The notes below the pieces were generated by a model. It was not told the origin of the DNA. It saw nothing but the letters and a program-made list of their open reading frames with translations, and searched no databases. The translations under genes and the position numbers were made by a program. From positions 1,240,001-1,304,000 of the forward strand of contig NZ_LT629688.1 of NCBI RefSeq assembly GCF_900101785.1: a stretch of 64,000 bases of DNA, in the 5' to 3' direction. This document shows positions 1 to 64,000 of the stretch, in pieces. The DNA comes from Auraticoccus monumenti (GTDB lineage: Bacteria > Actinomycetota > Actinomycetes > Propionibacteriales > Propionibacteriaceae). Within the stretch, counting starts at the first letter, position 1; every line of letters begins with the position of its first letter.

Positions 1-7
1 CTGTACC

Positions 8-35
8 CCGGGGGCGGGGGCCTACGCGCCCCCGG
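8..35 (-). terminator. hairpin terminator of the esterase gene
   Basis: A perfect 9-bp stem (CCGGGGGCG at 8-16 with CGCCCCCGG at 27-35) encloses a 10-nt loop. It begins directly after the stop codon of the minus-strand esterase gene. There is no U-tract, as is common for actinobacterial hairpin terminators. The position supports termination, but the function is inferred. Confidence 0.5.
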
Positions 36-1223
36 TCACGCGTCGCGGACGAAGACGATGCCGTCGGGGTCGTCGAGGTGGGTCGGGTCCAGCGGCGCGT
101 AGCCGAACCAGGGGGACACCCGCCGCACCACGCCGTCCAGGTGGGGGACCAGCCGGGCCGGGTCGACGACGTGGCGGTCCCCGGGCAGCGCGTGCAGCAG
201 GCCCTCCAGCGTGTCCGGTGGTGGGGCGTCCACGCCGTGGTCGGCGATGGTGCCCACCGCCGTGGCCAGGTGCGCGTACCCCTCGCCCAGCCGGGTGGCC
301 GTGATCGCCCCGGCGCTCCACCACCCGAGCGGCTGCCCGCCCATCATCATGCTGCTGCGGTGCCGCTGCAGGTGGGCGGCGTGGGTGTGCACCAGCGTCG
401 GGCCGCGCTCGGCCAGGGCGAGCAGGTTGGCGGCCATCATCGCGTCCCGCAGCGCGCACAGCCGGGCCAGCCGCTGCGGGGACGGGTCGGCCATGGCCGC
501 GTGGTAGCGCAGCAGCCCGGCGGCCGTGCGGGCGTGCAGGCGGGCGCGGTCCCCGTCCTCGGGGGAGGACGTGGCCAGCAGGTGGGGGGCCTCGGTGTCG
601 AGGAGGGTGGTCAGGTCGTCGGTGAGCAGACGCAGCTCCGCCACCTCGGGGTTGGTGCCCACCGAGCGGGACGGGTCGAACATGGCGGCGGGCTCGGTCC
701 ACCGCTCGTCCGGCCCGAGCAGGCGGTCCAGGTCCGACGCGTCGCAGGGGAGCAGCTCGGTGTCCAGCCGCGCGGCCAGGTGGTCGTGGAGCGCCGTGAG
801 GGCACCCCGCGGGCTGGCGGCGGCGGCCATCTCGAGGGGCCCGTCCACGCCGGCGAAGCGGACCTGCTCCGCCGGCGCCCGGCCGGCGTTGTGGGCGCGC
901 ATCCAGCGCACCAGGTCGCGGTTGGCGGGGGAGGTGCCCCAGCCGTGGCTGAAGCCGTGCTCGACCACGTCGTCGAGGTCACCGGCGCCGGAGGTGACGT
1001 GCTCGTCCACCAGCAGACCGGTCAGGCAGTCGCTCTCGACGGCGATCGTCCGGTAACCCTCCTGCTCGACGAGCTGGCGGAAGAGGTCGTTGCGCACCCG
1101 GAGCAGGGCGTCGGAGCCGTGGGTCGGCTCGCCCAGCCCGAGCAGACGCGGACGGCCGCCCAGCAGAGCCGTCACGGCGCCGGCGTCGAGGGTGGGGGTG
1201 ACTTCGGCGGGAGGAAGAGGCAT
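36..1223 (-). CDS. erythromycin esterase family protein
   Basis: This 395-aa protein matches the erythromycin esterase (EreA/EreB-like) superfamily. The N-terminal third shows the family signature GLGEPTHGS followed by RNDLFRQLVEQ and TIAVESD, which carry the conserved His and Glu residues of the active site. Later conserved stretches are HGWGTS and HTHAAHLQ. Family members hydrolyse macrolide lactones or related esters, but many genomic homologues have no demonstrated drug activity, so the substrate is unknown. The length is typical. The ATG at 1223 lies just downstream of a MerR-type promoter with a 19-bp spacer, and the gene diverges from a two-domain MerR regulator that probably controls it. 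No signal peptide is seen, so a cytoplasmic enzyme is expected. Confidence 0.9.
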   Translation of the reverse strand: MPLPPAEVTPTLDAGAVTALLGGRPRLLGLGEPTHGSDALLRVRNDLFRQLVEQEGYRTIAVESDCLTGLLVDEHVTSGAGDLDDVVEHGFSHGWGTSPANRDLVRWMRAHNAGRAPAEQVRFAGVDGPLEMAAAASPRGALTALHDHLAARLDTELLPCDASDLDRLLGPDERWTEPAAMFDPSRSVGTNPEVAELRLLTDDLTTLLDTEAPHLLATSSPEDGDRARLHARTAAGLLRYHAAMADPSPQRLARLCALRDAMMAANLLALAERGPTLVHTHAAHLQRHRSSMMMGGQPLGWWSAGAITATRLGEGYAHLATAVGTIADHGVDAPPPDTLEGLLHALPGDRHVVDPARLVPHLDGVVRRVSPWFGYAPLDPTHLDDPDGIVFVRDA

Positions 1224-1232
1224 GCCTTCGAC

Positions 1233-1263
1233 GGTATCGTTGAACCTACGGTTGAGACCTCAG
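1233..1263 (-). promoter_or_regulatory. MerR-type promoter and operator of the esterase gene
   Basis: Read on the minus strand, a -10 element GATACC (1233-1238) is separated by exactly 19 bp from a weak -35 element CTGAGG (1258-1263). A dyad TGAACC-TAC-GGTTGA (1241-1255, five of six arm pairs) is centred exactly on the spacer. A 19-bp spacer holding a centred dyad is the hallmark of promoters activated by MerR-family proteins through DNA distortion. The divergent TioE-type gene is the obvious regulator. The -35 element is poor, as expected for an activator-dependent promoter. Confidence 0.55.
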
Positions 1264-1281
1264 CCCGAGAAAGGGGCACCG

Positions 1282-2019
1282 GTGAGCCGAAAGCCTCAAA
1301 CAGGGGAGCGCCTGCGGCCGGTGGACCTGGCTCGCGAGCACGGTCTGTCCACCCAGGCGATCCGCAACTACGAGGCGGCCGGCATCCTCCCGCCCGCCGA
1401 CCGGACCGAGCACGGTCACCGCACCTACACCCCGCTGCACGCCGACGCCCTGCACGCCTTCCTGGCCCTGGTCCCGGGTCACGGCCACCAGCGGGCCGCC
1501 GACCTCCTGCGGGCGGTGCACCGGGACGCGACCGGGGAGGCCCTGCGGCTCCTGGACGAGAGCCACGCCCAGCTGCTGGAGGACCGCCGCACGCTCGCGG
1601 CGGTCGAGGCGGCGCTCGCCGGCCTGGGTCCGGTTCCGCAGGGCCGCGGGGACACCTTCGTCGGTCCTCTGGCCAGCAGGCTCGGTCTCCGTCCGGCGAC
1701 CCTGCGCAAGTGGGAGCGCGCCGGCCTGCTCCGGCCGGAACGCGACCGCCGGACGGGCTACCGGGTCTACCACCCGGCTGACGTGCGGGACGCCCAGCTG
1801 GTGCACCAGCTGCGTCGCGGCGGGTACCTGCTGCGGCAGATCGCGCCGGTCCTGGACCAGGTCCGCTCCGCCGGGGGCGTGGCCCCGCTGGAGTCCGTGC
1901 TGCGCGACTGGCACCTCCGCCTGACCGCCCGTGGCCGGTCGATGCTCGGCGGCGCCGCCGCGCTGGACGCCTACCTCGACCGCCGCGGGGACCGGGCTCC
2001 CGCGCCGCCCCGCCGGTAG
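1282..2019 (+). CDS. two-domain MerR regulator, TioE type
   Basis: The protein (245 aa from GTG 1282) contains two MerR-like winged-helix domains in tandem. The first, residues about 10-75, has the motif LSTQAIRNYEAAGILPP and then GHRTYTP. The second, about 128-195, has LRPATLRKWERAGLLRPERD and then GYRVYHP. A helical linker joins them. This tandem arrangement is that of the TioE family, named from the thiocoraline cluster. The GTG was chosen because the purine-rich stretch GAGAAAGGGG lies just upstream; the open frame reaches further 5' but would cross the divergent promoter. The gene is divergent from the esterase and probably responds to a small molecule to activate it. The inducer is unknown. 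Confidence 0.85.
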   Translation: MSRKPQTGERLRPVDLAREHGLSTQAIRNYEAAGILPPADRTEHGHRTYTPLHADALHAFLALVPGHGHQRAADLLRAVHRDATGEALRLLDESHAQLLEDRRTLAAVEAALAGLGPVPQGRGDTFVGPLASRLGLRPATLRKWERAGLLRPERDRRTGYRVYHPADVRDAQLVHQLRRGGYLLRQIAPVLDQVRSAGGVAPLESVLRDWHLRLTARGRSMLGGAAALDAYLDRRGDRAPAPPRR

Positions 2020-2102
2020 CGCACCGCCGCCCCCGACGACCCTGGCCCGCGGCACCCGGCGGGCGGCCGGACGACCCCTCCCTGCGTGGAAGAATGGCGG
2101 CC

Positions 2103-3737
2103 ATGTCGTCGCTCCCCCAGCTGCTCAGCGCGAGGATCGAGGCCGTCGCCGGCGTCGACCCCGAGCTGCGCGCTGCCACCAAGCCCCAGTTCGGTCACTT
2201 CCAGTCCAACGTCGCGCTGCGGCTGGCCAAGGCCGAGGGGCGCCCGCCGCGCGAGGTGGCGCAGCGGCTGGTGGAGCAGGCCGACCTCGCCGACCTGTGC
2301 GAGCCGCCGGAGGTGGCCGGCCCGGGCTTCATCAACCTGCGGCTGCGCACCGACGTGCTGGCCGCGGCGGCGACCGAGGTGCTCAGCGACCCCCGGCACG
2401 GCGTCGTGCCCGAGGGTGGCAGCACCGTGGTGATCGACTACTCCGGCCCCAACGTGGCCAAGCAGATGCACGTGGGCCACCTGCGCTCCACGATCATCGG
2501 CGACTGCCTGGCGCGGGTGCTGCGGTCGCTCGGTCACACGGTGGTCGCGCAGAACCACATCGGCGACTGGGGCCGGCAGTTCGGGATGCTGGTGGAGCAG
2601 ATCCTGCTCGAGGGCCTCGACGTCGCCGACCTCGACCTGCCCGGCGCCGAGGAGCTGTACCGCCGCGCCAACGACCACCTCAAGGCCGACGGGTCCTTCG
2701 CCGACGCCGCGCGCCGCCGGGTGGTGCTGCTGCAGTCCGGTGACGAGGAGACCCTGACCATCTGGCGGCAGCTGATCGACGTCTCCCTCGCCGGGTTCCG
2801 TGAGAGCTACGCCCGGCTCGGGGTGCTGCTCACCGACGAGGACCTGGCGGGTGAGTCCACCTACAACGACGCGCTCCCCTCGGTGGTCGAGGACCTGGAG
2901 GCCAGCGGGGCGGCCGTGGTGGACGACGACGCCCTGGTGGTCTTCGTGGAGGGCTTCAACGCGCCGATGATCGTGCGCAAGCGCGACGGCGGGTTCGGCT
3001 ACTCCGCCACCGACCTGGCCGCCATCCGGCACCGGGTCCGGGACCTGCACGCCGACCGCATCCTCTACGTGGTGGGCACCGAGCAGACCTTCCACTTCAA
3101 CCAGGTCTTCGCCGTGGCCCGCAAGGCCGGCTTCCTGCCCGAGGACGTCCGGGCCGAGCACGTCGGCTACGGCATGGTGCTGGGCGCGGACGGCAAGCGG
3201 CTTCGGACCCGCGACGGCGGCACCATGAAGCTGACCACCCTGCTGGACGCCGCCGAGGAGCGGGCCGCCCGGCCGATCGCCCTGGCCGCGGTCAAGTACG
3301 CCGACCTCTCCAACAGCCTGGTCAAGGACTACGTCTTCGACCTGGACCGCATGGTGCAGACCACCGGTGACACCGGGCCCTACCTGCAGTACGCCCACGC
3401 CCGCCTCTGCCAGGTGCTGGCCCGGGCCGTGGCCGAGGGCTACCCGGTGGGGGAGTCGGTGACGCTGCTGGCCGAGCCGGCCGAGCAGACCCTGGCGCTG
3501 CTGCTGACCCGCTTCGGAGAGGTGGTCACCGAGGTGGGCGAGACGCTGCAGCCGCACCGCCTCTGCACCTACCTCTACGAGCTCTCCGGTGCGCTGTCGA
3601 CCTTCTACGAGCAGTGCCCGGTGCTCAAGAGCGAGGCCGACGTCCGGACGTCCCGCCTGGCCCTGTGCACCGCCACCCGCGACGTCCTGGCCACCGGCCT
3701 GGACCTGCTGGGCATCGAGGCCCCCGAGCGCATGTGA
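2103..3737 (+). CDS. argS: arginyl-tRNA synthetase
   Basis: This class I aminoacyl-tRNA synthetase charges tRNA-Arg with arginine in the cytoplasm. The N-terminal Add-1 domain (residues 1-90, with TKPQFGHFQSNVALRLAK) binds the tRNA elbow. The HIGH signature is HVGH at residues 123-126 inside GPNVAKQMHVGHLRS. The KMSKS equivalent is the variant GKRLRTRDGG near residue 365, followed by the DALR anticodon-binding domain ending in LDLLGIEAPERM. The length (544 aa) is normal for the family. ATG 2103 is preferred over ATG 2094 because GGAAGA at 2088-2093 has proper spacing only for the former. The stop is 16 bp from the convergent stop of ppgK. Essential housekeeping gene. Confidence 0.97.
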   Translation: MSSLPQLLSARIEAVAGVDPELRAATKPQFGHFQSNVALRLAKAEGRPPREVAQRLVEQADLADLCEPPEVAGPGFINLRLRTDVLAAAATEVLSDPRHGVVPEGGSTVVIDYSGPNVAKQMHVGHLRSTIIGDCLARVLRSLGHTVVAQNHIGDWGRQFGMLVEQILLEGLDVADLDLPGAEELYRRANDHLKADGSFADAARRRVVLLQSGDEETLTIWRQLIDVSLAGFRESYARLGVLLTDEDLAGESTYNDALPSVVEDLEASGAAVVDDDALVVFVEGFNAPMIVRKRDGGFGYSATDLAAIRHRVRDLHADRILYVVGTEQTFHFNQVFAVARKAGFLPEDVRAEHVGYGMVLGADGKRLRTRDGGTMKLTTLLDAAEERAARPIALAAVKYADLSNSLVKDYVFDLDRMVQTTGDTGPYLQYAHARLCQVLARAVAEGYPVGESVTLLAEPAEQTLALLLTRFGEVVTEVGETLQPHRLCTYLYELSGALSTFYEQCPVLKSEADVRTSRLALCTATRDVLATGLDLLGIEAPERM

Positions 3738-3753
3738 CGCCCGTGGGGGGAGG

Positions 3754-4581
3754 TCAGTGCTTGGACTTCTCCTCCGACACCGAGGGGTCGCCGGGGGCGG
3801 CGTAGTCCAGCACCGGCTCGGGGTGCTCGCGGCGGTCCGAGGCGAGCCAGGCCGCCCCGATGATGCCGGCCTTGTTGCGCAGCCTGGCAGGTACGATCGG
3901 GGACTTGAGCCGCAGGTGCGGCAGGAAGTGGTCGGAGTCCTTGGAGACGCCGCCGCCCACCACGATCAGGTCCGGCCACAGCAGCGCCTCGACCACCTCG
4001 TAGTAGCGCTGCAGCCGCGGCACCCACTCCTCGTAGCTGAGCCCGAGCTGGTCCTTGACGCCCGAGGACGCCTGGCTCTCCGCGTCGTGGCCGTCGATCT
4101 CGAGGTGACCGAGCTCGGAGTTCGGCACCAGGATCCCGCGGTGGATGATGGCCGAGCCGATCCCGGTGCCGAGGGTGGTCATCAGCACCAGACCGGGGTG
4201 GTCCTTGGCGGCCCCGTAGCGGACCTCCGCCACACCCGCGGCGTCGGCGTCGTTGACCAGGTAGATGTCGCGGCCGAGCCGGTCCTCGAAGAGCTGCTCG
4301 GCCTCGCAGTCCACCCACGCCTTGTCGATGTTGGCCGCCGAGCGGGTGCGCCCGTGCGTCACGACCGAGGGGATGGTGATCCCGATCGGGCCGTCACCGA
4401 TCTGGTCGGCGAAGTGCTCCACGATCTGGGCGACCACGTCGGCGACCCGGGCCGGGGTCGACTCCTCGGGGGTGTCGATCCGCAGCCGCTTGCTGGTGAA
4501 CTCGCCCTTGGCGAGGTCGACGGGAGCCCCCTTGATGCCGGACCCACCGATGTCGATGCCGAGAACCGCGTTGTCTGCCAC
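3754..4581 (-). CDS. ppgK: polyphosphate glucokinase
   Basis: ROK-type sugar kinase of about 275 aa that phosphorylates glucose using inorganic polyphosphate (and often ATP), feeding glycolysis. The N-terminus has the phosphate motif GIDIGGSGIKG, then GITIPSVV, the catalytic region LVNDADAAG and the nucleotide motif TLGTGIGSAI. This set and the length are characteristic of actinobacterial PpgK rather than ATP-only glucokinase. GTG 4581 is preferred because the protein motif begins at once (VADNAVLGIDIGG) and a -10 element TAGGCT sits 7 nt upstream, implying a leaderless mRNA. An in-frame ATG at 4659 would add 26 low-complexity residues. Convergent with argS. Confidence 0.93.
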   Translation of the reverse strand: MADNAVLGIDIGGSGIKGAPVDLAKGEFTSKRLRIDTPEESTPARVADVVAQIVEHFADQIGDGPIGITIPSVVTHGRTRSAANIDKAWVDCEAEQLFEDRLGRDIYLVNDADAAGVAEVRYGAAKDHPGLVLMTTLGTGIGSAIIHRGILVPNSELGHLEIDGHDAESQASSGVKDQLGLSYEEWVPRLQRYYEVVEALLWPDLIVVGGGVSKDSDHFLPHLRLKSPIVPARLRNKAGIIGAAWLASDRREHPEPVLDYAAPGDPSVSEEKSKH

Positions 4582-4588
4582 GGGAGCG

Positions 4589-4594
4589 AGCCTA
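4589..4594 (-). promoter_or_regulatory. -10 element of leaderless ppgK promoter
   Basis: On the minus strand TAGGCT is followed by 7 nt and then GTG 4581. No Shine-Dalgarno sequence is present between them, so transcription probably starts at or next to the start codon. Confidence 0.45.
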
Positions 4595-4686
4595 GGACAC
4601 CCGCTCCGGGACCGGCAGGCCGCCGTCCCAGGACCGCGTGCCGACGTCCCCGCGGGCACCGGCCGAGCGGGGGCGCAGGAGCGTGC

Positions 4687-6246
4687 TCAGCCCTCGGACG
4701 CGGCCGCGGCGGGGTCGGTGGTGGGCACCGGGTCGCCCAGCGCGGGCCCCGAGGCGCTCCCGGCGGGGGCCTCCGCCCGGGCCCGCTGCATCCGCTGCAG
4801 CTGGCTCAGCGCCACCGCGCGGGCGTGGTCGCTGCTGACGTGCACGATGCTCAGGGTCACCGGCCCCGGGGTGGTGTCGACGTGCACCGTGGCCAGGTCG
4901 AGTCGCCGCTGCAGCGGTCCGCGGGTGATCCGCACCGACTGCGTCTTGGCGTGCGGGACCACCGACATGGTGTCGACCAGCCAGCCGCGGCGGGTCACCA
5001 CGACCCGGTCGTCCCAGCCGTGCCGCAGCGTCCACCAGTTCCACCAGCGCAGCCAGCGCGCGCTGCGCGGCGAGGGGTGCAGCTCGACGGCGTCCAGGTC
5101 GACGTCGGGCAGGATCGCCCGCAGCCCGGTCCGCACCTGCTCCAGGGTGGCCACCGGGAAGAGGAGGGAGTCGCTGTTCTGCTGCCCGCCCTCGTCGGTG
5201 CTCCTGGTCTGGCCCAGGACGTCGATCCGCACCCGGTACAGCCCGGCGGGACGCCAGGTGACGGACTGGGAGATCGAGATGCCCTGGATCCGGTCGACCG
5301 GGACCGACTGGCTGGTCAGGTTGGTCAGGCCGCGGCTGATCCGCAGCCCGCGCCCGGAGCGGGCCAGCGTGTAGTTGAACTGACCGATCAGGTACTTGCT
5401 CAGAGCGCTGAACAGCTGGATGCCCAGCGGGATCACCGCCGGCAGGGCGAAGAGGGTGACGCCGAGGACGGTGGTCACCGTCAGGCCGACGGCGAGCAGC
5501 ACCGCGGGGAAGAGGAAGTCCCCGGAGAGCACGAAGCCCAGCACCAGCTGCTGCGGGGTGAGCCTGACCAGCACCTCGTCGGTGCTGGACAGGTCGGTCC
5601 AGGCGCTGGTCGGGGCGGCCTCGTCGGTGATGCTGCGCTGCTCGCCGCTGGCGCGGGTGAGCAGGTAGTCCCGGAGCCGGGCGGCCTTGTCGCGGCGGAG
5701 GTAGCGCAACCGGGCGCCGGAGTCGCCGGCACCGGCCTCCAGCCGCATCTCGGCGAGGCCGAAGATGCGGGCGCTGAGGGGCTGGACGACGTCGATGGTC
5801 TGCAGCCGCTGGAAGGGAATCCGCTTGGACTGGCGGAAGACCGCCCCGGTCTCGATCCGCAGCTCGTCGTCGTCGATCACGAAGCGGGTGAACCGCCAGG
5901 TCATGAAGCCGGCCAGGGCGGCGACCAGCACGACCGCGACCAGGGCCAGCAGCACCCAGCGCAGGGAGCCGGAGAGGTTGGAGACCAGCGAGTCGTCCCC
6001 GCCGTCGGGGATGAGCTCGCGGGACGCGCCGAGCAGGATGGCCACGAGCACGACCCAGCCCCGGATCAGGGGCGTCAGCGGGTGCGGGCGCTCGAAGGTC
6101 TTGCCGTCCGCACCGGTGCGGGCGTCGGTCAGACCGGCCGACGGCGGGTCCTCCTGCGCCGGTCCCGGGGTGCCGACGGCGGTGCGGGGGTCCGGCTCAC
6201 GTGAGCCGGCGGTGGGGTCGGGCCCCGGGGTGCCGGGGACGGTCAC
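4687..6246 (-). CDS. membrane protein with bacterial PH domains (YdbT-like)
   Basis: This 519-aa protein resembles the YdbT group of membrane proteins with repeated bacterial PH (bPH2) domains. After a proline-rich N-terminus of about 65 residues come two hydrophobic helices (around ILLGASRELIPDGG and WVLLALVAVVLVAALAGF), a bPH2 domain (TGAVFRQSKRIPFQRLQTIDVVQ), two more membrane helices near residues 235-285, a second bPH2 domain (LTNLTSQSVPVDRIQGISIS) and a third (VVVTRRGWLVDTMSVVPHAK). The role is unknown; in Bacillus the ydbS-ydbT pair is in the SigW regulon and protects against amylocyclicin. It overlaps the upstream partner gene by ATGA (6243-6246), so the pair is translationally coupled and probably forms one membrane complex. 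Confidence 0.85.
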   Translation of the reverse strand: MTVPGTPGPDPTAGSREPDPRTAVGTPGPAQEDPPSAGLTDARTGADGKTFERPHPLTPLIRGWVVLVAILLGASRELIPDGGDDSLVSNLSGSLRWVLLALVAVVLVAALAGFMTWRFTRFVIDDDELRIETGAVFRQSKRIPFQRLQTIDVVQPLSARIFGLAEMRLEAGAGDSGARLRYLRRDKAARLRDYLLTRASGEQRSITDEAAPTSAWTDLSSTDEVLVRLTPQQLVLGFVLSGDFLFPAVLLAVGLTVTTVLGVTLFALPAVIPLGIQLFSALSKYLIGQFNYTLARSGRGLRISRGLTNLTSQSVPVDRIQGISISQSVTWRPAGLYRVRIDVLGQTRSTDEGGQQNSDSLLFPVATLEQVRTGLRAILPDVDLDAVELHPSPRSARWLRWWNWWTLRHGWDDRVVVTRRGWLVDTMSVVPHAKTQSVRITRGPLQRRLDLATVHVDTTPGPVTLSIVHVSSDHARAVALSQLQRMQRARAEAPAGSASGPALGDPVPTTDPAAAASEG

Positions 6247-6734
6247 AGCCCGGACAGCCTTGCCTCGGCCCGCTGGGACAGCTGGTCACGCAGCCGGGTG
6301 GCCTCGGCGGCCGGCAGGCCCGGGATGGTGGCGTCGGTGCTCGCGCTGGCCGTGACCAGCTTGACCGTGGCCATCCCGAGGCTGCGCTCCAGCGGACCGG
6401 AGGTGACGTCGACCACCTGCATCCGCCCGTACGGCACCACCGTCAGCGCGCGGAACATGACGCCGTGGGTGATGTACAGGTCGTCGTCCAGCTCGGCGTA
6501 GCCCCAGTTGCGCCAGCGGCGACCGACCAGCAGCACGTTGAGGAGCAGGATCACCCCGAAGAACGTCCAGAGCACCACGCCGATCCACCACAGGTCGGTC
6601 AGGAACCCCACCAGCAGGGCCGGGACGGTCGGCACCAGCACGCAGGCGATGGTGGTCCCGATCAGCTCGAGGGTCCTCCAGCGCGGAGAGATCCGCTGCC
6701 AGCTGGCGCCCGGCGGGGCGAAGAGCTCATCCAT
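6243..6734 (-). CDS. PH domain-containing membrane protein (YdbS-like)
   Basis: A 163-aa protein with two close transmembrane helices (LIGTTIACVLVPTVPALLVGF and WWIGVVLWTFFGVILLLNVL, residues about 25-70) followed by one bPH2 domain containing DDDLYITHGVMFRALTVVP and YGRMQVVDV. This is the layout of YdbS, the usual partner of YdbT. It overlaps the downstream YdbT-like gene by 4 nt. The sequence TAGGCT lies 8 nt upstream of ATG 6734 on the minus strand, so the transcript probably has almost no leader. The upstream DUF1707 gene on the same strand ends 12 nt away, so readthrough is also possible. Molecular function is not established. Confidence 0.85.
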   Translation of the reverse strand: MDELFAPPGASWQRISPRWRTLELIGTTIACVLVPTVPALLVGFLTDLWWIGVVLWTFFGVILLLNVLLVGRRWRNWGYAELDDDLYITHGVMFRALTVVPYGRMQVVDVTSGPLERSLGMATVKLVTASASTDATIPGLPAAEATRLRDQLSQRAEARLSGL

Positions 6735-6745
6735 GTGCGGTCAGC

Positions 6746-7522
6746 CTAGTGCCCGCAGCCGTGCTTGCGGGCGGCGCGCTCGGCCTTGCCCTTCCCCTTC
6801 CGGCGCACCTTCACCGACACCCCGCCGAACAGGCAGAGCCCCTTGACCACCAGGGTCGGCGAGCCGGCCGGCGCGGGCGGGACGTCGACCTCGGCGCCCC
6901 CGAAGATCGCCACGGTCTCGTTGCGGACCGCGACCCCCTCGGGCACGGTGATCTCCACCCCGCCGAACACGGTGAGGCCGGTCATCTCGATCTGCTCGCC
7001 CTCCCAGGTGGCCTCGGTGAGGTCGAGCTCGCCGCCCCCGAACAGGGTGAGCAGCTGGTTGTCGCGCCGGACCCGCCACTGGCCCTTGCGCTCGAAGCCA
7101 CCGAAGACGGCCACGAAGCGGTCGGGGTCGCTGGTGGCGGCACCGGGTTCGACCAGGGGCCCGGTCGCGCTCCGCTCGCGGGTGGTGGCCAGCGGGCGGT
7201 CCAGCGGCACCAGGTCGGTGGTCAGCGGCACCAGGTCCTCGAAGGTGCGGGCCCGCATCGCCAGGTCGAGGCGCTCGTCGTGCTCCTCGTGGGTGAGACG
7301 CCCCTCGGCGTAGGCGGTGCTGAGCACGTTGGCCACCTTGGCCCGGTCGGCGTCGGAGGCACGGAGCCCGCCGGACTGCGTCTGCAGGGTCGGGGGGGTG
7401 GGTCCGGGGTCGCGCACGGCGTCCCCGGAGGTCCCCGGTCCGCGGTCCTGCTGGGCCCCGGCGGAGGTCGCGTCCATCAGCGGCCAACCGGCCTGCTGGT
7501 CCTGCTCGACGGAAGGGTTCAC
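6746..7522 (-). CDS. DUF1707 and LiaF-like domain protein
   Basis: A 258-aa soluble protein. Residues about 55-105 are a DUF1707 domain (LRASDADRAKVANVLSTAYA, EGRLTHEEHDERLDLAMRA), a short SHOCT-like module common in actinobacteria. The C-terminal half holds repeated FGG strands (FVAVFGGFERKG, LLTLFGGGELDL, GLTVFGGVEITV, VAIFGGAEVDV, LCLFGGVSVKV) typical of the LiaF/cell-wall-active-antibiotic-response beta-helix. Together these suggest a membrane-stress sensor or regulator, which fits the neighbouring PH-domain pair, since YdbS/YdbT proteins are linked to envelope stress. The GTG at 7522 follows a -10 hexamer TAGCGT by exactly 6 nt, so the mRNA is probably leaderless. Role inferred from family only. 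Confidence 0.82.
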   Translation of the reverse strand: MNPSVEQDQQAGWPLMDATSAGAQQDRGPGTSGDAVRDPGPTPPTLQTQSGGLRASDADRAKVANVLSTAYAEGRLTHEEHDERLDLAMRARTFEDLVPLTTDLVPLDRPLATTRERSATGPLVEPGAATSDPDRFVAVFGGFERKGQWRVRRDNQLLTLFGGGELDLTEATWEGEQIEMTGLTVFGGVEITVPEGVAVRNETVAIFGGAEVDVPPAPAGSPTLVVKGLCLFGGVSVKVRRKGKGKAERAARKHGCGH

Positions 7523-7528
7523 GTCCCC

Positions 7529-7534
7529 ACGCTA
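7529..7534 (-). promoter_or_regulatory. -10 element of leaderless DUF1707-gene promoter
   Basis: TAGCGT on the minus strand lies 6 nt upstream of GTG 7522, with no credible Shine-Dalgarno sequence. A transcript starting on the GTG is predicted. Confidence 0.45.
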
Positions 7535-7613
7535 AGCCGGGCCCCCGGTCTCTGGCCACGGTCGCAGCCGACTTTGGGGGAGCCCTCAGGGCTGCCCCCG
7601 ACCGGGGAACGAC

Positions 7614-7643
7614 TTCAACCCCGGGGGGAGGATGCGCTAGACT
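7614..7643 (+). promoter_or_regulatory. promoter of tRNA-Gly
   Basis: TTCAAC (7614-7619) and TAGACT (7638-7643) are separated by 18 bp and point towards the tRNA gene, whose first base lies about 42 nt downstream. A GC-rich bulged hairpin (7576-7599) lies just upstream, between this promoter and the divergent DUF1707 promoter. Confidence 0.5.
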
Positions 7644-7685
7644 CCCTACCGGTCGAACGGGGTCAGCGCCCCCGGAGGACCGTGC

Positions 7686-7759
7686 GCGGATGTAGTTCAA
7701 TGGTAGAACTTCAGCTTCCCAAGCTGATGGTGCGGGTTCGATTCCCGTCATCCGCTCCA
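7686..7759 (+). tRNA. tRNA-Gly (anticodon CCC)
   Basis: A complete cloverleaf can be drawn. The acceptor arm GCGGATG (7686-7692) pairs with CATCCGC (7749-7755), the anticodon arm TCAGC pairs with GCTGA around the loop TTCCCAA (anticodon CCC at 7718-7720), and the T arm contains GGTTCGATTCC. The 3' CCA (7757-7759) is encoded. It reads the GGG glycine codon. It stands alone, followed by an FG-GAP gene about 210 nt downstream. Confidence 0.97.
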
Positions 7760-7967
7760 ACACGTCGGCTGGCACCGGTGCGCGACGAGGCAGCCGGCCG
7801 CTATGCTCACGCTCGACTTCTGCTCGCAGCCCTCCCCGACCGGTCCAGCCGACCGGTCCCGGCGTGCCGGGTGCGGACGTCCGCCGGGTGACGGGGGTTC
7901 CTGGTGGTTCGGAACCCGACCCGCCGCCCGGCGCCCAGCCGCCGCGCACGACCCGAAGAGGACCCCC

Positions 7968-9230
7968 GTGGCGCCCGACCCCGCCTTCGACGAGCACGTC
8001 ATCGAGTCCGGACTGACCGACGGCTACTGGATCCAGGCGGTGGACGTCGACGGCGACGGCCGCCCGGACATCCTGACCTCCGGGCTGAGCGAGGGGCACG
8101 TCTCCTGGTACCGGAACCCGGACTGGAGCAAGCAGCCGATCCACTCCTTCTCCCGACCCGTCTCGCTGGACCAGGGTGACGTCTCCGGCAGCGGGCGGCG
8201 CGACCTGGTCATCTGCCACGACTACGCCCCGACGATGTTCGTCGCCACCCCCGCCGACGGGCGCATCTCCTGGTTGGAGAACCCCGGACCGGCCGGCGGG
8301 GAGTGGACGGCCCGACCGATCGGCCAGCTCGGCTCCACCCACCGGCTCCGGCTCGGCCACTTCACCGACCCCGACCGTCAGCAGCTGCTGGCGCTGCCGG
8401 TCGTCGGCCAGGCATCCGGGCTGGACGCGCTGCACGCACCCATCAAGGTGGTGCTCTACGACCGCCCCGACGACCTCGAGGCGGGGGAGTGGGCCGCGCA
8501 GCCGGTCGACGAGACCAGCTTCCGCGTCATCCACGCCGCCCAGCTGGGCCACTTCGGAGCGCCCTCGCCGGCCGGCCTGGACGCCGTGCTGCTGGCCTGC
8601 GAGGAGGGGCTGGTCTGGTTCGGGGTGGACGGCAGCGGCAGCTGGCAGCGTCACGTCCTGCACACCGGGGAGACGACCCAGCAGGAGCGCACCGGCTACA
8701 AGGGCAGCGGCAACATCGCCATCGGCCGCCTCGGGGACGACCCGTACGCCTTCATGGCCGCCGTCGAGCCCTTCCACGGCAACACCCTCGCGCTGTACAC
8801 CCGGGAGGGGACCCACGACGGCGTCGTGGGTGGCACCTGGGAGCGCCGGGTGCTCGAGGTGTTCGGCGAGCCCAACGAGGCCGGCGAGGGGCCGGCGCAC
8901 CACGTGGTCTGCGCCGACTTCGACGGCGACGGCGAGGACGAGCTGCTGGTGGCCCTGCGCGGTCCGATGCCGCACCAGGGGGTGTTCCTGTACAAGTTCA
9001 GCGACGTCCGCGCCGGGGTGTACGAGAAGACGCGGCTCTCCGAGGCCTCGGCCGCCCGGATCGCGGTGGCCGACTTCGACGGGGACGGCCGACTGGACTT
9101 CGCCACGCTCGGCTACTACGTGCCCGGCTACTTCCTCTGCGAGGACCCCCAGCTGGTCCTGTTCCTCAACCGCTACGGCGCGGCGGTCCCCGGCACGCCG
9201 GCCATCCCGGCGCTCCCGCTGGGTGGCTGA
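7968..9230 (+). CDS. FG-GAP/VCBS repeat protein
   Basis: A 420-aa protein with FG-GAP/VCBS-type repeats, predicted to fold as a beta-propeller with calcium-binding loops. The loops are DVDGDGRPDILTSG (near residue 24), DFDGDGEDELLVAL and DFDGDGRLDFATLG (C-terminal part), with intermediate blades containing GHFTDPDRQQLL and AQLGHFGAPSPAGLDAVLL. GTG 7968 is chosen because GAAGAGGA (7955-7962) precedes it. Unlike most VCBS proteins it has no signal peptide or transmembrane segment, so it appears cytoplasmic. It ends 2 nt before the channel gene, so the two are probably co-transcribed. The biochemical role is unknown; a protein-interaction or carbohydrate-binding scaffold is possible. Confidence 0.85.
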   Translation: MAPDPAFDEHVIESGLTDGYWIQAVDVDGDGRPDILTSGLSEGHVSWYRNPDWSKQPIHSFSRPVSLDQGDVSGSGRRDLVICHDYAPTMFVATPADGRISWLENPGPAGGEWTARPIGQLGSTHRLRLGHFTDPDRQQLLALPVVGQASGLDALHAPIKVVLYDRPDDLEAGEWAAQPVDETSFRVIHAAQLGHFGAPSPAGLDAVLLACEEGLVWFGVDGSGSWQRHVLHTGETTQQERTGYKGSGNIAIGRLGDDPYAFMAAVEPFHGNTLALYTREGTHDGVVGGTWERRVLEVFGEPNEAGEGPAHHVVCADFDGDGEDELLVALRGPMPHQGVFLYKFSDVRAGVYEKTRLSEASAARIAVADFDGDGRLDFATLGYYVPGYFLCEDPQLVLFLNRYGAAVPGTPAIPALPLGG

Positions 9231-9232
9231 CG

Positions 9233-9964
9233 GTGACCGAGCGCCGCGACCCGATCCCGGCCGACCAGGCCGTGGCCCCGGAGGAGCGGGCTGCGGGGGA
9301 GCGGGCGCGGGAGCACCACGCCGGTCCGGTGGCGCCCGCCGTCCCCGGCGGGCACGAGCCCGCCCCCGTCGACCGGGACCGCGACCTCGACCGCTTCCTC
9401 ACCTTCATCGACGCCATCGTGGCCATCGCGGTGACCCTGCTCATCCTGCCGCTGGCCGAGATCGCCGACGAGTTCCCCGAGCGGTCGCTGACCGAGCTCC
9501 TCGCCGCCCACACCGGGGAGGTCTTCAACTTCCTGCTCAGCTTCCTGGTGATCACCCAGCTCTGGTTCGCCCAGCACCGGATCGTGCGCACCGTCGTGGT
9601 GCCGGACCCGGTGGTGATCCGCTACCTCGTCGCCTGGGCGCTGACCGTGGTCGTGCTGCCGGTGCCGACGGCCCTGGTGGCCGCCTCCAGCGAGGGCGAC
9701 ATGACCGAGCCGCTGTACATCGCCACCATGGTCCTGAGCAGCCTCTGCCTCACCCTGACCGCCCTGAGGGTCGCCGCCCGGCCCGCCATCGGGGACGGCC
9801 GGGCGCCGACGGACCCGCTCAGCTCGATCACCGCCACGGCCACCATGGTGCTGGCGCTGCTGATCTCGCTGGTCTTCCCCCTCGCCGGCTACCTCCCGCT
9901 GCTGCTGCTCCTGCTCAGCGGTCGGGTGGCCCGGCTGATCCGCTCCCGGCTGGCCGCGCGGTGA
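9233..9964 (+). CDS. TMEM175-family membrane protein
   Basis: A 243-aa membrane protein of the TMEM175 (DUF1211) family of potassium-selective channels. After a charged, disordered N-terminus of about 55 residues the first helix carries the family motif, here RFLTFIDAIVAIAVTLLILP. The usual signature is RxxxFSD; the Ser is replaced by Ile while the Asp is kept. Five further hydrophobic segments follow (FNFLLSFLVITQLWF, YLVAWALTVVVLPVP, PLYIATMVLSSLCLTL, ATMVLALLISLVFPLAGYL and LLLLLLSG), giving the six helices of one bacterial subunit; these assemble as tetramers. GTG 9233 lies 2 nt after the FG-GAP stop codon, implying translational coupling. The altered FSD motif makes potassium selectivity uncertain. 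Confidence 0.82.
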   Translation: MTERRDPIPADQAVAPEERAAGERAREHHAGPVAPAVPGGHEPAPVDRDRDLDRFLTFIDAIVAIAVTLLILPLAEIADEFPERSLTELLAAHTGEVFNFLLSFLVITQLWFAQHRIVRTVVVPDPVVIRYLVAWALTVVVLPVPTALVAASSEGDMTEPLYIATMVLSSLCLTLTALRVAARPAIGDGRAPTDPLSSITATATMVLALLISLVFPLAGYLPLLLLLLSGRVARLIRSRLAAR

Positions 9965-10163
9965 CCGCCACGTCGGGCGCACGTGAATTCTGCGAGACGA
10001 CCGGTCGGTCGATCTCCCACCCGGGCTCCCGGCCCGCTAGGTTCCTGCCACCAGGTGGTTCCCGGCCCGTCCAGGGTCTGGAGCCGCTCGGGTTGAGCTG
10101 GTCCGGGGGCCACGCGAGTGGCAGATCAACGACTCCTACTGATAGCCGTTGAGAGGATTTGCC
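9965..10163 (+). promoter_or_regulatory. upstream region of the carbohydrate-oxidation operon
   Basis: This 199-bp gap precedes a seven-gene operon. It holds a possible -10 hexamer TAGGTT near 10038 and a small hairpin GCCAC-GCGA-GTGGC with a GNRA-type loop further down. The only strong ribosome-binding site is AGAGGA at 10152-10157, which sets the GTG start at 10164. No recognisable riboswitch or regulator operator was found. The downstream operon runs to the 19412-19461 terminator. Confidence 0.3.
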
Positions 10164-11069
10164 GTGTTCCCACCCGGATCCGTCCGTGTCGCCGCCGTGC
10201 CCAACGCGTGGGTGAACGACGACCTCCCCGAGCTCGGACGGGGGACCTCGTTCGAGCAGATCATCAGCGAGATGGCCCTCGCCGGGTACGAGGGCACCGA
10301 GCTGGGGAGCACCTACCCCAGCGACGCCGCCACCCTCAACGCCGCCCTCGCCGTCCGCGGGCTCTCCCCCTCCGGTGGCTGGGTCTCCACCTGGTTCGCC
10401 TCCCGGGGTGGGGCCTACGAGCAGACCCTCGAGGCGTTCCGCGCCCAGATCCCGTTCTTCACCGCGATCGGGTTGCAGGACGTCTACGTGGCCGAGGTGA
10501 CCGGGGCCGTGCACCAGCAGCCCGTGCCAGCGCTGGCCAACCGTCCGGTCCTCGACGACGCGCAGTGGGACGCCATGGTCCGGGGTCTGGGTGAGATGGG
10601 CCGGATCGCCACCGAGCACGGGCTGCGGATCAACTACCACCACCACACCGGCACCGGGGTGCAGTCGTCGGAGGACATCGACCGGCTGATGGCCGACACG
10701 ACGCCCGGCGAGACCTTCCTGCTGCTGGACACGGCGCACCTGCTCGTGGGCGGCGGCGACCCGATGGAGGTGCTGACCAAGCACGAGGGCCGGATCGGGC
10801 ACGTGCACCTGAAGAACCTCCGCCAGCCGGTGCTGGACCGGATGCACGAGCAGTCGCTGAGCTTCTGGGACGCCCTGCGCCAGGGCATCTTCACCGTGCC
10901 CGGCGACGACGAGGGGTGCATCGACTTCGCCCCGCTGCTGCGGAAGCTGGCCGACGACGGCTGGTCCGGCTGGTTGGTCGTGGAGGCCGAGCAGGACCCG
11001 GCGACCGCGCACCCGCTCGAGGTCTTCCGCGCCGCCCGCCGCCACATCGCCGACCTGGCTGGTCTCTGA
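10164..11069 (+). CDS. sugar phosphate isomerase/epimerase, IolE-like
   Basis: A 301-aa TIM-barrel protein of the sugar phosphate isomerase/epimerase (AP endonuclease 2-like) family, closest in pattern to 2-keto-myo-inositol dehydratase IolE. Visible metal-site elements are GYEGTELGS near residue 40, INYHHHTGTGV in the middle, LLLDTAHLLVGGGDP, GHVHLKNLR and the C-terminal WLVVEAEQDP; Glu, Asp, His and Glu ligands from these strands bind a divalent metal. Members dehydrate or epimerise keto-sugars and inosose. The start is GTG 10164, six nt after AGAGGA. It is the first gene of an operon with glycoside hydrolases and a GMC dehydrogenase, so its substrate may be the keto-sugar formed by that dehydrogenase. 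No other inositol gene is nearby, so iolE is not assigned. Confidence 0.85.
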   Translation: MFPPGSVRVAAVPNAWVNDDLPELGRGTSFEQIISEMALAGYEGTELGSTYPSDAATLNAALAVRGLSPSGGWVSTWFASRGGAYEQTLEAFRAQIPFFTAIGLQDVYVAEVTGAVHQQPVPALANRPVLDDAQWDAMVRGLGEMGRIATEHGLRINYHHHTGTGVQSSEDIDRLMADTTPGETFLLLDTAHLLVGGGDPMEVLTKHEGRIGHVHLKNLRQPVLDRMHEQSLSFWDALRQGIFTVPGDDEGCIDFAPLLRKLADDGWSGWLVVEAEQDPATAHPLEVFRAARRHIADLAGL

Positions 11070-11070
11070 C

Positions 11071-13758
11071 GTGGCCACCGCCGAGGACGGCCGTCTGACC
11101 GAGGCCAACACCGGGACGGCGCCCTGGCGGCGGTGGGGCCCCTACCTGTCGGACCGGCAGTGGGGCACCGTCCGCGAGGACACCTCGCCGGGCGGTGACG
11201 CCTGGGACTCCTTCCCCCACGACCACGCCCGCTCCCGCGCCTACGGGTGGGGCGAGGACGGGTTGCTGGGGATCAGCGACGACAGCCAACAGCTGTGCTT
11301 CGCCCTGGCCCTGTGGAACGAGGCCGACCCGATCATCAAGGAGCGGCTGTTCGGCCTGACCAACAGCGAGGGCAACCACGGCGAGGACGTCAAGGAGTAC
11401 TACTTCTACCAGGACTCCACACCGACCCACTCCTGGATGAAGGGGCTGTACAAGTACCCGCAGGCCGCCTACCCCTACGAGGACCTGCTGCGCACCAACG
11501 CCGCCCGGGGCAAGCAGGAGCCCGAGTACGAGCTGGTCGACACCGGGATCTTCGACGACCAGCGCTACTTCGACGTGGAGGTGGTCTACGCCAAGGCCGG
11601 CCCCGAGGACGTGCTGGTGCAGGTCACCGCCACCAACCGGGGACCCGACCCGGCCGCGCTGCACCTGCTGCCCACGTTGTGGCTGCGCAACACCTGGTCC
11701 GGGGACGAGCAGGCCCCGCGGCCCCGGCTGACCGCCGACCCGGCCAGCCGCCAGGTCCTGGTCGACTGCCCCGACCTCGGCCCCTACCGCCTGATCTGGG
11801 AGGGCGACGTCGACGTCCTGGCCACCGAGAACGAGAGCAACTGGGCGCGTCTGGCCGGCGGCACCAACCCCACGCCGTACGTCAAGGACGGCATCAACGA
11901 CGCCGTCGTCACCGGCCGCCCCGAGACCGTCGACCCCGGGCTGACCGGCACCAAGATCGCCCTGCGCCGGCGCGCGGTCGTGGGGGCCGGGGAGTCGGTC
12001 ACCATGCGGCTGCGGCTCACCACCGACGCCCCGCGGTCCGGCCTGGGCGAGGACGTCGACCAGGTGCTGACCACGCGCCGGCAGGAGGCCGACGAGTTCT
12101 ACACCTCCATCACTCCGCCCACGGTGGGCGCCGAGCCCGCGCGGGTGATGCGGCAGGCCCTGGCGGGGATGCTGTGGTCCAAGCAGTTCTACTGCTACGA
12201 CCTGGACCGGTGGCTGAGCCAGCGCGGGGTGCACCCGCTGCGCGACGAGGCCGGTCTCGACCACCGCAACGCCCGCTGGTTCCACATGGTCTGCGGCGAC
12301 ATCATCTCGATGCCCGACTGCTGGGAGTACCCCTGGTTCGCCGCCTGGGACCTGGCCTTCCACACGATGTCGCTCGCGATGGTCGACACCACCTTCGCCC
12401 GTGACCAGCTCCAGCTGCTCCTCGGCGAGCACTACCTCCACCCGTCGGGGCAGATCCCGGCCTACGAGTGGAACTTCTCCGACGTCAACCCGCCGGTGCA
12501 CGCGCTGGCCACGCTGTTCAGCCACGTGCAGGCCGTCGACACCGGTGCCGAGGACGACCACGCCTTCCTCAGCGACACCTTCGCCAAGCTGGCGCTCAAC
12601 TTCACCTGGTGGGTGAACCGCAAGGACGTCAACGGCGCCAACACCTTTGAGGGTGGCTTCCTCGGGCTGGACAACATCGCCGTCTTCGACCGCAGCGCCG
12701 CCCAGCTCCCCACCGGCGGCCGTCTGGAGCAGGCCGACGGCACGGCCTGGATGGCGCTGTACTGCCAGAGCATGCTGGAGCTCTCCCTCGAGCTAGCCAG
12801 GACCGACCCCGGCTACGAGGGGACCGCCCTGAAGTACCTGGAGCACTTCCTCTACATCTGCGCCGCGATGGAGCGCGGTGACGGCATGTGGGACGAGGAG
12901 GACGGGTTCTTCTACGACCAGCTGCGCCTGCCCGACGGATCCGGTGAGCGGCTGCGGGTCCGGTCGATGGTCGGCCTGGTCCCGCTGTGCGCGGTGACCG
13001 TGGTCCCGGCCGAGTCGTTCGGGGTTCTCGACGACCGGCTGGCCGGGTTCATGCGCCGCCACCCGGACCTGCTCGGCCAGATCTCCGACCCCCTGCTGCC
13101 CGGGGTCGGGAACCGACGGATCCTCACGCTGCTGGACGAGGACCGGTTGCGGAGCGTGCTCGGCTACCTGCTGGACGAGGAGGAGTTCCTGAGCCCGCAC
13201 GGGGTCCGCGCGCTCTCGCGCTTCCACCGCGACCACCCCTTCGCCATGGAGGTCCAGGGCCAGCAGTTCGGTGTGGGCTACCTCCCCGGCGAGTCCGACA
13301 GCGGCATGTTCGGCGGCAACTCCAACTGGCGCGGCCCGGTCTGGATGCCGGTGAACTTCATGATCATCCGGGCGCTGCTGCAGTACTACCTGTACTACGG
13401 CGACGACTTCACCGTCGAGCTGCCGACCGGCTCCGGCCAGCAGCACACCCTGTTCGAGGTGGCCGCGGACCTCGCCGACCGGCTGGTGTCGATCTTCGTG
13501 CCCGACGAGGGCGGCCGGCGTCCGGTGTTCGGCGGGGTCGAGCTGTTCCAGACCGACCCGCACTGGCGGGACAACCTGCTGTTCTACGAGTACTTCCACG
13601 GTGACGACGGCGCCGGGATCGGGGCCTCGCACCAGACCGGGTGGACCGGGCTGGTGGCCAAGCTGGTCCAGCTCTTCGGCACCATCGACGCCGCCACCGT
13701 CCTCGGCGACACCCGGACCCACCCCTCCACGACGCTGTTCCGCCGTGATGTCGGCTGA
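11071..13758 (+). CDS. glucosidase, GH63/MGH1-like
   Basis: An 895-aa protein of the MGH1-like glycoside hydrolase group related to GH63 (alpha,alpha)6-barrel glucosidases. The N-terminus has [18 protein letters not shown], then [19 protein letters not shown] and [20 protein letters not shown]. The barrel contains [37 protein letters not shown] and [16 protein letters not shown]. The catalytic acids are expected among the Asp and Glu residues of these loops but cannot be pinned without alignment. No signal peptide is seen, so it is probably cytoplasmic. The GTG start lies 1 nt after the isomerase stop codon, and the 3' end overlaps the GH13 gene by 11 nt, so the genes are coupled. The substrate is likely a short alpha-glucoside or glycosylglycerate. 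Confidence 0.85.
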
Positions 13759-15289
13759 CGCCGGGGCGGCCGCGGACCGGCTGAACCCGCTGCTGTACCA
13801 GGTGAACACCCGGGTCCTGCTGCACGAGCTCGGACTCGACCTCGGTCGCGCGGTCACCCTCGACGACGTCCCCGACGCCTTCCTCGACGACATCGCCACC
13901 CGCGGGTTCGACTGGGTGTGGATGCTCGGCGTGTGGCAGACGGGGCCGGCCGGGCGTGCCGTCTCCGCGACCGAGCCCGGGTGGCTGGCGGGGTACCGCG
14001 AGGTGCTGCCCGACTTCACCCCCGAGGACGTCGTCGGGTCCCCGTTCGCCGTCGTCGACTACGCCGTGCACACCGACCTCGGCGGCGACGCGGCCCTGGC
14101 CCGGCTCCGGACCCGGCTGGCCGGGCGCGGGCTGCGTCTGCTGCTGGACTTCGTGCCCAACCACACCGCGCCCGACCACCCCTGGCTGGAGGACGCCCCG
14201 CACCGCTACGTCGTCGGCTCCGAGGCCGACCTGACGGCGCAGCCGCAGAACTGGTTCCGGGTGGGGGAGCGGGTGGTCGCGCACGGCCGCGACCCCTACT
14301 TCGACGGCTGGCCCGACACCGCCCAGCTCAACTACCGCCACCCCGACCTGCGGGCGGCGATGACTGCGGAGCTGGAGGGGGTGGCCGACCGCTGCGACGG
14401 GGTCCGGTGCGACATGGCGATGCTGCTCGAGCCGGAGGTCTTCGCCGCCACCTGGGGTGACCGCTCGCTCCCGCCCGACGGCGCCACCCCGGTGGACACC
14501 GCGTTCTGGCCCGGGGCCATCGCCGCGGTGCGTCGCCGCCACCCCGGCTTCCTGCTGATGGCGGAGGTGTACTGGGACATGGAGTGGCAGCTCCAGCAGC
14601 ACGGGTTCGACCTCACCTACGACAAGCGGCTCTACGACCGCCTCCGCAGCGGCGAGGCGTCCGCCGTCCGCGGGCACCTGATGGCCGACCCCGACTTCCA
14701 GCACCGCTCCGCCCGGTTCCTGGAGAACCACGACGAGCCGCGGGCGGCGGCGATCCTCCCTGACCTCCTCCAGCACGAGGCGGCTGCGGTGGTGACCTTC
14801 CTCGGCACGGGGCTGCGGTTCCTGCACGAGGGCCAGCTGGAGGGGCGACGGGTCAAGGCGCCGCTGCACCTGCGACGGCGTCCGGTCGAGGAGCCCGACC
14901 CCGCCGTGCGGGACCTCTACGAGCGGCTGCTGGCCGTGCTCGCCGACCCGGTGCTGCGCACGGGCCACTGGCAGCTCCTCGACACCGCCCCGGCCTGGCC
15001 GGGCAACCCCACCTCCGACGCCTACGTGGTCACCGGGTGGTCGACGGCGCCGGGGCTGCCGCTGCGCTGGCTGGTGGCGGTCAACCTCAGCGCCGAGCAG
15101 GCCCAGACCCGGGTCGTGCTGAGGGGTCTGCTGCCCGACGCCGGCACCCTGCGGCTGACCGACCGGCTGCACCCCGGCACCGTCTACGACCGCGACGGGG
15201 CCGACCTCGCCGCCGACGGGCTCTTCCTCGACCTGCCGGCGTCGGGCTGCAACGTCTTCGCGGTCTCCCCCGTGGAGGAGCCGACGTGA
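13748..15289 (+). CDS. GH13 alpha-amylase family enzyme
   Basis: A 513-aa (beta/alpha)8-barrel enzyme with all four GH13 signature regions: region I DFVPNH (D134-H139), region II GVRCDMAML with the nucleophile Asp222, region III AEVYWD with the acid/base Glu273, and region IV LENHDEPR with the transition-state Asp329. The catalytic triad is complete, so it should be active. The N-terminal stretch LYQVNTRVLLHELG resembles GH13 members acting on trehalose-like or sucrose-like substrates. A C-terminal beta-domain follows. No signal peptide is visible. ATG 13748 overlaps the upstream gene by 11 nt. The exact specificity (hydrolase, transferase or phosphorylase) cannot be told from motifs. Confidence 0.88.
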   Translation: MSADAGAAADRLNPLLYQVNTRVLLHELGLDLGRAVTLDDVPDAFLDDIATRGFDWVWMLGVWQTGPAGRAVSATEPGWLAGYREVLPDFTPEDVVGSPFAVVDYAVHTDLGGDAALARLRTRLAGRGLRLLLDFVPNHTAPDHPWLEDAPHRYVVGSEADLTAQPQNWFRVGERVVAHGRDPYFDGWPDTAQLNYRHPDLRAAMTAELEGVADRCDGVRCDMAMLLEPEVFAATWGDRSLPPDGATPVDTAFWPGAIAAVRRRHPGFLLMAEVYWDMEWQLQQHGFDLTYDKRLYDRLRSGEASAVRGHLMADPDFQHRSARFLENHDEPRAAAILPDLLQHEAAAVVTFLGTGLRFLHEGQLEGRRVKAPLHLRRRPVEEPDPAVRDLYERLLAVLADPVLRTGHWQLLDTAPAWPGNPTSDAYVVTGWSTAPGLPLRWLVAVNLSAEQAQTRVVLRGLLPDAGTLRLTDRLHPGTVYDRDGADLAADGLFLDLPASGCNVFAVSPVEEPT

Positions 15290-15367
15290 GCCCTCGTCCC
15301 GGCCGCAGGCCGCCCGCCGACCCCGACGTCCCCCACCCCGCGCCCCACCTCCCCCGGAAGGCCGACC

Positions 15368-17224
15368 GTGCCCGCTGAGACCGACCACGCCACCGCCGCC
15401 AGCACCCTCTACGACGCGCTCGTCGTCGGTTCCGGGGTCAGCGGCGCCATCATCGCCCGTTCCCTCGCCGAGCGCGGTCTGCACGTGCTCGTGGTGGAGG
15501 CCGGGCCGGGGGAGGAGCTGTCGGTGGCCGACTACGACTCCTACCTGACCCGCTTCTACTCGGCGGCGGCCAAGGAGAACAACTCCGCCTACGAGGTGAA
15601 CCCCAACGCCCCGATGCCCCGGTCCCCCGACGTCCGGCGGCTGCAGGCCGGCCACCCGGACTCCACCGGCTACCTGGTCCAGAACGGGCCCTACGAGATG
15701 GACAGCGTCTACACCCGGGTGCTGGGTGGCACGACGATGCACTGGGAGGGCAAGGCCATGCGCATGCTCCCCGAGGACTTCGAGATGCGGACCCGGTTCG
15801 GGCAGGGGCGTGACTGGCCCATCGGCTACGACGACCTCGAGCCGCACTACCGCCGGGCCGAGCGCGAGCTGGGGGTGTCGGCCGACGTCGAGGACCAGAC
15901 CTTCTACGGCATCACGTTCCCGCCGGACTACGTGTTCCCGATGCACGGGCTGCCGCCGTCCTACCTGGACTCGATCCTGGCCCGGGACCTCGACGGCACC
16001 GTGATCCAGCTCGAGGACACCGCCTGCACGGTGTCGGTGCGCCCGACCGCCCAGGCCCGCAACTCGATGCCCAACGCGGCCTACGACGGCGGCCGTGGCT
16101 ACGTCCCCGTCGGGGCCGTCAGCACCCACCAGATCGACCAGGGCGACCGGTGCCAGGGCAACATCAACTGCGTGCCGCTGTGCCCGGTGCAGGCCAAGTA
16201 CAACGCCCGCAAGACGCTCTCCATCGGGCTCCGCACCGGTCGGATCGACATCCTCACCCAGACCGTCGCCTCCAAGGTGCACGTCGGGGAGGACGGCCGG
16301 ATCAGCCACGTGGACTACCAGGCCTACGGCTCGACGTCCTCACCGGACCACGTCACCGGCTCGCTCCGCGCGACGACGTACGTGCTGGCCGCGAACCCGG
16401 TCGAGAACGCCCGGCTGCTGCTGGCCTCGGGGCTGCCCGGCAGCAGCGGGCTGGTGGGGCGCAACCTGATGGACCACGCCTACCTGCTCACCTGGGCCAC
16501 CCTGCCCGAGATCGCCGGGACGATGAGGGGGTCGCAGTGCACCTCCGGCATCGAGGACTTCCGCTCCGGCGGGTTCCGCAGCCGCCACGCGGCGATGCGG
16601 GTGAGCATCCACAACGACGGCTGGTCCTGGCCCACCGGCTCGCCCTACTCCGACCTGCTGGAGCTGGTGGACGACGGCAACGCCTACGGGGAGACCCTGC
16701 GGCGCCGGGTCGTGGACCGCGTCTCACGCCAGCTGATGCTCTCGTTCATGATCGACCTGCCCCCCGAGCCGAGCAACCGCATCACCGTCGACGGGCGCTA
16801 CACCGACGCCCTGGGCAACCTGCGACCGGTGCTGTCCTACTCGCTGCCGGAGTACACGATGGACGCCGTCTCGGCCAGCCGCCGGGTCTCCCGCCGGCTC
16901 TTCCAGCGGCTGGGGGCCGAGGACAGGACGCACTACGACCCGCTCGACCCCGGCTTCGTCGCCCACCAGGGCGAGGGCTACGTGGTCCGCGGCGGCAACC
17001 ACTGGTCGGGCACCCACATCATGGGCACCTCCAGCCGGGACTCGGTGGTCGACGACCACCAGCGCTCCTGGGACCACGACAACCTCTACCTCGTGGGCTC
17101 CGGCAGCATGCCCAGCATCGGGACCTCGAACACCACCCTGACGCTGGCCGCCCTCTCCTTCCGCACGGCCGACCACATCGCCTCCGCGCTCACCACCCGT
17201 CCCTCCGTCACGATCGGGGCCTGA
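15368..17224 (+). CDS. GMC oxidoreductase with [3Fe-4S]-type cysteine motif
   Basis: A 618-aa flavoprotein of the glucose-methanol-choline family. The FAD-binding motif VVGSGVSGAIIA is near residue 20, and the C-terminal catalytic region has GGNHWSGTHIMGTS followed by GTSNTTLTLAAL, giving the usual His/Asn pair. Residues 262-272 read CQGNINCVPLC; Cys262, Cys268 and Cys272 match the spacing of the [3Fe-4S] ligands in the FAD-glucose dehydrogenase alpha subunit of Burkholderia. This points to a dehydrogenase passing electrons on, rather than an oxidase. It is followed by a ferritin-like protein and a small FAD-SLDH-like subunit, the expected partner. No signal peptide is present and no cytochrome c gene is nearby. 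The sugar oxidised is unknown; glycoside 3-oxidation is one option. Confidence 0.9.
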   Translation: MPAETDHATAASTLYDALVVGSGVSGAIIARSLAERGLHVLVVEAGPGEELSVADYDSYLTRFYSAAAKENNSAYEVNPNAPMPRSPDVRRLQAGHPDSTGYLVQNGPYEMDSVYTRVLGGTTMHWEGKAMRMLPEDFEMRTRFGQGRDWPIGYDDLEPHYRRAERELGVSADVEDQTFYGITFPPDYVFPMHGLPPSYLDSILARDLDGTVIQLEDTACTVSVRPTAQARNSMPNAAYDGGRGYVPVGAVSTHQIDQGDRCQGNINCVPLCPVQAKYNARKTLSIGLRTGRIDILTQTVASKVHVGEDGRISHVDYQAYGSTSSPDHVTGSLRATTYVLAANPVENARLLLASGLPGSSGLVGRNLMDHAYLLTWATLPEIAGTMRGSQCTSGIEDFRSGGFRSRHAAMRVSIHNDGWSWPTGSPYSDLLELVDDGNAYGETLRRRVVDRVSRQLMLSFMIDLPPEPSNRITVDGRYTDALGNLRPVLSYSLPEYTMDAVSASRRVSRRLFQRLGAEDRTHYDPLDPGFVAHQGEGYVVRGGNHWSGTHIMGTSSRDSVVDDHQRSWDHDNLYLVGSGSMPSIGTSNTTLTLAALSFRTADHIASALTTRPSVTIGA

Positions 17225-17227
17225 CCC

Positions 17228-18316
17228 ATGACCCTCCGCCGCATCGCCACCGTCGAGGACCTGCACCAGTACCTGCAGGTCGCCCTCCAGCTCGAGCACG
17301 CCACCATCCCGCCCTACCTCACCGCGCTGTACTCCATGCACCCGGCGACCAACCCCGACGCCAGCCGGGTGATCCGGGTGGTCGCGGTGGAGGAGATGCT
17401 GCACCTGACGCTCGCGGCCAACCTGCTCAACGCCGTCGGGGGCGTGCCCGACCTGACCGCGGACGGCTTCGTGCCGGTCTACCCCTGCCACCTCCCCGAC
17501 GGGGAGGAGGACTTCGAGGTGGGTACCCGCGCCTTCTCGCCGGAGACGATCGAGGGCTTCCTCAAGATCGAGCGACCCGCGGAGGCCGAGGACCAGCGCT
17601 TCGTCGACCGCGAACGCTCCGAGCTGGCGCTGCTGCCCACGGTGGACGCGCACGAGGACGACCTGCACTTCTTCAGCATCGGTGAGTTCTACGCCGAGAT
17701 CGGGGAGGGGCTGGCCCGTCTGCACGCCCAGCTCGGGGACGCGCTGTTCTCCGGCGACCCGGCCCGCCAGGTCGGCCCGGAGTACTACTACTCCGGTGGT
17801 GCGGCGGTCGTGCGGGTCACCGACCTGGACTCCGCCGAGGCGGCGATGCGGGTCATCAGCGAGCAGGGGGAGGGCCTCGGCGGGGGGATCTTCGACGAGG
17901 AGGGCGAGCTCGCCCACTACTACCGCTTCCAGCAGCTGCTGCTGGGCCGCTACTACCAGCCCGGGGACGAGGCGGGACGGCCCAGCGGGCCCGAGCTCGA
18001 CGTGGACTGGAGCGCGGTCTACCCCGTCCTGGCCGACGCGGACTTCACCGACTACACCGGGACCGGGGAGCTCGAGGACGCGGTCCTGGCCCACAGCGCG
18101 GCCTACGGCGCCTTCCTGGCCCGCCTCACCGAGGCCTTCGGCGGGAGCCCGGAGCTGCTGGTCCCGGCGGTCGCCGACATGTTCCGGATCAGGGAGCTCG
18201 CCACGCAGATCATCCGCAACCCGATGCCGGGACGGCCGGGCGTGAACGCGTCGCCGATCTTCCGCGGTCCGGCGCTCGTGAGCGCCGCCGCCGCTGCTGC
18301 CGTGACGGTGGCCTGA
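17228..18316 (+). CDS. ferritin-like domain protein (VioB/RebD-type)
   Basis: A 362-aa protein whose N-terminal half matches the ferritin-like domain of PF12902, found in VioB and RebD iminophenylpyruvate dimer synthases. The helix LEHATIPPYLTALYSM carries the first Glu/His pair, and EEMLHLTLAANLLNAVGG carries the ExxH motif of a di-metal four-helix bundle. The C-terminal part contains VTDLDSAEAAMRVISEQGEG followed by ELAHYYRFQQL, also typical of this family. Stand-alone copies are common next to oxidoreductases and have no proven reaction. It starts 3 nt after the GMC stop codon and is followed after 1 nt by the small-subunit gene. It therefore probably belongs to the same complex or protects it from peroxide; this is inference. 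Confidence 0.8.
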   Translation: MTLRRIATVEDLHQYLQVALQLEHATIPPYLTALYSMHPATNPDASRVIRVVAVEEMLHLTLAANLLNAVGGVPDLTADGFVPVYPCHLPDGEEDFEVGTRAFSPETIEGFLKIERPAEAEDQRFVDRERSELALLPTVDAHEDDLHFFSIGEFYAEIGEGLARLHAQLGDALFSGDPARQVGPEYYYSGGAAVVRVTDLDSAEAAMRVISEQGEGLGGGIFDEEGELAHYYRFQQLLLGRYYQPGDEAGRPSGPELDVDWSAVYPVLADADFTDYTGTGELEDAVLAHSAAYGAFLARLTEAFGGSPELLVPAVADMFRIRELATQIIRNPMPGRPGVNASPIFRGPALVSAAAAAAVTVA

Positions 18317-18317
18317 C

Positions 18318-18815
18318 GTGGCCGAGGACGCGGTGACCACGCCCACCCCGGACGTCGAGGCGGCCTTCCTCGGGCTGTCGGCGACCCTGACCGGCTACTC
18401 CCGCTTCCGGCTGCTCGGCACCGGCCAGGCCGAGCCGTACCTGGCCACGGTCCGCTCGGCGGTCGGCGAGGAGGTCCTCGGCCGGCTGCTCACCGCCTTC
18501 GCGGTGGTGGAGCAGGAGGCGGCCGGCGACCCGGCGGTCCTCGACCGGCGGCTGCGTGCGCTGGTGCTCAGCGACGAGCTGCTGGGGCCGGTCGCGCGCA
18601 ACCTGATCAAGATGTGGTTCGTGGGCACCTGGTACGAGCTGCCCCAGGACTGGCGGGACCGGTTCGCCACCAGGGAGCAGCTCCCCACCCACGTCGTCTC
18701 ACCGGCCTCCTACACCGAGGGCCTGCTGTGGCCCACCATCGGCGCCAACCCGCCGGGGGCCAAGGGCCAGGGGTTCGGCAGCTGGGTCGGCCCGCCCCGC
18801 ATCGAGCTGACCTGA
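18318..18815 (+). CDS. small subunit of a GMC dehydrogenase, FAD-SLDH-like
   Basis: A 165-aa protein resembling the small FAD-SLDH (sorbitol dehydrogenase) or gluconate 2-dehydrogenase subunit 3 type of protein. Diagnostic features are [18 protein letters not shown] near the start, the central [15 protein letters not shown] and the C-terminal [19 protein letters not shown], which wraps the GMC subunit in related complexes. In secreted complexes this subunit carries the twin-arginine signal peptide for both proteins. Here the N-terminus ([13 protein letters not shown]) has none, so the enzyme is predicted to stay in the cytoplasm. It starts 1 nt after the ferritin-like gene. The assignment rests on motif pattern, so an unrelated accessory protein cannot be excluded. 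Confidence 0.72.
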
Positions 18816-18864
18816 CCACGTCAGCACCTGGCACCCACCCGACCGACCCGAGCAGGAGCACCCC

Positions 18865-19407
18865 ATGACCCCGAACGACCCCTACGCGCGGCTGCCCGTC
18901 GTCCCCACCTTCGAGCTGACCAGCTCCTCGGTCCAGGACGGGGCGGCCTGGGCGCCGGCCCAGCTCTCCGGCCTCTTCGGCGTCCCGGGCGGGCAGGACG
19001 TCTCGCCCGCGCTGTCGTGGTCCGGGGCTCCGGCCGCCACCCTCAGCTACGCCGTCACCGTCTACGACCCCGACGCCCCCACCGGGTCGGGGTTCTGGCA
19101 CTGGGCGGTGGCCAACGTCCCCGCGGCGGTGACGTCGCTGCCCGAGGGCGCCGGTGACGAGACCGGTGCGCAGCTGCCCGCCGGGGCCTTCCAGCTGCCC
19201 AACGACGCCCGGATGGCGCGCTACGTCGGCGGCGCGCCGCCGCCCGGCCACGGCCCGCACCGCTACTTCGTCACCGTGACCGCCCTGGACGTCGCCGAGA
19301 TCGGCGTCGCCCGGGACGGCACCCCGGCCTTCCTCGGGTTCACGGTGGCCGGGCACGTCCTGGCCCGCGCCCACCTCGTCGCCACCGCCGAGACCCCGGC
19401 GGCCTGA
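18865..19407 (+). CDS. YbhB/YbcL family Raf-kinase-inhibitor-like protein
   Basis: A 180-aa PEBP-fold protein. The family signature is seen in [32 protein letters not shown] (the DPDAP ligand-binding loop and the H-W pair) and [18 protein letters not shown]. Bacterial members bind phospholipid-like or small anionic ligands, and their roles are poorly defined. No signal peptide is present. It lies 49 nt after the small-subunit gene with its own ribosome-binding site (GAGCAGGAG), so it is the last gene of the operon and is followed at once by a strong terminator hairpin. Its contribution to sugar oxidation is unknown. Confidence 0.88.
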
Positions 19408-19411
19408 GGTC

Positions 19412-19461
19412 GGCAGCGCCCACCACCCGCGCAGGTCCGGCGCGGAGTGGTGGGCGCTGCC
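19412..19461 (+). terminator. terminator of the carbohydrate-oxidation operon
   Basis: A perfect 15-bp stem, GGCAGCGCCCACCAC (19412-19426) with its reverse complement (19447-19461), encloses a 20-nt loop and starts 4 nt after the YbhB stop codon. There is no U-tract. The stem strength and placement make it the clear end of the operon begun at 10164. Confidence 0.75.
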
Positions 19462-19615
19462 CGTTCCCCTGGAGGAGCCTGTTCACCTCCCCGCCACCTG
19501 GTCGTGGCTCATCAGCCCCGTTTCGCCACACGAGTCGGTGCGAGTCGCTACAGTGGTCTCGGTTCCAGCGCCCGACGGGGGTTGCGCGCGGGACCGAGAA
19601 CTCGGGGGAGTCCTA

Positions 19616-19996
19616 ATGCAGTACGGCTATCTGGCCTGCGCTCTTGACATGCTCAACGTGCGCGATCTCGACCTCATCGCCCAGGCGCGCGCACTCTGCG
19701 ACGTCCTGGTCGTGGGTGTCCTGACCGACGACGACATCCGTGCCTGCACGGGGCGCGTGCCGGTGATCGGTGTCGAGGAGCGGCTGATCCTGGCCAACCA
19801 CCTGCGCGGTGTCGACCGGGCGGTCATCCACAACGAGGCGGAGTTCGAGCTCCTCTCGGAGTCCATGCTGGTGATCGCGGTGGAGGGCGAGTCCGACTGG
19901 CTCCGACCCGACGCCGACGTGGTGCTGACGCCGGCGATCTTCAGCCTGTCCACCCAGCTGCGGACCGCGCTCGGCGCGGTCCCGCGTTCCGCATGA
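19616..19996 (+). CDS. degenerate cytidylyltransferase-like protein
   Basis: A 126-aa protein with the Rossmann-like nucleotidyltransferase fold of the TagD/GCT group, but without its catalytic signature. Where the next gene has WDMFHVGHLNIL, this one has LDMLNVRDLDLI: both histidines of HxGH are replaced, by Asn and Asp. The C-terminal STKLR-type motif is also missing and the protein is shorter. The strands LVVGVLTDDDI and VIGVEERLILANHL still align with the neighbour. It is therefore probably a pseudoenzyme or regulatory partner. ATG 19616 follows GGGGGAG. The gene overlaps the active paralogue by ATGA (19993-19996), so the two are co-translated. A hexamer TACAGT at 19549 may be its -10 element. 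Confidence 0.8.
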   Translation: MQYGYLACALDMLNVRDLDLIAQARALCDVLVVGVLTDDDIRACTGRVPVIGVEERLILANHLRGVDRAVIHNEAEFELLSESMLVIAVEGESDWLRPDADVVLTPAIFSLSTQLRTALGAVPRSA

Positions 19997-20445
19997 GCGC
20001 GGAGCAGGTCCCCGACGCCGTCGAGACGTCGCGACCCGTCGTGGGCTACGTGCCGGGGGCGTGGGACATGTTCCACGTCGGGCACCTCAACATCCTGCTC
20101 CGGGCCCGCGCCCACTGCGACCGCCTGGTCGTCGGCGTGGTCACCGACGAGGCGCTCTTCGCCGCCAAGCAGAAGCACCCCGTGGTGCCGCTGGCGGAGC
20201 GGATGCGCGTGGTGGCCTCGATCGACGTGGTGGACGACGTCGTGGTCGACCACTCCAGCGACAAGCTCGAGGTGTGGCGCCGGGTCGGGTTCGACATCCT
20301 GTTCAAGGGTGACGACTGGATCGGCACCCCCAAGGGGATCAAGCTCGAGCAGGACATGGCCTCGGTCGGCGTCGACGTGCACTTCTTCCCGTACACGCCG
20401 CACGTCTCGAGCACCAAGCTCCGAGGCCTGGTCCAGAGCCGCTGA
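19993..20445 (+). CDS. cytidylyltransferase-family protein (TagD-like)
   Basis: A 150-aa nucleotidyltransferase resembling glycerol-3-phosphate cytidylyltransferase. The HxGH signature HVGH occurs in GAWDMFHVGHLNILLRAR, followed by VVGVVTDE, the substrate-loop region FKGDDWIGTPKG and a C-terminal SSTKLRGL, the counterpart of the usual ISTT motif. It would transfer CMP from CTP to a phosphorylated alcohol for polymer or glycolipid synthesis. It is coupled by ATGA overlap to the inactive paralogue. A polyprenyl glycosylphosphotransferase gene about 2 kb downstream fits a cell-surface polymer role. The substrate is not defined, so no gene name is given. Confidence 0.88.
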   Translation: MSAEQVPDAVETSRPVVGYVPGAWDMFHVGHLNILLRARAHCDRLVVGVVTDEALFAAKQKHPVVPLAERMRVVASIDVVDDVVVDHSSDKLEVWRRVGFDILFKGDDWIGTPKGIKLEQDMASVGVDVHFFPYTPHVSSTKLRGLVQSR

Positions 20446-20460
20446 CGCCCGCGGTCGTCC

Positions 20461-20487
20461 GGCGCGAGCCGCGGTGACCGTCGCGCC
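20461..20487. terminator. bidirectional terminator hairpin
   Basis: GGCGCGA (20461-20467) pairs perfectly with TCGCGCC (20481-20487) across a 13-nt loop. It lies in the 48-bp gap between two converging stop codons (cytidylyltransferase on plus, TetR on minus), where it can serve both genes. Confidence 0.45.
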
Positions 20488-20493
20488 GCCCGC

Positions 20494-21297
20494 TCAGGAA
20501 GAGCGGTGCTCCTCGGTGCGGATCAGGTCGACCCGGTCCAGCAGGTTCTCCAGGGCCTCCTCGAACTCCACCGCGGAGTGGTCCTCCTTGAGGAAGGGCG
20601 CCAGGCGTCGTACGTGGGCGTACGGCTCGAGGGACTTGTCGTCGGAGTCGGACAGGATGTCCAGCGGCCCGACGTCGGCGCCGAGTGCGGAGACCTCCAG
20701 CAGCAGGTGGCCGAGCAGGAAGCTGGTGAAGGCGCGGTAGGCCGCCACGGCCGCCTCGTCGCCGAAGCCCTCCGCGTGCAGACCGGCCAGGAACGTCTCG
20801 ACCCAGCGCAGGCTGCGCAGCGGGGGCCTCAGCCACGGCGCCTCAGCCGGCCGGGAGGCCACCAGCGGGAACGCCTGGGGGTGGCTTAGGGCGATCCTGC
20901 GCACGCCGTGGGCCAGGCGCTGCAGGAAGTCCTGCCACCCGTGCTCGGGGGAGGTGATGACGTCGGCGTCGCGCTCCATCTCGTCGACCAGGGTCTCCAC
21001 GACCGCGTCGAGCAGGTCCTCACGGGCGGCGACGTAGCGGTACAGCGACATGGCCTCCACCCCGAGGGTGGTGCCGAGGCGACGCATCGTCAGACCGGGC
21101 AGGCCGTGCTCGTCGATGTAGGCGATGGCCGCCTCGATGATGCGCTCGCGGCTCAGCGGCACCCGCGCCGACGGCGGCTCGTCCCCGTCCACCACGACGG
21201 CGTCCGCGTCGACCACCGCCTCACGGTTCCGTTCCCGGAGCGAGGGGGAGCGGGACGGCGCGTGCTGGCCGTCCTCGCCGCCTGCAGCTGCGCTCAT
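20494..21297 (-). CDS. TetR/AcrR family transcriptional regulator
   Basis: A 267-aa regulator. The N-terminal 45 residues are a charged extension, followed by the TetR helix-turn-helix (residues about 48-95): LSRERIIEAAIAYIDEHG, LTMRRLGTTLGVEAMSLYRY and VAAREDLLDAVVETLVDEM. The C-terminal part (WQDFLQRLAHGVRRIALSHP, LLGHLLLEVSALG) fits the TetR_C ligand-binding domain seen in tetracycline-repressor-like proteins. ATG 21297 is preferred because GGAGGTGG lies just upstream on the minus strand. It is divergent from the GAF-ANTAR gene. The ligand and target are unknown; autoregulation is probable, but no clear palindrome was found. Confidence 0.9.
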   Translation of the reverse strand: MSAAAGGEDGQHAPSRSPSLRERNREAVVDADAVVVDGDEPPSARVPLSRERIIEAAIAYIDEHGLPGLTMRRLGTTLGVEAMSLYRYVAAREDLLDAVVETLVDEMERDADVITSPEHGWQDFLQRLAHGVRRIALSHPQAFPLVASRPAEAPWLRPPLRSLRWVETFLAGLHAEGFGDEAAVAAYRAFTSFLLGHLLLEVSALGADVGPLDILSDSDDKSLEPYAHVRRLAPFLKEDHSAVEFEEALENLLDRVDLIRTEEHRSS

Positions 21298-21469
21298 CGT
21301 CCAACCACCTCCGGCGACCATTGTGCCTGCCGTCCAGGGGCCCGGACCGCGGGGCTCCCCAGATCCGTCCCAGCGAGGCAGGATGATCGGGACCACCTGC
21401 GCCCGTCGAGGGTCTAGGCTTACGCTGTAATCCGTTGTCATACGGCTGGGACCCGTGGAGGGGGTGTGC

Positions 21470-22171
21470 GTGTCGATCCACCGGTTGGTGCAGGAGATGG
21501 CCGAGCGCGTGCGCCAGATCACCGAGGAGCCCGATGACGCCGCGCGGCTGCAACGGGCCGTGACCGCCGCCGTGGAGCTGGTCGCTGGCTGCTCCTCCGC
21601 AGGGATCACCGTGGTGGAGGGGCAGGTCGTCACCACGGCCGCGGCCACCGACGACGTGGCGCTGCAGGGCGACCTGCTGCAGCACGAGCTCGGGGAGGGG
21701 CCGTGCCTGGACTCCCTCCGGCACGGGCCCCTCGTGGTCAGCGGCGACGTCGCCGCTGACCGCCGGTGGCCGGCGTGGGCGCCCTCGGTGCACCAGCTGG
21801 GCGTCGCCGCGACGGCGTCGCTGAGGCTGTCCGGCAACGGCCGGACGTTCGGCGCGCTGACCCTCTACGGGGGACGCCGAGGGGCCCTGGACGGCGACGA
21901 CCTCGCGGTGGCCTGCGCGTTGGCCACCCACATCAGCATGATGATGGCCTCCAGCCACGAGATCCGCCACCTCGGGATCGCGCTGGACAGCCGCACGGTG
22001 ATCGGACAGGCCCAGGGCCTGGTGATGGAACGCTACGGGCTCTCCGCCGGCGAGGCGTTCGCCCTGCTGCAGCGGGTGTCCCAGCACGACAACCGCAAGC
22101 TGTTCAGCATCGCCTCCGAGCTGGTGTCCACCCGCCAGCTGGCCCTGGTACCCCAGCCCAGCTCGGACTGA
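21470..22171 (+). CDS. GAF and ANTAR domain RNA-binding regulator
   Basis: A 233-aa protein with an N-terminal GAF sensor domain (residues about 15-155, with HELGEGPCLDSLRHG and VVSGDVAADRRWPAWAP) and a C-terminal ANTAR domain (about 165-225: LDSRTVIGQAQGLVMERYGL, AGEAFALLQRVSQHDNRKL). ANTAR proteins bind paired hexaloop hairpins in nascent RNA and prevent transcription termination, usually on a signal sensed by the partner domain. This arrangement is very common in actinobacteria. GTG 21470 is chosen because GGAGGGGG (21457-21464) gives normal spacing; an earlier GTG at 21455 overlaps that site. It diverges from TetR. Its RNA targets are unknown. Confidence 0.92.
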   Translation: MSIHRLVQEMAERVRQITEEPDDAARLQRAVTAAVELVAGCSSAGITVVEGQVVTTAAATDDVALQGDLLQHELGEGPCLDSLRHGPLVVSGDVAADRRWPAWAPSVHQLGVAATASLRLSGNGRTFGALTLYGGRRGALDGDDLAVACALATHISMMMASSHEIRHLGIALDSRTVIGQAQGLVMERYGLSAGEAFALLQRVSQHDNRKLFSIASELVSTRQLALVPQPSSD

Positions 22172-22231
22172 GGGCGTCGACCGGAGCCGGCGTGCGTCAC
22201 CAGGCAAGGAACCCGGGCGCAGGGTCCCGAC

Positions 22232-22260
22232 CGCCGACCGTCGGGTACCGACGGCCGGCG
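22232..22260. terminator. terminator hairpin between converging genes
   Basis: CGCCGACCGTCGG (22232-22244) pairs with CCGACGGCCGGCG (22248-22260), 12 of 13 pairs, with a GTA loop. It lies downstream of the ANTAR gene and is the first of two hairpins in this 278-bp gap. Confidence 0.5.
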
Positions 22261-22303
22261 ACCGGGGTTGCGCCCGGGGAGCCGAGGGGGGTCCCCCCGG
22301 GGG

Positions 22304-22354
22304 GCCACCAGCAGGGCGGGCTCTCGGGGGAGAGGAGCGGGCCCTGCTGGTGGC
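22304..22354. terminator. strong terminator hairpin between converging genes
   Basis: GCCACCAGCAGGGC (22304-22317) pairs perfectly over 14 bp with 22341-22354 around a 23-nt loop. It separates the plus-strand ANTAR gene from the minus-strand sugar transferase and can stop transcription from both sides. Confidence 0.6.
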
Positions 22355-22449
22355 GTCTGTGGGCCGGTCGGTGACCGGCGGTGGTGGCGGCGAGGGGCTC
22401 TGCAGTCGTGTTCCGCCTGCAGCGGCCCCCTGGATGCCGTCGGAGGTGC

Positions 22450-23985
22450 TCAGTACGCGCCGCGCCGGGCCAGCACGGCCCAGAACGTGCGCCAGATGAT
22501 GAGCAGGTCCAGGGCGAGGGTCCAGTTCTCGACGTAGCGCAGGTCGAGCCGGACCGACTCGTCCCAGCTCAGCGAGCTCCGGCCGCTGACCTGCCAGAGC
22601 CCGGTCAGCCCCGGCACCACCAGGAGGCGGCGCCGCACCGGGCGCTGGTAGGCCTCCACCTCGCTGGGCAGCGGCGGTCGCGGCCCGACCAGCGACATGG
22701 TGCCGTTGAGGATGTTGAACAGCTGCGGGAGCTCGTCCAGCGACGTGCGCCGGAGGAACTTCCCGACCCGGGTGATGCGCGGGTCGTCGACCATCTTGAA
22801 CAGCGGCCCGGCACCCTCGTTCTGCGCCATCAGCTCGGCCAGCCGCGCCTCGGCGTCGACGTGCATCGAGCGGAACTTGTACATCGTGAAGGTGCGGCCC
22901 TGGTGCCCGACCCGGGTCTGCTTGAAGATCGCCGAGCCGCCGTCGGAGAGGCGGATCGCCAGGGTCAGGACGAGCAGCAGCGGCGAGGCCACGAGCACGC
23001 CCAGGCTGCTGAGCACCAGGTCGGTGACCCGCTTGGCCGAGATCCGCCAGCCGGAGAAGTGCGGCTGCTCGATGGCGAGCAGCGGCAGCCCGATGAAGGG
23101 CCGGATGTGCATCCGCGGACCGGCCACCTCGACCAGACCGGGGTGGACCAGCAGCTGGGTGTCCAGGCCCTCGATGGACCAGGCGAGCTCGCGCAGGTAG
23201 TGGGGCGGCTGTCCGCTGGCCACGGCGACCACCCGGACGCCGTGCCGCAGCACGGCGCTGCGGACGTCCTCGGTTCCGCCCAGGACGGTGAGCCCGGACG
23301 CGCGGGCCTCGACGATCTCGTGGTCGGGGACGCACACCCCGACGACGCGCATGCCGGCGCCGGGCTCACCGGTCAGCTGGTCGGCGAGCTCGGTGACCTG
23401 GGGCAGCGAGCCCACCACCACGGTGTCGCGGAGGTCGAGCCCGTTGCGCTGGCGGGCGTGCAGCCAGCGGCGCAGCGCCAGTCGCACCAGGACGCCACCG
23501 AGCAGGGCCAGCAGCGCCGCGAGCACCATCACGGTGAGCAGCGCGGTGTCCTGCAGGAGCGCGGCCACCACGGCGGCGACCGCCACGGCGCGCGACCCGG
23601 CGTGCAGCACGGCGCGGACCTCGTCGCTGCCCAGACCCAGCCGGGAGCGCTCGTAGCCGCGGCCGGAGCCGATCAGGACGACCCAGAGGAGGCCGCAGGC
23701 GACCGCCCACCACCAGGGGTGGGCGACGCCGAGACCGATCAGCTGGGTGACCGTGAGCGCGAGACCCCAGGCGGCGAGACCGCAGAGGGCGTCGGCGGAG
23801 AGCAACCAGGCGGCGTAGCGCGCCGACCAGTCAGGACGACGGCGGTCCGGCCTGAGGCCGGACGGCGACGTGCCGGTGGTGACCGGCTCTGGCGGCGTGT
23901 GGACGAGCAGCGAACCGGTGCTCTCGCTCTCCCGGAACAGCACGCCAGAGGCGTGCGCAGGCACAGCAGGGCCAATGAATGGCAT
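22450..23985 (-). CDS. exopolysaccharide polyprenyl glycosylphosphotransferase
   Basis: A 511-aa membrane enzyme that begins polysaccharide synthesis by moving a sugar-1-phosphate from a nucleotide sugar to polyprenyl phosphate. The N-terminal half has four to five membrane helices and a nucleotide-binding-like domain (TVVVGSLPQVTELADQL). The C-terminal bacterial sugar transferase domain (PF02397, residues about 325-510) begins with the helix KRVTDLVLSSLGVLVASPLL, then IFKQTRVGHQGRTFTMYKFR, SLDELPQLFNILNGTMSLVG and GLTGLWQVSGRS. ATG 23985 is preferred because GGGGGA lies 8 nt upstream. A hairpin with a UUCG loop lies in the leader. No glycosyltransferase or flippase genes follow in this window, so the polymer is not identifiable. 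Confidence 0.92.
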   Translation of the reverse strand: MPFIGPAVPAHASGVLFRESESTGSLLVHTPPEPVTTGTSPSGLRPDRRRPDWSARYAAWLLSADALCGLAAWGLALTVTQLIGLGVAHPWWWAVACGLLWVVLIGSGRGYERSRLGLGSDEVRAVLHAGSRAVAVAAVVAALLQDTALLTVMVLAALLALLGGVLVRLALRRWLHARQRNGLDLRDTVVVGSLPQVTELADQLTGEPGAGMRVVGVCVPDHEIVEARASGLTVLGGTEDVRSAVLRHGVRVVAVASGQPPHYLRELAWSIEGLDTQLLVHPGLVEVAGPRMHIRPFIGLPLLAIEQPHFSGWRISAKRVTDLVLSSLGVLVASPLLLVLTLAIRLSDGGSAIFKQTRVGHQGRTFTMYKFRSMHVDAEARLAELMAQNEGAGPLFKMVDDPRITRVGKFLRRTSLDELPQLFNILNGTMSLVGPRPPLPSEVEAYQRPVRRRLLVVPGLTGLWQVSGRSSLSWDESVRLDLRYVENWTLALDLLIIWRTFWAVLARRGAY

Positions 23986-24007
23986 GAAGTGATTCCCCCG
24001 AATCATT

Positions 24008-24021
24008 CCTCCCGAAGGAGG
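24008..24021 (-). other. UUCG-loop hairpin in the sugar-transferase leader
   Basis: On the minus strand the sequence CCTCC-TTCG-GGAGG folds into a 5-bp stem closed by a C(UUCG)G tetraloop, an unusually stable RNA turn. The 3' arm contains GGAGG, which could act as a ribosome-binding site for an upstream in-frame ATG at 24006; folding would hide it and leave the ATG at 23985 as the start. A regulatory role is inferred. Confidence 0.35.
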
Positions 24022-24115
24022 TGCGCCGTCCCCCGACAGGCGCATCGCTCACTCTAGCGACGAGGGCTGGATCGCGCTGCCAAACGACGCCCCAGCGCCA
24101 GATGTGTGCCAGGTC

Positions 24116-24823
24116 TCACCGTCGGGTGGCGACCTCGGGGTGCGACGGCCTCCGGGTGACGCGCCAGCCCGCCGACAGCACCCCGCTGACCAGCAGGCCC
24201 TGCGCCACCAGGTAGGTGGCCATGATGATCGCGTCGGCCCCGGGCAGCTGGACGCCGGGCACGAAGGCGCGCACCGCCATCAGGCTCCCGGTGACCACGA
24301 AGGCGATGCCGCCCCAGGTGGTCAGCACGCCGACCCCGGTGGCCAGCACCGGCATCGTCACCAGCAGCAGGCCGTAGACCAGCACCGCCGGCCACAACGA
24401 CCCGGCGCCGGGGATGCACAGCCCGATCAGCCCGACCATGGCGATGGCGTAGGGCACCAGCAGCTGGGGTCGGCTGGCCAGGATGCTGTGCCGCACGAAG
24501 GGGCGGAAGGCCAGGATCCAGCTGGCGTGCGCCAGCCCGAAGAAGACGATGCTGGTCAGCAGCCGCGCCGGCTCGGGCAGCAGGGTGGGCAACGAGTCCC
24601 CGAGCCAGCTCAGTCCCAGCGCCAGCACCGCCCAGCGCACCAGCGGGCTGCGCACGGTGCGGCAGCGCAGCAGCAGGTGTGCGATCAGCGGCGGGACCAG
24701 CAGCCACTGGGTGTACGTGGTGCTCGGCCACCCGGCCAGCAGGCCCGTCAGGTGGACCGCCCCGATCAGCAGGTAGAGGACGCCCGCCCACCACGACGTG
24801 CGGTCGGTGGCGGCGTTGGGCAC
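24116..24823 (-). CDS. lysoplasmalogenase-family membrane protein (YhhN/TMEM86)
   Basis: A 235-aa protein with about eight hydrophobic helices covering most of its length. The YhhN/TMEM86 signature is seen in LSWLGDSLPTL (helix 3, conserved Asp), FGLAHASWILAF, VYGLLLVTMPVLATGVGVLT and WGGIAFVVTGSLMAVRAF, where the conserved acidic and polar residues of the active site lie. Family members hydrolyse the vinyl-ether bond of lysoplasmalogens; bacterial members may act on other lysolipids. The GTG start at 24823 follows a -10 hexamer CATACT by exactly 6 nt, suggesting a leaderless mRNA. It is divergent from the carotenoid operon and shares its 242-bp upstream region. Confidence 0.88.
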   Translation of the reverse strand: MPNAATDRTSWWAGVLYLLIGAVHLTGLLAGWPSTTYTQWLLVPPLIAHLLLRCRTVRSPLVRWAVLALGLSWLGDSLPTLLPEPARLLTSIVFFGLAHASWILAFRPFVRHSILASRPQLLVPYAIAMVGLIGLCIPGAGSLWPAVLVYGLLLVTMPVLATGVGVLTTWGGIAFVVTGSLMAVRAFVPGVQLPGADAIIMATYLVAQGLLVSGVLSAGWRVTRRPSHPEVATRR

Positions 24824-24829
24824 GGGGAC

Positions 24830-24835
24830 AGTATG
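24830..24835 (-). promoter_or_regulatory. -10 element of leaderless lysoplasmalogenase promoter
   Basis: CATACT on the minus strand lies exactly 6 nt upstream of GTG 24823 with no ribosome-binding site between. The remaining gap to idi (24836-25065) holds no other feature I can support except the idi ribosome-binding site AGGAGGAG. Confidence 0.45.
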
Positions 24836-25065
24836 GCCTCAGCCCTCCGGCAGGGCGACCGAACCGGCCGATCGCCGTGGCCCCGGGTCCCCTGCGCCGG
24901 CTGCGACGGGTGCGCTGCAGGTGCATCCGCGGAGGCCCCGTCGGCTGAAGAACTGCGACGCCACGGTGGTGCACCGGGACGCACGGCTGGGTAGTGGTTC
25001 ACCAGGCAGGACCCGTGGGAGAGTCGTGAGGACGTCCTCGGGTCAGGACGCAGGAGGAGTGGCTC

Positions 25066-25641
25066 GTGACGGACGCTGTGGTGCTGGTCGACGACGACGG
25101 CCGTGTGGTCGGGGAGGCCCCCCGGCTGGCGGTGCACGACCACGACACCCCCCTCCACCTCGCCTTCTCGCTGCACCTCTTCGACCCCGAGGGCCGCGTG
25201 CTGCTCACCCGCCGCGCCCTGGCCAAGCGGACCTGGCCCGGGGTGTGGACCAACTCCTGCTGCGGCCACCCCCGTCCCGACGAGGACGGGCCCGGCGCGA
25301 TCGTCCGCCGCCTCGGGGAGGAGCTCGGCGTGCAGGTGGAGGACCTGCGCTGCGTGCTGCCCGACTTCCGCTACCGCGCCGTGGACGCCTCCGGGGTGGT
25401 CGAGAACGAGCTGTGCCCGGTCTGGGTGGGCCGGGTCCGCGGGGCGGTGCTGGCCGACCCCGACGAGGTGGCCGAGTGGACGTGGCTGCCGTGGGACGAC
25501 CTGGTCACCGCCATCACCGCCGCCCCGCCGGCCTTCAGCCCCTGGGCCGCGCTGGCCGTCCCGGCCATGGTGGACACCGGCTTCACCCCCGGCAGCTGGC
25601 CCGCCGCGGCCCCCTCCCGGCCGGAGGAGGCACGTGGCTGA
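25066..25641 (+). CDS. idi: isopentenyl-diphosphate delta-isomerase, type 1
   Basis: A 191-aa Nudix-fold enzyme that interconverts IPP and DMAPP, supplying the allylic starter for prenyl chains. The Nudix core has HLAFSLHLFDPEGRVLLTRR, then the catalytic Cys motif TNSCCGHPRP and the metal-binding GAIVRRLGEELGVQ. ENELCPVW carries the second catalytic Glu (normally within ENE) and WTWLPWDDL the conserved tryptophans. GTG 25066 has AGGAGGAG upstream. It is the first gene of the carotenoid operon and overlaps crtE by 8 nt. The last 20 residues are a low-complexity tail, which is common. Confidence 0.95.
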   Translation: MTDAVVLVDDDGRVVGEAPRLAVHDHDTPLHLAFSLHLFDPEGRVLLTRRALAKRTWPGVWTNSCCGHPRPDEDGPGAIVRRLGEELGVQVEDLRCVLPDFRYRAVDASGVVENELCPVWVGRVRGAVLADPDEVAEWTWLPWDDLVTAITAAPPAFSPWAALAVPAMVDTGFTPGSWPAAAPSRPEEARG

Positions 25642-26761
25642 GACGAGCACCCCCGCGATCGACGGACGGGCGTCGGCGTCCGCGTCGGCACCGACCTGGA
25701 GCGAGACCCGCGACGCCCTGGACCGCCGGCTCGAGCAGGTCCTGGCCGACGTCGAGGAGACCTGGTTCCGATTGGCCCCGGGCGTGGCCCCCGGGGTGAT
25801 CGACGACGACCTGCCGATGCTGCTGCGCCGTCTCGTGCAGTCCGGCGGGAAGCGGATCCGCCCGGCGATGGTGCACTGGGGCTGGCTCGCCGCCACGGCG
25901 GCACCCGGCCGGCGAGCCGACCAGCACGCCACCGTGGTCGAGGCCGCGGCCGCGCTGGAGCTGCTGCACGTCTTCGCCCTGGTCCACGACGACGTGATGG
26001 ACGAGTCGGCCTCGCGGCGGGGACGTCCGACCACCCACGTCGGCGTCGCCGCCCTGCACCGTCGGGCCGGCGGACGCGGGAGCGACCAGCGCTTCGGGGA
26101 GAGCATCGCCATCCTGGTCGGGGACCTGGCCCACGCCGAGGCCGACCACCTGGCCGCCGGGCTGCCGCCCGAGGTCCGCAGCACCTACCGCACCACGCTG
26201 CTCGAGCTGGTCCAGGGGCAGCGGCTCGACCTCACCGGCGCCGCCGCCGGCCGCCGGGACCTGGCCCACGCCCGGTCGGTGGCCGAGGCCAAGTCGGGGG
26301 CCTACACCGTGCAGCGCCCGCTCCAGATGGGTGTGCAGGTCGCCGGCGGGGGGCTGGAGATCCAGCACGCGCTGCTGCGCTACGGCCGTCACGCCGGGGC
26401 GGCCTTCGCGCTGCGCGACGACCTGCTGGGGCTGTGGGGCGACCCCGGGCTGACCGGCAAACCGGTCGGGGACGACCTGGTGGCGGGCAAGCCGACGGTG
26501 GTGCTGGCCCTGGCCGCGGAGCGGCTGTCGGGGCACTGGCGCCGGGTGGTGGACGGGCGCAGCGTGGTACCACTGGACCCGCACGAGGTCGCCGGCGTGC
26601 TGGACGCGATGGTCGAGGCAGGGGTGCGTGACGAGGTGGAGGACATGATCGCGAACGAGGTGCGGGTGGCCGACGAGGCGCTGGACGACGGGCAGGTCGC
26701 ACCCGAGGCGGCCGAGGGGCTCCGGGCCATGGCCCGCAGCCTGGCCTGGCGGGAGGCCTGA
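25634..26761 (+). CDS. crtE: polyprenyl synthetase (GGPP synthase type)
   Basis: A 375-aa all-helical trans-prenyltransferase that builds geranylgeranyl diphosphate from IPP and allylic diphosphates. The first aspartate-rich motif is DDVMD (residues 119-123) inside FALVHDDVMDESASRRG; the second is altered to DDLLG in LRDDLLGLWGD, a form also common in actinobacterial homologues. SGGKRIRPAMV near residue 75 binds IPP. The short DDxxD motif fits a type III-like short-chain synthase. GTG 25634 has GGAGGAGG upstream and overlaps idi by 8 nt. With crtI and crtB next to it, C20 product for phytoene is the likely role. Confidence 0.92.
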   Translation: MAETSTPAIDGRASASASAPTWSETRDALDRRLEQVLADVEETWFRLAPGVAPGVIDDDLPMLLRRLVQSGGKRIRPAMVHWGWLAATAAPGRRADQHATVVEAAAALELLHVFALVHDDVMDESASRRGRPTTHVGVAALHRRAGGRGSDQRFGESIAILVGDLAHAEADHLAAGLPPEVRSTYRTTLLELVQGQRLDLTGAAAGRRDLAHARSVAEAKSGAYTVQRPLQMGVQVAGGGLEIQHALLRYGRHAGAAFALRDDLLGLWGDPGLTGKPVGDDLVAGKPTVVLALAAERLSGHWRRVVDGRSVVPLDPHEVAGVLDAMVEAGVRDEVEDMIANEVRVADEALDDGQVAPEAAEGLRAMARSLAWREA

Positions 26762-26762
26762 C

Positions 26763-28238
26763 GTGCCCGCTCCCGTGATCGTGGTCGGGGCGGGTCTGGC
26801 CGGTCTGGCGACCGCGTGCCGGCTGGCCGGCGCCGGGCACCAGGTGACGGTGCTGGAGCGTGAGCCGATCCCCGGCGGACGCGGCGGGCGGATCCGCGAC
26901 CAGGGCTTCTCCTTCGACACCGGCCCGACGGTGATGACCATGCCGTCGCTGGTGGCCGACACCCTCGCCGCGGCCGGGTCGGAGCTGGACGAGCTGCTGC
27001 CGATGCGCAAGCTCGACCCGGCCTACCAGGCCCAGTACGCCGACGGGTCGCGGATCAGGGTGCGCTCCGGCCACGCCGAGATGCGGGCCGAGATCGCCTC
27101 CACCAGCGGCGAGCACGACGCGCGCGGCTTCGACGACTTCGTGTCCTGGCTCGGCGAGCTCTACGACGTCGAGATGGACAACTTCATCGACCGCAACTTC
27201 GACTCCCCGGTCGACCTGGTGACCCGCCCCCTGGTGGCCGCCCGGCTGCTGAGGCTCGGCGGCTTCGGCCGGCTCGGCCCCGCGGTGCGCCGGTTCTTCG
27301 ACGACGACCGGCTGCAGAAGCTGTTCAGCTTCCAGGCCATGTACGCCGGGCTCCCGCCGGAGACCGCGCTGGCGCTCTACGCGGTGATCACCTACATGGA
27401 CAGCATCGCCGGGGTCTACGTCCCCGAGGGCGGCATGCACGCCGTGCCCACCGCGCTGGCCACCGCGGCCGAGCGGGCCGGGGTGACCTTCCGGTACGGG
27501 GTCGACGTCGCCGACGTGCTCGGCTCCGGGGGCAAGGTGGCCGGCGTCCGGCTGTCCGACGGCGAGGTGCTGCGCGCCGACGCGGTGGTGCTGACCCCGG
27601 ACCTGCCGGTCGCCTACCGGGCCTTCTTCCCCGAGCTGACGCCGCCGTGGGGCGTCCGCCACGGCACCTACTCCCCGTCCGCGGTGGTCTGGCACGTCGG
27701 GGTCCGCGGCGGGCTGCCGGCCGACCGCGTCCACCACAACATCCACTTCGGGGAGCAGTGGAACGAGGCCTTCGAGGCCCTGATCCGCCGGCGCGAGCTG
27801 ATGCCGGACCCGTCCCGGCTGGTCACCGTGCCCTCGGCCACCGACCCCTCGCTGGCACCGGAGGGCTGCTCCACGCTGTACGTGCTGGAGCCCGTGCCCA
27901 ACCTGTCCGGCGACGTCGACTGGTCGGTGGAGACCGACCGGATGCGCGAGCGGCTGCTGGGCTTCCTCGACCGCGAGGGCTACCCGACCGACGTCGTCAC
28001 CGAGGAGCTGTTCACCCCCGTCACCTGGCGCCACCTGGGGATGGAGCAGGGGACGCCGTTCGCTCTCGCGCACACCATGCGCCAGACCGGCCCCTTCCGC
28101 CCCGGCAACGTCGAGCCGCGCCGTCCGGGGGTGTTCTTCGCCGGGTCCGGGACGGTCCCCGGCGTCGGGGTGCCGATGGTCCTGATCAGCGGCAAGCTGG
28201 CCGCGGAGCGGGTGGACGCCTGGCTGGGCAAGCGGTGA
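26763..28238 (+). CDS. crtI: phytoene desaturase
   Basis: A 491-aa FAD enzyme that converts phytoene to lycopene by successive desaturation. The N-terminal dinucleotide motif VVGAGLAGLATACRLAGAGH is complete, followed by RGGRIRDQGFSFDTGPTVMT, the CrtI hallmark. Later blocks are SIAGVYVPEGGMHAVP and, at the C-terminus, FFAGSGTVPGVGVPMVLISG, which closes the FAD site. The protein lacks a signal peptide and should be membrane-associated. It starts 1 nt after crtE and overlaps crtB by GTGA. The number of desaturation steps cannot be read from sequence. Confidence 0.96.
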   Translation: MPAPVIVVGAGLAGLATACRLAGAGHQVTVLEREPIPGGRGGRIRDQGFSFDTGPTVMTMPSLVADTLAAAGSELDELLPMRKLDPAYQAQYADGSRIRVRSGHAEMRAEIASTSGEHDARGFDDFVSWLGELYDVEMDNFIDRNFDSPVDLVTRPLVAARLLRLGGFGRLGPAVRRFFDDDRLQKLFSFQAMYAGLPPETALALYAVITYMDSIAGVYVPEGGMHAVPTALATAAERAGVTFRYGVDVADVLGSGGKVAGVRLSDGEVLRADAVVLTPDLPVAYRAFFPELTPPWGVRHGTYSPSAVVWHVGVRGGLPADRVHHNIHFGEQWNEAFEALIRRRELMPDPSRLVTVPSATDPSLAPEGCSTLYVLEPVPNLSGDVDWSVETDRMRERLLGFLDREGYPTDVVTEELFTPVTWRHLGMEQGTPFALAHTMRQTGPFRPGNVEPRRPGVFFAGSGTVPGVGVPMVLISGKLAAERVDAWLGKR

Positions 28239-29170
28239 GCGGGCGCACCACGACGGGCGAGCGGCGTCAGGAGCACCTCGACGAGGGCTACCGCCGATGC
28301 GCCCGGCTGACCAGGGAGTTCGGCACCACCTACTGGTGGGGCGCCATGCTGCTCCCGCGCCCGCAGCGCCGCCAGGTGCACGCGGTCTACGCCCTGTGCC
28401 GCCTGGCCGACGACATCGTGGACGCGCCCTCGGCCACCACCGCGGACCGGGCCGCCCGCACCGGGGCCGCGCTGCAGGCGTTCGTGGACGACTTCTCCCG
28501 GGCGGTGGACACCGTGCGTGGCGGCGGCTCGGTGGGTGACCCGGTGCTGACCGCGATCGCCGACACCGTGCTGGCCAGCGGGATCGACGGGGAGTGCTTC
28601 GACCGCTTCTTCCAGGCGATGGCGATGGACCTGACCACGACCTCCTACGAGACCTTCGACGACCTGATGGGCTACATGGAGGGCTCCGCGGCGGTGATCG
28701 GGGAGATGATGCTGCCCGTGCTGCGGCCGCTCAGCCCCGAGGCCCGCGAGCCGGCCCGGGCGCTGGGGTTCGCCTTCCAGCTGACCAACTTCCTCCGCGA
28801 CGTCGGCGAGGACCTGGACCGTGGTCGGGTCTACGTGCCCCAGGCCGACCTGCGGCGCTTCGGCGCCGACCCGTGGCTGCGCCGGGTGACCCCGGAGTGG
28901 CGTCAGGTGCTGGCCTTCCAGATCGAGCGCAACCGTGAGCTGTACACCGCCGCGGACGCCGGGATCGCCCTGCTGCCCCGGGACTCCGCACGCTGCGTGG
29001 CCACCGCGCGGGTGCTGTACTCCCGGATCCTGGACCGGATCGAGGCCGCCGACTACGACGTCTTCTCCGACCGGGTCCGGGTGCCGCGGCCGGAGAAGGC
29101 CTGGGTCGCGGCCACGACCGTGGTCAACCCGCGCCGGGTGTCCCGGCTGGCGGTGGAGGGGGCGGTGTGA
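28235..29170 (+). CDS. crtB: phytoene synthase
   Basis: A 311-aa squalene/phytoene synthase that joins two GGPP molecules head to head. Both Asp-rich substrate motifs are present: CRLADDIVDAP (residues about 53-63) and LRDVGEDLDRGRVYVPQ. The EFGTTYWWGAMLLP start and SAAVIGEMMLPVL also fit. The GTG at 28235 overlaps the crtI stop codon (GTGA), and its own end overlaps the Rieske gene (GTGTGA), so the five genes idi to the Rieske gene form one tightly coupled transcript. Confidence 0.96.
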   Translation: MSGRTTTGERRQEHLDEGYRRCARLTREFGTTYWWGAMLLPRPQRRQVHAVYALCRLADDIVDAPSATTADRAARTGAALQAFVDDFSRAVDTVRGGGSVGDPVLTAIADTVLASGIDGECFDRFFQAMAMDLTTTSYETFDDLMGYMEGSAAVIGEMMLPVLRPLSPEAREPARALGFAFQLTNFLRDVGEDLDRGRVYVPQADLRRFGADPWLRRVTPEWRQVLAFQIERNRELYTAADAGIALLPRDSARCVATARVLYSRILDRIEAADYDVFSDRVRVPRPEKAWVAATTVVNPRRVSRLAVEGAV

Positions 29171-30183
29171 GCGGCTCGGGACCCGGTCGCAGGATCGGGC
29201 TGCTGGACGAGGTGCGCTCTCGCGTCCCGATCGCGCTGCGACCGGTCGAGGAGCGGGAGCGGCTGCTGCCGTCCTGGCGCGACGCCCGCCCGTCGCGGAT
29301 CCGCACCGCGCTCCGGGTGTCCCAGCAGGTCGACCCCGGTGGCTGGTTCGTGGTGGGCGCCAGCACCGACCTCGGCGCCGAGCGCTCCCTGGTGCGGGTG
29401 GTGGACGGGGTCGAGATCACGTTGTGGCGCGACACCGACGGGTCGCTGCTGGCCGGACCGGGCTCCTGCCCGCACCTGGGCGCGCTGCTCACCGACTGCG
29501 AGGTGATGGGCGGGGAGGTCTACTGCCGCTGGCACGGGCTGGCGCTGGGCCGGGAGGGGTGGGGCCGCTGGCGCACCTTCCCCGCCCTCGACGACGGCGT
29601 GCTGCTGTGGGTGCGGCGACCGGTGCCCGGCGAGGAGCCGAGCGAGCGCCCGGTGATCACGCCGCGTCCCCCGCAGGAGCGCTCGATCAGCGCCGTCGTC
29701 GCCCTGCCCGGCGTCTGCGAGCCGTCGGACGTGGTGGCCAACCGGCTCGACCCCTGGCACGGCAGCTGGTTCCACCCCTACGCGTTCAGCCACCTCGAGG
29801 TCGACGAGGGCGCCAGCAGCGACGAGCGGCTGGTGGTCGAGGTGACCTTCCGGCTCAGCCGGACCTGGGGCGTCCCGGTGCGGGCCACCTTCACCACCCC
29901 CGACAAGCGGACCATCGTGATGACGATCATCGGCGGCGAGGGCGCCGGCTCGGTGGTGGAGACCCACGCCACCCCGCTGGGCACCGACGAGCGCGGTCGT
30001 CCCCGCACGATGGTGACCGAGGCGACCATCGCCCACTCCGAGCGTCCGGGCTTCGCGGCGGCGCGGTGGGCCCGGGCTCTCGTCGTCCCGGCCATGCGCC
30101 GCACCGCCGCCCGGTTGTGGGTCGACGACCTGGTCTACGCCGAGCGCCGCTACGAGGTGCGTCGCCGCGGCGAGTTCCGCTGA
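29167..30183 (+). CDS. DUF5914 Rieske iron-sulfur protein
   Basis: A 338-aa protein with an N-terminal Rieske [2Fe-2S] domain: CPHLG gives Cys101 and His103, and CRWHG gives Cys120 and His123. The C-terminal region (from about residue 180: ANRLDPWHGSWFHPYAFSHL and IVMTIIGGEGAGSV) matches the DUF5914 type of actinobacterial Rieske proteins often found beside carotenoid genes; that association is from memory. The conserved His-rich stretch DPWHGSWFHP could bind a mononuclear iron, making it a possible ring- or end-group oxygenase. The gene overlaps crtB, so a carotenoid tailoring role is likely. No dedicated reductase or ferredoxin adjoins it. Confidence 0.85.
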   Translation: MSGSGPGRRIGLLDEVRSRVPIALRPVEERERLLPSWRDARPSRIRTALRVSQQVDPGGWFVVGASTDLGAERSLVRVVDGVEITLWRDTDGSLLAGPGSCPHLGALLTDCEVMGGEVYCRWHGLALGREGWGRWRTFPALDDGVLLWVRRPVPGEEPSERPVITPRPPQERSISAVVALPGVCEPSDVVANRLDPWHGSWFHPYAFSHLEVDEGASSDERLVVEVTFRLSRTWGVPVRATFTTPDKRTIVMTIIGGEGAGSVVETHATPLGTDERGRPRTMVTEATIAHSERPGFAAARWARALVVPAMRRTAARLWVDDLVYAERRYEVRRRGEFR

Positions 30184-30223
30184 CCCCAGCGCATCCACCG
30201 CATCCCGGTCCGCCCGAGGCGGC

Positions 30224-31000
30224 GAGCGGCCCCGAGGTGTCGCCTCGTGGGGCGTCGAGGCGACGCGTTCTGGCCAGTGGCCGCGACGGTGGTGCGACCC
30301 GGTGCGGCGGAGGTGGGGACAAGCGCAGAGGCGTGTGCCGGGAGCAGCTTCGCCTGCGCTGCTGAGGCGTCGTCGACGCAGGCCCCGAGGGCGAGTGGCC
30401 CAGAGGTGTCGCCTCGGGTGGCGTTGAGGCGACTCGTTCTGGCCAGTGGCCGCGACGGTGGTGCGGCCCGGTGCAGAGGAGGTGAGTGCGCGCGTGACCC
30501 GGTCGGCTGCCCTCGTCGGCAGCGAGTGTCGCCTCCGCCTCGATGGGATGTCGGGAGGCGAATGAGGCGAGTGGCCCAGAGGTGTCGCCTCGGGTGGCGT
30601 CGAGGCGACGCGGTTTGGCCAGTGGCCGCGACGGTGGTGCGGCCCGGTGCAGAGGAGGTGGGTACGCGCGTGACCCGGTCGGCTGCCCTCGTCGGCAGTG
30701 AGTGTCGCCTCCCGCCTCGATGGGATGTCGGGAGGCGAATGAGGCGAGTGGCCCAGAGGTGTCGCGTCGGGTGGCGTTGAGGCGACTCGTTCTGGCCAGT
30801 GGCCGCGACGGTGGTGCGGACCCGTGCAGCGGAGGTGGGTACGCGCGTGACCCGGTCGGCTGTCCGCGTCCAGTGAGTGTCGCCCGAGCGTGTCGACCTG
30901 ATGCGGAGATGCGGGCGACGGCCAGTGGCGCTAGGCGTCGCCTGACCGGTGATCGAGGCGACGTGTTCCGGCCAGTCGCCGGGAGCGGCTGGCCGGTCGA
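30224..31000. repeat. tandem array of ~176-bp hairpin repeats, non-coding
   Basis: Three nearly identical units begin at 30393, 30569 and 30746 with GAGTGGCCCAGAGGTGTCGC (periods 176 and 177 bp). A diverged unit starts at 30224 and a partial one at about 30922. Each unit has hairpin A, GTCGCCTC with GAGGCGAC (30408-30415 and 30426-30433 in the first full unit), and the junctions have hairpin B, TCGCCTCCCG with CGGGAGGCGA (30705-30714 and 30729-30738). In the last junction hairpin B is GTCGCCCG with CGGGCGAC (30879-30886 and 30912-30919), so sequence changed but pairing was kept. Frames through the array lack coding character. The whole 866-bp gap 30184-31049 holds nothing else. Confidence 0.85.
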
Positions 31001-31049
31001 GGGGCGTCCGCCAGCCGGTCCGGTGGGAGCGGGAGCGGTCCGCTCGAGC

Positions 31050-32489
31050 TCAGCGGGGCTGCTGGGTGGCGTGCTCGTAGGTGGAGCCGGCGCTGTGCAG
31101 GAGCTGCCGGGCGGCCACGCCGATCACCGCGCTGTAGGTGGGGTAGGCGAACTCGACCTTGGCCAGGGTGGACACGTCGACCCCGGCCGCCATCGCGGTG
31201 GTGACGGCCTGGACCACCTCCACCGCCTCCTCGCCGACCGCGTGCGCACCGAGCAGCAGCTCGCGACGCCGGTCCGCGATCAGCTTGAGGAAGCCCCTCG
31301 GCCGGTCGTCGATGATCGGACGCTCCATGGCGGCGTAGGGCACCAGCGCCACCACGCAGTGCTCGTCGCGGGTCCGCGCCTGCTCCTCGGTCAGCCCGAC
31401 GCCGGCGTAGTCGGGGTCGGTGAACCCACCCGAGGGCAGCAGGTGGTGGGGTGCCCGACGGGTCGGGCCGAGCACGGCGTTGCGCGCGGCCGCCTCGGCC
31501 TCGGAGTGCGCGGCCTGCACCAGCATGGCCTGCTGGTTGGCGTCCCCGGCGGCGAACACGTGGCCGACGTCGGTGCGCAGGTACTCGTCGACCGGGACGC
31601 CGTTGCGTGTCGTCGTCACCCCGGCCGCCTCCAGCCCCAGCCCCTCGATGGCCGCCGGCCAGCCGGTCGCGGTGATCACGGCGTCGAAGCGCTCGCGGTG
31701 CTCGCCGTCGCGGCGCCAGCTCAGCTCGATGCCGTCCTCGGCGCGCTCCAGGCCGACCACCGTCTCGACGCCGGTGAGCACCCGGACCCCCTGCTCGGTG
31801 AACGCCTGCTGCACGGCGGCGGACACCGCGGCATCGGTGTGGGCCAGGATCCGCGGCGCCACCTCCAGCAGGGTGACCCGGCACCCGAACGCGCTGAAGA
31901 TCGTGACCAGCTGCGCCCCGGTGTTGCCGGCGCCGACGACGGCCAGGCGGCGCGGGAGGTCGGGCAGGTCGAGGACGTCCTCGGGAAGGGTGGCCAGCCC
32001 GGCACCGGGGACCGGCAGCCGGCGTGAGTGCCCGCCGACGCACAGGATGAACGTCCTGCCGCGGACCCGCCGACCGGTGCCGGCGAGCTCGACCTCGTGC
32101 GGCCCGACGAAGCGCGCCCGGCCCTCGAGGACGAGGTCGACCCCCGCCGCAGCGAGCTTCCCGGGCTCGGCCTTCGCCGTCTGGACGCGTTCGATGGTGG
32201 AGCGGACCCGGCTGACGGTGCGCGGCCAGTCGACCTCCTGCTGGGAGACGCTGATGCCCCACTCGTCGGCCGTACGCACCTCCCGCACCAGCCGCGCGGT
32301 CTTGGCCAGCACCCGGGTGGGGACGCACCCGGTGTTGACGCAGGTGCCCCCGGTCCGCGACGCCTCCAGGACCGCCACCCGGGCCCCGAGCTCGGCCGCC
32401 CTCAGCGCCGCCGCGGTGCCGGCGGGCCCGCCCCCGACCACCACGACGTCGTACTCCTCGCTGGTGCCGGTCCCGCCCGCTGCGCTCAC
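31050..32489 (-). CDS. mercuric-reductase-like FAD/NAD(P) oxidoreductase
   Basis: A 479-aa class I pyridine nucleotide-disulfide oxidoreductase. The FAD motif VVVGGGPAGTAAALRAAELG leads to the redox-active disulfide GGTCVNTGCVPT (Cys50, Cys55). The NAD(P) motif is VVGAGNTGAQLVTIFSAFG, and FAAGDANQQAM closes the FAD site. The C-terminal dimer domain ends with EFAYPTYSAVIG; lipoamide and mercuric reductases carry His-Pro in this loop (HPT), but Tyr replaces His here, and the N-terminal metal domain and C-terminal Cys pair of MerA are absent. It is therefore neither a true lipoamide dehydrogenase nor MerA, and its substrate is unknown. GTG 32489 is used. It lies between the repeat array and the inverted duplication. 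Confidence 0.88.
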   Translation of the reverse strand: MSAAGGTGTSEEYDVVVVGGGPAGTAAALRAAELGARVAVLEASRTGGTCVNTGCVPTRVLAKTARLVREVRTADEWGISVSQQEVDWPRTVSRVRSTIERVQTAKAEPGKLAAAGVDLVLEGRARFVGPHEVELAGTGRRVRGRTFILCVGGHSRRLPVPGAGLATLPEDVLDLPDLPRRLAVVGAGNTGAQLVTIFSAFGCRVTLLEVAPRILAHTDAAVSAAVQQAFTEQGVRVLTGVETVVGLERAEDGIELSWRRDGEHRERFDAVITATGWPAAIEGLGLEAAGVTTTRNGVPVDEYLRTDVGHVFAAGDANQQAMLVQAAHSEAEAAARNAVLGPTRRAPHHLLPSGGFTDPDYAGVGLTEEQARTRDEHCVVALVPYAAMERPIIDDRPRGFLKLIADRRRELLLGAHAVGEEAVEVVQAVTTAMAAGVDVSTLAKVEFAYPTYSAVIGVAARQLLHSAGSTYEHATQQPR

Positions 32490-32562
32490 GCCGCCAACCT
32501 ACCGACCGCGTCGACGCGCCCGGTCCGACGCACAGCTCCCCGTCCCGCCCGTCCTCCCCGCA

Positions 32563-32827
32563 CCCCTGCTCGGCTGTATGTCGTCGAGGTCTCGGACGGC
32601 GTGTCGCGGCGTGTCCCCCTGTGTCGGGCCCACGCCGTACACGCTGGCAGGGGTGCGGGTCCGGTAGGCGGGGCGGGCGCTCGGCTCCTTCGTCCCGGGG
32701 TCGGGGCCGGCACCCGGCACCGGTGGTCGAGCCCCACCCCTGAAGACGTGTACCGCGAGCGCTCGGTACAGCCGGACGCGCCGCGACACGCCGTCCGAGA
32801 CCGCGACGACATACAGCCGATCAGGGG
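32563..32827. repeat. 93-bp inverted duplication with 54-bp near-perfect arms
   Basis: The left copy (32563-32655) and right copy (32735-32827) are inverted repeats around a 79-bp centre. The outer 54 bp (32563-32616 against 32774-32827) differ at only three positions, the next 18 bp match at 11 and the inner 21 bp at 16. Both copies contain CTGTATGTCGTCG and GACGGCGTGTCGCGGCG. The right end begins 1 nt after the stop codon of the small minus-strand gene, and no target-site duplication is evident. It could be an extreme terminator, a palindromic mobile element or an RNA gene. Frames inside are shadows. Confidence 0.8.
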
Positions 32828-32828
32828 G

Positions 32829-33155
32829 TCAGGCGGAGGCGTCCACGATCTTCTCGAAGAGGAACTCGAAGGGCAGGTAGGAGACCTCGTACTCCTCACC
32901 CCGCGGGTGGGGCAGCAGCTGCGACATCTGGATCAGCCGCCAGCCGTCCAGCAGGGCGTCGAGACCGGTGGCGTAGGGCGGTTGGTCGCTGTCGCCCATG
33001 GTGGGACGGGAGCGGCCGGTGCCGTCGTAGCGGGTCCAGCCGGTGACGTTGGAGTCCAGCGCCGAGCTGGAGAGGTAGAGCACCAGCACCTGCTGGCGCA
33101 GCGTGGGCTGGGCCGGCGGGGTGGCGAAGGAGTGGTCGACGGTCGTCGTGGTCAT
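32829..33155 (-). CDS. hypothetical protein, 108 aa
   Basis: A small soluble protein of unknown function that I do not recognise. It has no membrane segment or cysteine. The N-terminal 18 residues are polar and rich in Thr; the middle has VLVLYLSSSALDSNVTGWTR and the C-terminal part LDALLDGWRLIQMSQLLPHP and YLPFEFLFEKI, suggesting an alpha/beta fold. Codon use is strongly G/C at third positions, as in neighbours. ATG 33155 has AGGACAGGA upstream. It lies 37 nt after the phytanoyl-CoA dioxygenase gene on the same strand, so it is probably co-transcribed and may act with that enzyme. Its stop codon adjoins the 93-bp inverted duplication. Confidence 0.7.
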   Translation of the reverse strand: MTTTTVDHSFATPPAQPTLRQQVLVLYLSSSALDSNVTGWTRYDGTGRSRPTMGDSDQPPYATGLDALLDGWRLIQMSQLLPHPRGEEYEVSYLPFEFLFEKIVDASA

Positions 33156-33192
33156 GGCGTGTCCTGTCCTGGGTGGGAGGTGGTCGGGGAGG

Positions 33193-34071
33193 TCACAGAC
33201 CCCAGCCGGAGGCCGGGGTGCTGGCGCCGAGGCGGACGTCGGTGGCCCCGGGCGCGGTGAACTGCGGTCGCAGCGTCTCCCGGGTGAGGTAGTAGTCCAG
33301 GTCGAAGTCCGCGTCCCCGGTCAGAGTGCGCCACAGCCGGGCGCGGTTGATCAGCTCCAGCCGCCCCTGCACCCCGGTGGCCCAGGGGAAGGAGGTGGAG
33401 AGCTCCGCGCGCACCTGCGGGTCGTCGATGTCGTCGGTGTTCCACAGCCGGAGCTGACGCACCGTCGGGTTGAAGCGGATCTTGAACATGTAGCGGGGGT
33501 GGTCGGAGTCGTTGCGGCGGCCCCCGTGCCAGATCCCGTGGTGCAGCAGCACGACGGTGCCGGCCGGGCAGGTCAGCCGGGTCTGGCCGGCCAGGTTCTG
33601 GTAGCGCCCGATGGAGGACTCGTTGATCCGGCGCAGGTGCGTGCCGGGGACGCTGAGGGTGCCGCCCTGCTCGAGGGTCACCTCGCGCGGGTAGTACATG
33701 AGCTGGACGTCGAAGGCGTCGGTGCGGGTGTCGAGCACCGCGTCCCCGTGCATGTTCTGCGCCTCGCCGCCGTGCGGCGGCCGGACGTGCACGGCGTGGT
33801 GGTCGATGGCCGGGGCGGGTCCGACCAGGCTCTGCACCGCACCCGCCACGGCGGGGAGGTCCAGCAGCTCGCGGACGAAGGTGCCGGTCGGGAAGGCGGT
33901 GTCCAGCGGGGTGCCGTAGGGGTGGCGCTCGATGCCGGCGTCCAGCACCGCGATGGCGCGCTGGTTCAGCTCGTCGGGCACCACCGCCTCCATGACGAAG
34001 GCGCCGTGGGAGACGAAGTGGGCCATCTCGGCGGAGGTCATCAGGTTCTTGCGGTCGGTCAGGGTGCTCAT
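33193..34071 (-). CDS. phytanoyl-CoA dioxygenase family protein
   Basis: A 292-aa Fe(II)/2-oxoglutarate oxygenase. The iron triad is visible as HGD in NMHGDAVLDT and the distal His in HHGIWHGGRR; RYMFKIRFNP may carry the 2-oxoglutarate-binding Arg. The N-terminal helices (MTSAEMAHFVSHGAFVMEAV) are typical of PhyH proteins. Bacterial members hydroxylate varied small molecules, including ectoine, amino acids and natural products; the substrate here is unknown. ATG 34071 has GAGGA upstream. It is the first gene of a two-gene transcript with the 108-aa protein and is divergent from an AraC regulator 127 bp away, its likely controller. Confidence 0.88.
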   Translation of the reverse strand: MSTLTDRKNLMTSAEMAHFVSHGAFVMEAVVPDELNQRAIAVLDAGIERHPYGTPLDTAFPTGTFVRELLDLPAVAGAVQSLVGPAPAIDHHAVHVRPPHGGEAQNMHGDAVLDTRTDAFDVQLMYYPREVTLEQGGTLSVPGTHLRRINESSIGRYQNLAGQTRLTCPAGTVVLLHHGIWHGGRRNDSDHPRYMFKIRFNPTVRQLRLWNTDDIDDPQVRAELSTSFPWATGVQGRLELINRARLWRTLTGDADFDLDYYLTRETLRPQFTAPGATDVRLGASTPASGWGL

Positions 34072-34186
34072 GGGGATCCTCGGTGTGGGTGCGGATCTGG
34101 TCGTTCGGGCCGGTGGTCGGTATCCGTCATCGACGTTAGGCAGGAACGTCGGCGGCGTCGTGGTCCAGGCTGGGCGTCCGCTGGTC

Positions 34187-34192
34187 GATACT
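34187..34192 (+). promoter_or_regulatory. -10 element of leaderless araC-type promoter
   Basis: GATACT lies exactly 6 nt upstream of GTG 34199 and there is no Shine-Dalgarno sequence. An earlier in-frame GTG at 34193 would sit between promoter and transcript start, so 34199 is preferred. Confidence 0.45.
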
Positions 34193-34198
34193 GTGCAC

Positions 34199-34978
34199 GT
34201 GCGTGATGCCCACCTCGACCTCGCCGAGCCGCCGCGACCGGCCACCGTCAACGTCGGGGTGCACGGCGTCCGGGCCCGCACCGAGACCTACCGGCTCCCC
34301 GAGCTCTGGCAGCTCCACCTCTACGACTACGCCGCGACGCTGCTGCTGGACGGCGTCGAGCACGCGGTCGCCCCGGGCACGGTGTCCCTGACGCCCCCGG
34401 GCACGACCTCGGAGATGCGCTACCGCGGGCGCTCCGAGCACCTCTACGCCCACTTCCGCGCCCCCTCCGCCGACCGGCCCTGCGGCATCGGCCTGGTCAG
34501 CAGCAGCGGCACCGACCTCCCGGTCCTGCGGACGCTGATGGTCTCGGCGGTGCAGCACGCCCGGACGCGCCCGGAGCGGAGCCGGGCCGACCTGTGGATG
34601 GTGCTGCTGCGGCTGTCCGAGCGAGCCGGGCCGGCCGGGGCGGTGCCCGGACCGGACCACGTCTCGGCGGCGATGAGCTGGATCGAGACCCGGCTGGCCG
34701 AGCCGATCACCGTGCCGCGGGTGGCCGCGGCGGTCGGCGTCTCCCACAACCACCTGACCCGGCTGTTCCGGCAGCGGACCGGGGGCAGCGTGGTCGGCTA
34801 CGTGCGGCGCCGGCGGGTGGAGGTCGCCCAGCACCTGCTCGGCAGCAGCACCCTGTCGGTGGCCTCGGTGGCGGCGACGGTCGGGTTCTCCGACCTGCAG
34901 AGCCTCAACAAGGCGTGCCGGGCCGAGCTGGGGCTGTCCCCGCGCCAGCTCAGGGACGCGCGGCCGGGCGAGGGGTGA
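34199..34978 (+). CDS. AraC family transcriptional regulator
   Basis: A 259-aa regulator with an N-terminal cupin-like sensing domain (residues about 15-110; TYRLPELWQLHLYDYAATLL and GTVSLTPPGTTSEMRYRG) and two C-terminal AraC helix-turn-helix motifs (about 160-255): ITVPRVAAAVGVSHNHLTRL and LSVASVAATVGFSDLQSLNK, the second followed by ELGLSPRQLRD. It diverges from the phytanoyl-CoA dioxygenase operon and most likely activates it in response to a small effector. The transcript is predicted to be leaderless. It converges on the gamma-glutamyltransferase gene. Confidence 0.9.
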   Translation: MRDAHLDLAEPPRPATVNVGVHGVRARTETYRLPELWQLHLYDYAATLLLDGVEHAVAPGTVSLTPPGTTSEMRYRGRSEHLYAHFRAPSADRPCGIGLVSSSGTDLPVLRTLMVSAVQHARTRPERSRADLWMVLLRLSERAGPAGAVPGPDHVSAAMSWIETRLAEPITVPRVAAAVGVSHNHLTRLFRQRTGGSVVGYVRRRRVEVAQHLLGSSTLSVASVAATVGFSDLQSLNKACRAELGLSPRQLRDARPGEG

Positions 34979-34998
34979 TCCGGCCCACCGACGCCGTC

Positions 34999-35033
34999 CC
35001 CGCCGACCCGTCGAGGAGGACGGTGCCGGCGGG
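34999..35033. terminator. bidirectional terminator hairpin
   Basis: CCCGCCG (34999-35005) pairs perfectly with CGGCGGG (35027-35033). It lies in the 67-bp gap between the converging AraC and gamma-glutamyltransferase genes. Confidence 0.35.
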
Positions 35034-35045
35034 TCGCGGTGCGGC

Positions 35046-36860
35046 TCAGCCGTCCCCGGGGTCGACCACCATCGCGCTGCCACCGCCCCGGCGGACGGGC
35101 TCGGCCACCGCCTGCAGGGTCCCGTCGGGTCTCAGCTCGACCGCCGCGACGGCCCCGATCTCGGCGGTGGTGGTGAAGCTGTGGCCCAGCCCGGCCAGGT
35201 CCTGCGTGGCGAAGCCGGGTTCGACCTGGGTGCTCGCACCGTTGCGCTCGCTGGCCCGGGGCGCGGCCACCGCCTCCGGCAGGGTCAGGTCGAGGTCCAC
35301 GCGGTTCACCAGGGTCTGCAGCACGGTGGTGATGATGGTCGCCCCGCCGGGGGAGCCCAGCGCCAGCCACGGCTCGCCGTCCCGCAGCACGATCGTGGGC
35401 GCCATCGAGCTGCGCGGCCGCTTGCCGGGCCCGGGCAGGTTGGGGTCGTCCCCGCCCTGGGTGTCGGTGAAGCTGAAGTCGGTGAGCTCGTTGTTGAGCA
35501 GGAAGCCCCGGTCCGGCACCACGATGCCGCTGCCCCCGGTCTGCTCGATGGTCAACGTGTAGGAGACCACGTTGCCCCAGCGGTCCGCGGTGGTCAGGTG
35601 GGTGGTCGACAGGCCCTCGTGGTCGTCCTCGGGCACGGCGGTGCCGCTCGGGCAGCCGGCGTAGACGCCGTCCGGGCTCCCCGGGGCGATCGGTCGGGGC
35701 AGGGTGGAGCCGGGGTCGATCAGGCAGGCCCGCTCCGCGGCGAACCCGTCCGACAGCAGCTCCCCGACCGGGACGTCCACCGCGGCCGGGTCGCCGACGT
35801 AGCGGCCGCGGTCGGCGAAGGCGATCCCGCTGGCCTCCAGGTAGTGGTGCAGCGCCTGGGTGGTGCCCATCCCGGCCAGGTCGAACTGCTCCAGCACGTT
35901 GAGCGCCTCGCCCACGGTGGTGCCGCCGCTGGAGGGCGGGGCCATCCCGTAGACCTCCAGACCGCGGTAGCCCACGGACGTCGGTGCCCGCTCGACCACC
36001 TCGTAGGCGGCCAGGTCCGCCGCCGTCAGCAGCCCCGGGCGGGCCACCCGCGTCGACCCCTCGGCCAGCGGCGGGTCCTGCACCGCGGCCAGCAGGTCGG
36101 CCGCGACCGGTCCCTCGCGCAGGGCGTCGGAGCCGTCACGGGCGATGGCCCGGTAGGTGGCGGCGAGGTCGGGGTTGCGCAGCCTGCTGCCCATCCGGGG
36201 CAGCTCGCCGTCGGGCAGGTACAGCTCGGCGGTGGCGGGGAAGTCGGCGAAGCGGGCGGCGTTGCTCTCGGTCTGGCTGCGGAAGGTCTCGTCCACCACG
36301 AAGCCGCGGCTGGCCACCACCGTCGCCCGGGTCATCGCCCGGCGCAACGACACGCTGCCCCAGCGCTCCAGGGCGGTCTCCCAGGTGGCGACCGTGCCGG
36401 GGACGCCGACCGACAGGCCGCTGGTGACCGCCTCGGCGAAGGGGATCGGCTGCCCGTCGGGGGCGAAGGTGTCGGCCCGCATCGCCGCGGGCGCGGTCTC
36501 CCGTCCGTCCAGGGTGTGCACCTCGCCGGTGGCCGCCTCGTAGTGGACGAGGAAGCCGCCGCCGCCGATGCCGGCGGAGTAGGGCTCGGTGACGCCGAGG
36601 GTCGCGGCGGCGGCCACGGCGGCGTCCACGGCGTTGCCGCCGCGTCGGAGCATCTCGATCCCGGCGGCGGTGGCGTCGGGGTCGACGGTGGAGACGGCGC
36701 CGCCGGTGCCCTCGGCGACCGCCACCTTGGGCGGTGTCCGCGGCCCGGCCTCGACCGGTGGTGCGGCGGTCAGCAGCCCGGCGGTGAGGCCGAGGGCGAG
36801 CACGGCGGCGCAGGGGCGCAGCGACCGTGCCGGACGTGTGGACAGTGGCAGACGGGACAT
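35046..36860 (-). CDS. ggt: gamma-glutamyltransferase
   Basis: A 604-aa secreted Ntn-hydrolase that cleaves or transfers the gamma-glutamyl group of glutathione-like compounds. A signal peptide of about 38 residues is present (positively charged start, hydrophobic CAAVLALGLTAGLLTA, then APPVEA). The large-subunit motif VSTVDPDATAAGIEMLRRGG is followed by GIGGGGFLVHY. Autocleavage should occur before Thr419 in STTHLTTADRWGN, the new N-terminus and nucleophile; downstream GSGIVVPDRGFLLNNELTDF and SPGGATIITTVLQ complete the active site. The upstream sequence GGGAGGA is a good ribosome-binding site. Actinobacteria make mycothiol more often than glutathione, so the natural substrate may be another gamma-glutamyl compound. 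Confidence 0.94.
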   Translation of the reverse strand: MSRLPLSTRPARSLRPCAAVLALGLTAGLLTAAPPVEAGPRTPPKVAVAEGTGGAVSTVDPDATAAGIEMLRRGGNAVDAAVAAAATLGVTEPYSAGIGGGGFLVHYEAATGEVHTLDGRETAPAAMRADTFAPDGQPIPFAEAVTSGLSVGVPGTVATWETALERWGSVSLRRAMTRATVVASRGFVVDETFRSQTESNAARFADFPATAELYLPDGELPRMGSRLRNPDLAATYRAIARDGSDALREGPVAADLLAAVQDPPLAEGSTRVARPGLLTAADLAAYEVVERAPTSVGYRGLEVYGMAPPSSGGTTVGEALNVLEQFDLAGMGTTQALHHYLEASGIAFADRGRYVGDPAAVDVPVGELLSDGFAAERACLIDPGSTLPRPIAPGSPDGVYAGCPSGTAVPEDDHEGLSTTHLTTADRWGNVVSYTLTIEQTGGSGIVVPDRGFLLNNELTDFSFTDTQGGDDPNLPGPGKRPRSSMAPTIVLRDGEPWLALGSPGGATIITTVLQTLVNRVDLDLTLPEAVAAPRASERNGASTQVEPGFATQDLAGLGHSFTTTAEIGAVAAVELRPDGTLQAVAEPVRRGGGSAMVVDPGDG

Positions 36861-37020
36861 CGTCGTCCTCCCGGTGGCGGTGGTGCCGACGCTAACCCCG
36901 CCGCCCGGCGGCGTCCAGAGCCGGGTCGACCCGGTTCGCGGAGTGCGTCGCGGCCACCGTTCACCTCCGGTTCAGGTGCGGGCCTGGTCCTGTCGGCCGG
37001 CAGGGTGCAGGCTCGTCCCC

Positions 37021-38631
37021 ATGAGGCACCCCGCTCCGCTGTCCACCGTCCTCGCCCTGGCCTGCGTGGCCGCCCTCGGGCTCGGCGCCGCGCCGGGGGC
37101 CGCCGCCGAGCCGGACGTCCCCGCGCTGCCCCTCGGGCCCGCCGGGCTGGCGCAGACCGAGGTCACCACCCGGCTGGCCGACGGTGTGACCCACACCCAG
37201 ATCGTCCGTGGCGCCCCCGACGCGGCGACGCCCTGGGTGGTGGAGCTGGCCATCCCCGCCACCGGCCCCGACCCCGACGCGCCTGCCCGGGCGGTCCAGG
37301 ACCGGGCCAGCGCCGACGCCCTGATGGCCCGCCTGGCCGCGGCCGGGTTCCCCGCGGAGGTCCAGCCGGTGCGGCAGCCGGCCGTCGCGGACGTCCCCGC
37401 CTCGGTGAGCGGGTACCGGGTCCGGCTGACCGCCGGGTACCCCACCCAGGAGGCCGCCCGGGCCGCGGTGGCGGCCCTGCGCGGCGCCGGGTTCAGCGCT
37501 CGCGACTGGTACCGCGGCTGGGACGGCGGCAGCACCGACGTCGGCCGGTGGACGGTCAACGTGCTCACCATCGACCCGCGCACCTTCGACGGGGAGCTCG
37601 GCGCCTCCTACGGCCCCGACCTCACCGACCGCGAGAGCGTCAGCGAGCTGGCCGCCGAGGCCGGCGCCCTGGCCGCGGTCAACGCCGGCTTCTTCGTGCT
37701 CGACCCGGCCGCCGGCGCGCCGGGTGACCCGGCCGGGGCGGCGGTCTACGACGGCGACCTGGTCTCCGAGCCGGTGGGCGACCGCCCGGTGCTGGTGCTG
37801 CGCGACGACGCCCGGCGCAGCGACGTCGTCCGTCCGACCTGGCAGGGCAGCGTCACCGTCGACGGCCGGACCCGGCCCAGCCAGCGGGGTGAGCGCACCT
37901 CCCGGCTCGACGGGCAGGACCGCGTCCCGGGCCTGGTTCGCAACTGCGGCGGCACCGGCGACCAGCCCACCGACCTCCCGCTGCACGACGTCACCTGCAC
38001 CGACGACGGCGAGCTCGTCGCCTTCAGCACCGCCTTCGGGCCGACCACGCCGAGCGGCCCCGGACGCGAGGTGGTGGTGGACGGGCGCGGACGCGTGGTC
38101 CGCGTCGCCGAGCAGCGCGGGACCGCGCTGGAGCCGGGCCAGCGCTCGGTCCAGGCCACCGGTGACCGGGTGCAGGAGCTGGCGGCCGACCGGACCAGCC
38201 GGCTGCGGATCCGCACCACCCTCACCGACGGCCGGCGCCCGCTGACCGGTGACGGCGTCTCGGTGGTCAACGGCGGCCCGGAGCTGGTCCGCGACGGCCG
38301 GGCCCACGTCACCCAGGCGCGCGACGGCATGGTCCGTCCCGACGACCCGTCCTTCGCCTACGGCTGGGCCCTGCAGCGCAACCCGCGCACCTTCGCCGGG
38401 GTCGACGCCCGCGGCCGGACGGTGCTGGTCACCGTGGACGGCCGCCAGCCCGACGAGCTCGGCCTCTCCATCCCCGAGGCCGCCGACGTCGCCCTGGCCC
38501 TCGGCCTGACCGAGGCGCTCAACCTCGACGGCGGCGGCTCCACGGCGATGGTGGTGGACGGGGGTCTGGTCAGCAGCCCCTCCGACGCCGCCGGGGAGCG
38601 TCCGGTCGGGGACGTCGTCTACGTCCGCTAA
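37021..38631 (+). CDS. secreted phosphodiester glycosidase (NAGPA-like)
   Basis: A 536-aa exported protein. A signal peptide (HPAPLSTVLALACVAALGLG then APGAAAE) is followed by an N-terminal region with two SPOR-like alpha/beta units (near SADALMARLAAAGFPAEVQ and TQEAARAAVAALRGAGFSA). The C-terminal phosphodiester glycosidase domain (PF09992-like) includes ALAAVNAGFFVLD, DGVSVVNGGPELVRDG and the hallmark NLDGGGSTAMVVDGG. The human homologue uncovers mannose-6-phosphate by cleaving GlcNAc phosphodiesters; bacterial members probably act on cell-wall or extracellular glycopolymers. Divergent from ggt with 160 bp between. A palindromic element 131 nt downstream may terminate it. Confidence 0.88.
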   Translation: MRHPAPLSTVLALACVAALGLGAAPGAAAEPDVPALPLGPAGLAQTEVTTRLADGVTHTQIVRGAPDAATPWVVELAIPATGPDPDAPARAVQDRASADALMARLAAAGFPAEVQPVRQPAVADVPASVSGYRVRLTAGYPTQEAARAAVAALRGAGFSARDWYRGWDGGSTDVGRWTVNVLTIDPRTFDGELGASYGPDLTDRESVSELAAEAGALAAVNAGFFVLDPAAGAPGDPAGAAVYDGDLVSEPVGDRPVLVLRDDARRSDVVRPTWQGSVTVDGRTRPSQRGERTSRLDGQDRVPGLVRNCGGTGDQPTDLPLHDVTCTDDGELVAFSTAFGPTTPSGPGREVVVDGRGRVVRVAEQRGTALEPGQRSVQATGDRVQELAADRTSRLRIRTTLTDGRRPLTGDGVSVVNGGPELVRDGRAHVTQARDGMVRPDDPSFAYGWALQRNPRTFAGVDARGRTVLVTVDGRQPDELGLSIPEAADVALALGLTEALNLDGGGSTAMVVDGGLVSSPSDAAGERPVGDVVYVR

Positions 38632-38761
38632 CGCCCTGACGGCTGCTGACGCGCTGCGCCGAGGCCACCGGGGGGCGCCAGGACGCGTCCTCGGGCGGCT
38701 CGGGGTGGCGAGACGACGGCCCGCGACCACCCGGCACGACCGACCCGCCGCCACCCGCTCG

Positions 38762-38801
38762 GTGTGCAGCACTGCTGCGTACTCGCAGCGGGAGTGCACA
38801 C
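38762..38801 (+). repeat. 40-bp palindromic element, copy 1
   Basis: Outer arms GTGTGCA (38762-38768) and TGCACAC (38795-38801) pair perfectly; inner arms CTGCTGC (38772-38778) and GCAGCGG (38785-38791) pair with one mismatch. Thirty-one of 40 positions match a second copy at 43353. It lies between the glycosidase gene and the flavoprotein gene, both on plus, so it may be a terminator or a protein-binding site. The rest of the gap 38632-38852 contains only the flavoprotein ribosome-binding site. Confidence 0.55.
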
Positions 38802-38852
38802 TGCGGAGGCGAGGTCGCTCCGGGTGCGGGCGGTGGGAGGAGGAGGGTGACG

Positions 38853-39401
38853 GTGAGGACGATCGGAGTGGTCGCCGCGGCGGCGGCAGGAGCTCACACC
38901 CTGCGCGAGGGGCTGGTGCAGCCGCTGGTCGAGCAGGGGCAGCGGGTGACCGTGACGCTGACCCCGACCGCCCGGACCTGGTTCGACCACCTCGGTGAGA
39001 CCGCGGCGCTCGAGGACCTGACCGGGTGGCCGGTGCGCTCGGCCCCCCGCGTCTGGGGAGCGCCCCGCCCGCACCCAGACCCGGACCTGCTGGTCGCCGC
39101 CCCCCTCACCGCGAACACCTGCGCCAAGCTGGCCCTCGGCCTCGGTGACAACCAGGCCCTCACCGTGCTGTGCGAGGGCATCACCGTGCTGCCCACGGTG
39201 GTGTTCCCGCGGGTCAACGCCGCCCACACCCGCCACCCTGCGTGGGAGGAGCACCTCCGCCGGCTCCGGGCCGCCGGCGCCCACCTCGTCCAGGGCGACG
39301 ACGTGTGGCCGCTCGACGAGCCCCGCCTCAACGGCACCGAGCGACCGCTGCCGTGGAGTCACATCATCGAGACGGTCCAGCGGCTGCTGCCGGCGGTCTG
39401 A
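38853..39401 (+). CDS. flavoprotein, PPC decarboxylase-like
   Basis: A 182-aa HFCD-type flavoprotein domain related to phosphopantothenoylcysteine decarboxylase and Pad1/UbiX. Features are the Rossmann start VRTIGVVAAAAAGAHTL, APRPHPDPDLLVAAPLTANT, a phosphate/FMN loop with the conserved PLTANT stretch, and LALGLGDNQALTVL. It is not the main CoaBC, which is a larger bifunctional protein; an accessory cysteine decarboxylase or prenylated-FMN-related function is possible. GTG 38853 is preferred to GTG 38847 because the GGAGGAGGAGG tract ends directly at 38846. It stands alone, converging on crtU. Confidence 0.82.
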   Translation: MRTIGVVAAAAAGAHTLREGLVQPLVEQGQRVTVTLTPTARTWFDHLGETAALEDLTGWPVRSAPRVWGAPRPHPDPDLLVAAPLTANTCAKLALGLGDNQALTVLCEGITVLPTVVFPRVNAAHTRHPAWEEHLRRLRAAGAHLVQGDDVWPLDEPRLNGTERPLPWSHIIETVQRLLPAV

Positions 39402-39604
39402 CCACCCTTCCCGCGGCGCCCCAGGAGCCCGGGCCGGGACCGCAGCCGGGAACCGCTGGAGGTGAGCCGACCCAGGCGTCCTGCTGAGCCCGACGTCGTC
39501 GACCGGGGGTGTCTGCGCCGTCAGGGCGTGCGTCCCAGCGCCTGTCAGACGCTCAGGGGACGTGATCGGCTCTCAGGAGCAGGTTCTGACGCAGGACCGA
39601 GGCC

Positions 39605-41167
39605 TCAGGCCAGCAGACCCCGCACCGGGACCGACCAGACGTCCTCGCCGGTCCGGCCCCAGCGAGCCAGGAGCGCGTTGGCGGCCTGGAAGCCGGTGGT
39701 GGTGGCCCTCTCCATCAGGGCCACCGGGAGGTCGCAGCGCAGGCCGTCCCCGGCCAGCACCACCCGCGGGTCGGGGGTCTCGACCTCGAGCCGCTCGTCC
39801 CAGGGGCCCGTCCCGACCAGGGCGCAGTCGTCGCGCAGCAGCCACTCCTCGGCCAGCACCTGCGCGCCGTCCAGCTCCGGGTGCAGGGTCGACAGCGAGG
39901 CCCGCAGCTCCCGGCGCAGGGTGACCTCGTCCGGGGCGGACGTCCGCGACCGCTCCGCGTGGGGGTCCACCCCGGTGGGCAGGCCGACCGCGTAGGCGTG
40001 CAGCTCCACCACCGAACCACCGGTGCGGGCGGCCCAGCGCCGGGCGGTCTCCTCGAAGGTGTGCACCATGGTCACGTTGTCCAGCCCGCCGGGGAAGCCG
40101 GAGGTCCCGAGGAAGGGCAGCGTCCCGGGGGCGCAGGGCCGGTCCAGCCACATCCGCCAGACCGCGAACGAGGGCGCGCTGCGCAGGCTCGCCACCCGCT
40201 CCCGCCACGGCTCGTCGCCGATCCACGGAGCGCCGGCCACCAGCTGCTGCAGCGGACGCTGGTCGGTGGCCAGCACCACCGCGTCGGCCCGCAGCTCCGC
40301 ACCATCCACCCCGACCAGCACCCCGTCCCCGTCCTCGGCCAGCGACGTCACGGCGGTGCCGGTGCGGACCTCGGCGCCGAGGGAGGTCAGGTAGCGTCCG
40401 AGCGGGGCCCACAGCACCTGGTCGTAGTCGTCGTCGGGGACGTCGAACAGCAGCCCCTCCGCCGAGCCCAGGAAGTAGCTGTGGAACATCGCCACCAGCT
40501 CGGCCCCGGAGAACTCGTCGGGGTGGGCGAAGAAGCTGCGGGCGAAGACCTCCAGCGCCAGGTGGCGTGCCTTCGCCGGGAACCGCAGCCGGTCCAGCAC
40601 CTCGCTGGCGCTGGTGCCGTCGAGCTCGCGGAACGTCGCCGGGAAGTCCACCTCGAGCAGGTCCAGCGCGCGGCGGACGTCCACCTCGGCCAGGTCGCGG
40701 GCGGTGAAGGAGGGGCTGCGGGCCACGAAGGCGGCCATGCCGAACGGCGGGGTCCGCGGGATCCGGGCGAAGGAGTCGCGGTGCCCGCCGGCCAGCTGCA
40801 GCGGGTAGTCCGGGACGGCCACCAGGTGCCGCTGCGCCGGGTCGGTGCGGCGGAGCAGCGCGCGCAGGTTGTAGTACTGCCGGAAGAAGGCGTGGAAGCC
40901 ACGGCTCATGGTGCGCCCGTCACCCAGCGGCCAGGAGCGGACGCGCCCGCCCAGGGTGTCCTCGCGCTCGACCAGGGTGACGTGCACGCCCTGCTCGGCC
41001 AGGACGCTGGACGCCGCGAGCCCGGCGATGCCTCCGCCGACCACCACCACCGAGCGGGGACGGTGCGGGTCGGCACCGGCCCGCGGCGGCTGCGGCAGGT
41101 GCCGGACGGCGTGGCGGTCGCGGCCGGGGTGCCAGCGTCGGGTGGAGGAGGGCAGCAGGGGAGGCAT
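39605..41167 (-). CDS. crtU: carotene desaturase/methylase (isorenieratene synthase type)
   Basis: A 520-aa FAD protein of the CrtU type, which desaturates beta-carotene rings and shifts a methyl group to give aromatic (phi) end groups such as isorenieratene. The FAD motif VVVVGGGIAGLAASSVLAEQ follows a 45-residue basic extension. The diagnostic CrtU block SRGFHAFFRQYYNLRALLRR comes next, with VVLATDQRPLQQLV and the C-terminal PRVVLAGDGLRCDLPVALME. It overlaps the upstream methyltransferase gene by one base (TGATG), the same crtT-crtU order as in the Streptomyces griseus carotenoid cluster. It lies 9.4 kb from the crtE-I-B operon, with no cyclase gene in between. The unrelated flavoprotein gene converges on it. 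Confidence 0.88.
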   Translation of the reverse strand: MPPLLPSSTRRWHPGRDRHAVRHLPQPPRAGADPHRPRSVVVVGGGIAGLAASSVLAEQGVHVTLVEREDTLGGRVRSWPLGDGRTMSRGFHAFFRQYYNLRALLRRTDPAQRHLVAVPDYPLQLAGGHRDSFARIPRTPPFGMAAFVARSPSFTARDLAEVDVRRALDLLEVDFPATFRELDGTSASEVLDRLRFPAKARHLALEVFARSFFAHPDEFSGAELVAMFHSYFLGSAEGLLFDVPDDDYDQVLWAPLGRYLTSLGAEVRTGTAVTSLAEDGDGVLVGVDGAELRADAVVLATDQRPLQQLVAGAPWIGDEPWRERVASLRSAPSFAVWRMWLDRPCAPGTLPFLGTSGFPGGLDNVTMVHTFEETARRWAARTGGSVVELHAYAVGLPTGVDPHAERSRTSAPDEVTLRRELRASLSTLHPELDGAQVLAEEWLLRDDCALVGTGPWDERLEVETPDPRVVLAGDGLRCDLPVALMERATTTGFQAANALLARWGRTGEDVWSVPVRGLLA

Positions 41168-41931
41168 CACCCAGGACCCGGCTTGGTGGCCACGACCGTG
41201 TGCAGGATGTCGCGCTGCCAGTTGCCGAAGGTGCGCCGGCGGATCCCGGTGAAACCGGCCCGGTGCAGCCGCTCCTGCAGCTCCTCGACGGAGTCGAACT
41301 CCAGCACGCTGCGCCACAGGTAGCGGTGCAGCCGGCTGCGGCGGGTGACCACGACGGCCAGCGGGATCACCACCGCCCAGCAGACCAGGCTCCAGACGGC
41401 GGTGGGCAGGCGGTGCCCGCGGACGGCGTACTCGTGGACGACCAGCACCCCGCCCGGACGCAGCGCCCGGTACAGGTCGGCCACCAGCTCGTCGCGCTCG
41501 GGCACGTTGCGGACCAGGTAGGCGGCCAGCACGCCGTCCCACTCACGACCGTCCCGCCCCAGGTCCTGCGCCCGGCCGGCCCGGAAGTCGACCCAGTCCG
41601 GCCAGGACTTGGCCCGCGCCGAGGCGAGCATGCCGTCGCTGGCGTCCACCCCCTCCAGCTCGACGACGTCGCTCAGCCCGTGCTCGTGCACCGAGGCCAC
41701 CACGGCTGCGGTCGAGGCGCCCGACCCGCACCCCAGGTCCAGCAGACGCAGCGGGGCGGCGTCCGGTCCCAGCTCCTCCAGCAGCGCCGCCGCGGAGGCG
41801 CGCAGGTGCTCGTGGTAGCCGGGGTTCAGCCCGACCAGGACGTCGTAGTGCTCGGCCACCTCGCTGAAGGCGTCGGTCACCTCGGCGTCGTGGGAGCGGG
41901 GGGCTCGGTGCAGCAACGTGTCCTCCGTCAT
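41167..41931 (-). CDS. crtT: class I SAM methyltransferase (CrtT-like)
   Basis: A 254-aa methyltransferase with the SAM motif I LLDLGCGSGASTAAVVAS, an acidic strand LEGVDASDGMLASARAK, motif post-I DGVLAAYLVRNVPERDELV and LRPGGVLVVHEYAV. A hydrophobic stretch near residue 180 (VWSLVCWAVVIPLAVVV) could attach it to the membrane, where carotenoids are made. The position directly upstream of crtU with a one-base overlap matches crtT in Streptomyces griseus; the reaction of CrtT is not firmly established. ATG 41931 is chosen because GAGG lies 6 nt upstream; an earlier ATG at 41976 is possible. It diverges from an ECF sigma factor gene with 181 bp between. Confidence 0.75.
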   Translation of the reverse strand: MTEDTLLHRAPRSHDAEVTDAFSEVAEHYDVLVGLNPGYHEHLRASAAALLEELGPDAAPLRLLDLGCGSGASTAAVVASVHEHGLSDVVELEGVDASDGMLASARAKSWPDWVDFRAGRAQDLGRDGREWDGVLAAYLVRNVPERDELVADLYRALRPGGVLVVHEYAVRGHRLPTAVWSLVCWAVVIPLAVVVTRRSRLHRYLWRSVLEFDSVEELQERLHRAGFTGIRRRTFGNWQRDILHTVVATKPGPG

Positions 41932-42112
41932 GGTGTGCCTCGTGCTGTTCGACGACAGCGCCTCCTGCGGACGCATGGACCCGCCGCCGGTGCGGGCTCA
42001 CCCTAGTGGGGCGTCCGACCTGGGCCCGTCGGTGGGAGCGACCTCACACCGCGCCCGCCCACGGCGTTGAGAGGGTGGGCCCCGGGAGGGGACCGGTGGA
42101 CGAGGGAGGGTG

Positions 42113-42607
42113 ATGGACCAGCCGTTCGAGGTGGCGGTGCGCGAGCACGGCACCGTGGTGCTGCGCGTCTGCCGCACGGTCCTCGGTCCCGGTGCCGACG
42201 CCGAGGACGCCTGGTCCGAGACCTACCTGTCCGCGCTGCGGGCCTGGCCCGGGCTGGACCCGGGTGCGGACGTCCGCGCCTGGCTGGTCACCATCGCCCA
42301 CCGCCGTGCCCTCGACGTGACGCGGGCCCGGTCGCGGCGGGCGCTGCCGGTGGCCGACGTGCCCGAGCGGGAGGGGTCGGAGGGGATCGGTGAGCCGCCC
42401 GACACCGAGCTGTGGGAGGCGCTGGCCCGGCTGGCCGACAAGCAGCGCCGGTGCGTGGCCTACCACCACGTGGCCGGGCTGCCGCACGCCGAGGTCGCGG
42501 CGATCGTGGGGGGCAGCGAGGCCGCGGCCCGCCGGGCCAGTGCGGACGGCATCGCGGTGCTGCGGCGGGTCCTGGCCCACCGGGAGCAGGAGAGGAGAGC
42601 ACGGTGA
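42113..42607 (+). CDS. ECF-type RNA polymerase sigma factor
   Basis: A 164-aa sigma-70 family protein with region 2 (FEVAVREHGTVVLRVCRTVL, DAWSETYLSALRAWP, VRAWLVTIAHRRALD; residues 4-75) and region 4 (LWEALARLADKQRRCVAYHH, HAEVAAIVGGSEAAARR; about 100-155). Region 3 is missing, as in ECF sigma factors. ATG 42113 follows GAGGGAGG. It overlaps the Ogt-like gene by GTGA and is divergent from crtT. No anti-sigma factor gene is adjacent; the coupled downstream protein may take that role or be its main target. ECF factors of Myxococcus and Streptomyces control carotenoid genes by light, so control of the divergent crtT-crtU genes is worth considering, but this is inference. Confidence 0.88.
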   Translation: MDQPFEVAVREHGTVVLRVCRTVLGPGADAEDAWSETYLSALRAWPGLDPGADVRAWLVTIAHRRALDVTRARSRRALPVADVPEREGSEGIGEPPDTELWEALARLADKQRRCVAYHHVAGLPHAEVAAIVGGSEAAARRASADGIAVLRRVLAHREQERRAR

Positions 42608-43257
42608 ACGAGCGCACGAGGGGGCTGGGTGTCGTGCAGGGGCAGGAGGTCGTGCAGGGACCCGCGGTGCTGGGCGGCCTGGGCGCCGGCACCGGTGACC
42701 TGCTGGAGCGGCTGCGGGACCGGCTGGCCGTCGAGGCCGAGGGCGAGGGGCTGGTCGAGGTGGCCTGGCGGACCACGGACTCCCCGGTGGGGACGCTGCT
42801 GCTGGCGGCCACGGAGCGGGGGCTGGTCCGGGTGGCCTTCGCCAACGAGGACGGGGACGAGGTGCTGGCGGTGCTGGCCCGCCGGCTCGGTCCGCGGGTG
42901 GTCCGGGCACCGCGCCGGCTGGAGCGGGCGGTGGTGGAGCTGGAGGAGTACTTCGCCGGTCGCCGGCAGGGGTTCGACCTGCCGCTGGACCTCAGCCTGT
43001 CCACCGTCTTCCGGCGACGGGTGCAGCAGCAGCTGGCCCGGATCGGCTACGGGCGGACCGCCACCTACGCCGAGGTGGCGGCGGCGGTGGAGAACCCGGG
43101 GGCGGTCCGGGCGGTGGGGTCGGCCTGCGCCACCAACCCGATCCCGATCGTGCTGCCCTGCCACCGGGTGCTCCGCACCGACGGCGCGCTGGGCGGCTAC
43201 CGCGGCGGCGCCGACGTCAAGAAGGTGCTGCTCGACCTGGAGCGCGGCGCCGCCTGA
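42604..43257 (+). CDS. methylated-DNA-protein cysteine methyltransferase-like (Ogt)
   Basis: A 217-aa protein. The C-terminal domain (about residues 60-215) is an O6-alkylguanine-DNA alkyltransferase with the acceptor motif IVLPCHRVL (Cys186), preceded by GYGRTATYAEVAAAV and the Asn hinge region, and followed by LGGYRGGADVKKVLL. The first 55 residues (GLGVVQGQEVVQGPAVLGGL and LLERLRDRLAVEAEG) are an extra segment not found in plain Ogt. It directly repairs O6-alkylguanine by suicide transfer. The GTG overlaps the sigma-factor stop codon, so the two are co-translated; sigma-Ogt pairs recur in actinobacteria (from memory), suggesting an alkylation-response unit in which the extension may contact the sigma factor. 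Confidence 0.88.
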   Translation: MNERTRGLGVVQGQEVVQGPAVLGGLGAGTGDLLERLRDRLAVEAEGEGLVEVAWRTTDSPVGTLLLAATERGLVRVAFANEDGDEVLAVLARRLGPRVVRAPRRLERAVVELEEYFAGRRQGFDLPLDLSLSTVFRRRVQQQLARIGYGRTATYAEVAAAVENPGAVRAVGSACATNPIPIVLPCHRVLRTDGALGGYRGGADVKKVLLDLERGAA

Positions 43258-43352
43258 CCTCGGGCCGCTCGCGGGTCCCGGGCGGCCCCCGCGGGCGCCG
43301 GCGGGCCTTGGACGTCCGGGTGAGGGGTCTGACCGACCGCCGTCCGCCCCGC

Positions 43353-43392
43353 GTGTGCAGTCCTGCTGCCAAGTCGCAGCAGAAGTGAACAG
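43353..43392 (+). repeat. 40-bp palindromic element, copy 2
   Basis: CTGCTGC (43363-43369) and GCAGCAG (43376-43382) form a perfect 7-bp stem with a 6-nt loop. The flanks GTGTGCAG and AGTGAACA match copy 1 at 38762-38801; the outer arms pair less well here. It lies in the 219-bp gap between the converging Ogt-like gene and the rRNA methyltransferase gene, where a terminator is expected. Confidence 0.5.
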
Positions 43393-43476
43393 CGTGTGGG
43401 TGACCCGGCCGGCCGACCCGACGGACCCGCCCCGGCCAGGCCCACCCCGGGCCGACTCACGCCGGTCGGACGTGCG

Positions 43477-44544
43477 TCAGCGGAGGACGGAGCGGGTGAC
43501 CAGGTAGCTGCGGTCGCGCCGGACCACCTCGGTGGGGCCGACGGCTGAGCGCAGCCGGGGCAGGTAGGGGAGGTGGGCGTTCCAGACCAGCCACGACGCA
43601 CCTCCGGGCCGGAGCACGCGGGCGAGGTCGTCGATCATCTCCAGGGTGGGGGTGGAGTCCTTGGCGGCGCCGACGTGGAAGGGCGGGTTGCTGACCACCA
43701 GGTCGAGGCTGCCGTCCGCGACGTCCTCCAGACCGTCGGCCCAGGACACCTCCACGGCGACGCGGTCGGCCTCCGCGGCCAGCCGGGTCGAGGTGACCGC
43801 GGCGGCCGAGACGTCGACGGCCCTGGTGCGGAGGCCGCGACGGGCCAGCCAGACCGCGAGCACCCCCGAGCCGGAGCCGAGGTCCAGGGCGTCCCCGCCG
43901 TCAGCGACCGGGCCGGCGTCGAGGGCCTGCACCAGCAGCCGGGTGCCGGCGTCCAGACGTCCTCCGGCGAAGACGGCACCGCGGCTGCGCAGGGTCAGCG
44001 GAGCGCCGAGGGCCGGTTCGTCCAGCACGGTGGTCCGGGGCCAGTGGGGCGTCCCCGCGCGGGGGTCCGAGGCGTGCAGCACCCGGGACTTCTGCCGTCC
44101 GCGGCTGGCCGAGACGGTGCCGAAGGAGCGGGCGAGCGCCTCGTTCTGGGCCAGGGTCATGTGCTTGACCCGCCCGCCGAGCACCACGCGCACCCCCTCG
44201 GGGACCACCGCCGCCAGCCGCTCGGCGAGGTCCTCCACCGCCGCCACCGCGGGGGAGAGCCGTCCCAGCACCGCGACCACAGGCAGGGGGGTGCCGTCCT
44301 CGGGGTCGAGCAGCCGGGCGCCGGCGGCCTCGCAGACCCGGGCCTCGCGCAGGTCGTCGACCCAGGCCAGCGGACGTCCGCCGCCGGCCAGCACGCCGCG
44401 GGTCAGGGCGGCGTCCACGTCGTCGACCACCAGCACCTCGGCGCCCTCCCACCCGCCGGGGAGCACGTCGGTGGCCTCGTCGAGGACCAGCCGGGTCACC
44501 GGGTCGGGGTCGAGCGAGCCGTCGGGCGGCGGGGAGGAGGTCAC
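43477..44544 (-). CDS. RsmC/RlmG-like rRNA methyltransferase
   Basis: A 355-aa protein with two methyltransferase-like domains. The C-terminal catalytic domain has the SAM motif ALDLGSGSGVLAVWLARRG, an acidic VDVSAAAV strand and the diagnostic N6/N2 amino-methyltransferase motif NPPFHVG. The N-terminal domain is a degenerate copy (VDDVDAALTRGVLAGGG, GRVKHMTLAQNEALARSFG). This duplication and NPPFH are typical of RsmC (16S G1207) and RlmG (23S G1835). Which rRNA guanine is modified cannot be told from the sequence. The GTG start has a -10 hexamer GAGAAT exactly 6 nt upstream, so the mRNA is probably leaderless. Confidence 0.87.
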   Translation of the reverse strand: MTSSPPPDGSLDPDPVTRLVLDEATDVLPGGWEGAEVLVVDDVDAALTRGVLAGGGRPLAWVDDLREARVCEAAGARLLDPEDGTPLPVVAVLGRLSPAVAAVEDLAERLAAVVPEGVRVVLGGRVKHMTLAQNEALARSFGTVSASRGRQKSRVLHASDPRAGTPHWPRTTVLDEPALGAPLTLRSRGAVFAGGRLDAGTRLLVQALDAGPVADGGDALDLGSGSGVLAVWLARRGLRTRAVDVSAAAVTSTRLAAEADRVAVEVSWADGLEDVADGSLDLVVSNPPFHVGAAKDSTPTLEMIDDLARVLRPGGASWLVWNAHLPYLPRLRSAVGPTEVVRRDRSYLVTRSVLR

Positions 44545-44550
44545 GCACGC

Positions 44551-44556
44551 ATTCTC
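44551..44556 (-). promoter_or_regulatory. -10 element of leaderless rRNA-methyltransferase promoter
   Basis: GAGAAT on the minus strand lies exactly 6 nt upstream of GTG 44544, with no ribosome-binding site between. Confidence 0.4.
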
Positions 44557-44706
44557 CCCGACCGGTCACCCCGCCGGGTGCCGCAGAGGTCGGCCGCACC
44601 CCGGCAGCGCCTGCCCGGGACGGCCGACCCGCGGGGTTACGCTCCTCGCCACCGACGGCGGTCAGCGCCGTCGCGACGGGGGGTGCGGGTGCCGGGGACG
44701 GGGATC

Positions 44707-45417
44707 GTGCGGCGGTGGCGGAGCTGGTCGACGACGACGCGACGCGTGCTGCTGCTGTGCCTGGGGCTGCTCGCCGTGGACGGGGCCCTGCTCGCCGCCC
44801 ACTGGGGCCACCGGCTGCACCGGGCCTTCGACCTCTTCCCCGTGCTCGCCCACCCGCGCTGGGACGCCGACCTCGACCGCTCCTTCGCCGAGGGCTTCGG
44901 CTACCTCAAGCTGCTGGTGGCCGCGGTGGTGCTGCTGGTGGTGGTGACCCGGGTCCGGGTGGCGCGCTCCTTCCTGGTCGCGGTGGCGGCGACCCTGCTG
45001 GTGATGGTGCTCGACGACGCGCTGCAGCTGCACGAGGCCTTCGGCCGGTGGTTCGCCGCCCGGACCGACGTCGCGGTGCCCGGTCTGAGGGGGCAGGACG
45101 TGGGTGAGCTGGTGGCCTGGGCGCTGATGGGTCTCCCGCTGGGCGCGGCCCTGGTGGTGGGCTACCTGCGCGGACGTCCGGAGCGCCGGCTGGCGCACCT
45201 GCTGCTGCTCTGCCTGGCGCTGCTGCTGGTGTTCGGCCTCGGGGTCGACCTCGTGCACATCGCGGTCCGCGACCACGTGCACCCCTACGTCGTCTACGTG
45301 CTGACCTGGCTGGAGGCCGCCGGGGAGCTGCTCGGCATGTCCGCGGTGCTGGCCGTGGTGGTGCACCGGCTGCTGCGTCAGCCGCCTCCGGTGCGGGCCG
45401 CCCAGGTCGGGTCCTGA
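44707..45417 (+). CDS. hypothetical membrane protein, six helices
   Basis: A 236-aa membrane protein I do not recognise. It has about six hydrophobic helices: VLLLCLGLLAVDGALLAAHW, LKLLVAAVVLLVVV, FLVAVAATLLVMVL, VGELVAWALMGLPLGAALVV, LLLLCLALLLVFGLGVDLV and LLGMSAVLAVVVHRLL. Conserved-looking acidic and histidine residues sit at helix ends (DDALQLHEAFGRW and HIAVRDHVHPY), which may form a metal or proton site. Several GTG codons are possible starts; 44707 is favoured because GGGGACGGGG lies just upstream. It is monocistronic, between the divergent rRNA methyltransferase gene and the BASS transporter gene. Function unknown. Confidence 0.72.
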   Translation: MRRWRSWSTTTRRVLLLCLGLLAVDGALLAAHWGHRLHRAFDLFPVLAHPRWDADLDRSFAEGFGYLKLLVAAVVLLVVVTRVRVARSFLVAVAATLLVMVLDDALQLHEAFGRWFAARTDVAVPGLRGQDVGELVAWALMGLPLGAALVVGYLRGRPERRLAHLLLLCLALLLVFGLGVDLVHIAVRDHVHPYVVYVLTWLEAAGELLGMSAVLAVVVHRLLRQPPPVRAAQVGS

Positions 45418-45555
45418 CGCTGCAGACGCCGCGGTCGCGGCATGACGGCGGGGACCTCGCGGTCGGGGCCGAGGCGGCGAGACACCTCCCCGATCGGGTT
45501 GCTCGTCGGTAGCGTCAGGGGGTCGCCGGAGGGGCGGCACGGGTGAGGAGGACGC

Positions 45556-46521
45556 ATGGAGCACGGCACGGGTCAGCGGATCGGACGGGTCGCGGGGGCC
45601 TGGTTCCCGGTCGTCGTCCTGGTGGCCGGGGCCATTGCGGTCGCGGTGCCGGGGCCGTTCCTCGTCCTCGGCCCGCTGGTCACCTGGTTGCTCGCGCTGA
45701 TCATGCTCGGCATGGGCATGACCCTGCAGGCCTCCGACTTCACCGTGGTCGTCCGCCGTCCCTGGGCGCTGGTGATCGGGGTGGTGGCCCAGTACGTGAT
45801 CATGCCGCTGGCCGGTCTGGGTCTGGCGCTGCTCGCCCAGCTGCCGCCGGCCCTGGTGGTCGGGGTGGTGCTGGTGGGTTCGGCCCCCGGCGGCACCGCG
45901 TCCAACGTGATGGTCTACCTGGCCAAGGGCGACACGGCGCTCTCGGTGGCCATGACCACCGTCTCCACCCTGCTGGCGCCGCTGCTGACCCCGCTGCTGG
46001 TGCTGCTGCTCGCGGGCAGCTTCCTGCCGGTGAACACCGCCGGGCTGTTCGTCTCCATCGTGCAGATCGTGATCGCCCCGATCGTGGTCGGGCTGCTGCT
46101 GCGCCGGCTGGCCCCGGGGTTCGTCCACCGGGTGCTGGACTGGATGCCGCTGGTCTCGGTCGTCGGCATCACCCTGGTGGTGCTGGCGGTGGTCGCCGGC
46201 AGCGCCGCCGCCATCCTCACCACCGGTCTGCTGGTGGCCCTGGTGGTGGTGCTGCACAACGGGCTGGGGCTCGGGCTCGGCTACCTGGCCGCGCGGCTGG
46301 TCGGCATGGACGAGGCGACGCGTCGTGCGGTGAGCATCGAGGTCGGGATGCAGAACTCCGGTCTGGCCGCCGGGCTGGCCCGGGTGCACTTCACCCCCGA
46401 GTCCGCCCTCCCGGCAGCGCTGTTCTCGGTCTGGCACAACATCTCCGGCTCGCTGCTGGCCTCCTTCTGGTCCCGGCGCCCGGCCGCGCCGGTCGCCGAG
46501 CGGGAGCCGACGCGCGTCTGA
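45556..46521 (+). CDS. bile acid:sodium symporter family (BASS) transporter
   Basis: A 321-aa membrane protein with about ten helices. The BASS signature is present in GMGMTLQASDFTVVVRRPWA and VLVGSAPGGTASNVMVYLAKG (helix crossover with sodium-coordinating residues); the second half has IEVGMQNSGLAAGLA, the second crossover, and AALFSVWHNISGSLLA. It would couple sodium entry to uptake of an organic anion such as pantoate, a keto-acid or a bile-acid-like molecule; the substrate is unknown. ATG 45556 has GAGGAGG upstream. Followed by a 13-nt gap and a VOC gene remnant. Confidence 0.92.
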   Translation: MEHGTGQRIGRVAGAWFPVVVLVAGAIAVAVPGPFLVLGPLVTWLLALIMLGMGMTLQASDFTVVVRRPWALVIGVVAQYVIMPLAGLGLALLAQLPPALVVGVVLVGSAPGGTASNVMVYLAKGDTALSVAMTTVSTLLAPLLTPLLVLLLAGSFLPVNTAGLFVSIVQIVIAPIVVGLLLRRLAPGFVHRVLDWMPLVSVVGITLVVLAVVAGSAAAILTTGLLVALVVVLHNGLGLGLGYLAARLVGMDEATRRAVSIEVGMQNSGLAAGLARVHFTPESALPAALFSVWHNISGSLLASFWSRRPAAPVAEREPTRV

Positions 46522-46534
46522 GCCCGGGCGGGGC

Positions 46535-46786
46535 GTGCCAGCCGTGCCCATTCCGCTGGAGGACGTCGAGGCGGTCGGGACCGGCCCCACCCGGCCGATC
46601 GGGATCGGGATGCACCGCGTCGCGTTCACGGTCGACGACCTCGACGCTGCCCTCGAGGTCGCCGCACGGCACGGCTGCCACCCGCGGGGCGGGGTGGGGA
46701 CCTACGCCGACGTCGACCGGCTCACGTGGCTCCGTGGGCCCAGCGGCCTCATCGTGACGCTGGCCGAGGAGCTGCGCGACGGCTGA
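46535..46786 (+). pseudogene. C-terminal half of a VOC/glyoxalase-type protein
   Basis: The 83-aa frame corresponds only to the second beta-alpha-beta3 module of a VOC family protein: MHRVAFTVDDLDAALEVAAR, then GTYADVDRLTWLRGPSGLIV and TLAEEL. Complete members have about 120-130 residues with a similar module in front. Only 13 nt separate it from the BASS stop codon, so the N-terminal half is missing, not in another frame. The codon use is still native. It is probably a truncated remnant, though a short dimerising VOC protein is possible. Confidence 0.55.
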
Positions 46787-46806
46787 TCCGTGGCCCGCAC
46801 GTCCCC

Positions 46807-46812
46807 TACGCT
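46807..46812 (+). promoter_or_regulatory. -10 element of leaderless PP2C-gene promoter
   Basis: TACGCT lies exactly 6 nt upstream of GTG 46819, and no ribosome-binding site is present. It would drive the three-gene phosphatase-FHA-kinase transcript. Confidence 0.45.
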
Positions 46813-46818
46813 CACGCC

Positions 46819-47595
46819 GTGTTCGAACTCGATGCGCGCGCCCTCAGCGAGCGTGGTCGGGCGAGTACGTGGAACGAGGACGCAGTGGTGCTCGAGCCGC
46901 CGGTGTTCGCGGTGGCCGACGGCATGGGCGACGACGGCGACGGGGCCGGCGCGAGCGCGGTGGTGGTCGACCACCTGCAGCGGCTGGCCCGGCTGCCCGT
47001 GATCGGCCCGGACGAGGTCGTGCAGGCCCTGCGCAGCGCGCACGAGGACGTCCTGGCCCTGCAGCAGCGGATCGGGCGTCCGGCGGCCAGCACCGTCGCG
47101 GGCGCCGTCGGGCTGGTGCTCGAGGGCCAGTCCTACTGGATGATCTTCAACGTCGGCGACTCCCGGGTCTACCGGGTGACCGGCGTCGAGCAACGGCGGA
47201 TGCAGCAGGTGAGCGTGGACCACACCCACGCCCAGGAGCTGGTCGACGCGGGCCGGATCAGCCGGCTCGAGTCCCTGGTCCACCCGGACCGGACGGTGCT
47301 GACCCGCGCGGTCGGCATGCGCCAGGGCGAGTTCGACCCCGACTTCTGGCTGCTGCCGATGGTGCTGGGGGAGCGGCTGGTGGTCTGCAGCGACGGCCTC
47401 GTGCGCGACGGCGCCGAGGTCGAGGCCGCCCTGGTGGCCAAGAGCCGCCGCCCGGCCCGCCAGACCGCCGACGAGCTCGTCGACGCCGCCCTGCGCGTCG
47501 GGGGCGGTGACGACGTCAGCGTGGTCGTGGTTGATGTTCTCGCCGAACCCGTCGAGGATCAGACCACCATCCCGGACCCCCAGCTACGAAGGTGA
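46819..47595 (+). CDS. PP2C-type protein phosphatase
   Basis: A 258-aa PPM-family Ser/Thr phosphatase. Metal-binding motifs are visible: [10 protein letters not shown] and [10 protein letters not shown] (first Asp pair), [20 protein letters not shown] and the C-terminal [11 protein letters not shown]. These give the acidic residues coordinating two Mn or Mg ions. It has no transmembrane segment, so acts in the cytoplasm. The GTG is predicted to start a leaderless mRNA; an upstream in-frame GTG adds a poor N-terminus inside the VOC remnant. The stop codon lies just before the FHA gene, whose product and the kinase that follows are its likely partners: the phosphatase would reverse the kinase's action. 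Confidence 0.92.
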
Positions 47596-47597
47596 GC

Positions 47598-50500
47598 ATG
47601 AGCAGCACGCAGATCGGTCACTGGCGCGCCACCTACACCCCCGGGCGGTGGGTCGTGCTGGCCGGTCCCACCTCGCTGGTGGTGCTGCCGCCTGCCCGTC
47701 CGCAGCACGCCGCGCTGGTCAACGCCCTCTGGGACGACGTGATGGGCTCGGTCGACATCAGCGACCTGGCCGAGCGGCTGGTGCGGTTCCGGATCGACCA
47801 GGTGCCGCACCTGGGCGTCTTCTTCTTCGACGAGACCGGCATGCACTCGCTGGTCCGCGGCTCGGTCCGGGTGGTGGACCTGCGCACCGGCGACGTCGTG
47901 GCCGACGGTGACGGGGTGCAGACCTGGAGCGAGGTCGGGCTCGGCCACCTGCGCCAGGTGCGGGTGGACGTGGAGCCGGTGGACCAGGACACGGTGCTGC
48001 AGCTGCCGCTGGTGGTCGGGGCCGTGCAGGCGTCGGCGATCGTGCTGGACGCCACCTCCCCGGTCTCCTCCAGCCAGTCCTTCGTGGTGGCCTCGACGGC
48101 CGGCGTCTCGGCGCCGCAGGAGGTCCCGGCGCCGGCGGCTCCGACCGGTGCGGGCGGCACGGGTGCTGGTGCGGCTGCGGGTGCCGCCCCGGTGTCCGCG
48201 GGTGGTGCGGCGGCTGCCGCTGCCGCGGCCGGGGTGGCGCCGGGAGCTGGCGCGGTGGGCTCCCAGGTGGTCGGCTCGGTGACCTCCGGGGTGGTCGGCT
48301 CGGCCGCCGCGTCCGCCCTGCCGAACGGGCACGAGACCTCGGTCTCCGAGGCCGACGCGTCGACCGCCGCGGTGACCGAGGTGCGTGAGGAGCTCGACGA
48401 GCGGCTGGACGACTCCGAGGGGGACAGCGACCGCGACGAGCCGGGTGAGGGCCAGGGCGCCGACCAGCGAGGTGCGCCCGATGGGGGTGCTGGCCAGCAG
48501 GCTGAGAGCGCGGTCGAGCAGGGCGGCGGCGACCAGGCCGTCGGGGAGCAGGAGGGCGGTCAGGACGACGCCGGGCAGCCGGACGGCTCCGAGCCGGCCG
48601 GGGCGGGCCAGCAGGGCGCGCAGGACCCCGCCGACGACGAGGAGTCGGCGGAGCAGGACGGGGAGGACGCGGTCGAGCCCGCCCGGGCCGACCTGTCCGG
48701 GTCGTCCACCGCAGACCCTGTCGTTGCCGTCGAGGTGGCCCGGCGGTACGAGCCGACGTCGCCGGACGGGGCCGTCGGAGGGCACCAGCCCGACGAGGAC
48801 GAGGCCGTCGGAGGGCACCAGCGCGGCGAGGAGGAGGCGGGTGAGCAGGAGTCGCCGACCGGGGACCGCCAGGGCGACGACGCGGCGGACGGCGACGCGG
48901 CCCAGGCCGACGACGCGGCCGACGGCCCGGCGCCCCAGGACGCGGCCACCCCCGACCACGGACCCGGCTCGCACGACGACGGAGCGCCAGAGCACGACGA
49001 CGCACCCGACCACGACGACCAGCGGTCGGCCCGCGGTCCCGGCGACGAGACGACGCCGGGTCGCGCCGACGACCAGCAGAGGACGCCCGACGACCAGCAG
49101 ACGGCTTCCGGCCGCTCCGACGACCAGCAGACGGCTCCGGGGCGCGCGGGCGACCACGAAGGCACCTCCGGCGGGACGACGACCGGCGGCGAGCCGACCC
49201 GCCAGCAGGGACCCTGGGGAGGCGGTCCGGGGAGCGCCTCCGAGCCGGCCGAGCAGGTGGCCCCGCTGGAGGGCATCAGCACCACCGGCCCGGTCACGGC
49301 CGCCCCGGGCCCCACGCCGGACAGGGTCTCTCCGCAGGCGCTGGGCGACCCCTCCGACGTGGTCGGATCGCCCGAGGCGACCGCCCAGGCACTGGCCGCC
49401 GATGACGACGAGGAGGACCTGCTCGACTCCCACACCGAGCTGATGCCCGACGCCTGGAACAACCGCCGGACGGGGATCCCGGCCACCGGTCACGGGGACG
49501 ACCCGCGCACCGCCGGCCCGCAGCGTCCCCAGGGTCCGCAGGGACCGGGGCAGCCCCCGCAGTGGCAGCAGCAGCCGGCCGCTGGCCCGGGAGGGCCGCA
49601 GCGTCCCGGACCCTACGGCGGCGGTCCCGGCGGTCCCGGCGGTCCCGGCGGTCCCGGCGGTCCCGGCGGTCCCGGCGGACCGGCCCTGGCGCCGCCAGGC
49701 GGGACCGGTCCCGGTTTCGCCGCGGCTCCCGGTCTGCCCCCGGGTACCCCGCCCCCCGGGTACGGTCCCGGCCCGGGTCAGCCCACCGGTCCCGGACGTC
49801 CGCAGCCCGGCCAGCCCTGGACCGGCCAGCCCGGTCCCGGCGGGCCCTCCGGCCCTCCCGGGCAGGGCCCGGGCGGGTGGCCCGGCCCCTACGGAGGTCA
49901 GCCGGGTCAGGGCGACTCCCACGGCGGTCAGCCCGGTCAGGGCGGCCGGCCTGGTCAGCCCGGTCCCTACGGGGGTCAGCCGGGTCCGTATCCTGGTCAG
50001 CCCGGGTCCCCGGGTGGTCAGCCCGGCCAGCAGGGCGCTCAGCCCGGTCAGCCCATTCCCCACGGAGGTCAGCCGGGGTCCTACGGCCAGCCCGGCCAGC
50101 CGGGTCCCTACGACGGTCAGCCCGGTCCGACGGGACAGCCCGGTCTCTACGGCGGCCCCACCGGTCAGCCCGGGCCTTACGGCGGCCCGACCGCCCAGCC
50201 CGGGCCGTACGGTGCCCAGCCGGGTCAGCCGGGTCAGCCGGGTCAGCCCGGCCCCTACGGGTCCCACGACGGGCAGGGCCGGCCGGGCCCTTACGGACCC
50301 TTCGGAGGGCAGGGTCAGCCGGAGGGACGTCCCGGCCAGTCCGGCGACCCCGGTGAGCCCGCTCGACCCGGTCAGCCCTGGGCGCCGCGCAGCGACGAGG
50401 GCCCGGCCGGCGGCGGTGTCTCCGGCACCGCGGCGTCCGCGTCGGACGCCGACGAGGCCGAGCAGGGTGCGAGCACCGACGTGCCCGTCGAGGGCGGTCT

Positions 50501-51125
50501 GATCCGCGGTGTGCCCGGGTTCGGCGAGGCGGCCCGTCCGCAGCGCTCGATCGAGCCGGCCGCGCCGGAGTCCGCCGCCGACCACGACGGGGCGACGATC
50601 TTCCAGACCGGGATCGCGCGTCGCAACAAGCCGGCGGCGCAGGGCAGCACGCAGGGTGAGGCGCTGGTGCTGGCCACCATGTGCGCCCTGCAGCACCCGA
50701 ACCCGCCGGAGGCGGAGCGTTGCCGGCGTTGCGGTGGTGCGGTGCAGAGCCAGAACCCGCGGCTGGTGCCGCGACCGGTGCTGGCGGTGCTCCGGCCGTC
50801 CTCCGGGGCGCCGCTCGAGGTCGACCGCACCGTCCTGGTCGGACGCTCCCCGGCGGCCACCCGGGTGGCGCGGGAGCACCTGCCCCGGCTGCTCACGGTC
50901 CCCAGCCCCAGCCACGACATCTCCCGTACCCACGTGCAGGTGACGCCGGAGGGCTGGAGCCTGGTGGTGACCGACCTGCACTCCACCAACGGCACCACGC
51001 TGATCCGTCCGGGTGAGGACCCCGAGCGCGAGCGGCTGACCCCGGGGGAGCCCGTCACGATGGAGCCGGGCTGGGTGCTCGACCTCGGCGACGGCGTCAC
51101 GATCACGATCGAACGGCTGCCTTGA
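47598..51125 (+). CDS. FHA-domain protein with long low-complexity region
   Basis: A 1175-aa protein in four parts. Residues 1-150 are a folded N-terminal domain ([20 protein letters not shown], with [20 protein letters not shown]). Residues 150-640 are disordered, rich in Asp, Glu and Gln, with repeated DDQQT units. Residues about 640-930 are a Gly-Pro-Gln-rich collagen-like tract, including six GGP units. The C-terminus has a zinc-ribbon-like CALQH...CRRCGG motif (near residue 1030) and an FHA domain (about 1075-1175: [29 protein letters not shown]) that binds phosphothreonine. The start ATG 47598 has GAAGG upstream; GTG 47592 is also possible. The kinase gene overlaps its end. It is probably a scaffold phosphorylated by that kinase. 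Confidence 0.88.
49622..49678 (+). repeat. 9-bp coding microsatellite in the FHA gene
   Basis: Six tandem copies of CGGTCCCGG encode repeated Gly-Gly-Pro. Because the unit length is a multiple of three, copy-number change alters protein length without a frameshift. Further Gln-Pro-Gly repeats of less regular DNA sequence continue to about 50380. Confidence 0.85.
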
Positions 51126-52540
51126 GCCGACGCCCACCCGCACCACCACCCGCCCTCCCGGGGTTCCGCCCGCTGCAGCACCTCGGGTCGGGCGGGTTCG
51201 CCGACGTGTACCTGTACGAGCAGGACCTGCCACGACGGCGGGTGGCGGTGAAGGTGCTGGTCGAGACGGTGGTGGACGACGACCTGCGCGGCCGCTTCGT
51301 CTCCGAGGCCAACGCGATGGCCCAGCTGTCGGCCCACCCCAGCATCGTCACCATCTACCAGGCCGGCGTCGCCCCGGACGGCCGGCTCTACCTGGTGATG
51401 GAGTACTGCTCGCGGCCCAACCTGGCGGTGCGGCTCAGACGTGAGCCGATCCCGGTCAGCGAGGCGCTGCAGATCGGGGTGAGGCTGGCCAGCGCGGTCG
51501 AGACCGCCCACCAGGCCGGCATCCTGCACCGCGACATCAAGCCGGCCAACGTGCTGGTGACCGACTACGGCTGGCCGGCGCTGACCGACTTCGGCATCGC
51601 CGCGCAGGTCGACACCGGCGACCAGGCCGCCGGGCTGTCGGTGCTGTGGGCGGCACCGGAGCTCTTCGACGCCGAGCCGCGCAGCGACCGGCGCACCGAC
51701 GTCTACGCCCTGGCCGCCTCGGTCTACGCCCTGCTGGCCGGCCGCTCGCCGTTCGAGGTGCCCGGGGACAACTCCGCGGCGGCGGTGGTGTCGCGGATCG
51801 AGCGCGCGCCGGTGCCCTCCACCGGGCGGATGGACTCCGTCCCCCAGCTGGAGCAGCTGCTGGCCCGCGCCATGCACAAGCGCTCCGAGGCCCGGCCCCG
51901 CTCGGCGCTGGAGCTGGCCCAGGGGCTGCAGGGGATCGAGCGCCAGCTGGGCTTCGCCCCCACCTCGATCGACGTCCGCGACAGCCTGGTGGCCGAGGCC
52001 TCCGGCGCCGAGGCGGAGGAGACCCGGGTCCGAGGGGTGGTGACCATCGACGAGGACCCGTCGAGCTCGCGTCCGGTGGTGCCCGGGACGACCGGGTGGT
52101 CCGGCGGTTCCGCGCCCGTCGCACCGGTGACGCCGGCGCCGCCGCGGAGCCCGCTGGGGCTGGTGCTGGGTCTGGTCGCCGCGGTCGCGGTGATCGGCGT
52201 CGTGGTCGGGGTGCTGGTCTTCGGTCCCGAGCGGGCGCCCGAGTCAGGACCCAGTGCGTCCGTGGCCGCGCCCACCGAGGTCCTGCCGCCCGCCGCCCCC
52301 ACCCCGCCCGAGGACGTCGACTGCCGACTGGACGGCGAGGAGCTGGTGTGCGACTGGACCCCGGTGCAGGACGAGGGCGCCCGGTACCGCTGGGGCTTCC
52401 AGGAGCGTCCCGCCGAGACCACCACCCTCGAGGAGCCCGGGTTCACCGCGGCCGTCCCCGAGGGCGTCAGCCCCTGCGTCAGCGTGGAGACCCTGCTGTC
52501 GGGGCGCACCAGCGCTCCGGTGGTGCGCTGCGCCTCCTGA
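51122..52540 (+). CDS. membrane Ser/Thr protein kinase (PknB-like)
   Basis: A 472-aa Hanks-type kinase. The kinase domain (residues about 14-280) has the glycine loop [13 protein letters not shown], the Lys in VAVKVLVE, the catalytic loop [21 protein letters not shown] and WAAPELFD. A Pro- and Ser-rich linker follows, one transmembrane helix (residues about 343-366, [20 protein letters not shown]) and an extracellular domain of about 105 residues containing four cysteines ([14 protein letters not shown] ... SPCVSVE ... VRCAS), probably two disulfides in a fibronectin-III-like fold. It lacks PASTA repeats, so its signal is not simply muropeptide. It starts with TTG 51122, overlapping the FHA stop codon; PP2C and FHA genes precede it. 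Confidence 0.9.
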
Positions 52541-52648
52541 GGGTTGACGCGGTCGGCACCACGGGGACCTGTCCCGCACCTGCCCGGCGGCGACCACGGA
52601 GGGTCGAGCGGGTCGCCACGGATCAGTCGGCGTGCCCGCTGCCGGCAC

Positions 52649-53269
52649 TCAGCAGAAGTCCGGGCGGACCTCGGCGATGTCCTCGAGCTCGCGCTCGAGC
52701 CGGGCGTGCAGCGCCCACGCCGTCGTCAGGAAGGTCTCGTCGTCGCCCGGGGCCGGATCCGGGGAACGGTCTTCCCAGGTCTCCTGCCAGGTCGCCAGGT
52801 CCCGTTCCAGGCCGGGGGTCAGCGGGAGGGCCCCGCGCTCGATCGTGTAGTGGTCGGTGAAGGTCTCCCACAGCGGGAGCGTGCGCCCGTGGTCGAAGAA
52901 CATGCGGATGAGGCGGCGGCCGTCCGGCAGCAGCGGGGCCTCGCCCCGGCGCGTCCTCGCCGCGAGGTACCTGTCCTGCATCTCGCGTCGTGCCCGCCAG
53001 CCTGACGGCCTGCTGGGACGGGTGCGGTAGTCCGTGCCGGAGAGCCACACGAGGCCGCCCGGCTCGCCCGCGCTCGTCTGCACCACGACGGCCAGCGCCC
53101 ACAGCCGCGCCTCCTCGTCGGAGCGCCACGCACACTGCTCCAGGACCGTGGTCAGCGAGGTGCGGGAGTAGTCGAACGTCGAGAGACGTGAGTCGGCTCC
53201 CTCGAAGACGCAGATGCGGAAGGTCCGCTCGTCGCTCTGCCAGGGGACGTCGCTCGGTGCTCTCACCAC
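52649..53269 (-). CDS. hypothetical protein, about 206 aa
   Basis: I do not recognise this family. The protein is soluble and acidic, with SDERTFRICVFEGADSRL near the start and SRTSLTTVLEQCAWRSDEEA, LWALAVVVQTSAGEPGGLVW, RLIRMFFDHGRTLPLWETF and a helical C-terminal LTTAWALHARLERELEDIAE. There is no signal peptide or membrane helix. Third positions are strongly G/C in this frame and the frame is well kept, supporting a real gene. The start is uncertain: GTG 53269 or 53266 is possible, and neither has a good ribosome-binding site; the frame opens to 53314. It converges on the kinase gene. Confidence 0.6.
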   Translation of the reverse strand: MVRAPSDVPWQSDERTFRICVFEGADSRLSTFDYSRTSLTTVLEQCAWRSDEEARLWALAVVVQTSAGEPGGLVWLSGTDYRTRPSRPSGWRARREMQDRYLAARTRRGEAPLLPDGRRLIRMFFDHGRTLPLWETFTDHYTIERGALPLTPGLERDLATWQETWEDRSPDPAPGDDETFLTTAWALHARLERELEDIAEVRPDFC

Positions 53270-53455
53270 GTCAGGATGCCGCAGGCCCTGCGCCGCGCGG
53301 CAGCGGCGACCCACTCTCCGGCTCGGCCCCGCCGACGGGCTGGGTCACCTCCGGCAGTCACTGCGGCGTCCCGCGCACGGATCTGTCCACAGGAGCAGGG
53401 TGGAGCCGTGGGGCGCACGTCCTGCTCGTATGAGCAGACGGCTGCTCCGTGCCGT

Positions 53456-53478
53456 GCCGGCTCCCCGCGGCAGCCGGC
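53456..53478 (-). terminator. terminator hairpin of the LacI gene
   Basis: GCCGGCT (53456-53462) pairs perfectly with AGCCGGC (53472-53478) across a 9-nt loop and lies about 20 nt after the LacI stop codon. A second small hairpin (CTGCTC-GTAT-GAGCAG, 53422-53437) follows it. The gap 53270-53497 holds nothing else I can support. Confidence 0.4.
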
Positions 53479-53497
53479 TCCTCCGACGCGGCCGGGG

Positions 53498-54499
53498 TCA
53501 GTCGCCCAGCGTCGACTCCCGGGCCACCAGCCGGGTCGGCATCGTCAGCAGGCCGGGCTGCGGGTCCCCGTCGATGGCCCGGATCAGCAGCTGGGCGGCG
53601 CGACGCCCGAGCTCGGTCAGCTCCAGGTCGACGGTGGTCAGCGGCGGCCGGCTGGCCTCGGCCATCACCGACCAGTTGTCGAAGCCGGTCACGGCCACGT
53701 CCCCCGGCACCGACCGGCCGAGCTCGCGGAGCCGGTCGCACACCCCGCGGGCGATCTGGTCGCTGCCGCACACCACGGCGTCCAGGTCCGGCACCCTCCG
53801 CAGCGCCTGGTCGAGCGCCTGACGTCCCCAGCGCTCGCTCCACTCCCCGAACAGCGGCTCGGTGGCCAGTGCGTCCCCGGCGGCGCGGACCGTCCCGGCG
53901 GCCCGCTCCTGGGCGCTGAGGTGGCGGTCGGGACCGGTCAGGTGAACCAGCCGGCGGCGGCCCAGACCGAGCAGGTGCTCCACGGCCTGGACGGCGCCCG
54001 CCTGGTCGTCGACCACGACCGAGGTGTCACCGGGGTCGGTGGAGCGGTTGAACGCGTAGACCACCGGGACGTCGGCGCGCACCGGCGGCCTCGGCTCGCT
54101 GCGGCGACCGGTGACGATCAGGCCGTCCACCCGGCGGGCCGACAGCGTGGTCAGGTAGTGCCGCTCGCGCAGCGGGTCGTCGCGGGTGTCGCAGAGCAGC
54201 AGCATCAGCTCACCGGCGCTGAGGGCGTCCTCGGCCCCGGTCATCACCGGGATGCTGAACCGGCCCGAGCTGTCGGTGGTCACCAGCCCGACGGTGTAGC
54301 TGCGTCCCGAGGACAGCGACCGGGCCCGCGCGTCGGGGGTGAACCCCAGCTGCTGGGCGGCCTCGCGCACCCGCTGCCGGGTCTCCTCGCGCAGGGAGCC
54401 CGTCCCGTTCAGCGCCTTCGACGCCGTCCCCGGAGACACCCCGGCCAGCGCGGCCACGTCGGTGATCCGGGTGACGCGGCCCTGGGCTGGCGAAGCGAT
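53498..54499 (-). CDS. LacI family regulator of the arabinofuranoside operon
   Basis: A 333-aa repressor with an N-terminal helix-turn-helix (ITDVAALAGVSPGTASKALN) with hinge and the periplasmic-binding-like sensor domain (TVGLVTTDSSGRFSIPVMTG, GSDQIARGVCDRLRELG, VTGFDNWSVMAEASRPPLTT). It most likely represses the divergent GH127-ABC operon until an arabinoside binds. The start is unusual: the only well-placed ribosome-binding site (AGGAGG) is 5 nt before ATC 54499. An ATG at 54583 is in frame but lies upstream of the only good promoter (54544-54573), so that promoter cannot express it. From ATC the length and the 13 residues before the HTH match the family. The start should be treated as provisional. 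Confidence 0.9.
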   Translation of the reverse strand: MASPAQGRVTRITDVAALAGVSPGTASKALNGTGSLREETRQRVREAAQQLGFTPDARARSLSSGRSYTVGLVTTDSSGRFSIPVMTGAEDALSAGELMLLLCDTRDDPLRERHYLTTLSARRVDGLIVTGRRSEPRPPVRADVPVVYAFNRSTDPGDTSVVVDDQAGAVQAVEHLLGLGRRRLVHLTGPDRHLSAQERAAGTVRAAGDALATEPLFGEWSERWGRQALDQALRRVPDLDAVVCGSDQIARGVCDRLRELGRSVPGDVAVTGFDNWSVMAEASRPPLTTVDLELTELGRRAAQLLIRAIDGDPQPGLLTMPTRLVARESTLGD

Positions 54500-54543
54500 G
54501 CTGACCTCCTGGCGCGTATTTCCTGGTTTTCCGGGTGAGCGGC

Positions 54544-54573
54544 AGGATAGGTGCTGCGTCCTGCCTGGGACAA
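54544..54573 (-). promoter_or_regulatory. promoter of the LacI gene
   Basis: On the minus strand TTGTCC (54568-54573) and TATCCT (54544-54549) are separated by 18 bp. Downstream, GGAAAACC and GGAAATAC half-sites resemble the operator of the divergent operon and may allow autoregulation. Confidence 0.5.
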
Positions 54574-54608
54574 CCGTACCCATCCCGGCAGCGCAGCGGG
54601 CGAAGGGG

Positions 54609-54657
54609 TTGACGGCAGCCGGTACCCGTTCTACGGTGACGAAGGAAATCGTGTTCC
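54609..54657 (+). promoter_or_regulatory. promoter and LacI operator of the GH127-ABC operon
   Basis: TTGACG (54609-54614) and TACGGT (54632-54637) have an ideal 17-bp spacer. An inverted repeat GGAAATCGTGTTCC (54644-54657; GGAA-N6-TTCC) covers the expected transcription start, so a bound LacI protein would block initiation. The ribosome-binding site GAAGGA follows before ATG 54678. Confidence 0.6.
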
Positions 54658-54677
54658 TCTTTTCCGAAGGATGATCC

Positions 54678-56597
54678 ATGAGCACTGTCGCTCTCCCCAC
54701 CGGCCGCGGCCTGAGCGCCGCCCGACCCACGTCCGCCGCCGGGGGGCACACCCCGCTCGGGCTGGACCGGGCGCGGATCACCGGAGGCTTCTGGGCCGCC
54801 CGCCAGGACGCCGTCGCCGGCGGCATCCGCTGGGGTCACGAGCAGCTGGAGCGGGCCGGTAACCTGCAGAACCTGCGGATCGCCGCAGGTCAGGCCGAGG
54901 GTGAGCCGGTCGGGCCCGTGTTCGCCGACTCCGACGTCTACAAGTGGCTGGAGGCGGTCGCCTGGGAGCAGGCCCGCCGGCCGGCCGAGGACCTGCTGAC
55001 CCTGCAGCGCGAGGTCACCGCCCTGGTCGCCGCCGCCCAGCACGAGGACGGCTACCTCAACTCCGTCGCCCCCGCCCGGGGCGAGCGCTACTCCAACCTG
55101 CCCTGGAGCCACGAGCACTACTGCGCCGGCCACCTCATCCAGGCCGCCGTGGCCCAGGTCCGCTGCACCGGTGACCGGGGGCTGCTCGACGTCGCCGTCC
55201 GGCTGGCCGACCACCTGGTCGCCACCTTCGGCCGCGACCTCCAGCACGACGTCGACGGCCACCCCGTGGTCGAGATGGCGCTGGTCGAGCTGTACCGCGA
55301 GACCGGCACCCAGGACTACCTCGACCTGGCCCGCTACTTCACCGACTCCCGCGGCCACGGGCTGATGGCCTCCTACGGCAAGGAGCCGGCCTACTTCTCC
55401 GACCGGGTGCCGGTGCGCGAGGCCACCACCGTCGAGGGGCACGCGGTCCGCGCCGTCTACCTGACCGCCGGGGCCACCGACCTTGCCACCGAGACCGGCG
55501 ACCGGGAGCTGCTCGCCCTGCTGGAACGGCAGTTCGACGCCATGTGGGCGACCAAGACCTACCTCACCGGCGGGCTCGGCTCCCGCTGGGAGGGCGAGGC
55601 CTTCGGCGAGCCCTACGAGCTCGGCCCGGACCGGGCCTACGCCGAGACCTGCGCGGCCATCGGCGGCATCCAGTGGGCCTGGCGGCTGCTGCTGGCCACC
55701 GGCTCGGCGCACTACGCCGACGCGATCGAGCGGATGCTCTTCAACGGGTTCCTGGCCGGGGTCTCCCTCGCCGGCACCGAGTACTTCTACGTCAACCCCC
55801 TCCAGCTGCGCGGTGGCGCCACGGCCGATGAGAACCGCAGCCCGGCCCACGGGCGTCGCGGCTGGTTCGACTGCGCCTGCTGCCCGCCCAACGTGATGCG
55901 CACGATGGCGGGGCTGGCCGACCTGCTGGCCACCAGCACCTCCGACGGGCTCTGGGTGCACCAGTACGCCAGCGCCACCCTGGAGTCCGGGGCGCTGGCG
56001 GTGGAGGTCGTCACCAACTACCCCTGGGACCCCGAGATCCGGCTCAGCGTGACCCGCGCGGACGGCCCCAGCGCGCTGCGGCTCCGGGTGCCGGCCTGGG
56101 CGTCGGGAGCGAGCGTGACGGTGGCGGGGGAGTCCCGACCGGCCGAGCCGGGCAGCTACCTGACCCTCGAACGGGCGTGGCAGCCCGGGGACGAGGTCGT
56201 CCTCACCCTGCCGCTCGACGTCCGCACCGTCACCGCCCACCCCCGCGCCGACGCCGTCCGCGGCTGCGTCGCCCTCGAACGAGGACCGCTGGTCTACGCC
56301 TTCGAGCACTGCGACCAGGGCGCGGACGTCCGTCTCGACGACGTCGCGCTGGTGCCCGGGTCCGCCGCCCGCGGCGAGCACCACCCCGAGCTGCTGGAGG
56401 GCGTCACCCTCGTCACCGCCCGCGGCCGACACCTGGACGTCCCGGAGGAGTACCGGTCCTGGCCCTGGCCGACCGCCGGCGGTCCCCCGGAGGTGGGCGA
56501 GGAGGTCGACCTGGTGGCCATCCCGTACTACGCCTGGGCCAACCGCGAGATCGACGCCATGCGGGTCTGGGTGCCGGCGCTCGGCGACCGGCCATGA
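54678..56597 (+). CDS. GH127 beta-L-arabinofuranosidase
   Basis: A 639-aa intracellular glycoside hydrolase with the GH127 (alpha/alpha)6 barrel. All zinc-site residues of the HypBA1 model are present: Glu323 and Cys325 in AETCAAIGG, and Cys401 and Cys402 in FDCACCPPN, where the Cys pair includes the nucleophile. Other conserved blocks are FADSDVYKWLEAVAWE, DGYLNS and GGLGSRWEGEAFGE. The C-terminal third is beta-rich. It releases L-arabinofuranose from short beta-linked oligosaccharides, such as those from hydroxyproline-rich plant glycoproteins. It is first in the operon with the ABC importer genes, overlapping the binding-protein gene by ATGA. No signal peptide, so import precedes cleavage. 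Confidence 0.92.
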   Translation: MSTVALPTGRGLSAARPTSAAGGHTPLGLDRARITGGFWAARQDAVAGGIRWGHEQLERAGNLQNLRIAAGQAEGEPVGPVFADSDVYKWLEAVAWEQARRPAEDLLTLQREVTALVAAAQHEDGYLNSVAPARGERYSNLPWSHEHYCAGHLIQAAVAQVRCTGDRGLLDVAVRLADHLVATFGRDLQHDVDGHPVVEMALVELYRETGTQDYLDLARYFTDSRGHGLMASYGKEPAYFSDRVPVREATTVEGHAVRAVYLTAGATDLATETGDRELLALLERQFDAMWATKTYLTGGLGSRWEGEAFGEPYELGPDRAYAETCAAIGGIQWAWRLLLATGSAHYADAIERMLFNGFLAGVSLAGTEYFYVNPLQLRGGATADENRSPAHGRRGWFDCACCPPNVMRTMAGLADLLATSTSDGLWVHQYASATLESGALAVEVVTNYPWDPEIRLSVTRADGPSALRLRVPAWASGASVTVAGESRPAEPGSYLTLERAWQPGDEVVLTLPLDVRTVTAHPRADAVRGCVALERGPLVYAFEHCDQGADVRLDDVALVPGSAARGEHHPELLEGVTLVTARGRHLDVPEEYRSWPWPTAGGPPEVGEEVDLVAIPYYAWANREIDAMRVWVPALGDRP

Positions 56598-57913
56598 CGT
56601 CGCTGTCCCGACGCCGCCTGCTGGCCCTGGCCGGCGGTGTCGGTCTCGGCGGGCTCGGGCTGAGCGGCTGCAGCTCGGTGCTGCCCGCCCCGGACACCGC
56701 GGCTCCCGGGTTCGGCGAGGGGGCCACCGGCACCGTCCGCGTCTGGTGCCGGGCCGCGACCCAGGAGGGGCTGACCTCGCTGGTCGAGGCGTTCAACGCC
56801 AGCCAGGACCGGCTCACCGTCGAGCTCACCCCGGTGCTGGACGCCCAGTACGTCACCAAGCTGGCCACCGCGATCCGCGGTCGCGAGGTGCCGGACCTGG
56901 TCGACATCGACGACATCAACTCGATGCTGTTCATCTACCGCGACGCCTTCACCGACCTGACCGACCTGGTCGCGGCGCTGCCCTACGCCGACGAGCTGAG
57001 CCCCGGCCACCTCGGTCTGGCCACCCGGGAGGGTCGCGTCTACGGCGCTCCGTACCTGGCCGACAACTCCCTGCTCTGGTTCAACCTCGACCTGTGCGAG
57101 GCCGCCGGGGTCGACCCCGACGTGGCGGTGCAGGGTTTCGACCAGCTGCTCGACGCCGCCCGGGCGCTCCGCGGGCTGGGCCCCGACACCTACGCCTGGA
57201 GCTTTCCCGGCAACAGCCCCGGCGCCCTCGGGTTCGTGGTGCAGCCCATGGTCTGGGCGGCCGAGACCGACTTCATCACCGGTGAGGTGGGAGTCCAGCG
57301 CGGTGCCATCGAGGGCAACGAGGCGGTCCGCGCCATGCTCGAGCTGCACCGCACGATGTGGACCGAGGACCTGGTCGCCCCGACCAGCTTCGCCGACGAC
57401 GCCAGCCGGTGGGGGAGCGACTTCCGGGGCGGGCGGATCGGGATCTTCCCGACCAACTACTCCGTCGCCGTGTCCAGCGCCGAGGGCGACTTCGCCGAGC
57501 GGATCACCTCGCGGCTGCTGCCCGGACCCGACGGTGGTGGGGCCTTCTTCGACGGCGGGGACAACATGTGCATCCCGCGCGGGGCCCGCAACGCCTCCGG
57601 GGCCTGGGAGTTCGTCCGGTTCGCCCTCGACCTGCCCCAGCAGTTCGCCCTGCCCGCCGGTGGCTACACCCCGGTCCGCGCCGACGTCGCCGACGAGCGG
57701 TTCCGCGAGACCTACCCCCACGCCAGCGTGCCGCTGGACGACATCGAGGCCGGCTACGCGCCGACCACGCTGGCCTACAACCTGATCTACAACCAACCCG
57801 ACGGCCCGTGGCTCAAGATGTTCCGCCGCGCCGTCTTCGACGGGGACCTCGACGGCGCGATCGCCGAGGGCCAGGAAGGCTGGGACGCCATCTTGAGTCA
57901 GGCACAGGCATGA
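56594..57913 (+). CDS. ABC sugar-binding lipoprotein
   Basis: A 439-aa family 1 (MalE/UgpB-like) extracellular solute-binding protein. The N-terminus has SRRRLLALAGG, a Tat-like pair of arginines, followed by a lipobox LSGC with Cys26 as the lipid anchor. The mature part starts the binding fold with TGTVRVWCRAATQEGLTSLV and includes DLVDIDDINSMLFIYRDAF and YGAPYLADNSLLWFNLDLC. It would capture arabino-oligosaccharides at the cell surface for the permease pair that follows. ATGA overlaps join it to both neighbours. Confidence 0.92.
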   Translation: MTSLSRRRLLALAGGVGLGGLGLSGCSSVLPAPDTAAPGFGEGATGTVRVWCRAATQEGLTSLVEAFNASQDRLTVELTPVLDAQYVTKLATAIRGREVPDLVDIDDINSMLFIYRDAFTDLTDLVAALPYADELSPGHLGLATREGRVYGAPYLADNSLLWFNLDLCEAAGVDPDVAVQGFDQLLDAARALRGLGPDTYAWSFPGNSPGALGFVVQPMVWAAETDFITGEVGVQRGAIEGNEAVRAMLELHRTMWTEDLVAPTSFADDASRWGSDFRGGRIGIFPTNYSVAVSSAEGDFAERITSRLLPGPDGGGAFFDGGDNMCIPRGARNASGAWEFVRFALDLPQQFALPAGGYTPVRADVADERFRETYPHASVPLDDIEAGYAPTTLAYNLIYNQPDGPWLKMFRRAVFDGDLDGAIAEGQEGWDAILSQAQA

Positions 57914-58857
57914 GCAGCAGCGCCACGACGTCCGCGGTCTCCACCGCGGTCGCCCCGGTGGCCGCCGACGGCGGCACCCGCCGACACCACTCGCTGGTCC
58001 ACCCGCCGCGCACCGGCCTGGCCCTGGTGGCCCCGGCGGTGATCTTGGTGGTCGTCTTCGCCCTCGTCCCGCTGGCCTTCGCGCTGGTGATCAGCTTCAC
58101 CAGCTGGCCGCTGATCGGCACCGTCGAGTGGGCGGGGCTGGACAACTACGTCCGGCTGCTCAGCGACGAGGGTTTCGGCCGGGCCATCCTCTACACCCTG
58201 CTCTACACCGCGATCGTGACCGGTCCCATCCTGCTGCTGGGCTACGCCATGGCCGTCCTGGTCCGGGCGCGGCGCCGCGGCGTCGCGCTGCTGCGGACGG
58301 TCCTCTTCCTGCCCTACGTGGTGGGTCTGACCACCCTCAGCTTCATGGTGGTGCTGGAGGCGCAGCCCGGGAGCGGGGCGCTCAACCTGGTGCTGGCCGC
58401 GCTCGGCATCACCGACGGCCAGACCGCCTGGCTGGTCGACGGCACCCTCGGCACCGCCCTGATCTGCGTGCTGGTGATCTGGGCCGTCCCGGGGCTGACC
58501 ATGATGCTGCTGATGGCGGGGATGCAGTCCATCCCGTCGGAGGTCTACGAGTCGGCCTCGCTGGACGGTGCCGGCTGGTGGGCCAAGGAGCTGCTGATCA
58601 CCCTGCCGCAGCTGCGGCGCTCCATCGCCATGTGCCTGATCATCTCGGTGATCGGCTCCTTCCTGGCCTTCACCCAGTTCTACGTGCTCACCAAGGGCGG
58701 TCCGGGCACCGAGACCACCACGGTCGTCCAGTACATCTACAACCGCGGGTTCATCCAGCTGCAGCTGGGGTCCGCGACCGCGCTGTCCATCGTGCTGGTG
58801 GTCGTGGTGGGTCTGGTCACCGCCCTCCAGTTCCGCCTGCTCCGGGAGAAGGACTGA
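57910..58857 (+). CDS. ABC sugar transporter permease, MalF-type
   Basis: A 315-aa inner-membrane permease with six helices after a 40-residue cytoplasmic N-terminus. The EAA loop that contacts the ATPase is seen at YESASLDGAGWWAKELLITL. It is the first of the permease pair. ATG 57910 overlaps the binding-protein stop codon (ATGA). No ATPase gene is in the operon, so a shared MsiK-type ATPase elsewhere in the genome probably powers the importer. Confidence 0.93.
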   Translation: MSSSATTSAVSTAVAPVAADGGTRRHHSLVHPPRTGLALVAPAVILVVVFALVPLAFALVISFTSWPLIGTVEWAGLDNYVRLLSDEGFGRAILYTLLYTAIVTGPILLLGYAMAVLVRARRRGVALLRTVLFLPYVVGLTTLSFMVVLEAQPGSGALNLVLAALGITDGQTAWLVDGTLGTALICVLVIWAVPGLTMMLLMAGMQSIPSEVYESASLDGAGWWAKELLITLPQLRRSIAMCLIISVIGSFLAFTQFYVLTKGGPGTETTTVVQYIYNRGFIQLQLGSATALSIVLVVVVGLVTALQFRLLREKD

Positions 58858-58858
58858 C

Positions 58859-59719
58859 ATGGCGACCCTGACCGCCACCGCGAACGACCGCGGCGAGACC
58901 AACCTCAAGCGCACCCTGTACCTGGTGGGCGGCGTCCTCGCCGTGGTCGTCTTCCTCACCCCGTTGCTGTTCTCCCTGCTCCGCTCGCTGCAGGCCAACG
59001 CCGTGATCATCGGCGAGGAGGGCGGCTTCCTGGACCTGACCACGGAGAACTTCGCCGGCCTGGCCGGGGAGGGGCAGCTGGTGCGGGCGGTGGCCAACAG
59101 CCTGGTGGTCTCGGTCTCCACCGCCGTGCTCACCGCGGTGCTGTCCACGCTGGCCGGGTACGGCTTCGCGCGGTTCCGCTTCCGGGGCGTGCTGCTCCTC
59201 TTCGGGCTGGTGGTGGTGACGATGATGGTGCCGTTCCAGGCGATCCTCACCCCGCTGTACCTGCAGATGAACGCGATGCGGTTGACCGACAGCCTGCTCG
59301 GTCTGGTGCTCTTCTACACCACCGTGAACCTGCCGTTCGGGGTGTTCGTGATGCGCAACGCCTTCTCCTCGGTGCCGCGCGACCTCGAGGACTCCGCCCA
59401 CGTCGACGGCACCGGCACCCTGCGGCTGATCACCTCGGTGCTGCGCCCGCTGATCCTGCCGGGGGCGGCGACGGTGGCGCTGTACGCCTTCCTGGCCTCC
59501 TGGACCGAGTTCCTGGGTGCGCTCACCTTCCTCACCCAGCAGCAGCTCTACACGCTGCCGGTGGCGCTGGTGAACCTGCAGAGCGGGGCCTACGGGGAGG
59601 TCAACTTCGGCTTCCTGGTGGCCGGTGCGGTGGTCGCGATGATCCCCTGCGTCATCCTCTACATCGCCCTGCAGCGCTTCTACGTCTCCGGGCTGGCCTC
59701 GGGGGCGGTCAAGGGCTGA
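58859..59719 (+). CDS. ABC sugar transporter permease, MalG-type
   Basis: A 286-aa permease with six helices and the EAA loop LEDSAHVDGTGTLRLITSVL. It pairs with the preceding permease and is separated from it by one base. The C-terminal helix QRFYVSGLASGAVKG, with its terminal Gly-x-Val-Lys-Gly, is typical of MalG-type proteins. It is the last gene of the GH127 operon; a hairpin terminator follows after 19 nt. Confidence 0.94.
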   Translation: MATLTATANDRGETNLKRTLYLVGGVLAVVVFLTPLLFSLLRSLQANAVIIGEEGGFLDLTTENFAGLAGEGQLVRAVANSLVVSVSTAVLTAVLSTLAGYGFARFRFRGVLLLFGLVVVTMMVPFQAILTPLYLQMNAMRLTDSLLGLVLFYTTVNLPFGVFVMRNAFSSVPRDLEDSAHVDGTGTLRLITSVLRPLILPGAATVALYAFLASWTEFLGALTFLTQQQLYTLPVALVNLQSGAYGEVNFGFLVAGAVVAMIPCVILYIALQRFYVSGLASGAVKG

Positions 59720-59738
59720 CGCGTCGGCCGGCGGCGTG

Positions 59739-59755
59739 CCCGGGGGCACCCCGGG
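59739..59755 (+). terminator. terminator of the GH127-ABC operon
   Basis: CCCGGGG (59739-59745) pairs perfectly with CCCCGGG (59749-59755) around a GCA loop, 19 nt after the permease stop codon and upstream of the photolyase promoter. Confidence 0.5.
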
Positions 59756-59778
59756 GAGCGCCGCCCGGACCGTCGACG

Positions 59779-59784
59779 TAGGTT
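59779..59784 (+). promoter_or_regulatory. -10 element of leaderless photolyase-like gene promoter
   Basis: TAGGTT lies exactly 6 nt upstream of GTG 59791, with no ribosome-binding site, so the mRNA should start at the GTG. Confidence 0.45.
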
Positions 59785-59790
59785 CACCAG

Positions 59791-61296
59791 GTGAGCGGTC
59801 AGGTCCACGTCGTCTTCCCCAACCAGCTGTTCGAGGCCCACCTGGAGGCGCCCCCGGACACCCGCTTCGTGCTGGTGGAGGACGACCTGTTCTTCCGGCT
59901 GTACCGGTTCCACACCCAGAAGCTGGTGCTGCACCGGGCGAGCATGCGGCGCTTCGCCGACCGGCTGCGCGGGGCCGGGTTCGAGGTCAGCGTGGTGGAG
60001 ACCAGTGCCGACACCCCCAGCACCGAGCGGCTCGCGGACGTCCTGCGCGGGCTGGCGCCGGACCGGATCACCGTCCACGAGGTGGTCGACGACTGGTGCG
60101 AGCAGCGGCTGGCGGAGGTGTGCGAGGCGGTGGGTTGCCCGCTCGACCCCGACGACGTCCTCGACACCCCGGCCTTCCTCACCACCAACGCCCAGCTGCA
60201 GGAGCAGCTCGGGGGGCGCGGCGGACGGGGCGCCCGGCCGCGGATGCAGCACTTCTACCGCTGGCAGCGGCAGCGGCTGGACATCCTGGTCGACGGCGAG
60301 CAGCCGGTGGGCGGTCAGTGGTCCTTCGACCAGGACAACCGCAAGAAGCTGCCCAAGGACGTGGTGCCGCCCGAGCTGGGCTGGCCGCAGCGGCACCCGG
60401 CGGTCGACGAGGCCGTCGAGTGGGTCGGGCAGGAGTTCCCCGACAACCCCGGTGAGGCCGACGGGTTCGCCTGGCCGACCAGCCACGCCGAGGCCGGGGC
60501 CTGGCTCGAGCAGTTCCTGCAGGAGCGGCTGGCCACCTTCGGGCCCTACGAGGACGCCGTCAGCCGCGCCCACCCGTTCCTGTTCCACGGGGTGCTGTCC
60601 TCCTCCCTCAACACCGGTCTGCTCGACCCCGCCGACGTCGTCCAGCGCGCCCTGGCCGCCGCCGAGGAGCAGCAGGTCCCGCTGGCCTCGATCGAGGGGT
60701 TCGTCCGCCAGGTGATCGGGTGGCGGGAGTACATGCGCGGGGCCTACGTGCTCTGGGGACGCCGGATGCGCCACCGCAACGCCCTCGGCCACACCCGCAC
60801 GCTCGGCCCGCAGTGGTGGACCGGCGAGACCGGGCTGGACCCGGTCGACCTCGTGGTGGGCCGGGTGAACGAGCGGGCCTGGGCCCACCACATCGAGCGC
60901 CTGATGGTCGCCGGCAACGCCATGTGCCTGCTGCGGGTCCACCCGGAGGCGGTCTACGAGTGGTTCATGGAGCTGTTCATCGACGCCTACGACTGGGTGA
61001 TGGTGCCCAACGTCTACGCGATGAGCCAGTTCGCGGCGGGGGACGCGATCACCACCAAGCCCTACGTCTCGGGCAGCAACTACCTGCGCAAGATGTCCGA
61101 CGTGCCCAAGGGGGACTGGACCGAGGTCTGGGACGCCCTCTACTGGCACTTCGTCGCCGACCACGCCGACGTGTTCGCCGCCAACCCGCGCTCGCAGATG
61201 ATCGCCCGCCACCTCGAGGGCCACGACGAGGAGACCCGGGCCCGGCACCGCCGGATCGCCACCCAGGCCATCGAGGAGCTCACCCGCCCGGGATGA
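59791..61296 (+). CDS. prokaryotic photolyase/cryptochrome (FeS-BCP type) without Fe-S ligands
   Basis: A 501-aa flavoprotein of the prokaryotic (6-4) photolyase-related group (PhrB/CryB, PF04244). The N-terminal domain begins VHVVFPNQLFEAHLEAP and holds the second-chromophore site; the C-terminal helical FAD domain has FVRQVIGWREYMRGAYVLWG, AHHIERLMVAGNAMCLLRVH, YDWVMVPNVYAMSQFAAG and KPYVSGSNYLRKMSD. In Agrobacterium PhrB four cysteines bind a [4Fe-4S] cluster (Cys350, 438, 441, 454). Here the matching positions lie in GETGLDPVDL and SDVPKGDWTEVWDAL and contain no Cys. It may repair UV-damaged DNA or act as a blue-light receptor. Leaderless GTG start. Confidence 0.9.
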   Translation: MSGQVHVVFPNQLFEAHLEAPPDTRFVLVEDDLFFRLYRFHTQKLVLHRASMRRFADRLRGAGFEVSVVETSADTPSTERLADVLRGLAPDRITVHEVVDDWCEQRLAEVCEAVGCPLDPDDVLDTPAFLTTNAQLQEQLGGRGGRGARPRMQHFYRWQRQRLDILVDGEQPVGGQWSFDQDNRKKLPKDVVPPELGWPQRHPAVDEAVEWVGQEFPDNPGEADGFAWPTSHAEAGAWLEQFLQERLATFGPYEDAVSRAHPFLFHGVLSSSLNTGLLDPADVVQRALAAAEEQQVPLASIEGFVRQVIGWREYMRGAYVLWGRRMRHRNALGHTRTLGPQWWTGETGLDPVDLVVGRVNERAWAHHIERLMVAGNAMCLLRVHPEAVYEWFMELFIDAYDWVMVPNVYAMSQFAAGDAITTKPYVSGSNYLRKMSDVPKGDWTEVWDALYWHFVADHADVFAANPRSQMIARHLEGHDEETRARHRRIATQAIEELTRPG

Positions 61297-61363
61297 CCGG
61301 CCGCTCACCGGATCCGGACCTGCAGGTCCAGGAGAGCAGCAGGTGCTGCGACCCGTCCGTCGG

Positions 61364-61438
61364 GCGAGCAGAGCCGGACCCCCAGCAAACGCCCCTCCAG
61401 ATACGTCGAGTGGTGTCCGCTGAGGGACTGGTTGTGCA
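61364..61438. repeat. 75-bp direct repeat, copy A
   Basis: This stretch and 61511-61585 are imperfect direct copies 147 bp apart, sharing ATACGTCGAGTGGTGTC in the middle and GGTTGTGC at the end. Copy A can form a CAGC...GCTG stem only with mismatches. The surrounding gap 61297-61803 between converging genes holds no gene I can support. Confidence 0.6.
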
Positions 61439-61510
61439 CGTCGGGTCCCAGATCCGCTGTCCCACGCACCAGTGCCCCCTGAGCAGAGCACCCAGGCGCG
61501 TCGGCTCGCC

Positions 61511-61585
61511 GCGAAGCAGAACCGGACTCCCAGCAGACGCCTCTGCGGATACGTCGAGTGGTGTCTGCTGAGGAACCGGTTGTGC
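61511..61585. repeat. 75-bp direct repeat, copy B
   Basis: This copy holds a perfect 8-bp stem, CAGCAGAC with GTCTGCTG, around ATACGTCGAGTGGTG-containing loop sequence, so it can serve as a terminator for the photolyase-like gene and the converging MerR gene. It matches copy A at 61364-61438. Confidence 0.6.
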
Positions 61586-61803
61586 TCGGCAGGACGGACC
61601 TCGCCTGCCCTCGGAGCCGTGTTCTCAAGGGACCGCAGCAGCCTGCGTGGTGACCGCGGGGTGGGTGCGGCTGAGGGCGAACCCGACACGCGGGCCCCAG
61701 CTCCCACGGGCCAGGGACGACGACGAAGGTGAGAGGCGACGAGGTCGTCCATGGCGGGCGCCACCAGGGCGGGGTGGCCGATGGTGCGCCCACTGACCCG
61801 GGG

Positions 61804-62559
61804 TCAGGGCTGGGTCGTCGGCGGGTGCCGCCGGTCGAGCTCCAGCAGGACGTGCTCCATCACCCGCCGCTGGGCGTCGTTGTGGCTGCTGTCCTGGTGC
61901 GCCAGGAGCATCCGGGTCCCCTCGCGGCCGAGGTCGGGGACGTCCCCGAGCGTGACGGCCGAGTCGAGCAGCTCCACCATGGCGCGGGCCAGCGGCAGCG
62001 TCTCCGTCGGCGGTGCGTCGTCCTCGAGCTCGGCGAACGCCCGGAGGAGCGTCGCGTGGTGCTCGGCCGAGACCGACAGCCTCTCCAGGGCGGTGACGAG
62101 CCACGGCATGGCCGCGTCACCGCTGAAGTGCTTCATCAGCGCCAGCTGCTCCCGCTCGTGGACGCCGCTGGCGCCCCACGCCTGCTCGAGGAGCCGCAGC
62201 AGGGGGACGTGCGGGACCAGGGCGGTGGGGAGGTCGGGGGTCGCACCGCCGTCGCGGAGGGCGGCGATGGTCCGGCGCCGGGCGGTGAGCCGCTCGATCT
62301 CGGCCGCCGTCTGCTGGTCGATGCCGTCGAGCAGCTCGGTGGTGGCCCCGGCGTCGTCCAGCACCCGACGGACCTCCGCGAGCGGCACCCCGAGGTCGGT
62401 GAAGCTGACGATGCGCAGCACCGTCGCCAGGTGGCGGACCGTGTAGCGGCGGTAGCCGTTGGCGGAGCGCTCGGGCTCCTCCAGCAGCCCGATCTGGTGG
62501 TAGTGCCGGAGGGTGCGCACCGTCACCCCGGCGAGCTCGGCGAGCTCGTTGCTGTGCAT
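61804..62559 (-). CDS. MerR family regulator, TipAL-like effector domain
   Basis: A 251-aa regulator. The N-terminal MerR helix-turn-helix (residues 2-70) reads SNELAELAGVTVRTLRHYHQ, IGLLEEPERSANGYRRYTVR and FTDLGVPLAEVRRVL, followed by a helical dimerisation segment and a C-terminal all-helical domain (HEREQLALMKHFSGDAAMPW, LSVSAEHHATLLRAFAELED) reminiscent of TipAS-type drug-sensing domains. ATG 62559 is chosen because the HTH begins at residue 2; it lies one base after the stop codon of the small upstream membrane-protein gene, so translation is coupled. A MerR-type promoter with a 19-bp spacer lies upstream, indicating autoregulation. Confidence 0.88.
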   Translation of the reverse strand: MHSNELAELAGVTVRTLRHYHQIGLLEEPERSANGYRRYTVRHLATVLRIVSFTDLGVPLAEVRRVLDDAGATTELLDGIDQQTAAEIERLTARRRTIAALRDGGATPDLPTALVPHVPLLRLLEQAWGASGVHEREQLALMKHFSGDAAMPWLVTALERLSVSAEHHATLLRAFAELEDDAPPTETLPLARAMVELLDSAVTLGDVPDLGREGTRMLLAHQDSSHNDAQRRVMEHVLLELDRRHPPTTQP

Positions 62560-62560
62560 C

Positions 62561-62734
62561 TCAGGAGGTCCGCTCACGCTCCAGATCATGCAGGGCGTGG
62601 GTGGCGACGACCACCAGGAGCGCGACGACCGAGGTGGTCCGCAGGAGGACCAGCGGCGGGGAGACGGCGGCGACCCCGCTGTCGAGGCGGGACGAGAGGT
62701 GCGACCCGCGGTGCGCGGTGGTGGTGGGCTTCAC
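62561..62734 (-). CDS. small membrane protein, 57 aa
   Basis: This short frame is probably real. From GTG 62734 it encodes 57 aa with one hydrophobic helix (LVLLRTTSVVALLVVVAT) and a charged end HDLERERTS. Nearly all third positions are G or C. The GTG lies exactly 6 nt after the -10 element of a MerR-type promoter (leaderless), and its TGA is one base from the MerR ATG, so it is the first gene of a two-gene transcript with its own regulator. I do not know the family. It could be a membrane stress protein or a translational-coupling leader. Confidence 0.5.
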   Translation of the reverse strand: MKPTTTAHRGSHLSSRLDSGVAAVSPPLVLLRTTSVVALLVVVATHALHDLERERTS

Positions 62735-62740
62735 ACGCCG

Positions 62741-62771
62741 AGTGCACACCCCGACGTCGCGTCGGGGTCAA
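62741..62771 (-). promoter_or_regulatory. MerR-type promoter with 19-bp spacer
   Basis: On the minus strand, TTGACC (62766-62771) and TGCACT (62741-62746) are separated by exactly 19 bp. The spacer region holds a perfect dyad CCCCGACG-N3-CGTCGGGG (62749-62767), as expected for a MerR-controlled promoter. Transcription would start at about 62734, on the GTG of the small membrane protein. The rest of the gap to 63006 holds only the ribosome-binding site of the next gene. Confidence 0.65.
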
Positions 62772-63006
62772 GCCGACGGCGACCGCGTCCGTCGGGGCCG
62801 AGGGGCTGTGGGTTGATGACGGTCAGCCACCGCTGTGGGGCACGGATGGCGCACCGCAGGGACGGCCCGGCCCGTCAGTCCCCACTGGCCGACGAGACCA
62901 ACCACCGGGGAACGGGCCGGTGCGGACGATGAGTTCCCGCGGGTGCCCGGGTCACCACGGCAGGACCGGCGCCAGCAGGACGTCGGCCGCACCCGGAGGA
63001 GGACTC

Positions 63007-63564
63007 ATGGCCGAGCTCATCTACTCGATGCTCGTCTCGCTGGACGGCTACGCCGCGGCGGCGGAGGGCGACCTCGGTCGCGGGGCCGAGGACGAGGAGG
63101 TGCACACGTTCATCGGCGACCTCTTCCGCCCGGTCCGCACCTACCTGTACGGCCGGCGGATGTACGAGACGATGCTGTTCTGGGAGACCGCGCACACGCT
63201 CCCCGACGCCCCACCGCACATCCTCGAGTTCGCCCGTGACTGGCAGGCCGCCGAGAAGGTGGTGTACTCCACCACGCTGGAGTCGGTCTCCAGCGCCCGG
63301 ACCCGGATCGAGCGGAGCTTCGACCCCGATGCGGTGCGCCGGCTCAAGGCGGGGTCCGAGACCGACCTCACGATCGACGGCCCGACCCTGGCGGCCCAGG
63401 CGGTCAGGGCCGGCCTGGTCGACGAGTACCAGCTGTTCACCACCTCGACCGCGGTCGGCGGCGGCCTGCGGTTCTTCCCCGACGGCGTGCGTCTCGAGCT
63501 GGACCTGGTCGAGACACGTGCTTTCGACACCGGACTGGTCTACACGCGCTACCGGACCCGCTGA
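63007..63564 (+). CDS. dihydrofolate reductase family protein (RibD C-terminal type)
   Basis: A 185-aa protein of the RibD C-terminal/DHFR superfamily. The N-terminus [17 protein letters not shown], the strand [28 protein letters not shown] and [20 protein letters not shown] fit the family, whose typical members are stand-alone NADPH-dependent reductases of unknown substrate; this is not the folA DHFR. ATG 63007 has GGAGGA upstream. It is monocistronic, between the MerR unit on minus and the phosphoketolase gene. Confidence 0.9.
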
Positions 63565-63680
63565 CCCGGTCGCGGTCGTCGGCCGCCACCGGGTCGGGGT
63601 GCTGTGAGGACACCGAGCGTTCACGTGCCAGCCCGGCGGGGTGGGTACATGATGGGGAGCAACCCACCTCTGGAGGACCC

Positions 63681-64000
63681 ATGACGACCGCTCCCGTGCA
63701 GCTCCAACGGGCCAGCTGGCCCCAGCGCGCCGACACCGGTGCCCCGGCCCTGGCCGAGGGTGACCTGGACCGCATCCACCGCTGGTGGCGCGCCGCGAAC
63801 TACCTCTCGGTCGGGCAGATCTACCTGCTGGACAACCCGCTGCTGCGCACCCCGCTGAGCCGTGACCACGTCAAGCCGCGTCTGCTCGGTCACTGGGGCA
63901 CCACGCCGGGGCTCAACTTCCTCTACGCCCACCTCAACCGGGCGATCAGCGAGCGGCGCCAGCCCACCGTGTTCGTCACCGGCCCCGGGCACGGCGGACC
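63681..64000 (+). CDS. xfp: phosphoketolase, N-terminal part (runs off the window)
   Basis: The first 106 residues of D-xylulose-5-phosphate/D-fructose-6-phosphate phosphoketolase, a TPP enzyme that cleaves its substrate to acetyl phosphate plus glyceraldehyde-3-phosphate or erythrose-4-phosphate. The family motifs [50 protein letters not shown] and [12 protein letters not shown] are all present, the last beginning the TPP-proximal loop. ATG 63681 has GGAGG 5 nt upstream. The rest of the gene lies beyond the window. It may complete pentose catabolism fed by the arabinofuranoside operon. Confidence 0.95.

Follow-up and report, generated by a model that had tools for sequence, protein, structure and literature searches.

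A conserved unit of genes for a GMC flavoprotein, a ferritin-like protein and a small subunit as a candidate cytoplasmic sugar dehydrogenase

The window analysed here is a 64,000-nucleotide stretch of the Auraticoccus monumenti genome (NZ_LT629688.1, positions 1,240,001–1,304,000), numbered from its first letter. It contains the following features:

7803–9230, + strand: homologue of the N-terminal β-propeller of aldos-2-ulose dehydratase (AUDH; PF22301, PDB code 4a7k); the true start is probably near 7968
9233–9964, + strand: probable membrane protein, open frame from GTG 9233; by inspection it resembles 2034–2711 of the related locus L004
10164–11069, + strand: IolE-type TIM-barrel protein of the myo-inosose-2 dehydratase family (TIGR04379)
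11071–13758, + strand: MGH1/GH63-like glycosidase (PF22422, E 5.3e-19; PF03200, E 1.6e-6)
13748–15289, + strand: GH13 α-amylase-family protein (PF00128, E 9.9e-12)
15368–17224, + strand: GMC flavoprotein, catalytic subunit (GMC_oxred_C/N)
17228–18316, + strand: ferritin-like protein, FER (PF12902)
18318–18815, + strand: small subunit, SSU, of the FAD-SLDH/FDH/GDH hitchhiker type (hhalign)
18865–19407, + strand: YbhB/PEBP-family protein (PF01161, E 6.1e-37)
19412–19461, + strand: perfect 15-bp inverted repeat from a hairpin scan, possible terminator without a T-run

From the IolE-type gene to the YbhB/PEBP gene, the intergenic gaps are 1, −11, 78, 3, 1 and 49 nt. A first-pass annotation had placed the IolE-, GH63- and GH13-type genes ahead of the GMC gene in one transcript closed by a terminator with a 15-bp stem. 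The genes do share the + strand, but in the near relatives L004 and L005 the GH13 gene lies on the opposite strand, and a single transcript is thus not conserved. The 15-bp hairpin is real (arms 19412–19426 and 19447–19461, −50.7 kcal/mol, z −4.9), but because it has no T-run and a scan for consensus terminators returned none, it can be called a terminator only presumptively. The annotation had overlooked the AUDH-type gene at 7803–9230, with which the relevant region starts earlier, and the YbhB/PEBP gene at 18865–19407, which among the scanned loci with the GMC–FER–SSU triad occurs only in L004 besides the window. The position of the probable membrane protein is occupied by TMEM175-type proteins in L005 and L006, the Pfam match to TMEM175 being that of the L006 protein.

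The position of the ferritin-like gene between the GMC and small-subunit genes, pointed out in the first-pass annotation, is conserved across four phyla. In all 24 loci of type I, which span Actinomycetota, Alphaproteobacteria, Bacteroidota and Cyanobacteriota, the order GMC–FER–SSU and the strand are the same, with GMC–FER gaps of −4 to 151 nt. Since FER served to pick most of these loci, and several of them are closely related, type I counts given here are biased and non-independent. A reverse search from the GMC protein gave four matches, three of them with FER and all three known beforehand; no FER was present in the 7-kb contig of the fourth. In Persicobacter (L071), genes for GMC, FER, SSU, AUDH homologue, debranching enzyme, GH63 and IolE-type protein form one run. 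In a study of the extracellular proteome of Rhizobium etli (PMC9855851), a locus tag within the guessed number range of the triad genes is listed under amino acid metabolism.

The PDB matches of the window GMC protein include the FAD glucose dehydrogenase of Burkholderia cepacia (BcGDH, PDB code 8hdd, 245.7 bits) and fructose dehydrogenase (PDB code 7w2j, 208.9 bits). Cys262, Cys268 and Cys272 (C-x5-C-x3-C) align with Cys212, Cys218 and Cys222 of BcGDH, which confirms the spacing noted earlier, and His125 aligns with the FAD-linked His105. According to an excerpt of the BcGDH literature (PMC6719666), the three cysteines are the [3Fe-4S] ligands, and Cys213 is a disulfide cysteine of the periplasmic enzyme. 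The cluster cysteines are present in 24 of 24 type I GMC proteins and in all 15 type II proteins that were read. The position of Cys213 is taken by Gln in every type I protein (24/24), which, together with a window SSU free of cysteine, fits a cytoplasmic site. In a phylogenetic tree the type I proteins form a single clade (SH-aLRT 100), with the cytochrome-type GMC proteins outside it. Against the NCBIfam equivalog for pyranose oxidase, the window GMC protein scores 53 bits, under the cut-off of 544.9.

The likeness of the SSU to FAD-SLDH small subunits is supported by profile–profile comparison with four small subunits from cytochrome-type loci (hhalign, 99.1%, E 7e-19). Single-sequence Pfam searches gave no match for the window SSU and one among 24 SSU members (E 0.0034), matches to PDB profiles are weak (E 0.076 and 0.34), and an AlphaFold2 model from four sequences is too poor for use (mean pLDDT 53.8). 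At least one cysteine occurs in 13 of 26 SSUs. In the cytochrome-type relatives, SSU, GMC and cytochrome c are encoded together, and three of four small subunits have, by inspection, a Tat-like start. A simple pattern scan found no Tat motif in the window's GMC, FER or SSU, nor in any of the 26 SSUs of FER-bearing loci. An Azospirillum cytochrome query had no match in the window or in the type I loci. Open reading frames with at least two CXXCH motifs were absent from the window and from all 24 type I loci, in a scan that recovers the cytochrome in three of five cytochrome-type loci and misses L086 and L087. Within the scope of these searches, the earlier statement that a Tat signal and a cytochrome c gene are lacking still holds.

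FER matches PF12902 with 212 bits (gathering cut-off 22.3), and nothing in NCBIfam matched it at E 0.01. Glu23, Glu55, Glu56, His59, Glu115, Gln213, Glu215 and His230 are invariant in all 29 aligned sequences (29/29), the candidate di-iron ligands among them; an AlphaFold2 model from four sequences is too poor (mean pLDDT 31.5) to add to this. To our knowledge, few roles have been established for PF12902 ferritin-like proteins, and we know of none that serves as the electron-accepting subunit of a flavoenzyme. The notion that every PF12902 protein is a GMC partner was rejected, since the loci of weaker FER homologues (L027–L039) have no GMC match in 13 of 13 cases, L038 covering only 3.2 kb. 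Further weaker homologues, in L064 and L065, also stand without a GMC gene.

Alongside the observed gene content and its conservation, the cysteines, and the searches that found no export signal or cytochrome c, we propose, with about even confidence, that GMC, FER and SSU are the three subunits of a cytoplasmic sugar dehydrogenase, with FER in the place that cytochrome c has in relatives, and that the keto-sugar product is then dehydrated. The three proteins would form one sugar-oxidising complex. GMC would take a hydride from a glucose-type sugar and pass electrons from FAD to a putative [3Fe-4S] cluster, which SSU may hold and protect in the manner of the hitchhiker subunit of the Burkholderia enzyme, but without being exported. 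FER, in the position of the relatives' cytochrome c, is the most likely electron acceptor, and oxygen or peroxide would probably be reduced at its di-iron centre; the invariance of Glu23, Glu56, His59, Glu215 and His230 (29/29) was counted in favour of this three-subunit arrangement. Glycosidases of the GH13, GH63, GH15 and debranching types would release the sugar from α-glucans or α-glucosides, and the IolE-type and AUDH-type proteins may then remove water from the predicted keto-sugar.

It is possible, if on the unlikely side, that FER is not the acceptor but acts on the flavoenzyme product or on peroxide, GMC being reoxidised by oxygen, a quinone or another carrier. PF12902 proteins of the VioB/RebD type follow amino-acid oxidases, as in the VioA/RebO pairing. 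None of the 24 type I loci shows the same gene order without the cysteines, but in L102 and L104 FER is paired with more distant GMC proteins that lack them, next to a small gene that does not match SSU, and there FER is therefore independent of the cluster. In Azospirillum, and according to an excerpt of PMC4417212 also in fungi, a PF12902 gene adjoins genes for LodA/GoxA-type quinoprotein oxidases, so that the family accompanies several kinds of oxidase. A heme-binding FMP-type protein encoded in the module C locus L069, and likewise in L070 and L088, also speaks for this alternative. What this alternative leaves unexplained is the retention of both the cysteines and SSU in every one of the 24 type I loci, where no cytochrome c was found.

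As for the fate of the sugar, the expectation that a keto-sugar is processed agrees with the keto-sugar-type dehydratase genes that accompany the triad. The IolE-like protein had been taken for an isomerase, which is not supported; it exceeds the cut-off of the NCBIfam myo-inosose-2 dehydratase family TIGR04379 (332.6 against 290 bits), the only protein of the genome to do so, and is thus dehydratase-like. Profile matches include the IolE entries 3cny and 9zmu. Of the 24 type I loci, 22 have an IolE-type gene near the triad and 18 have an α-glucan-type glycosidase gene within the fetched stretches. The Gloeothece IolE-type protein has a signal-like stretch at its start.

AUDH is an enzyme that acts on 2-keto-sugars. 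Its homologue in the window (475 residues; PF22301, E 1.9e-42) matches PDB 4a7k with 248.1 bits (E 1.2e-72) over residues 16–432 of a 900-residue chain, and it has no counterpart of the fungal enzyme's C-terminal half, beyond residue 432. Such a gene is near the triad in only three of 24 type I loci (the window, L004 and Persicobacter L071). Elsewhere, AUDH homologues occur with WecB-like genes and non-GMC FAD proteins (L116–L119), which are of the BBE type according to Pfam (L116), annotation (L117) or inspection (L118, L119). The AUDH homologue points to oxidation at C2 and weakens the earlier suggestion of C3; in the window a 2-keto product appears more likely than a 3-keto one, with C2 at least as likely a position as C3. 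That glycosides are instead oxidised at C3 as in Agrobacterium, with the IolE-type protein and a second TIM-barrel protein as 3-keto-glucoside eliminase or hydratase, we consider rather doubtful. The known C3 pathway (PMC10628242) likewise combines a flavoenzyme with a Mn-dependent TIM-barrel eliminase, and 17 of 24 type I loci contain a full-length copy of the second TIM-barrel gene. However, neither TIM-barrel protein has an eliminase-named entry among its PDB matches (limits E 1e-8 and 0.01), and the window contains the AUDH homologue but no second TIM barrel that we could see, nor did a genome search, run without a positive control, return one.

An inositol route, with the triad as flavin-dependent inositol dehydrogenase complex and the IolE-type protein as its true dehydratase, is improbable: the IolE-type protein is above the curated cut-off, sole in its genome and near 22 of 24 type I triads, but a separate iol cluster exists, which weakens an inositol role, the glycosidases and AUDH homologue do not fit, and the ThDP enzyme encoded in related loci has indolepyruvate decarboxylase as its best match and stays under the cut-off of every family among the 25 of 46 matches listed. 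In the window's own genome, ThDP-enzyme matches are weak (best 36 bits). The separate cluster, with IolD (900.9 bits) and IolB (261.4 bits) above their cut-offs, an IolE-like protein at 142.4 bits and, by inspection, a kinase-like gene, has its iolB and iolD about 0.86 Mb from the window's IolE-type gene.

Returning to the three-subunit dehydrogenase, a further-reaching version, which we put forward tentatively and regard as unlikely in full, is that the role of electron-accepting subunit has passed from the multiheme cytochrome to a ferritin-like di-iron protein, and that the resulting sugar oxidase or peroxidase complex, soluble and cytoplasmic, feeds a bacterial 2-keto-sugar dehydratase pathway in at least four phyla. 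Judging from the accompanying genes for IolE-type and AUDH-type proteins, the sugar route would run via oxidised, dehydrated hexoses; in the literature searched we found no such route attributed to bacteria. A three-gene unit that occurs in four phyla, keeps the cysteines and has no detected cytochrome allows a direct test of FER as acceptor, and a soluble Fe–S sugar oxidase without cytochrome would be of interest to makers of glucose sensors.

The Burkholderia cepacia FAD glucose dehydrogenase and the fructose and sorbitol dehydrogenases of acetic acid bacteria consist of GMC, hitchhiker and cytochrome c subunits. The triad shares with them the GMC fold, the cysteine spacing, the position of the FAD-linked His and a homologous small subunit, but differs in having no detected Tat motif or cytochrome c, in the Gln that replaces the disulfide cysteine, in gene order, and in the added ferritin-like protein and accompanying dehydratase genes. 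In the cortalcerone route of fungi (pyranose 2-oxidase and AUDH), a sugar-oxidising GMC flavoprotein is likewise found beside an AUDH propeller homologue, whereas the window system is bacterial, shows no export signal, is of the Fe–S dehydrogenase type, reaches 53 of 544.9 bits with the pyranose oxidase model, and has the propeller domain alone together with an IolE-type dehydratase. VioB/RebD-type proteins also have a PF12902 domain encoded beside a flavoenzyme, but the partner of FER is a GMC protein with SSU, and FER has no NCBIfam match at E 0.01. The Agrobacterium 3-keto-glucoside pathway similarly follows flavin-dependent sugar oxidation with TIM-barrel elimination chemistry; the system described here differs from it in its IolE-family TIM barrel, which has no eliminase match, and in its ferritin-like partner.

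The gene set proposed in the first-pass annotation was recovered in full in the window (1,240,001–1,304,000), on the forward strand of a genome that consists of one 4.46-Mb contig. Just upstream of the interval originally delimited is a gene related to the propeller half of aldos-2-ulose dehydratase (AUDH).

7803–9230, AUDH propeller-half homologue
10164–11069, + strand, IolE-type gene
11071–13758, + strand, GH63/MGH1-like gene
13748–15289, + strand, GH13 gene
15368–17224, + strand, GMC flavoprotein gene (GMC)
17228–18316, + strand, PF12902 ferritin-like protein gene (FER)
18318–18815, + strand, small-subunit gene (SSU)
18865–19407, + strand, PEBP protein gene
19412–19426/19447–19461, perfect 15-bp inverted repeat, 3′ of the PEBP gene

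Successive gaps from the IolE-type gene to the PEBP gene are 1, −11, 78, 3, 1, and 49 nt, and the G+C content of the 10–20 kb stretch (0.70–0.74) is inside the range of the whole window (0.695–0.79). The terminator with a 15-bp stem that had been postulated is only partly upheld: the perfect repeat is present, with a folding energy of −50.7 kcal/mol (z −4.9) for 19412–19461, but it has no T-run and was not picked up by the terminator scan over the window. Past the hairpin, at 19616–20445, there are two small genes that, by reading of a motif, would encode cytidylyltransferase-type proteins, the one degenerate and the other intact.

The best PDB relatives of the window GMC are the Burkholderia FAD glucose dehydrogenase (BcGDH; 245.7 bits) and fructose dehydrogenase (208.9 bits). 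As had been suggested, Cys262, Cys268, and Cys272 align with Cys212, Cys218, and Cys222 of BcGDH, the [3Fe-4S] ligands according to PMC6719666, and a [3Fe-4S] cluster is predicted with high confidence. His125 aligns with BcGDH His105, where the density is continuous with FAD (PMC6719666). In the periplasmic BcGDH, Cys213 forms a disulfide with the small subunit (PMC6719666), whereas the window GMC has Gln263 at this position, as do all 24 GMCs from loci with the order GMC-FER-SSU (type I). The window SSU has no cysteines, and one to three are present in 13 of the 26 SSUs counted; Gln263 and the cysteine-free SSU would both fit a cytoplasmic protein. The genome's sole other GMC match to P0004 (G000 C1:1852424–1853416) is in two pieces, within a 987-residue open frame.

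Single-sequence searches with the window SSU gave no match, its profile found only a weak one (fructose dehydrogenase small subunit, E 0.076 and 0.34), and PF12318 was matched by one of 24 SSU members (E 0.0034). Profile–profile comparison with four small subunits from cytochrome-type loci (relatives with SSU, GMC, and cytochrome c) gave 99.1% (E 7e-19), which bears out the assignment as a small FAD-SLDH-like subunit. The reported lack of a Tat signal on the SSU extends to all 26 SSUs of FER-bearing loci, as judged by a simple pattern; over their first 60 residues the highest 17-residue hydropathy mean is 1.58. A Tat-like start was read in three of four small subunits of cytochrome-type loci. 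Two GMC N-termini (L074 and L077) match a loose RR pattern, yet within the FAD-binding fold. A cytoplasmic location is strongly favored.

No cytochrome c gene had been noticed nearby, and the searches found none in any type I locus. An Azospirillum cytochrome c query against 28 loci matched L086 and L087 only, and nothing in the cyanobacterial locus L101, where the IolE-type protein (1182–2279) starts with a signal-like hydrophobic stretch. No type I locus (0/24) has an ORF of at least 100 residues with two or more CXXCH motifs, in a scan that recovered the cytochrome in three of five cytochrome-type control loci and missed L086 and L087; a looser scan for a single CXXCH in picked genes, run without a control, was also negative in 24/24. 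Cytochrome-type gene orders are SSU-GMC-cytochrome c (L098, L100) and cytochrome-SSU-GMC (L086). In L087, on a Bradyrhizobium plasmid, the SSU-GMC unit lies amid CHAT-domain, phospholipase D-like, and MBL genes.

Close FER relatives were sought by a genome scan (3 loci), in 396 genomes of the phylum, in 392 genomes of the genus of G238, and on plasmids. The type I sample comprises the window, the three genome-scan loci, 13 loci of further genomes, and seven plasmid loci. The position of FER between GMC and SSU is conserved, with identical order and strand in 24/24, a count in which the three genes are required by definition and several loci are near kin. The named hosts comprise two MAGs (Propionibacteriaceae and Nocardioides), Promicromonospora, Rhizobium, Sinorhizobium, Pararhizobium, Agrobacterium, Persicobacter (Bacteroidota), and Gloeothece (Cyanobacteriota). 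Occurrence is patchy: in a set of 57 relatives, a FER above 50% identity was confined to the window's own genome, with only weaker matches elsewhere; the single other species searched from its genus has none, and a close FER occurs in 3/396 phylum genomes. In the genus of G238, GMC immediately precedes FER in the same orientation in 28 of 30 loci (from 30 of 49 matching genomes), L064 and L065 being the exceptions. In L083–L085 the genes were read in another order, SSU-GMC-FER (type II), and the cysteine spacing is kept in 15/15 type II GMCs. In a tree of 48 GMC proteins, type I (24) and type II (15, with the SSU seen in three and the others labelled by the GMC-FER pair and likeness) are each split off from all other rows by a single branch (SH-aLRT 100), and the five cytochrome-type proteins belong to neither group; the deeper joins are unsure because of long branches. 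In L069 (5664–7902), L070, and L088 a second SSU-GMC pair directly precedes the triad, and two GMCs may therefore share one FER. The small protein of this pair in L069 has 43% identity with the window SSU, and the second GMC of L069 and L070 keeps the cysteines as well.

Several results argue against a fixed GMC-FER partnership. Most type I loci were reached through FER (L068 and L089 through GMC), which biases the adjacency count. In the reverse search, 4/396 genomes gave a GMC match at E ≤ 1e-60; FER adjoins GMC in three, all of which also appeared in the FER-based search of the same sample, and in the remaining genome (G284, 38% identity) the 7-kb contig shows no FER. No GMC was found at 13 loci with weaker FER homologues (L027–L039, L038 covering just 3.2 kb), and upstream of FER in L103 and L105 there are GMC fragments only. 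The gene order lacking the three cysteines, named earlier as a refuting observation, is approached in Rhizobium johnstonii (L102) and Methylorubrum (L104), where FER adjoins a cysteine-less GMC, but the small gene before this GMC gave no match to SSU. Both are plasmid loci surrounded by S8 peptidase, phospholipase D-like, SIR2, and toxin–antitoxin genes. In Azospirillum L106 a LodA/GoxA-type oxidase gene adjoins FER, and a ferritin-like gene beside such an oxidase gene is described for fungi in PMC4417212.

Of the 24 type I stretches fetched, 22 carry a complete IolE-type gene (missing from L026, a fragment in L079), and 18 carry a GH15, GH63, GH13, or debranching-type glycosidase gene, in some cases 4–5 kb away and on the opposite strand. 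GH13 is opposite-stranded in L004 and L005, and the single transcript envisaged for the window is therefore not conserved. Seventeen of the 24 loci also have a complete second TIM-barrel gene and one has part of it, and an MBL and ThDP gene pair is found in 11/24 (one truncated by the contig end); in their place the window carries the AUDH-propeller gene, which is shared with L004 and Persicobacter (3/24). In Persicobacter, GMC, FER, SSU, AUDH, a glycogen-debranching enzyme, GH63, and iolE form a single-strand run with overlaps or small gaps. AUDH homologues also occur in L116 and L117 (Streptomyces plasmids) and in L118 and L119 (genomes of the same order), where the gene set is another one: the neighbours are a gene resembling UDP-GlcNAc 2-epimerase and a gene for an FAD protein outside the GMC family, which Pfam assigns to the BBE type in L116. 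L116 and L117 also have an annotated acyltransferase.

The substrate of fungal AUDH is 2-keto-glucose, the product of pyranose oxidase, and IolE dehydrates a keto-inositol; the common thread is oxidation, then dehydration. The pair of pyranose oxidase and AUDH is named in the title of a work cited by PMC11650716. The operon's complex could instead serve an inositol route with the IolE-type protein as its dehydratase, and this protein is indeed the genome's one IolE match over the cut-off. However, IolD (900.9 bits) and IolB (261.4 bits), both over the cut-off, sit together at 2.108–2.114 Mb with a further IolE-like protein (142.4 bits) and, by reading, a kinase-like gene, and inositol is therefore probably handled by that cluster. 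We lean towards a route in which a sugar derived from alpha-glucans is first oxidized and then dehydrated. Oxidation at C2 is a tentative choice; C3, the position offered earlier, is kept as a rather unlikely one.

In the proposed mechanism, GMC would take a hydride from a glucose-type sugar onto FAD and pass electrons to the [3Fe-4S] cluster, and from there they would reach FER, in the position held by cytochrome c in the relatives. That the proteins form a complex is quite probable. FER is the likeliest acceptor, at somewhat under even chances; its E23, E55, E56, H59, E115, Q213, E215, and H230 are kept in 29/29 sequences, the two cysteine-less cases included, and are compatible with a candidate di-iron site. 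A description of this gene set was not found in the open-licence literature searched. Judged by sequence, the window's enzyme would work in the same way as Burkholderia-type complexes; we regard it as a variant that departs from them in that neither Tat export nor cytochrome c, both part of their definition, is evident here.
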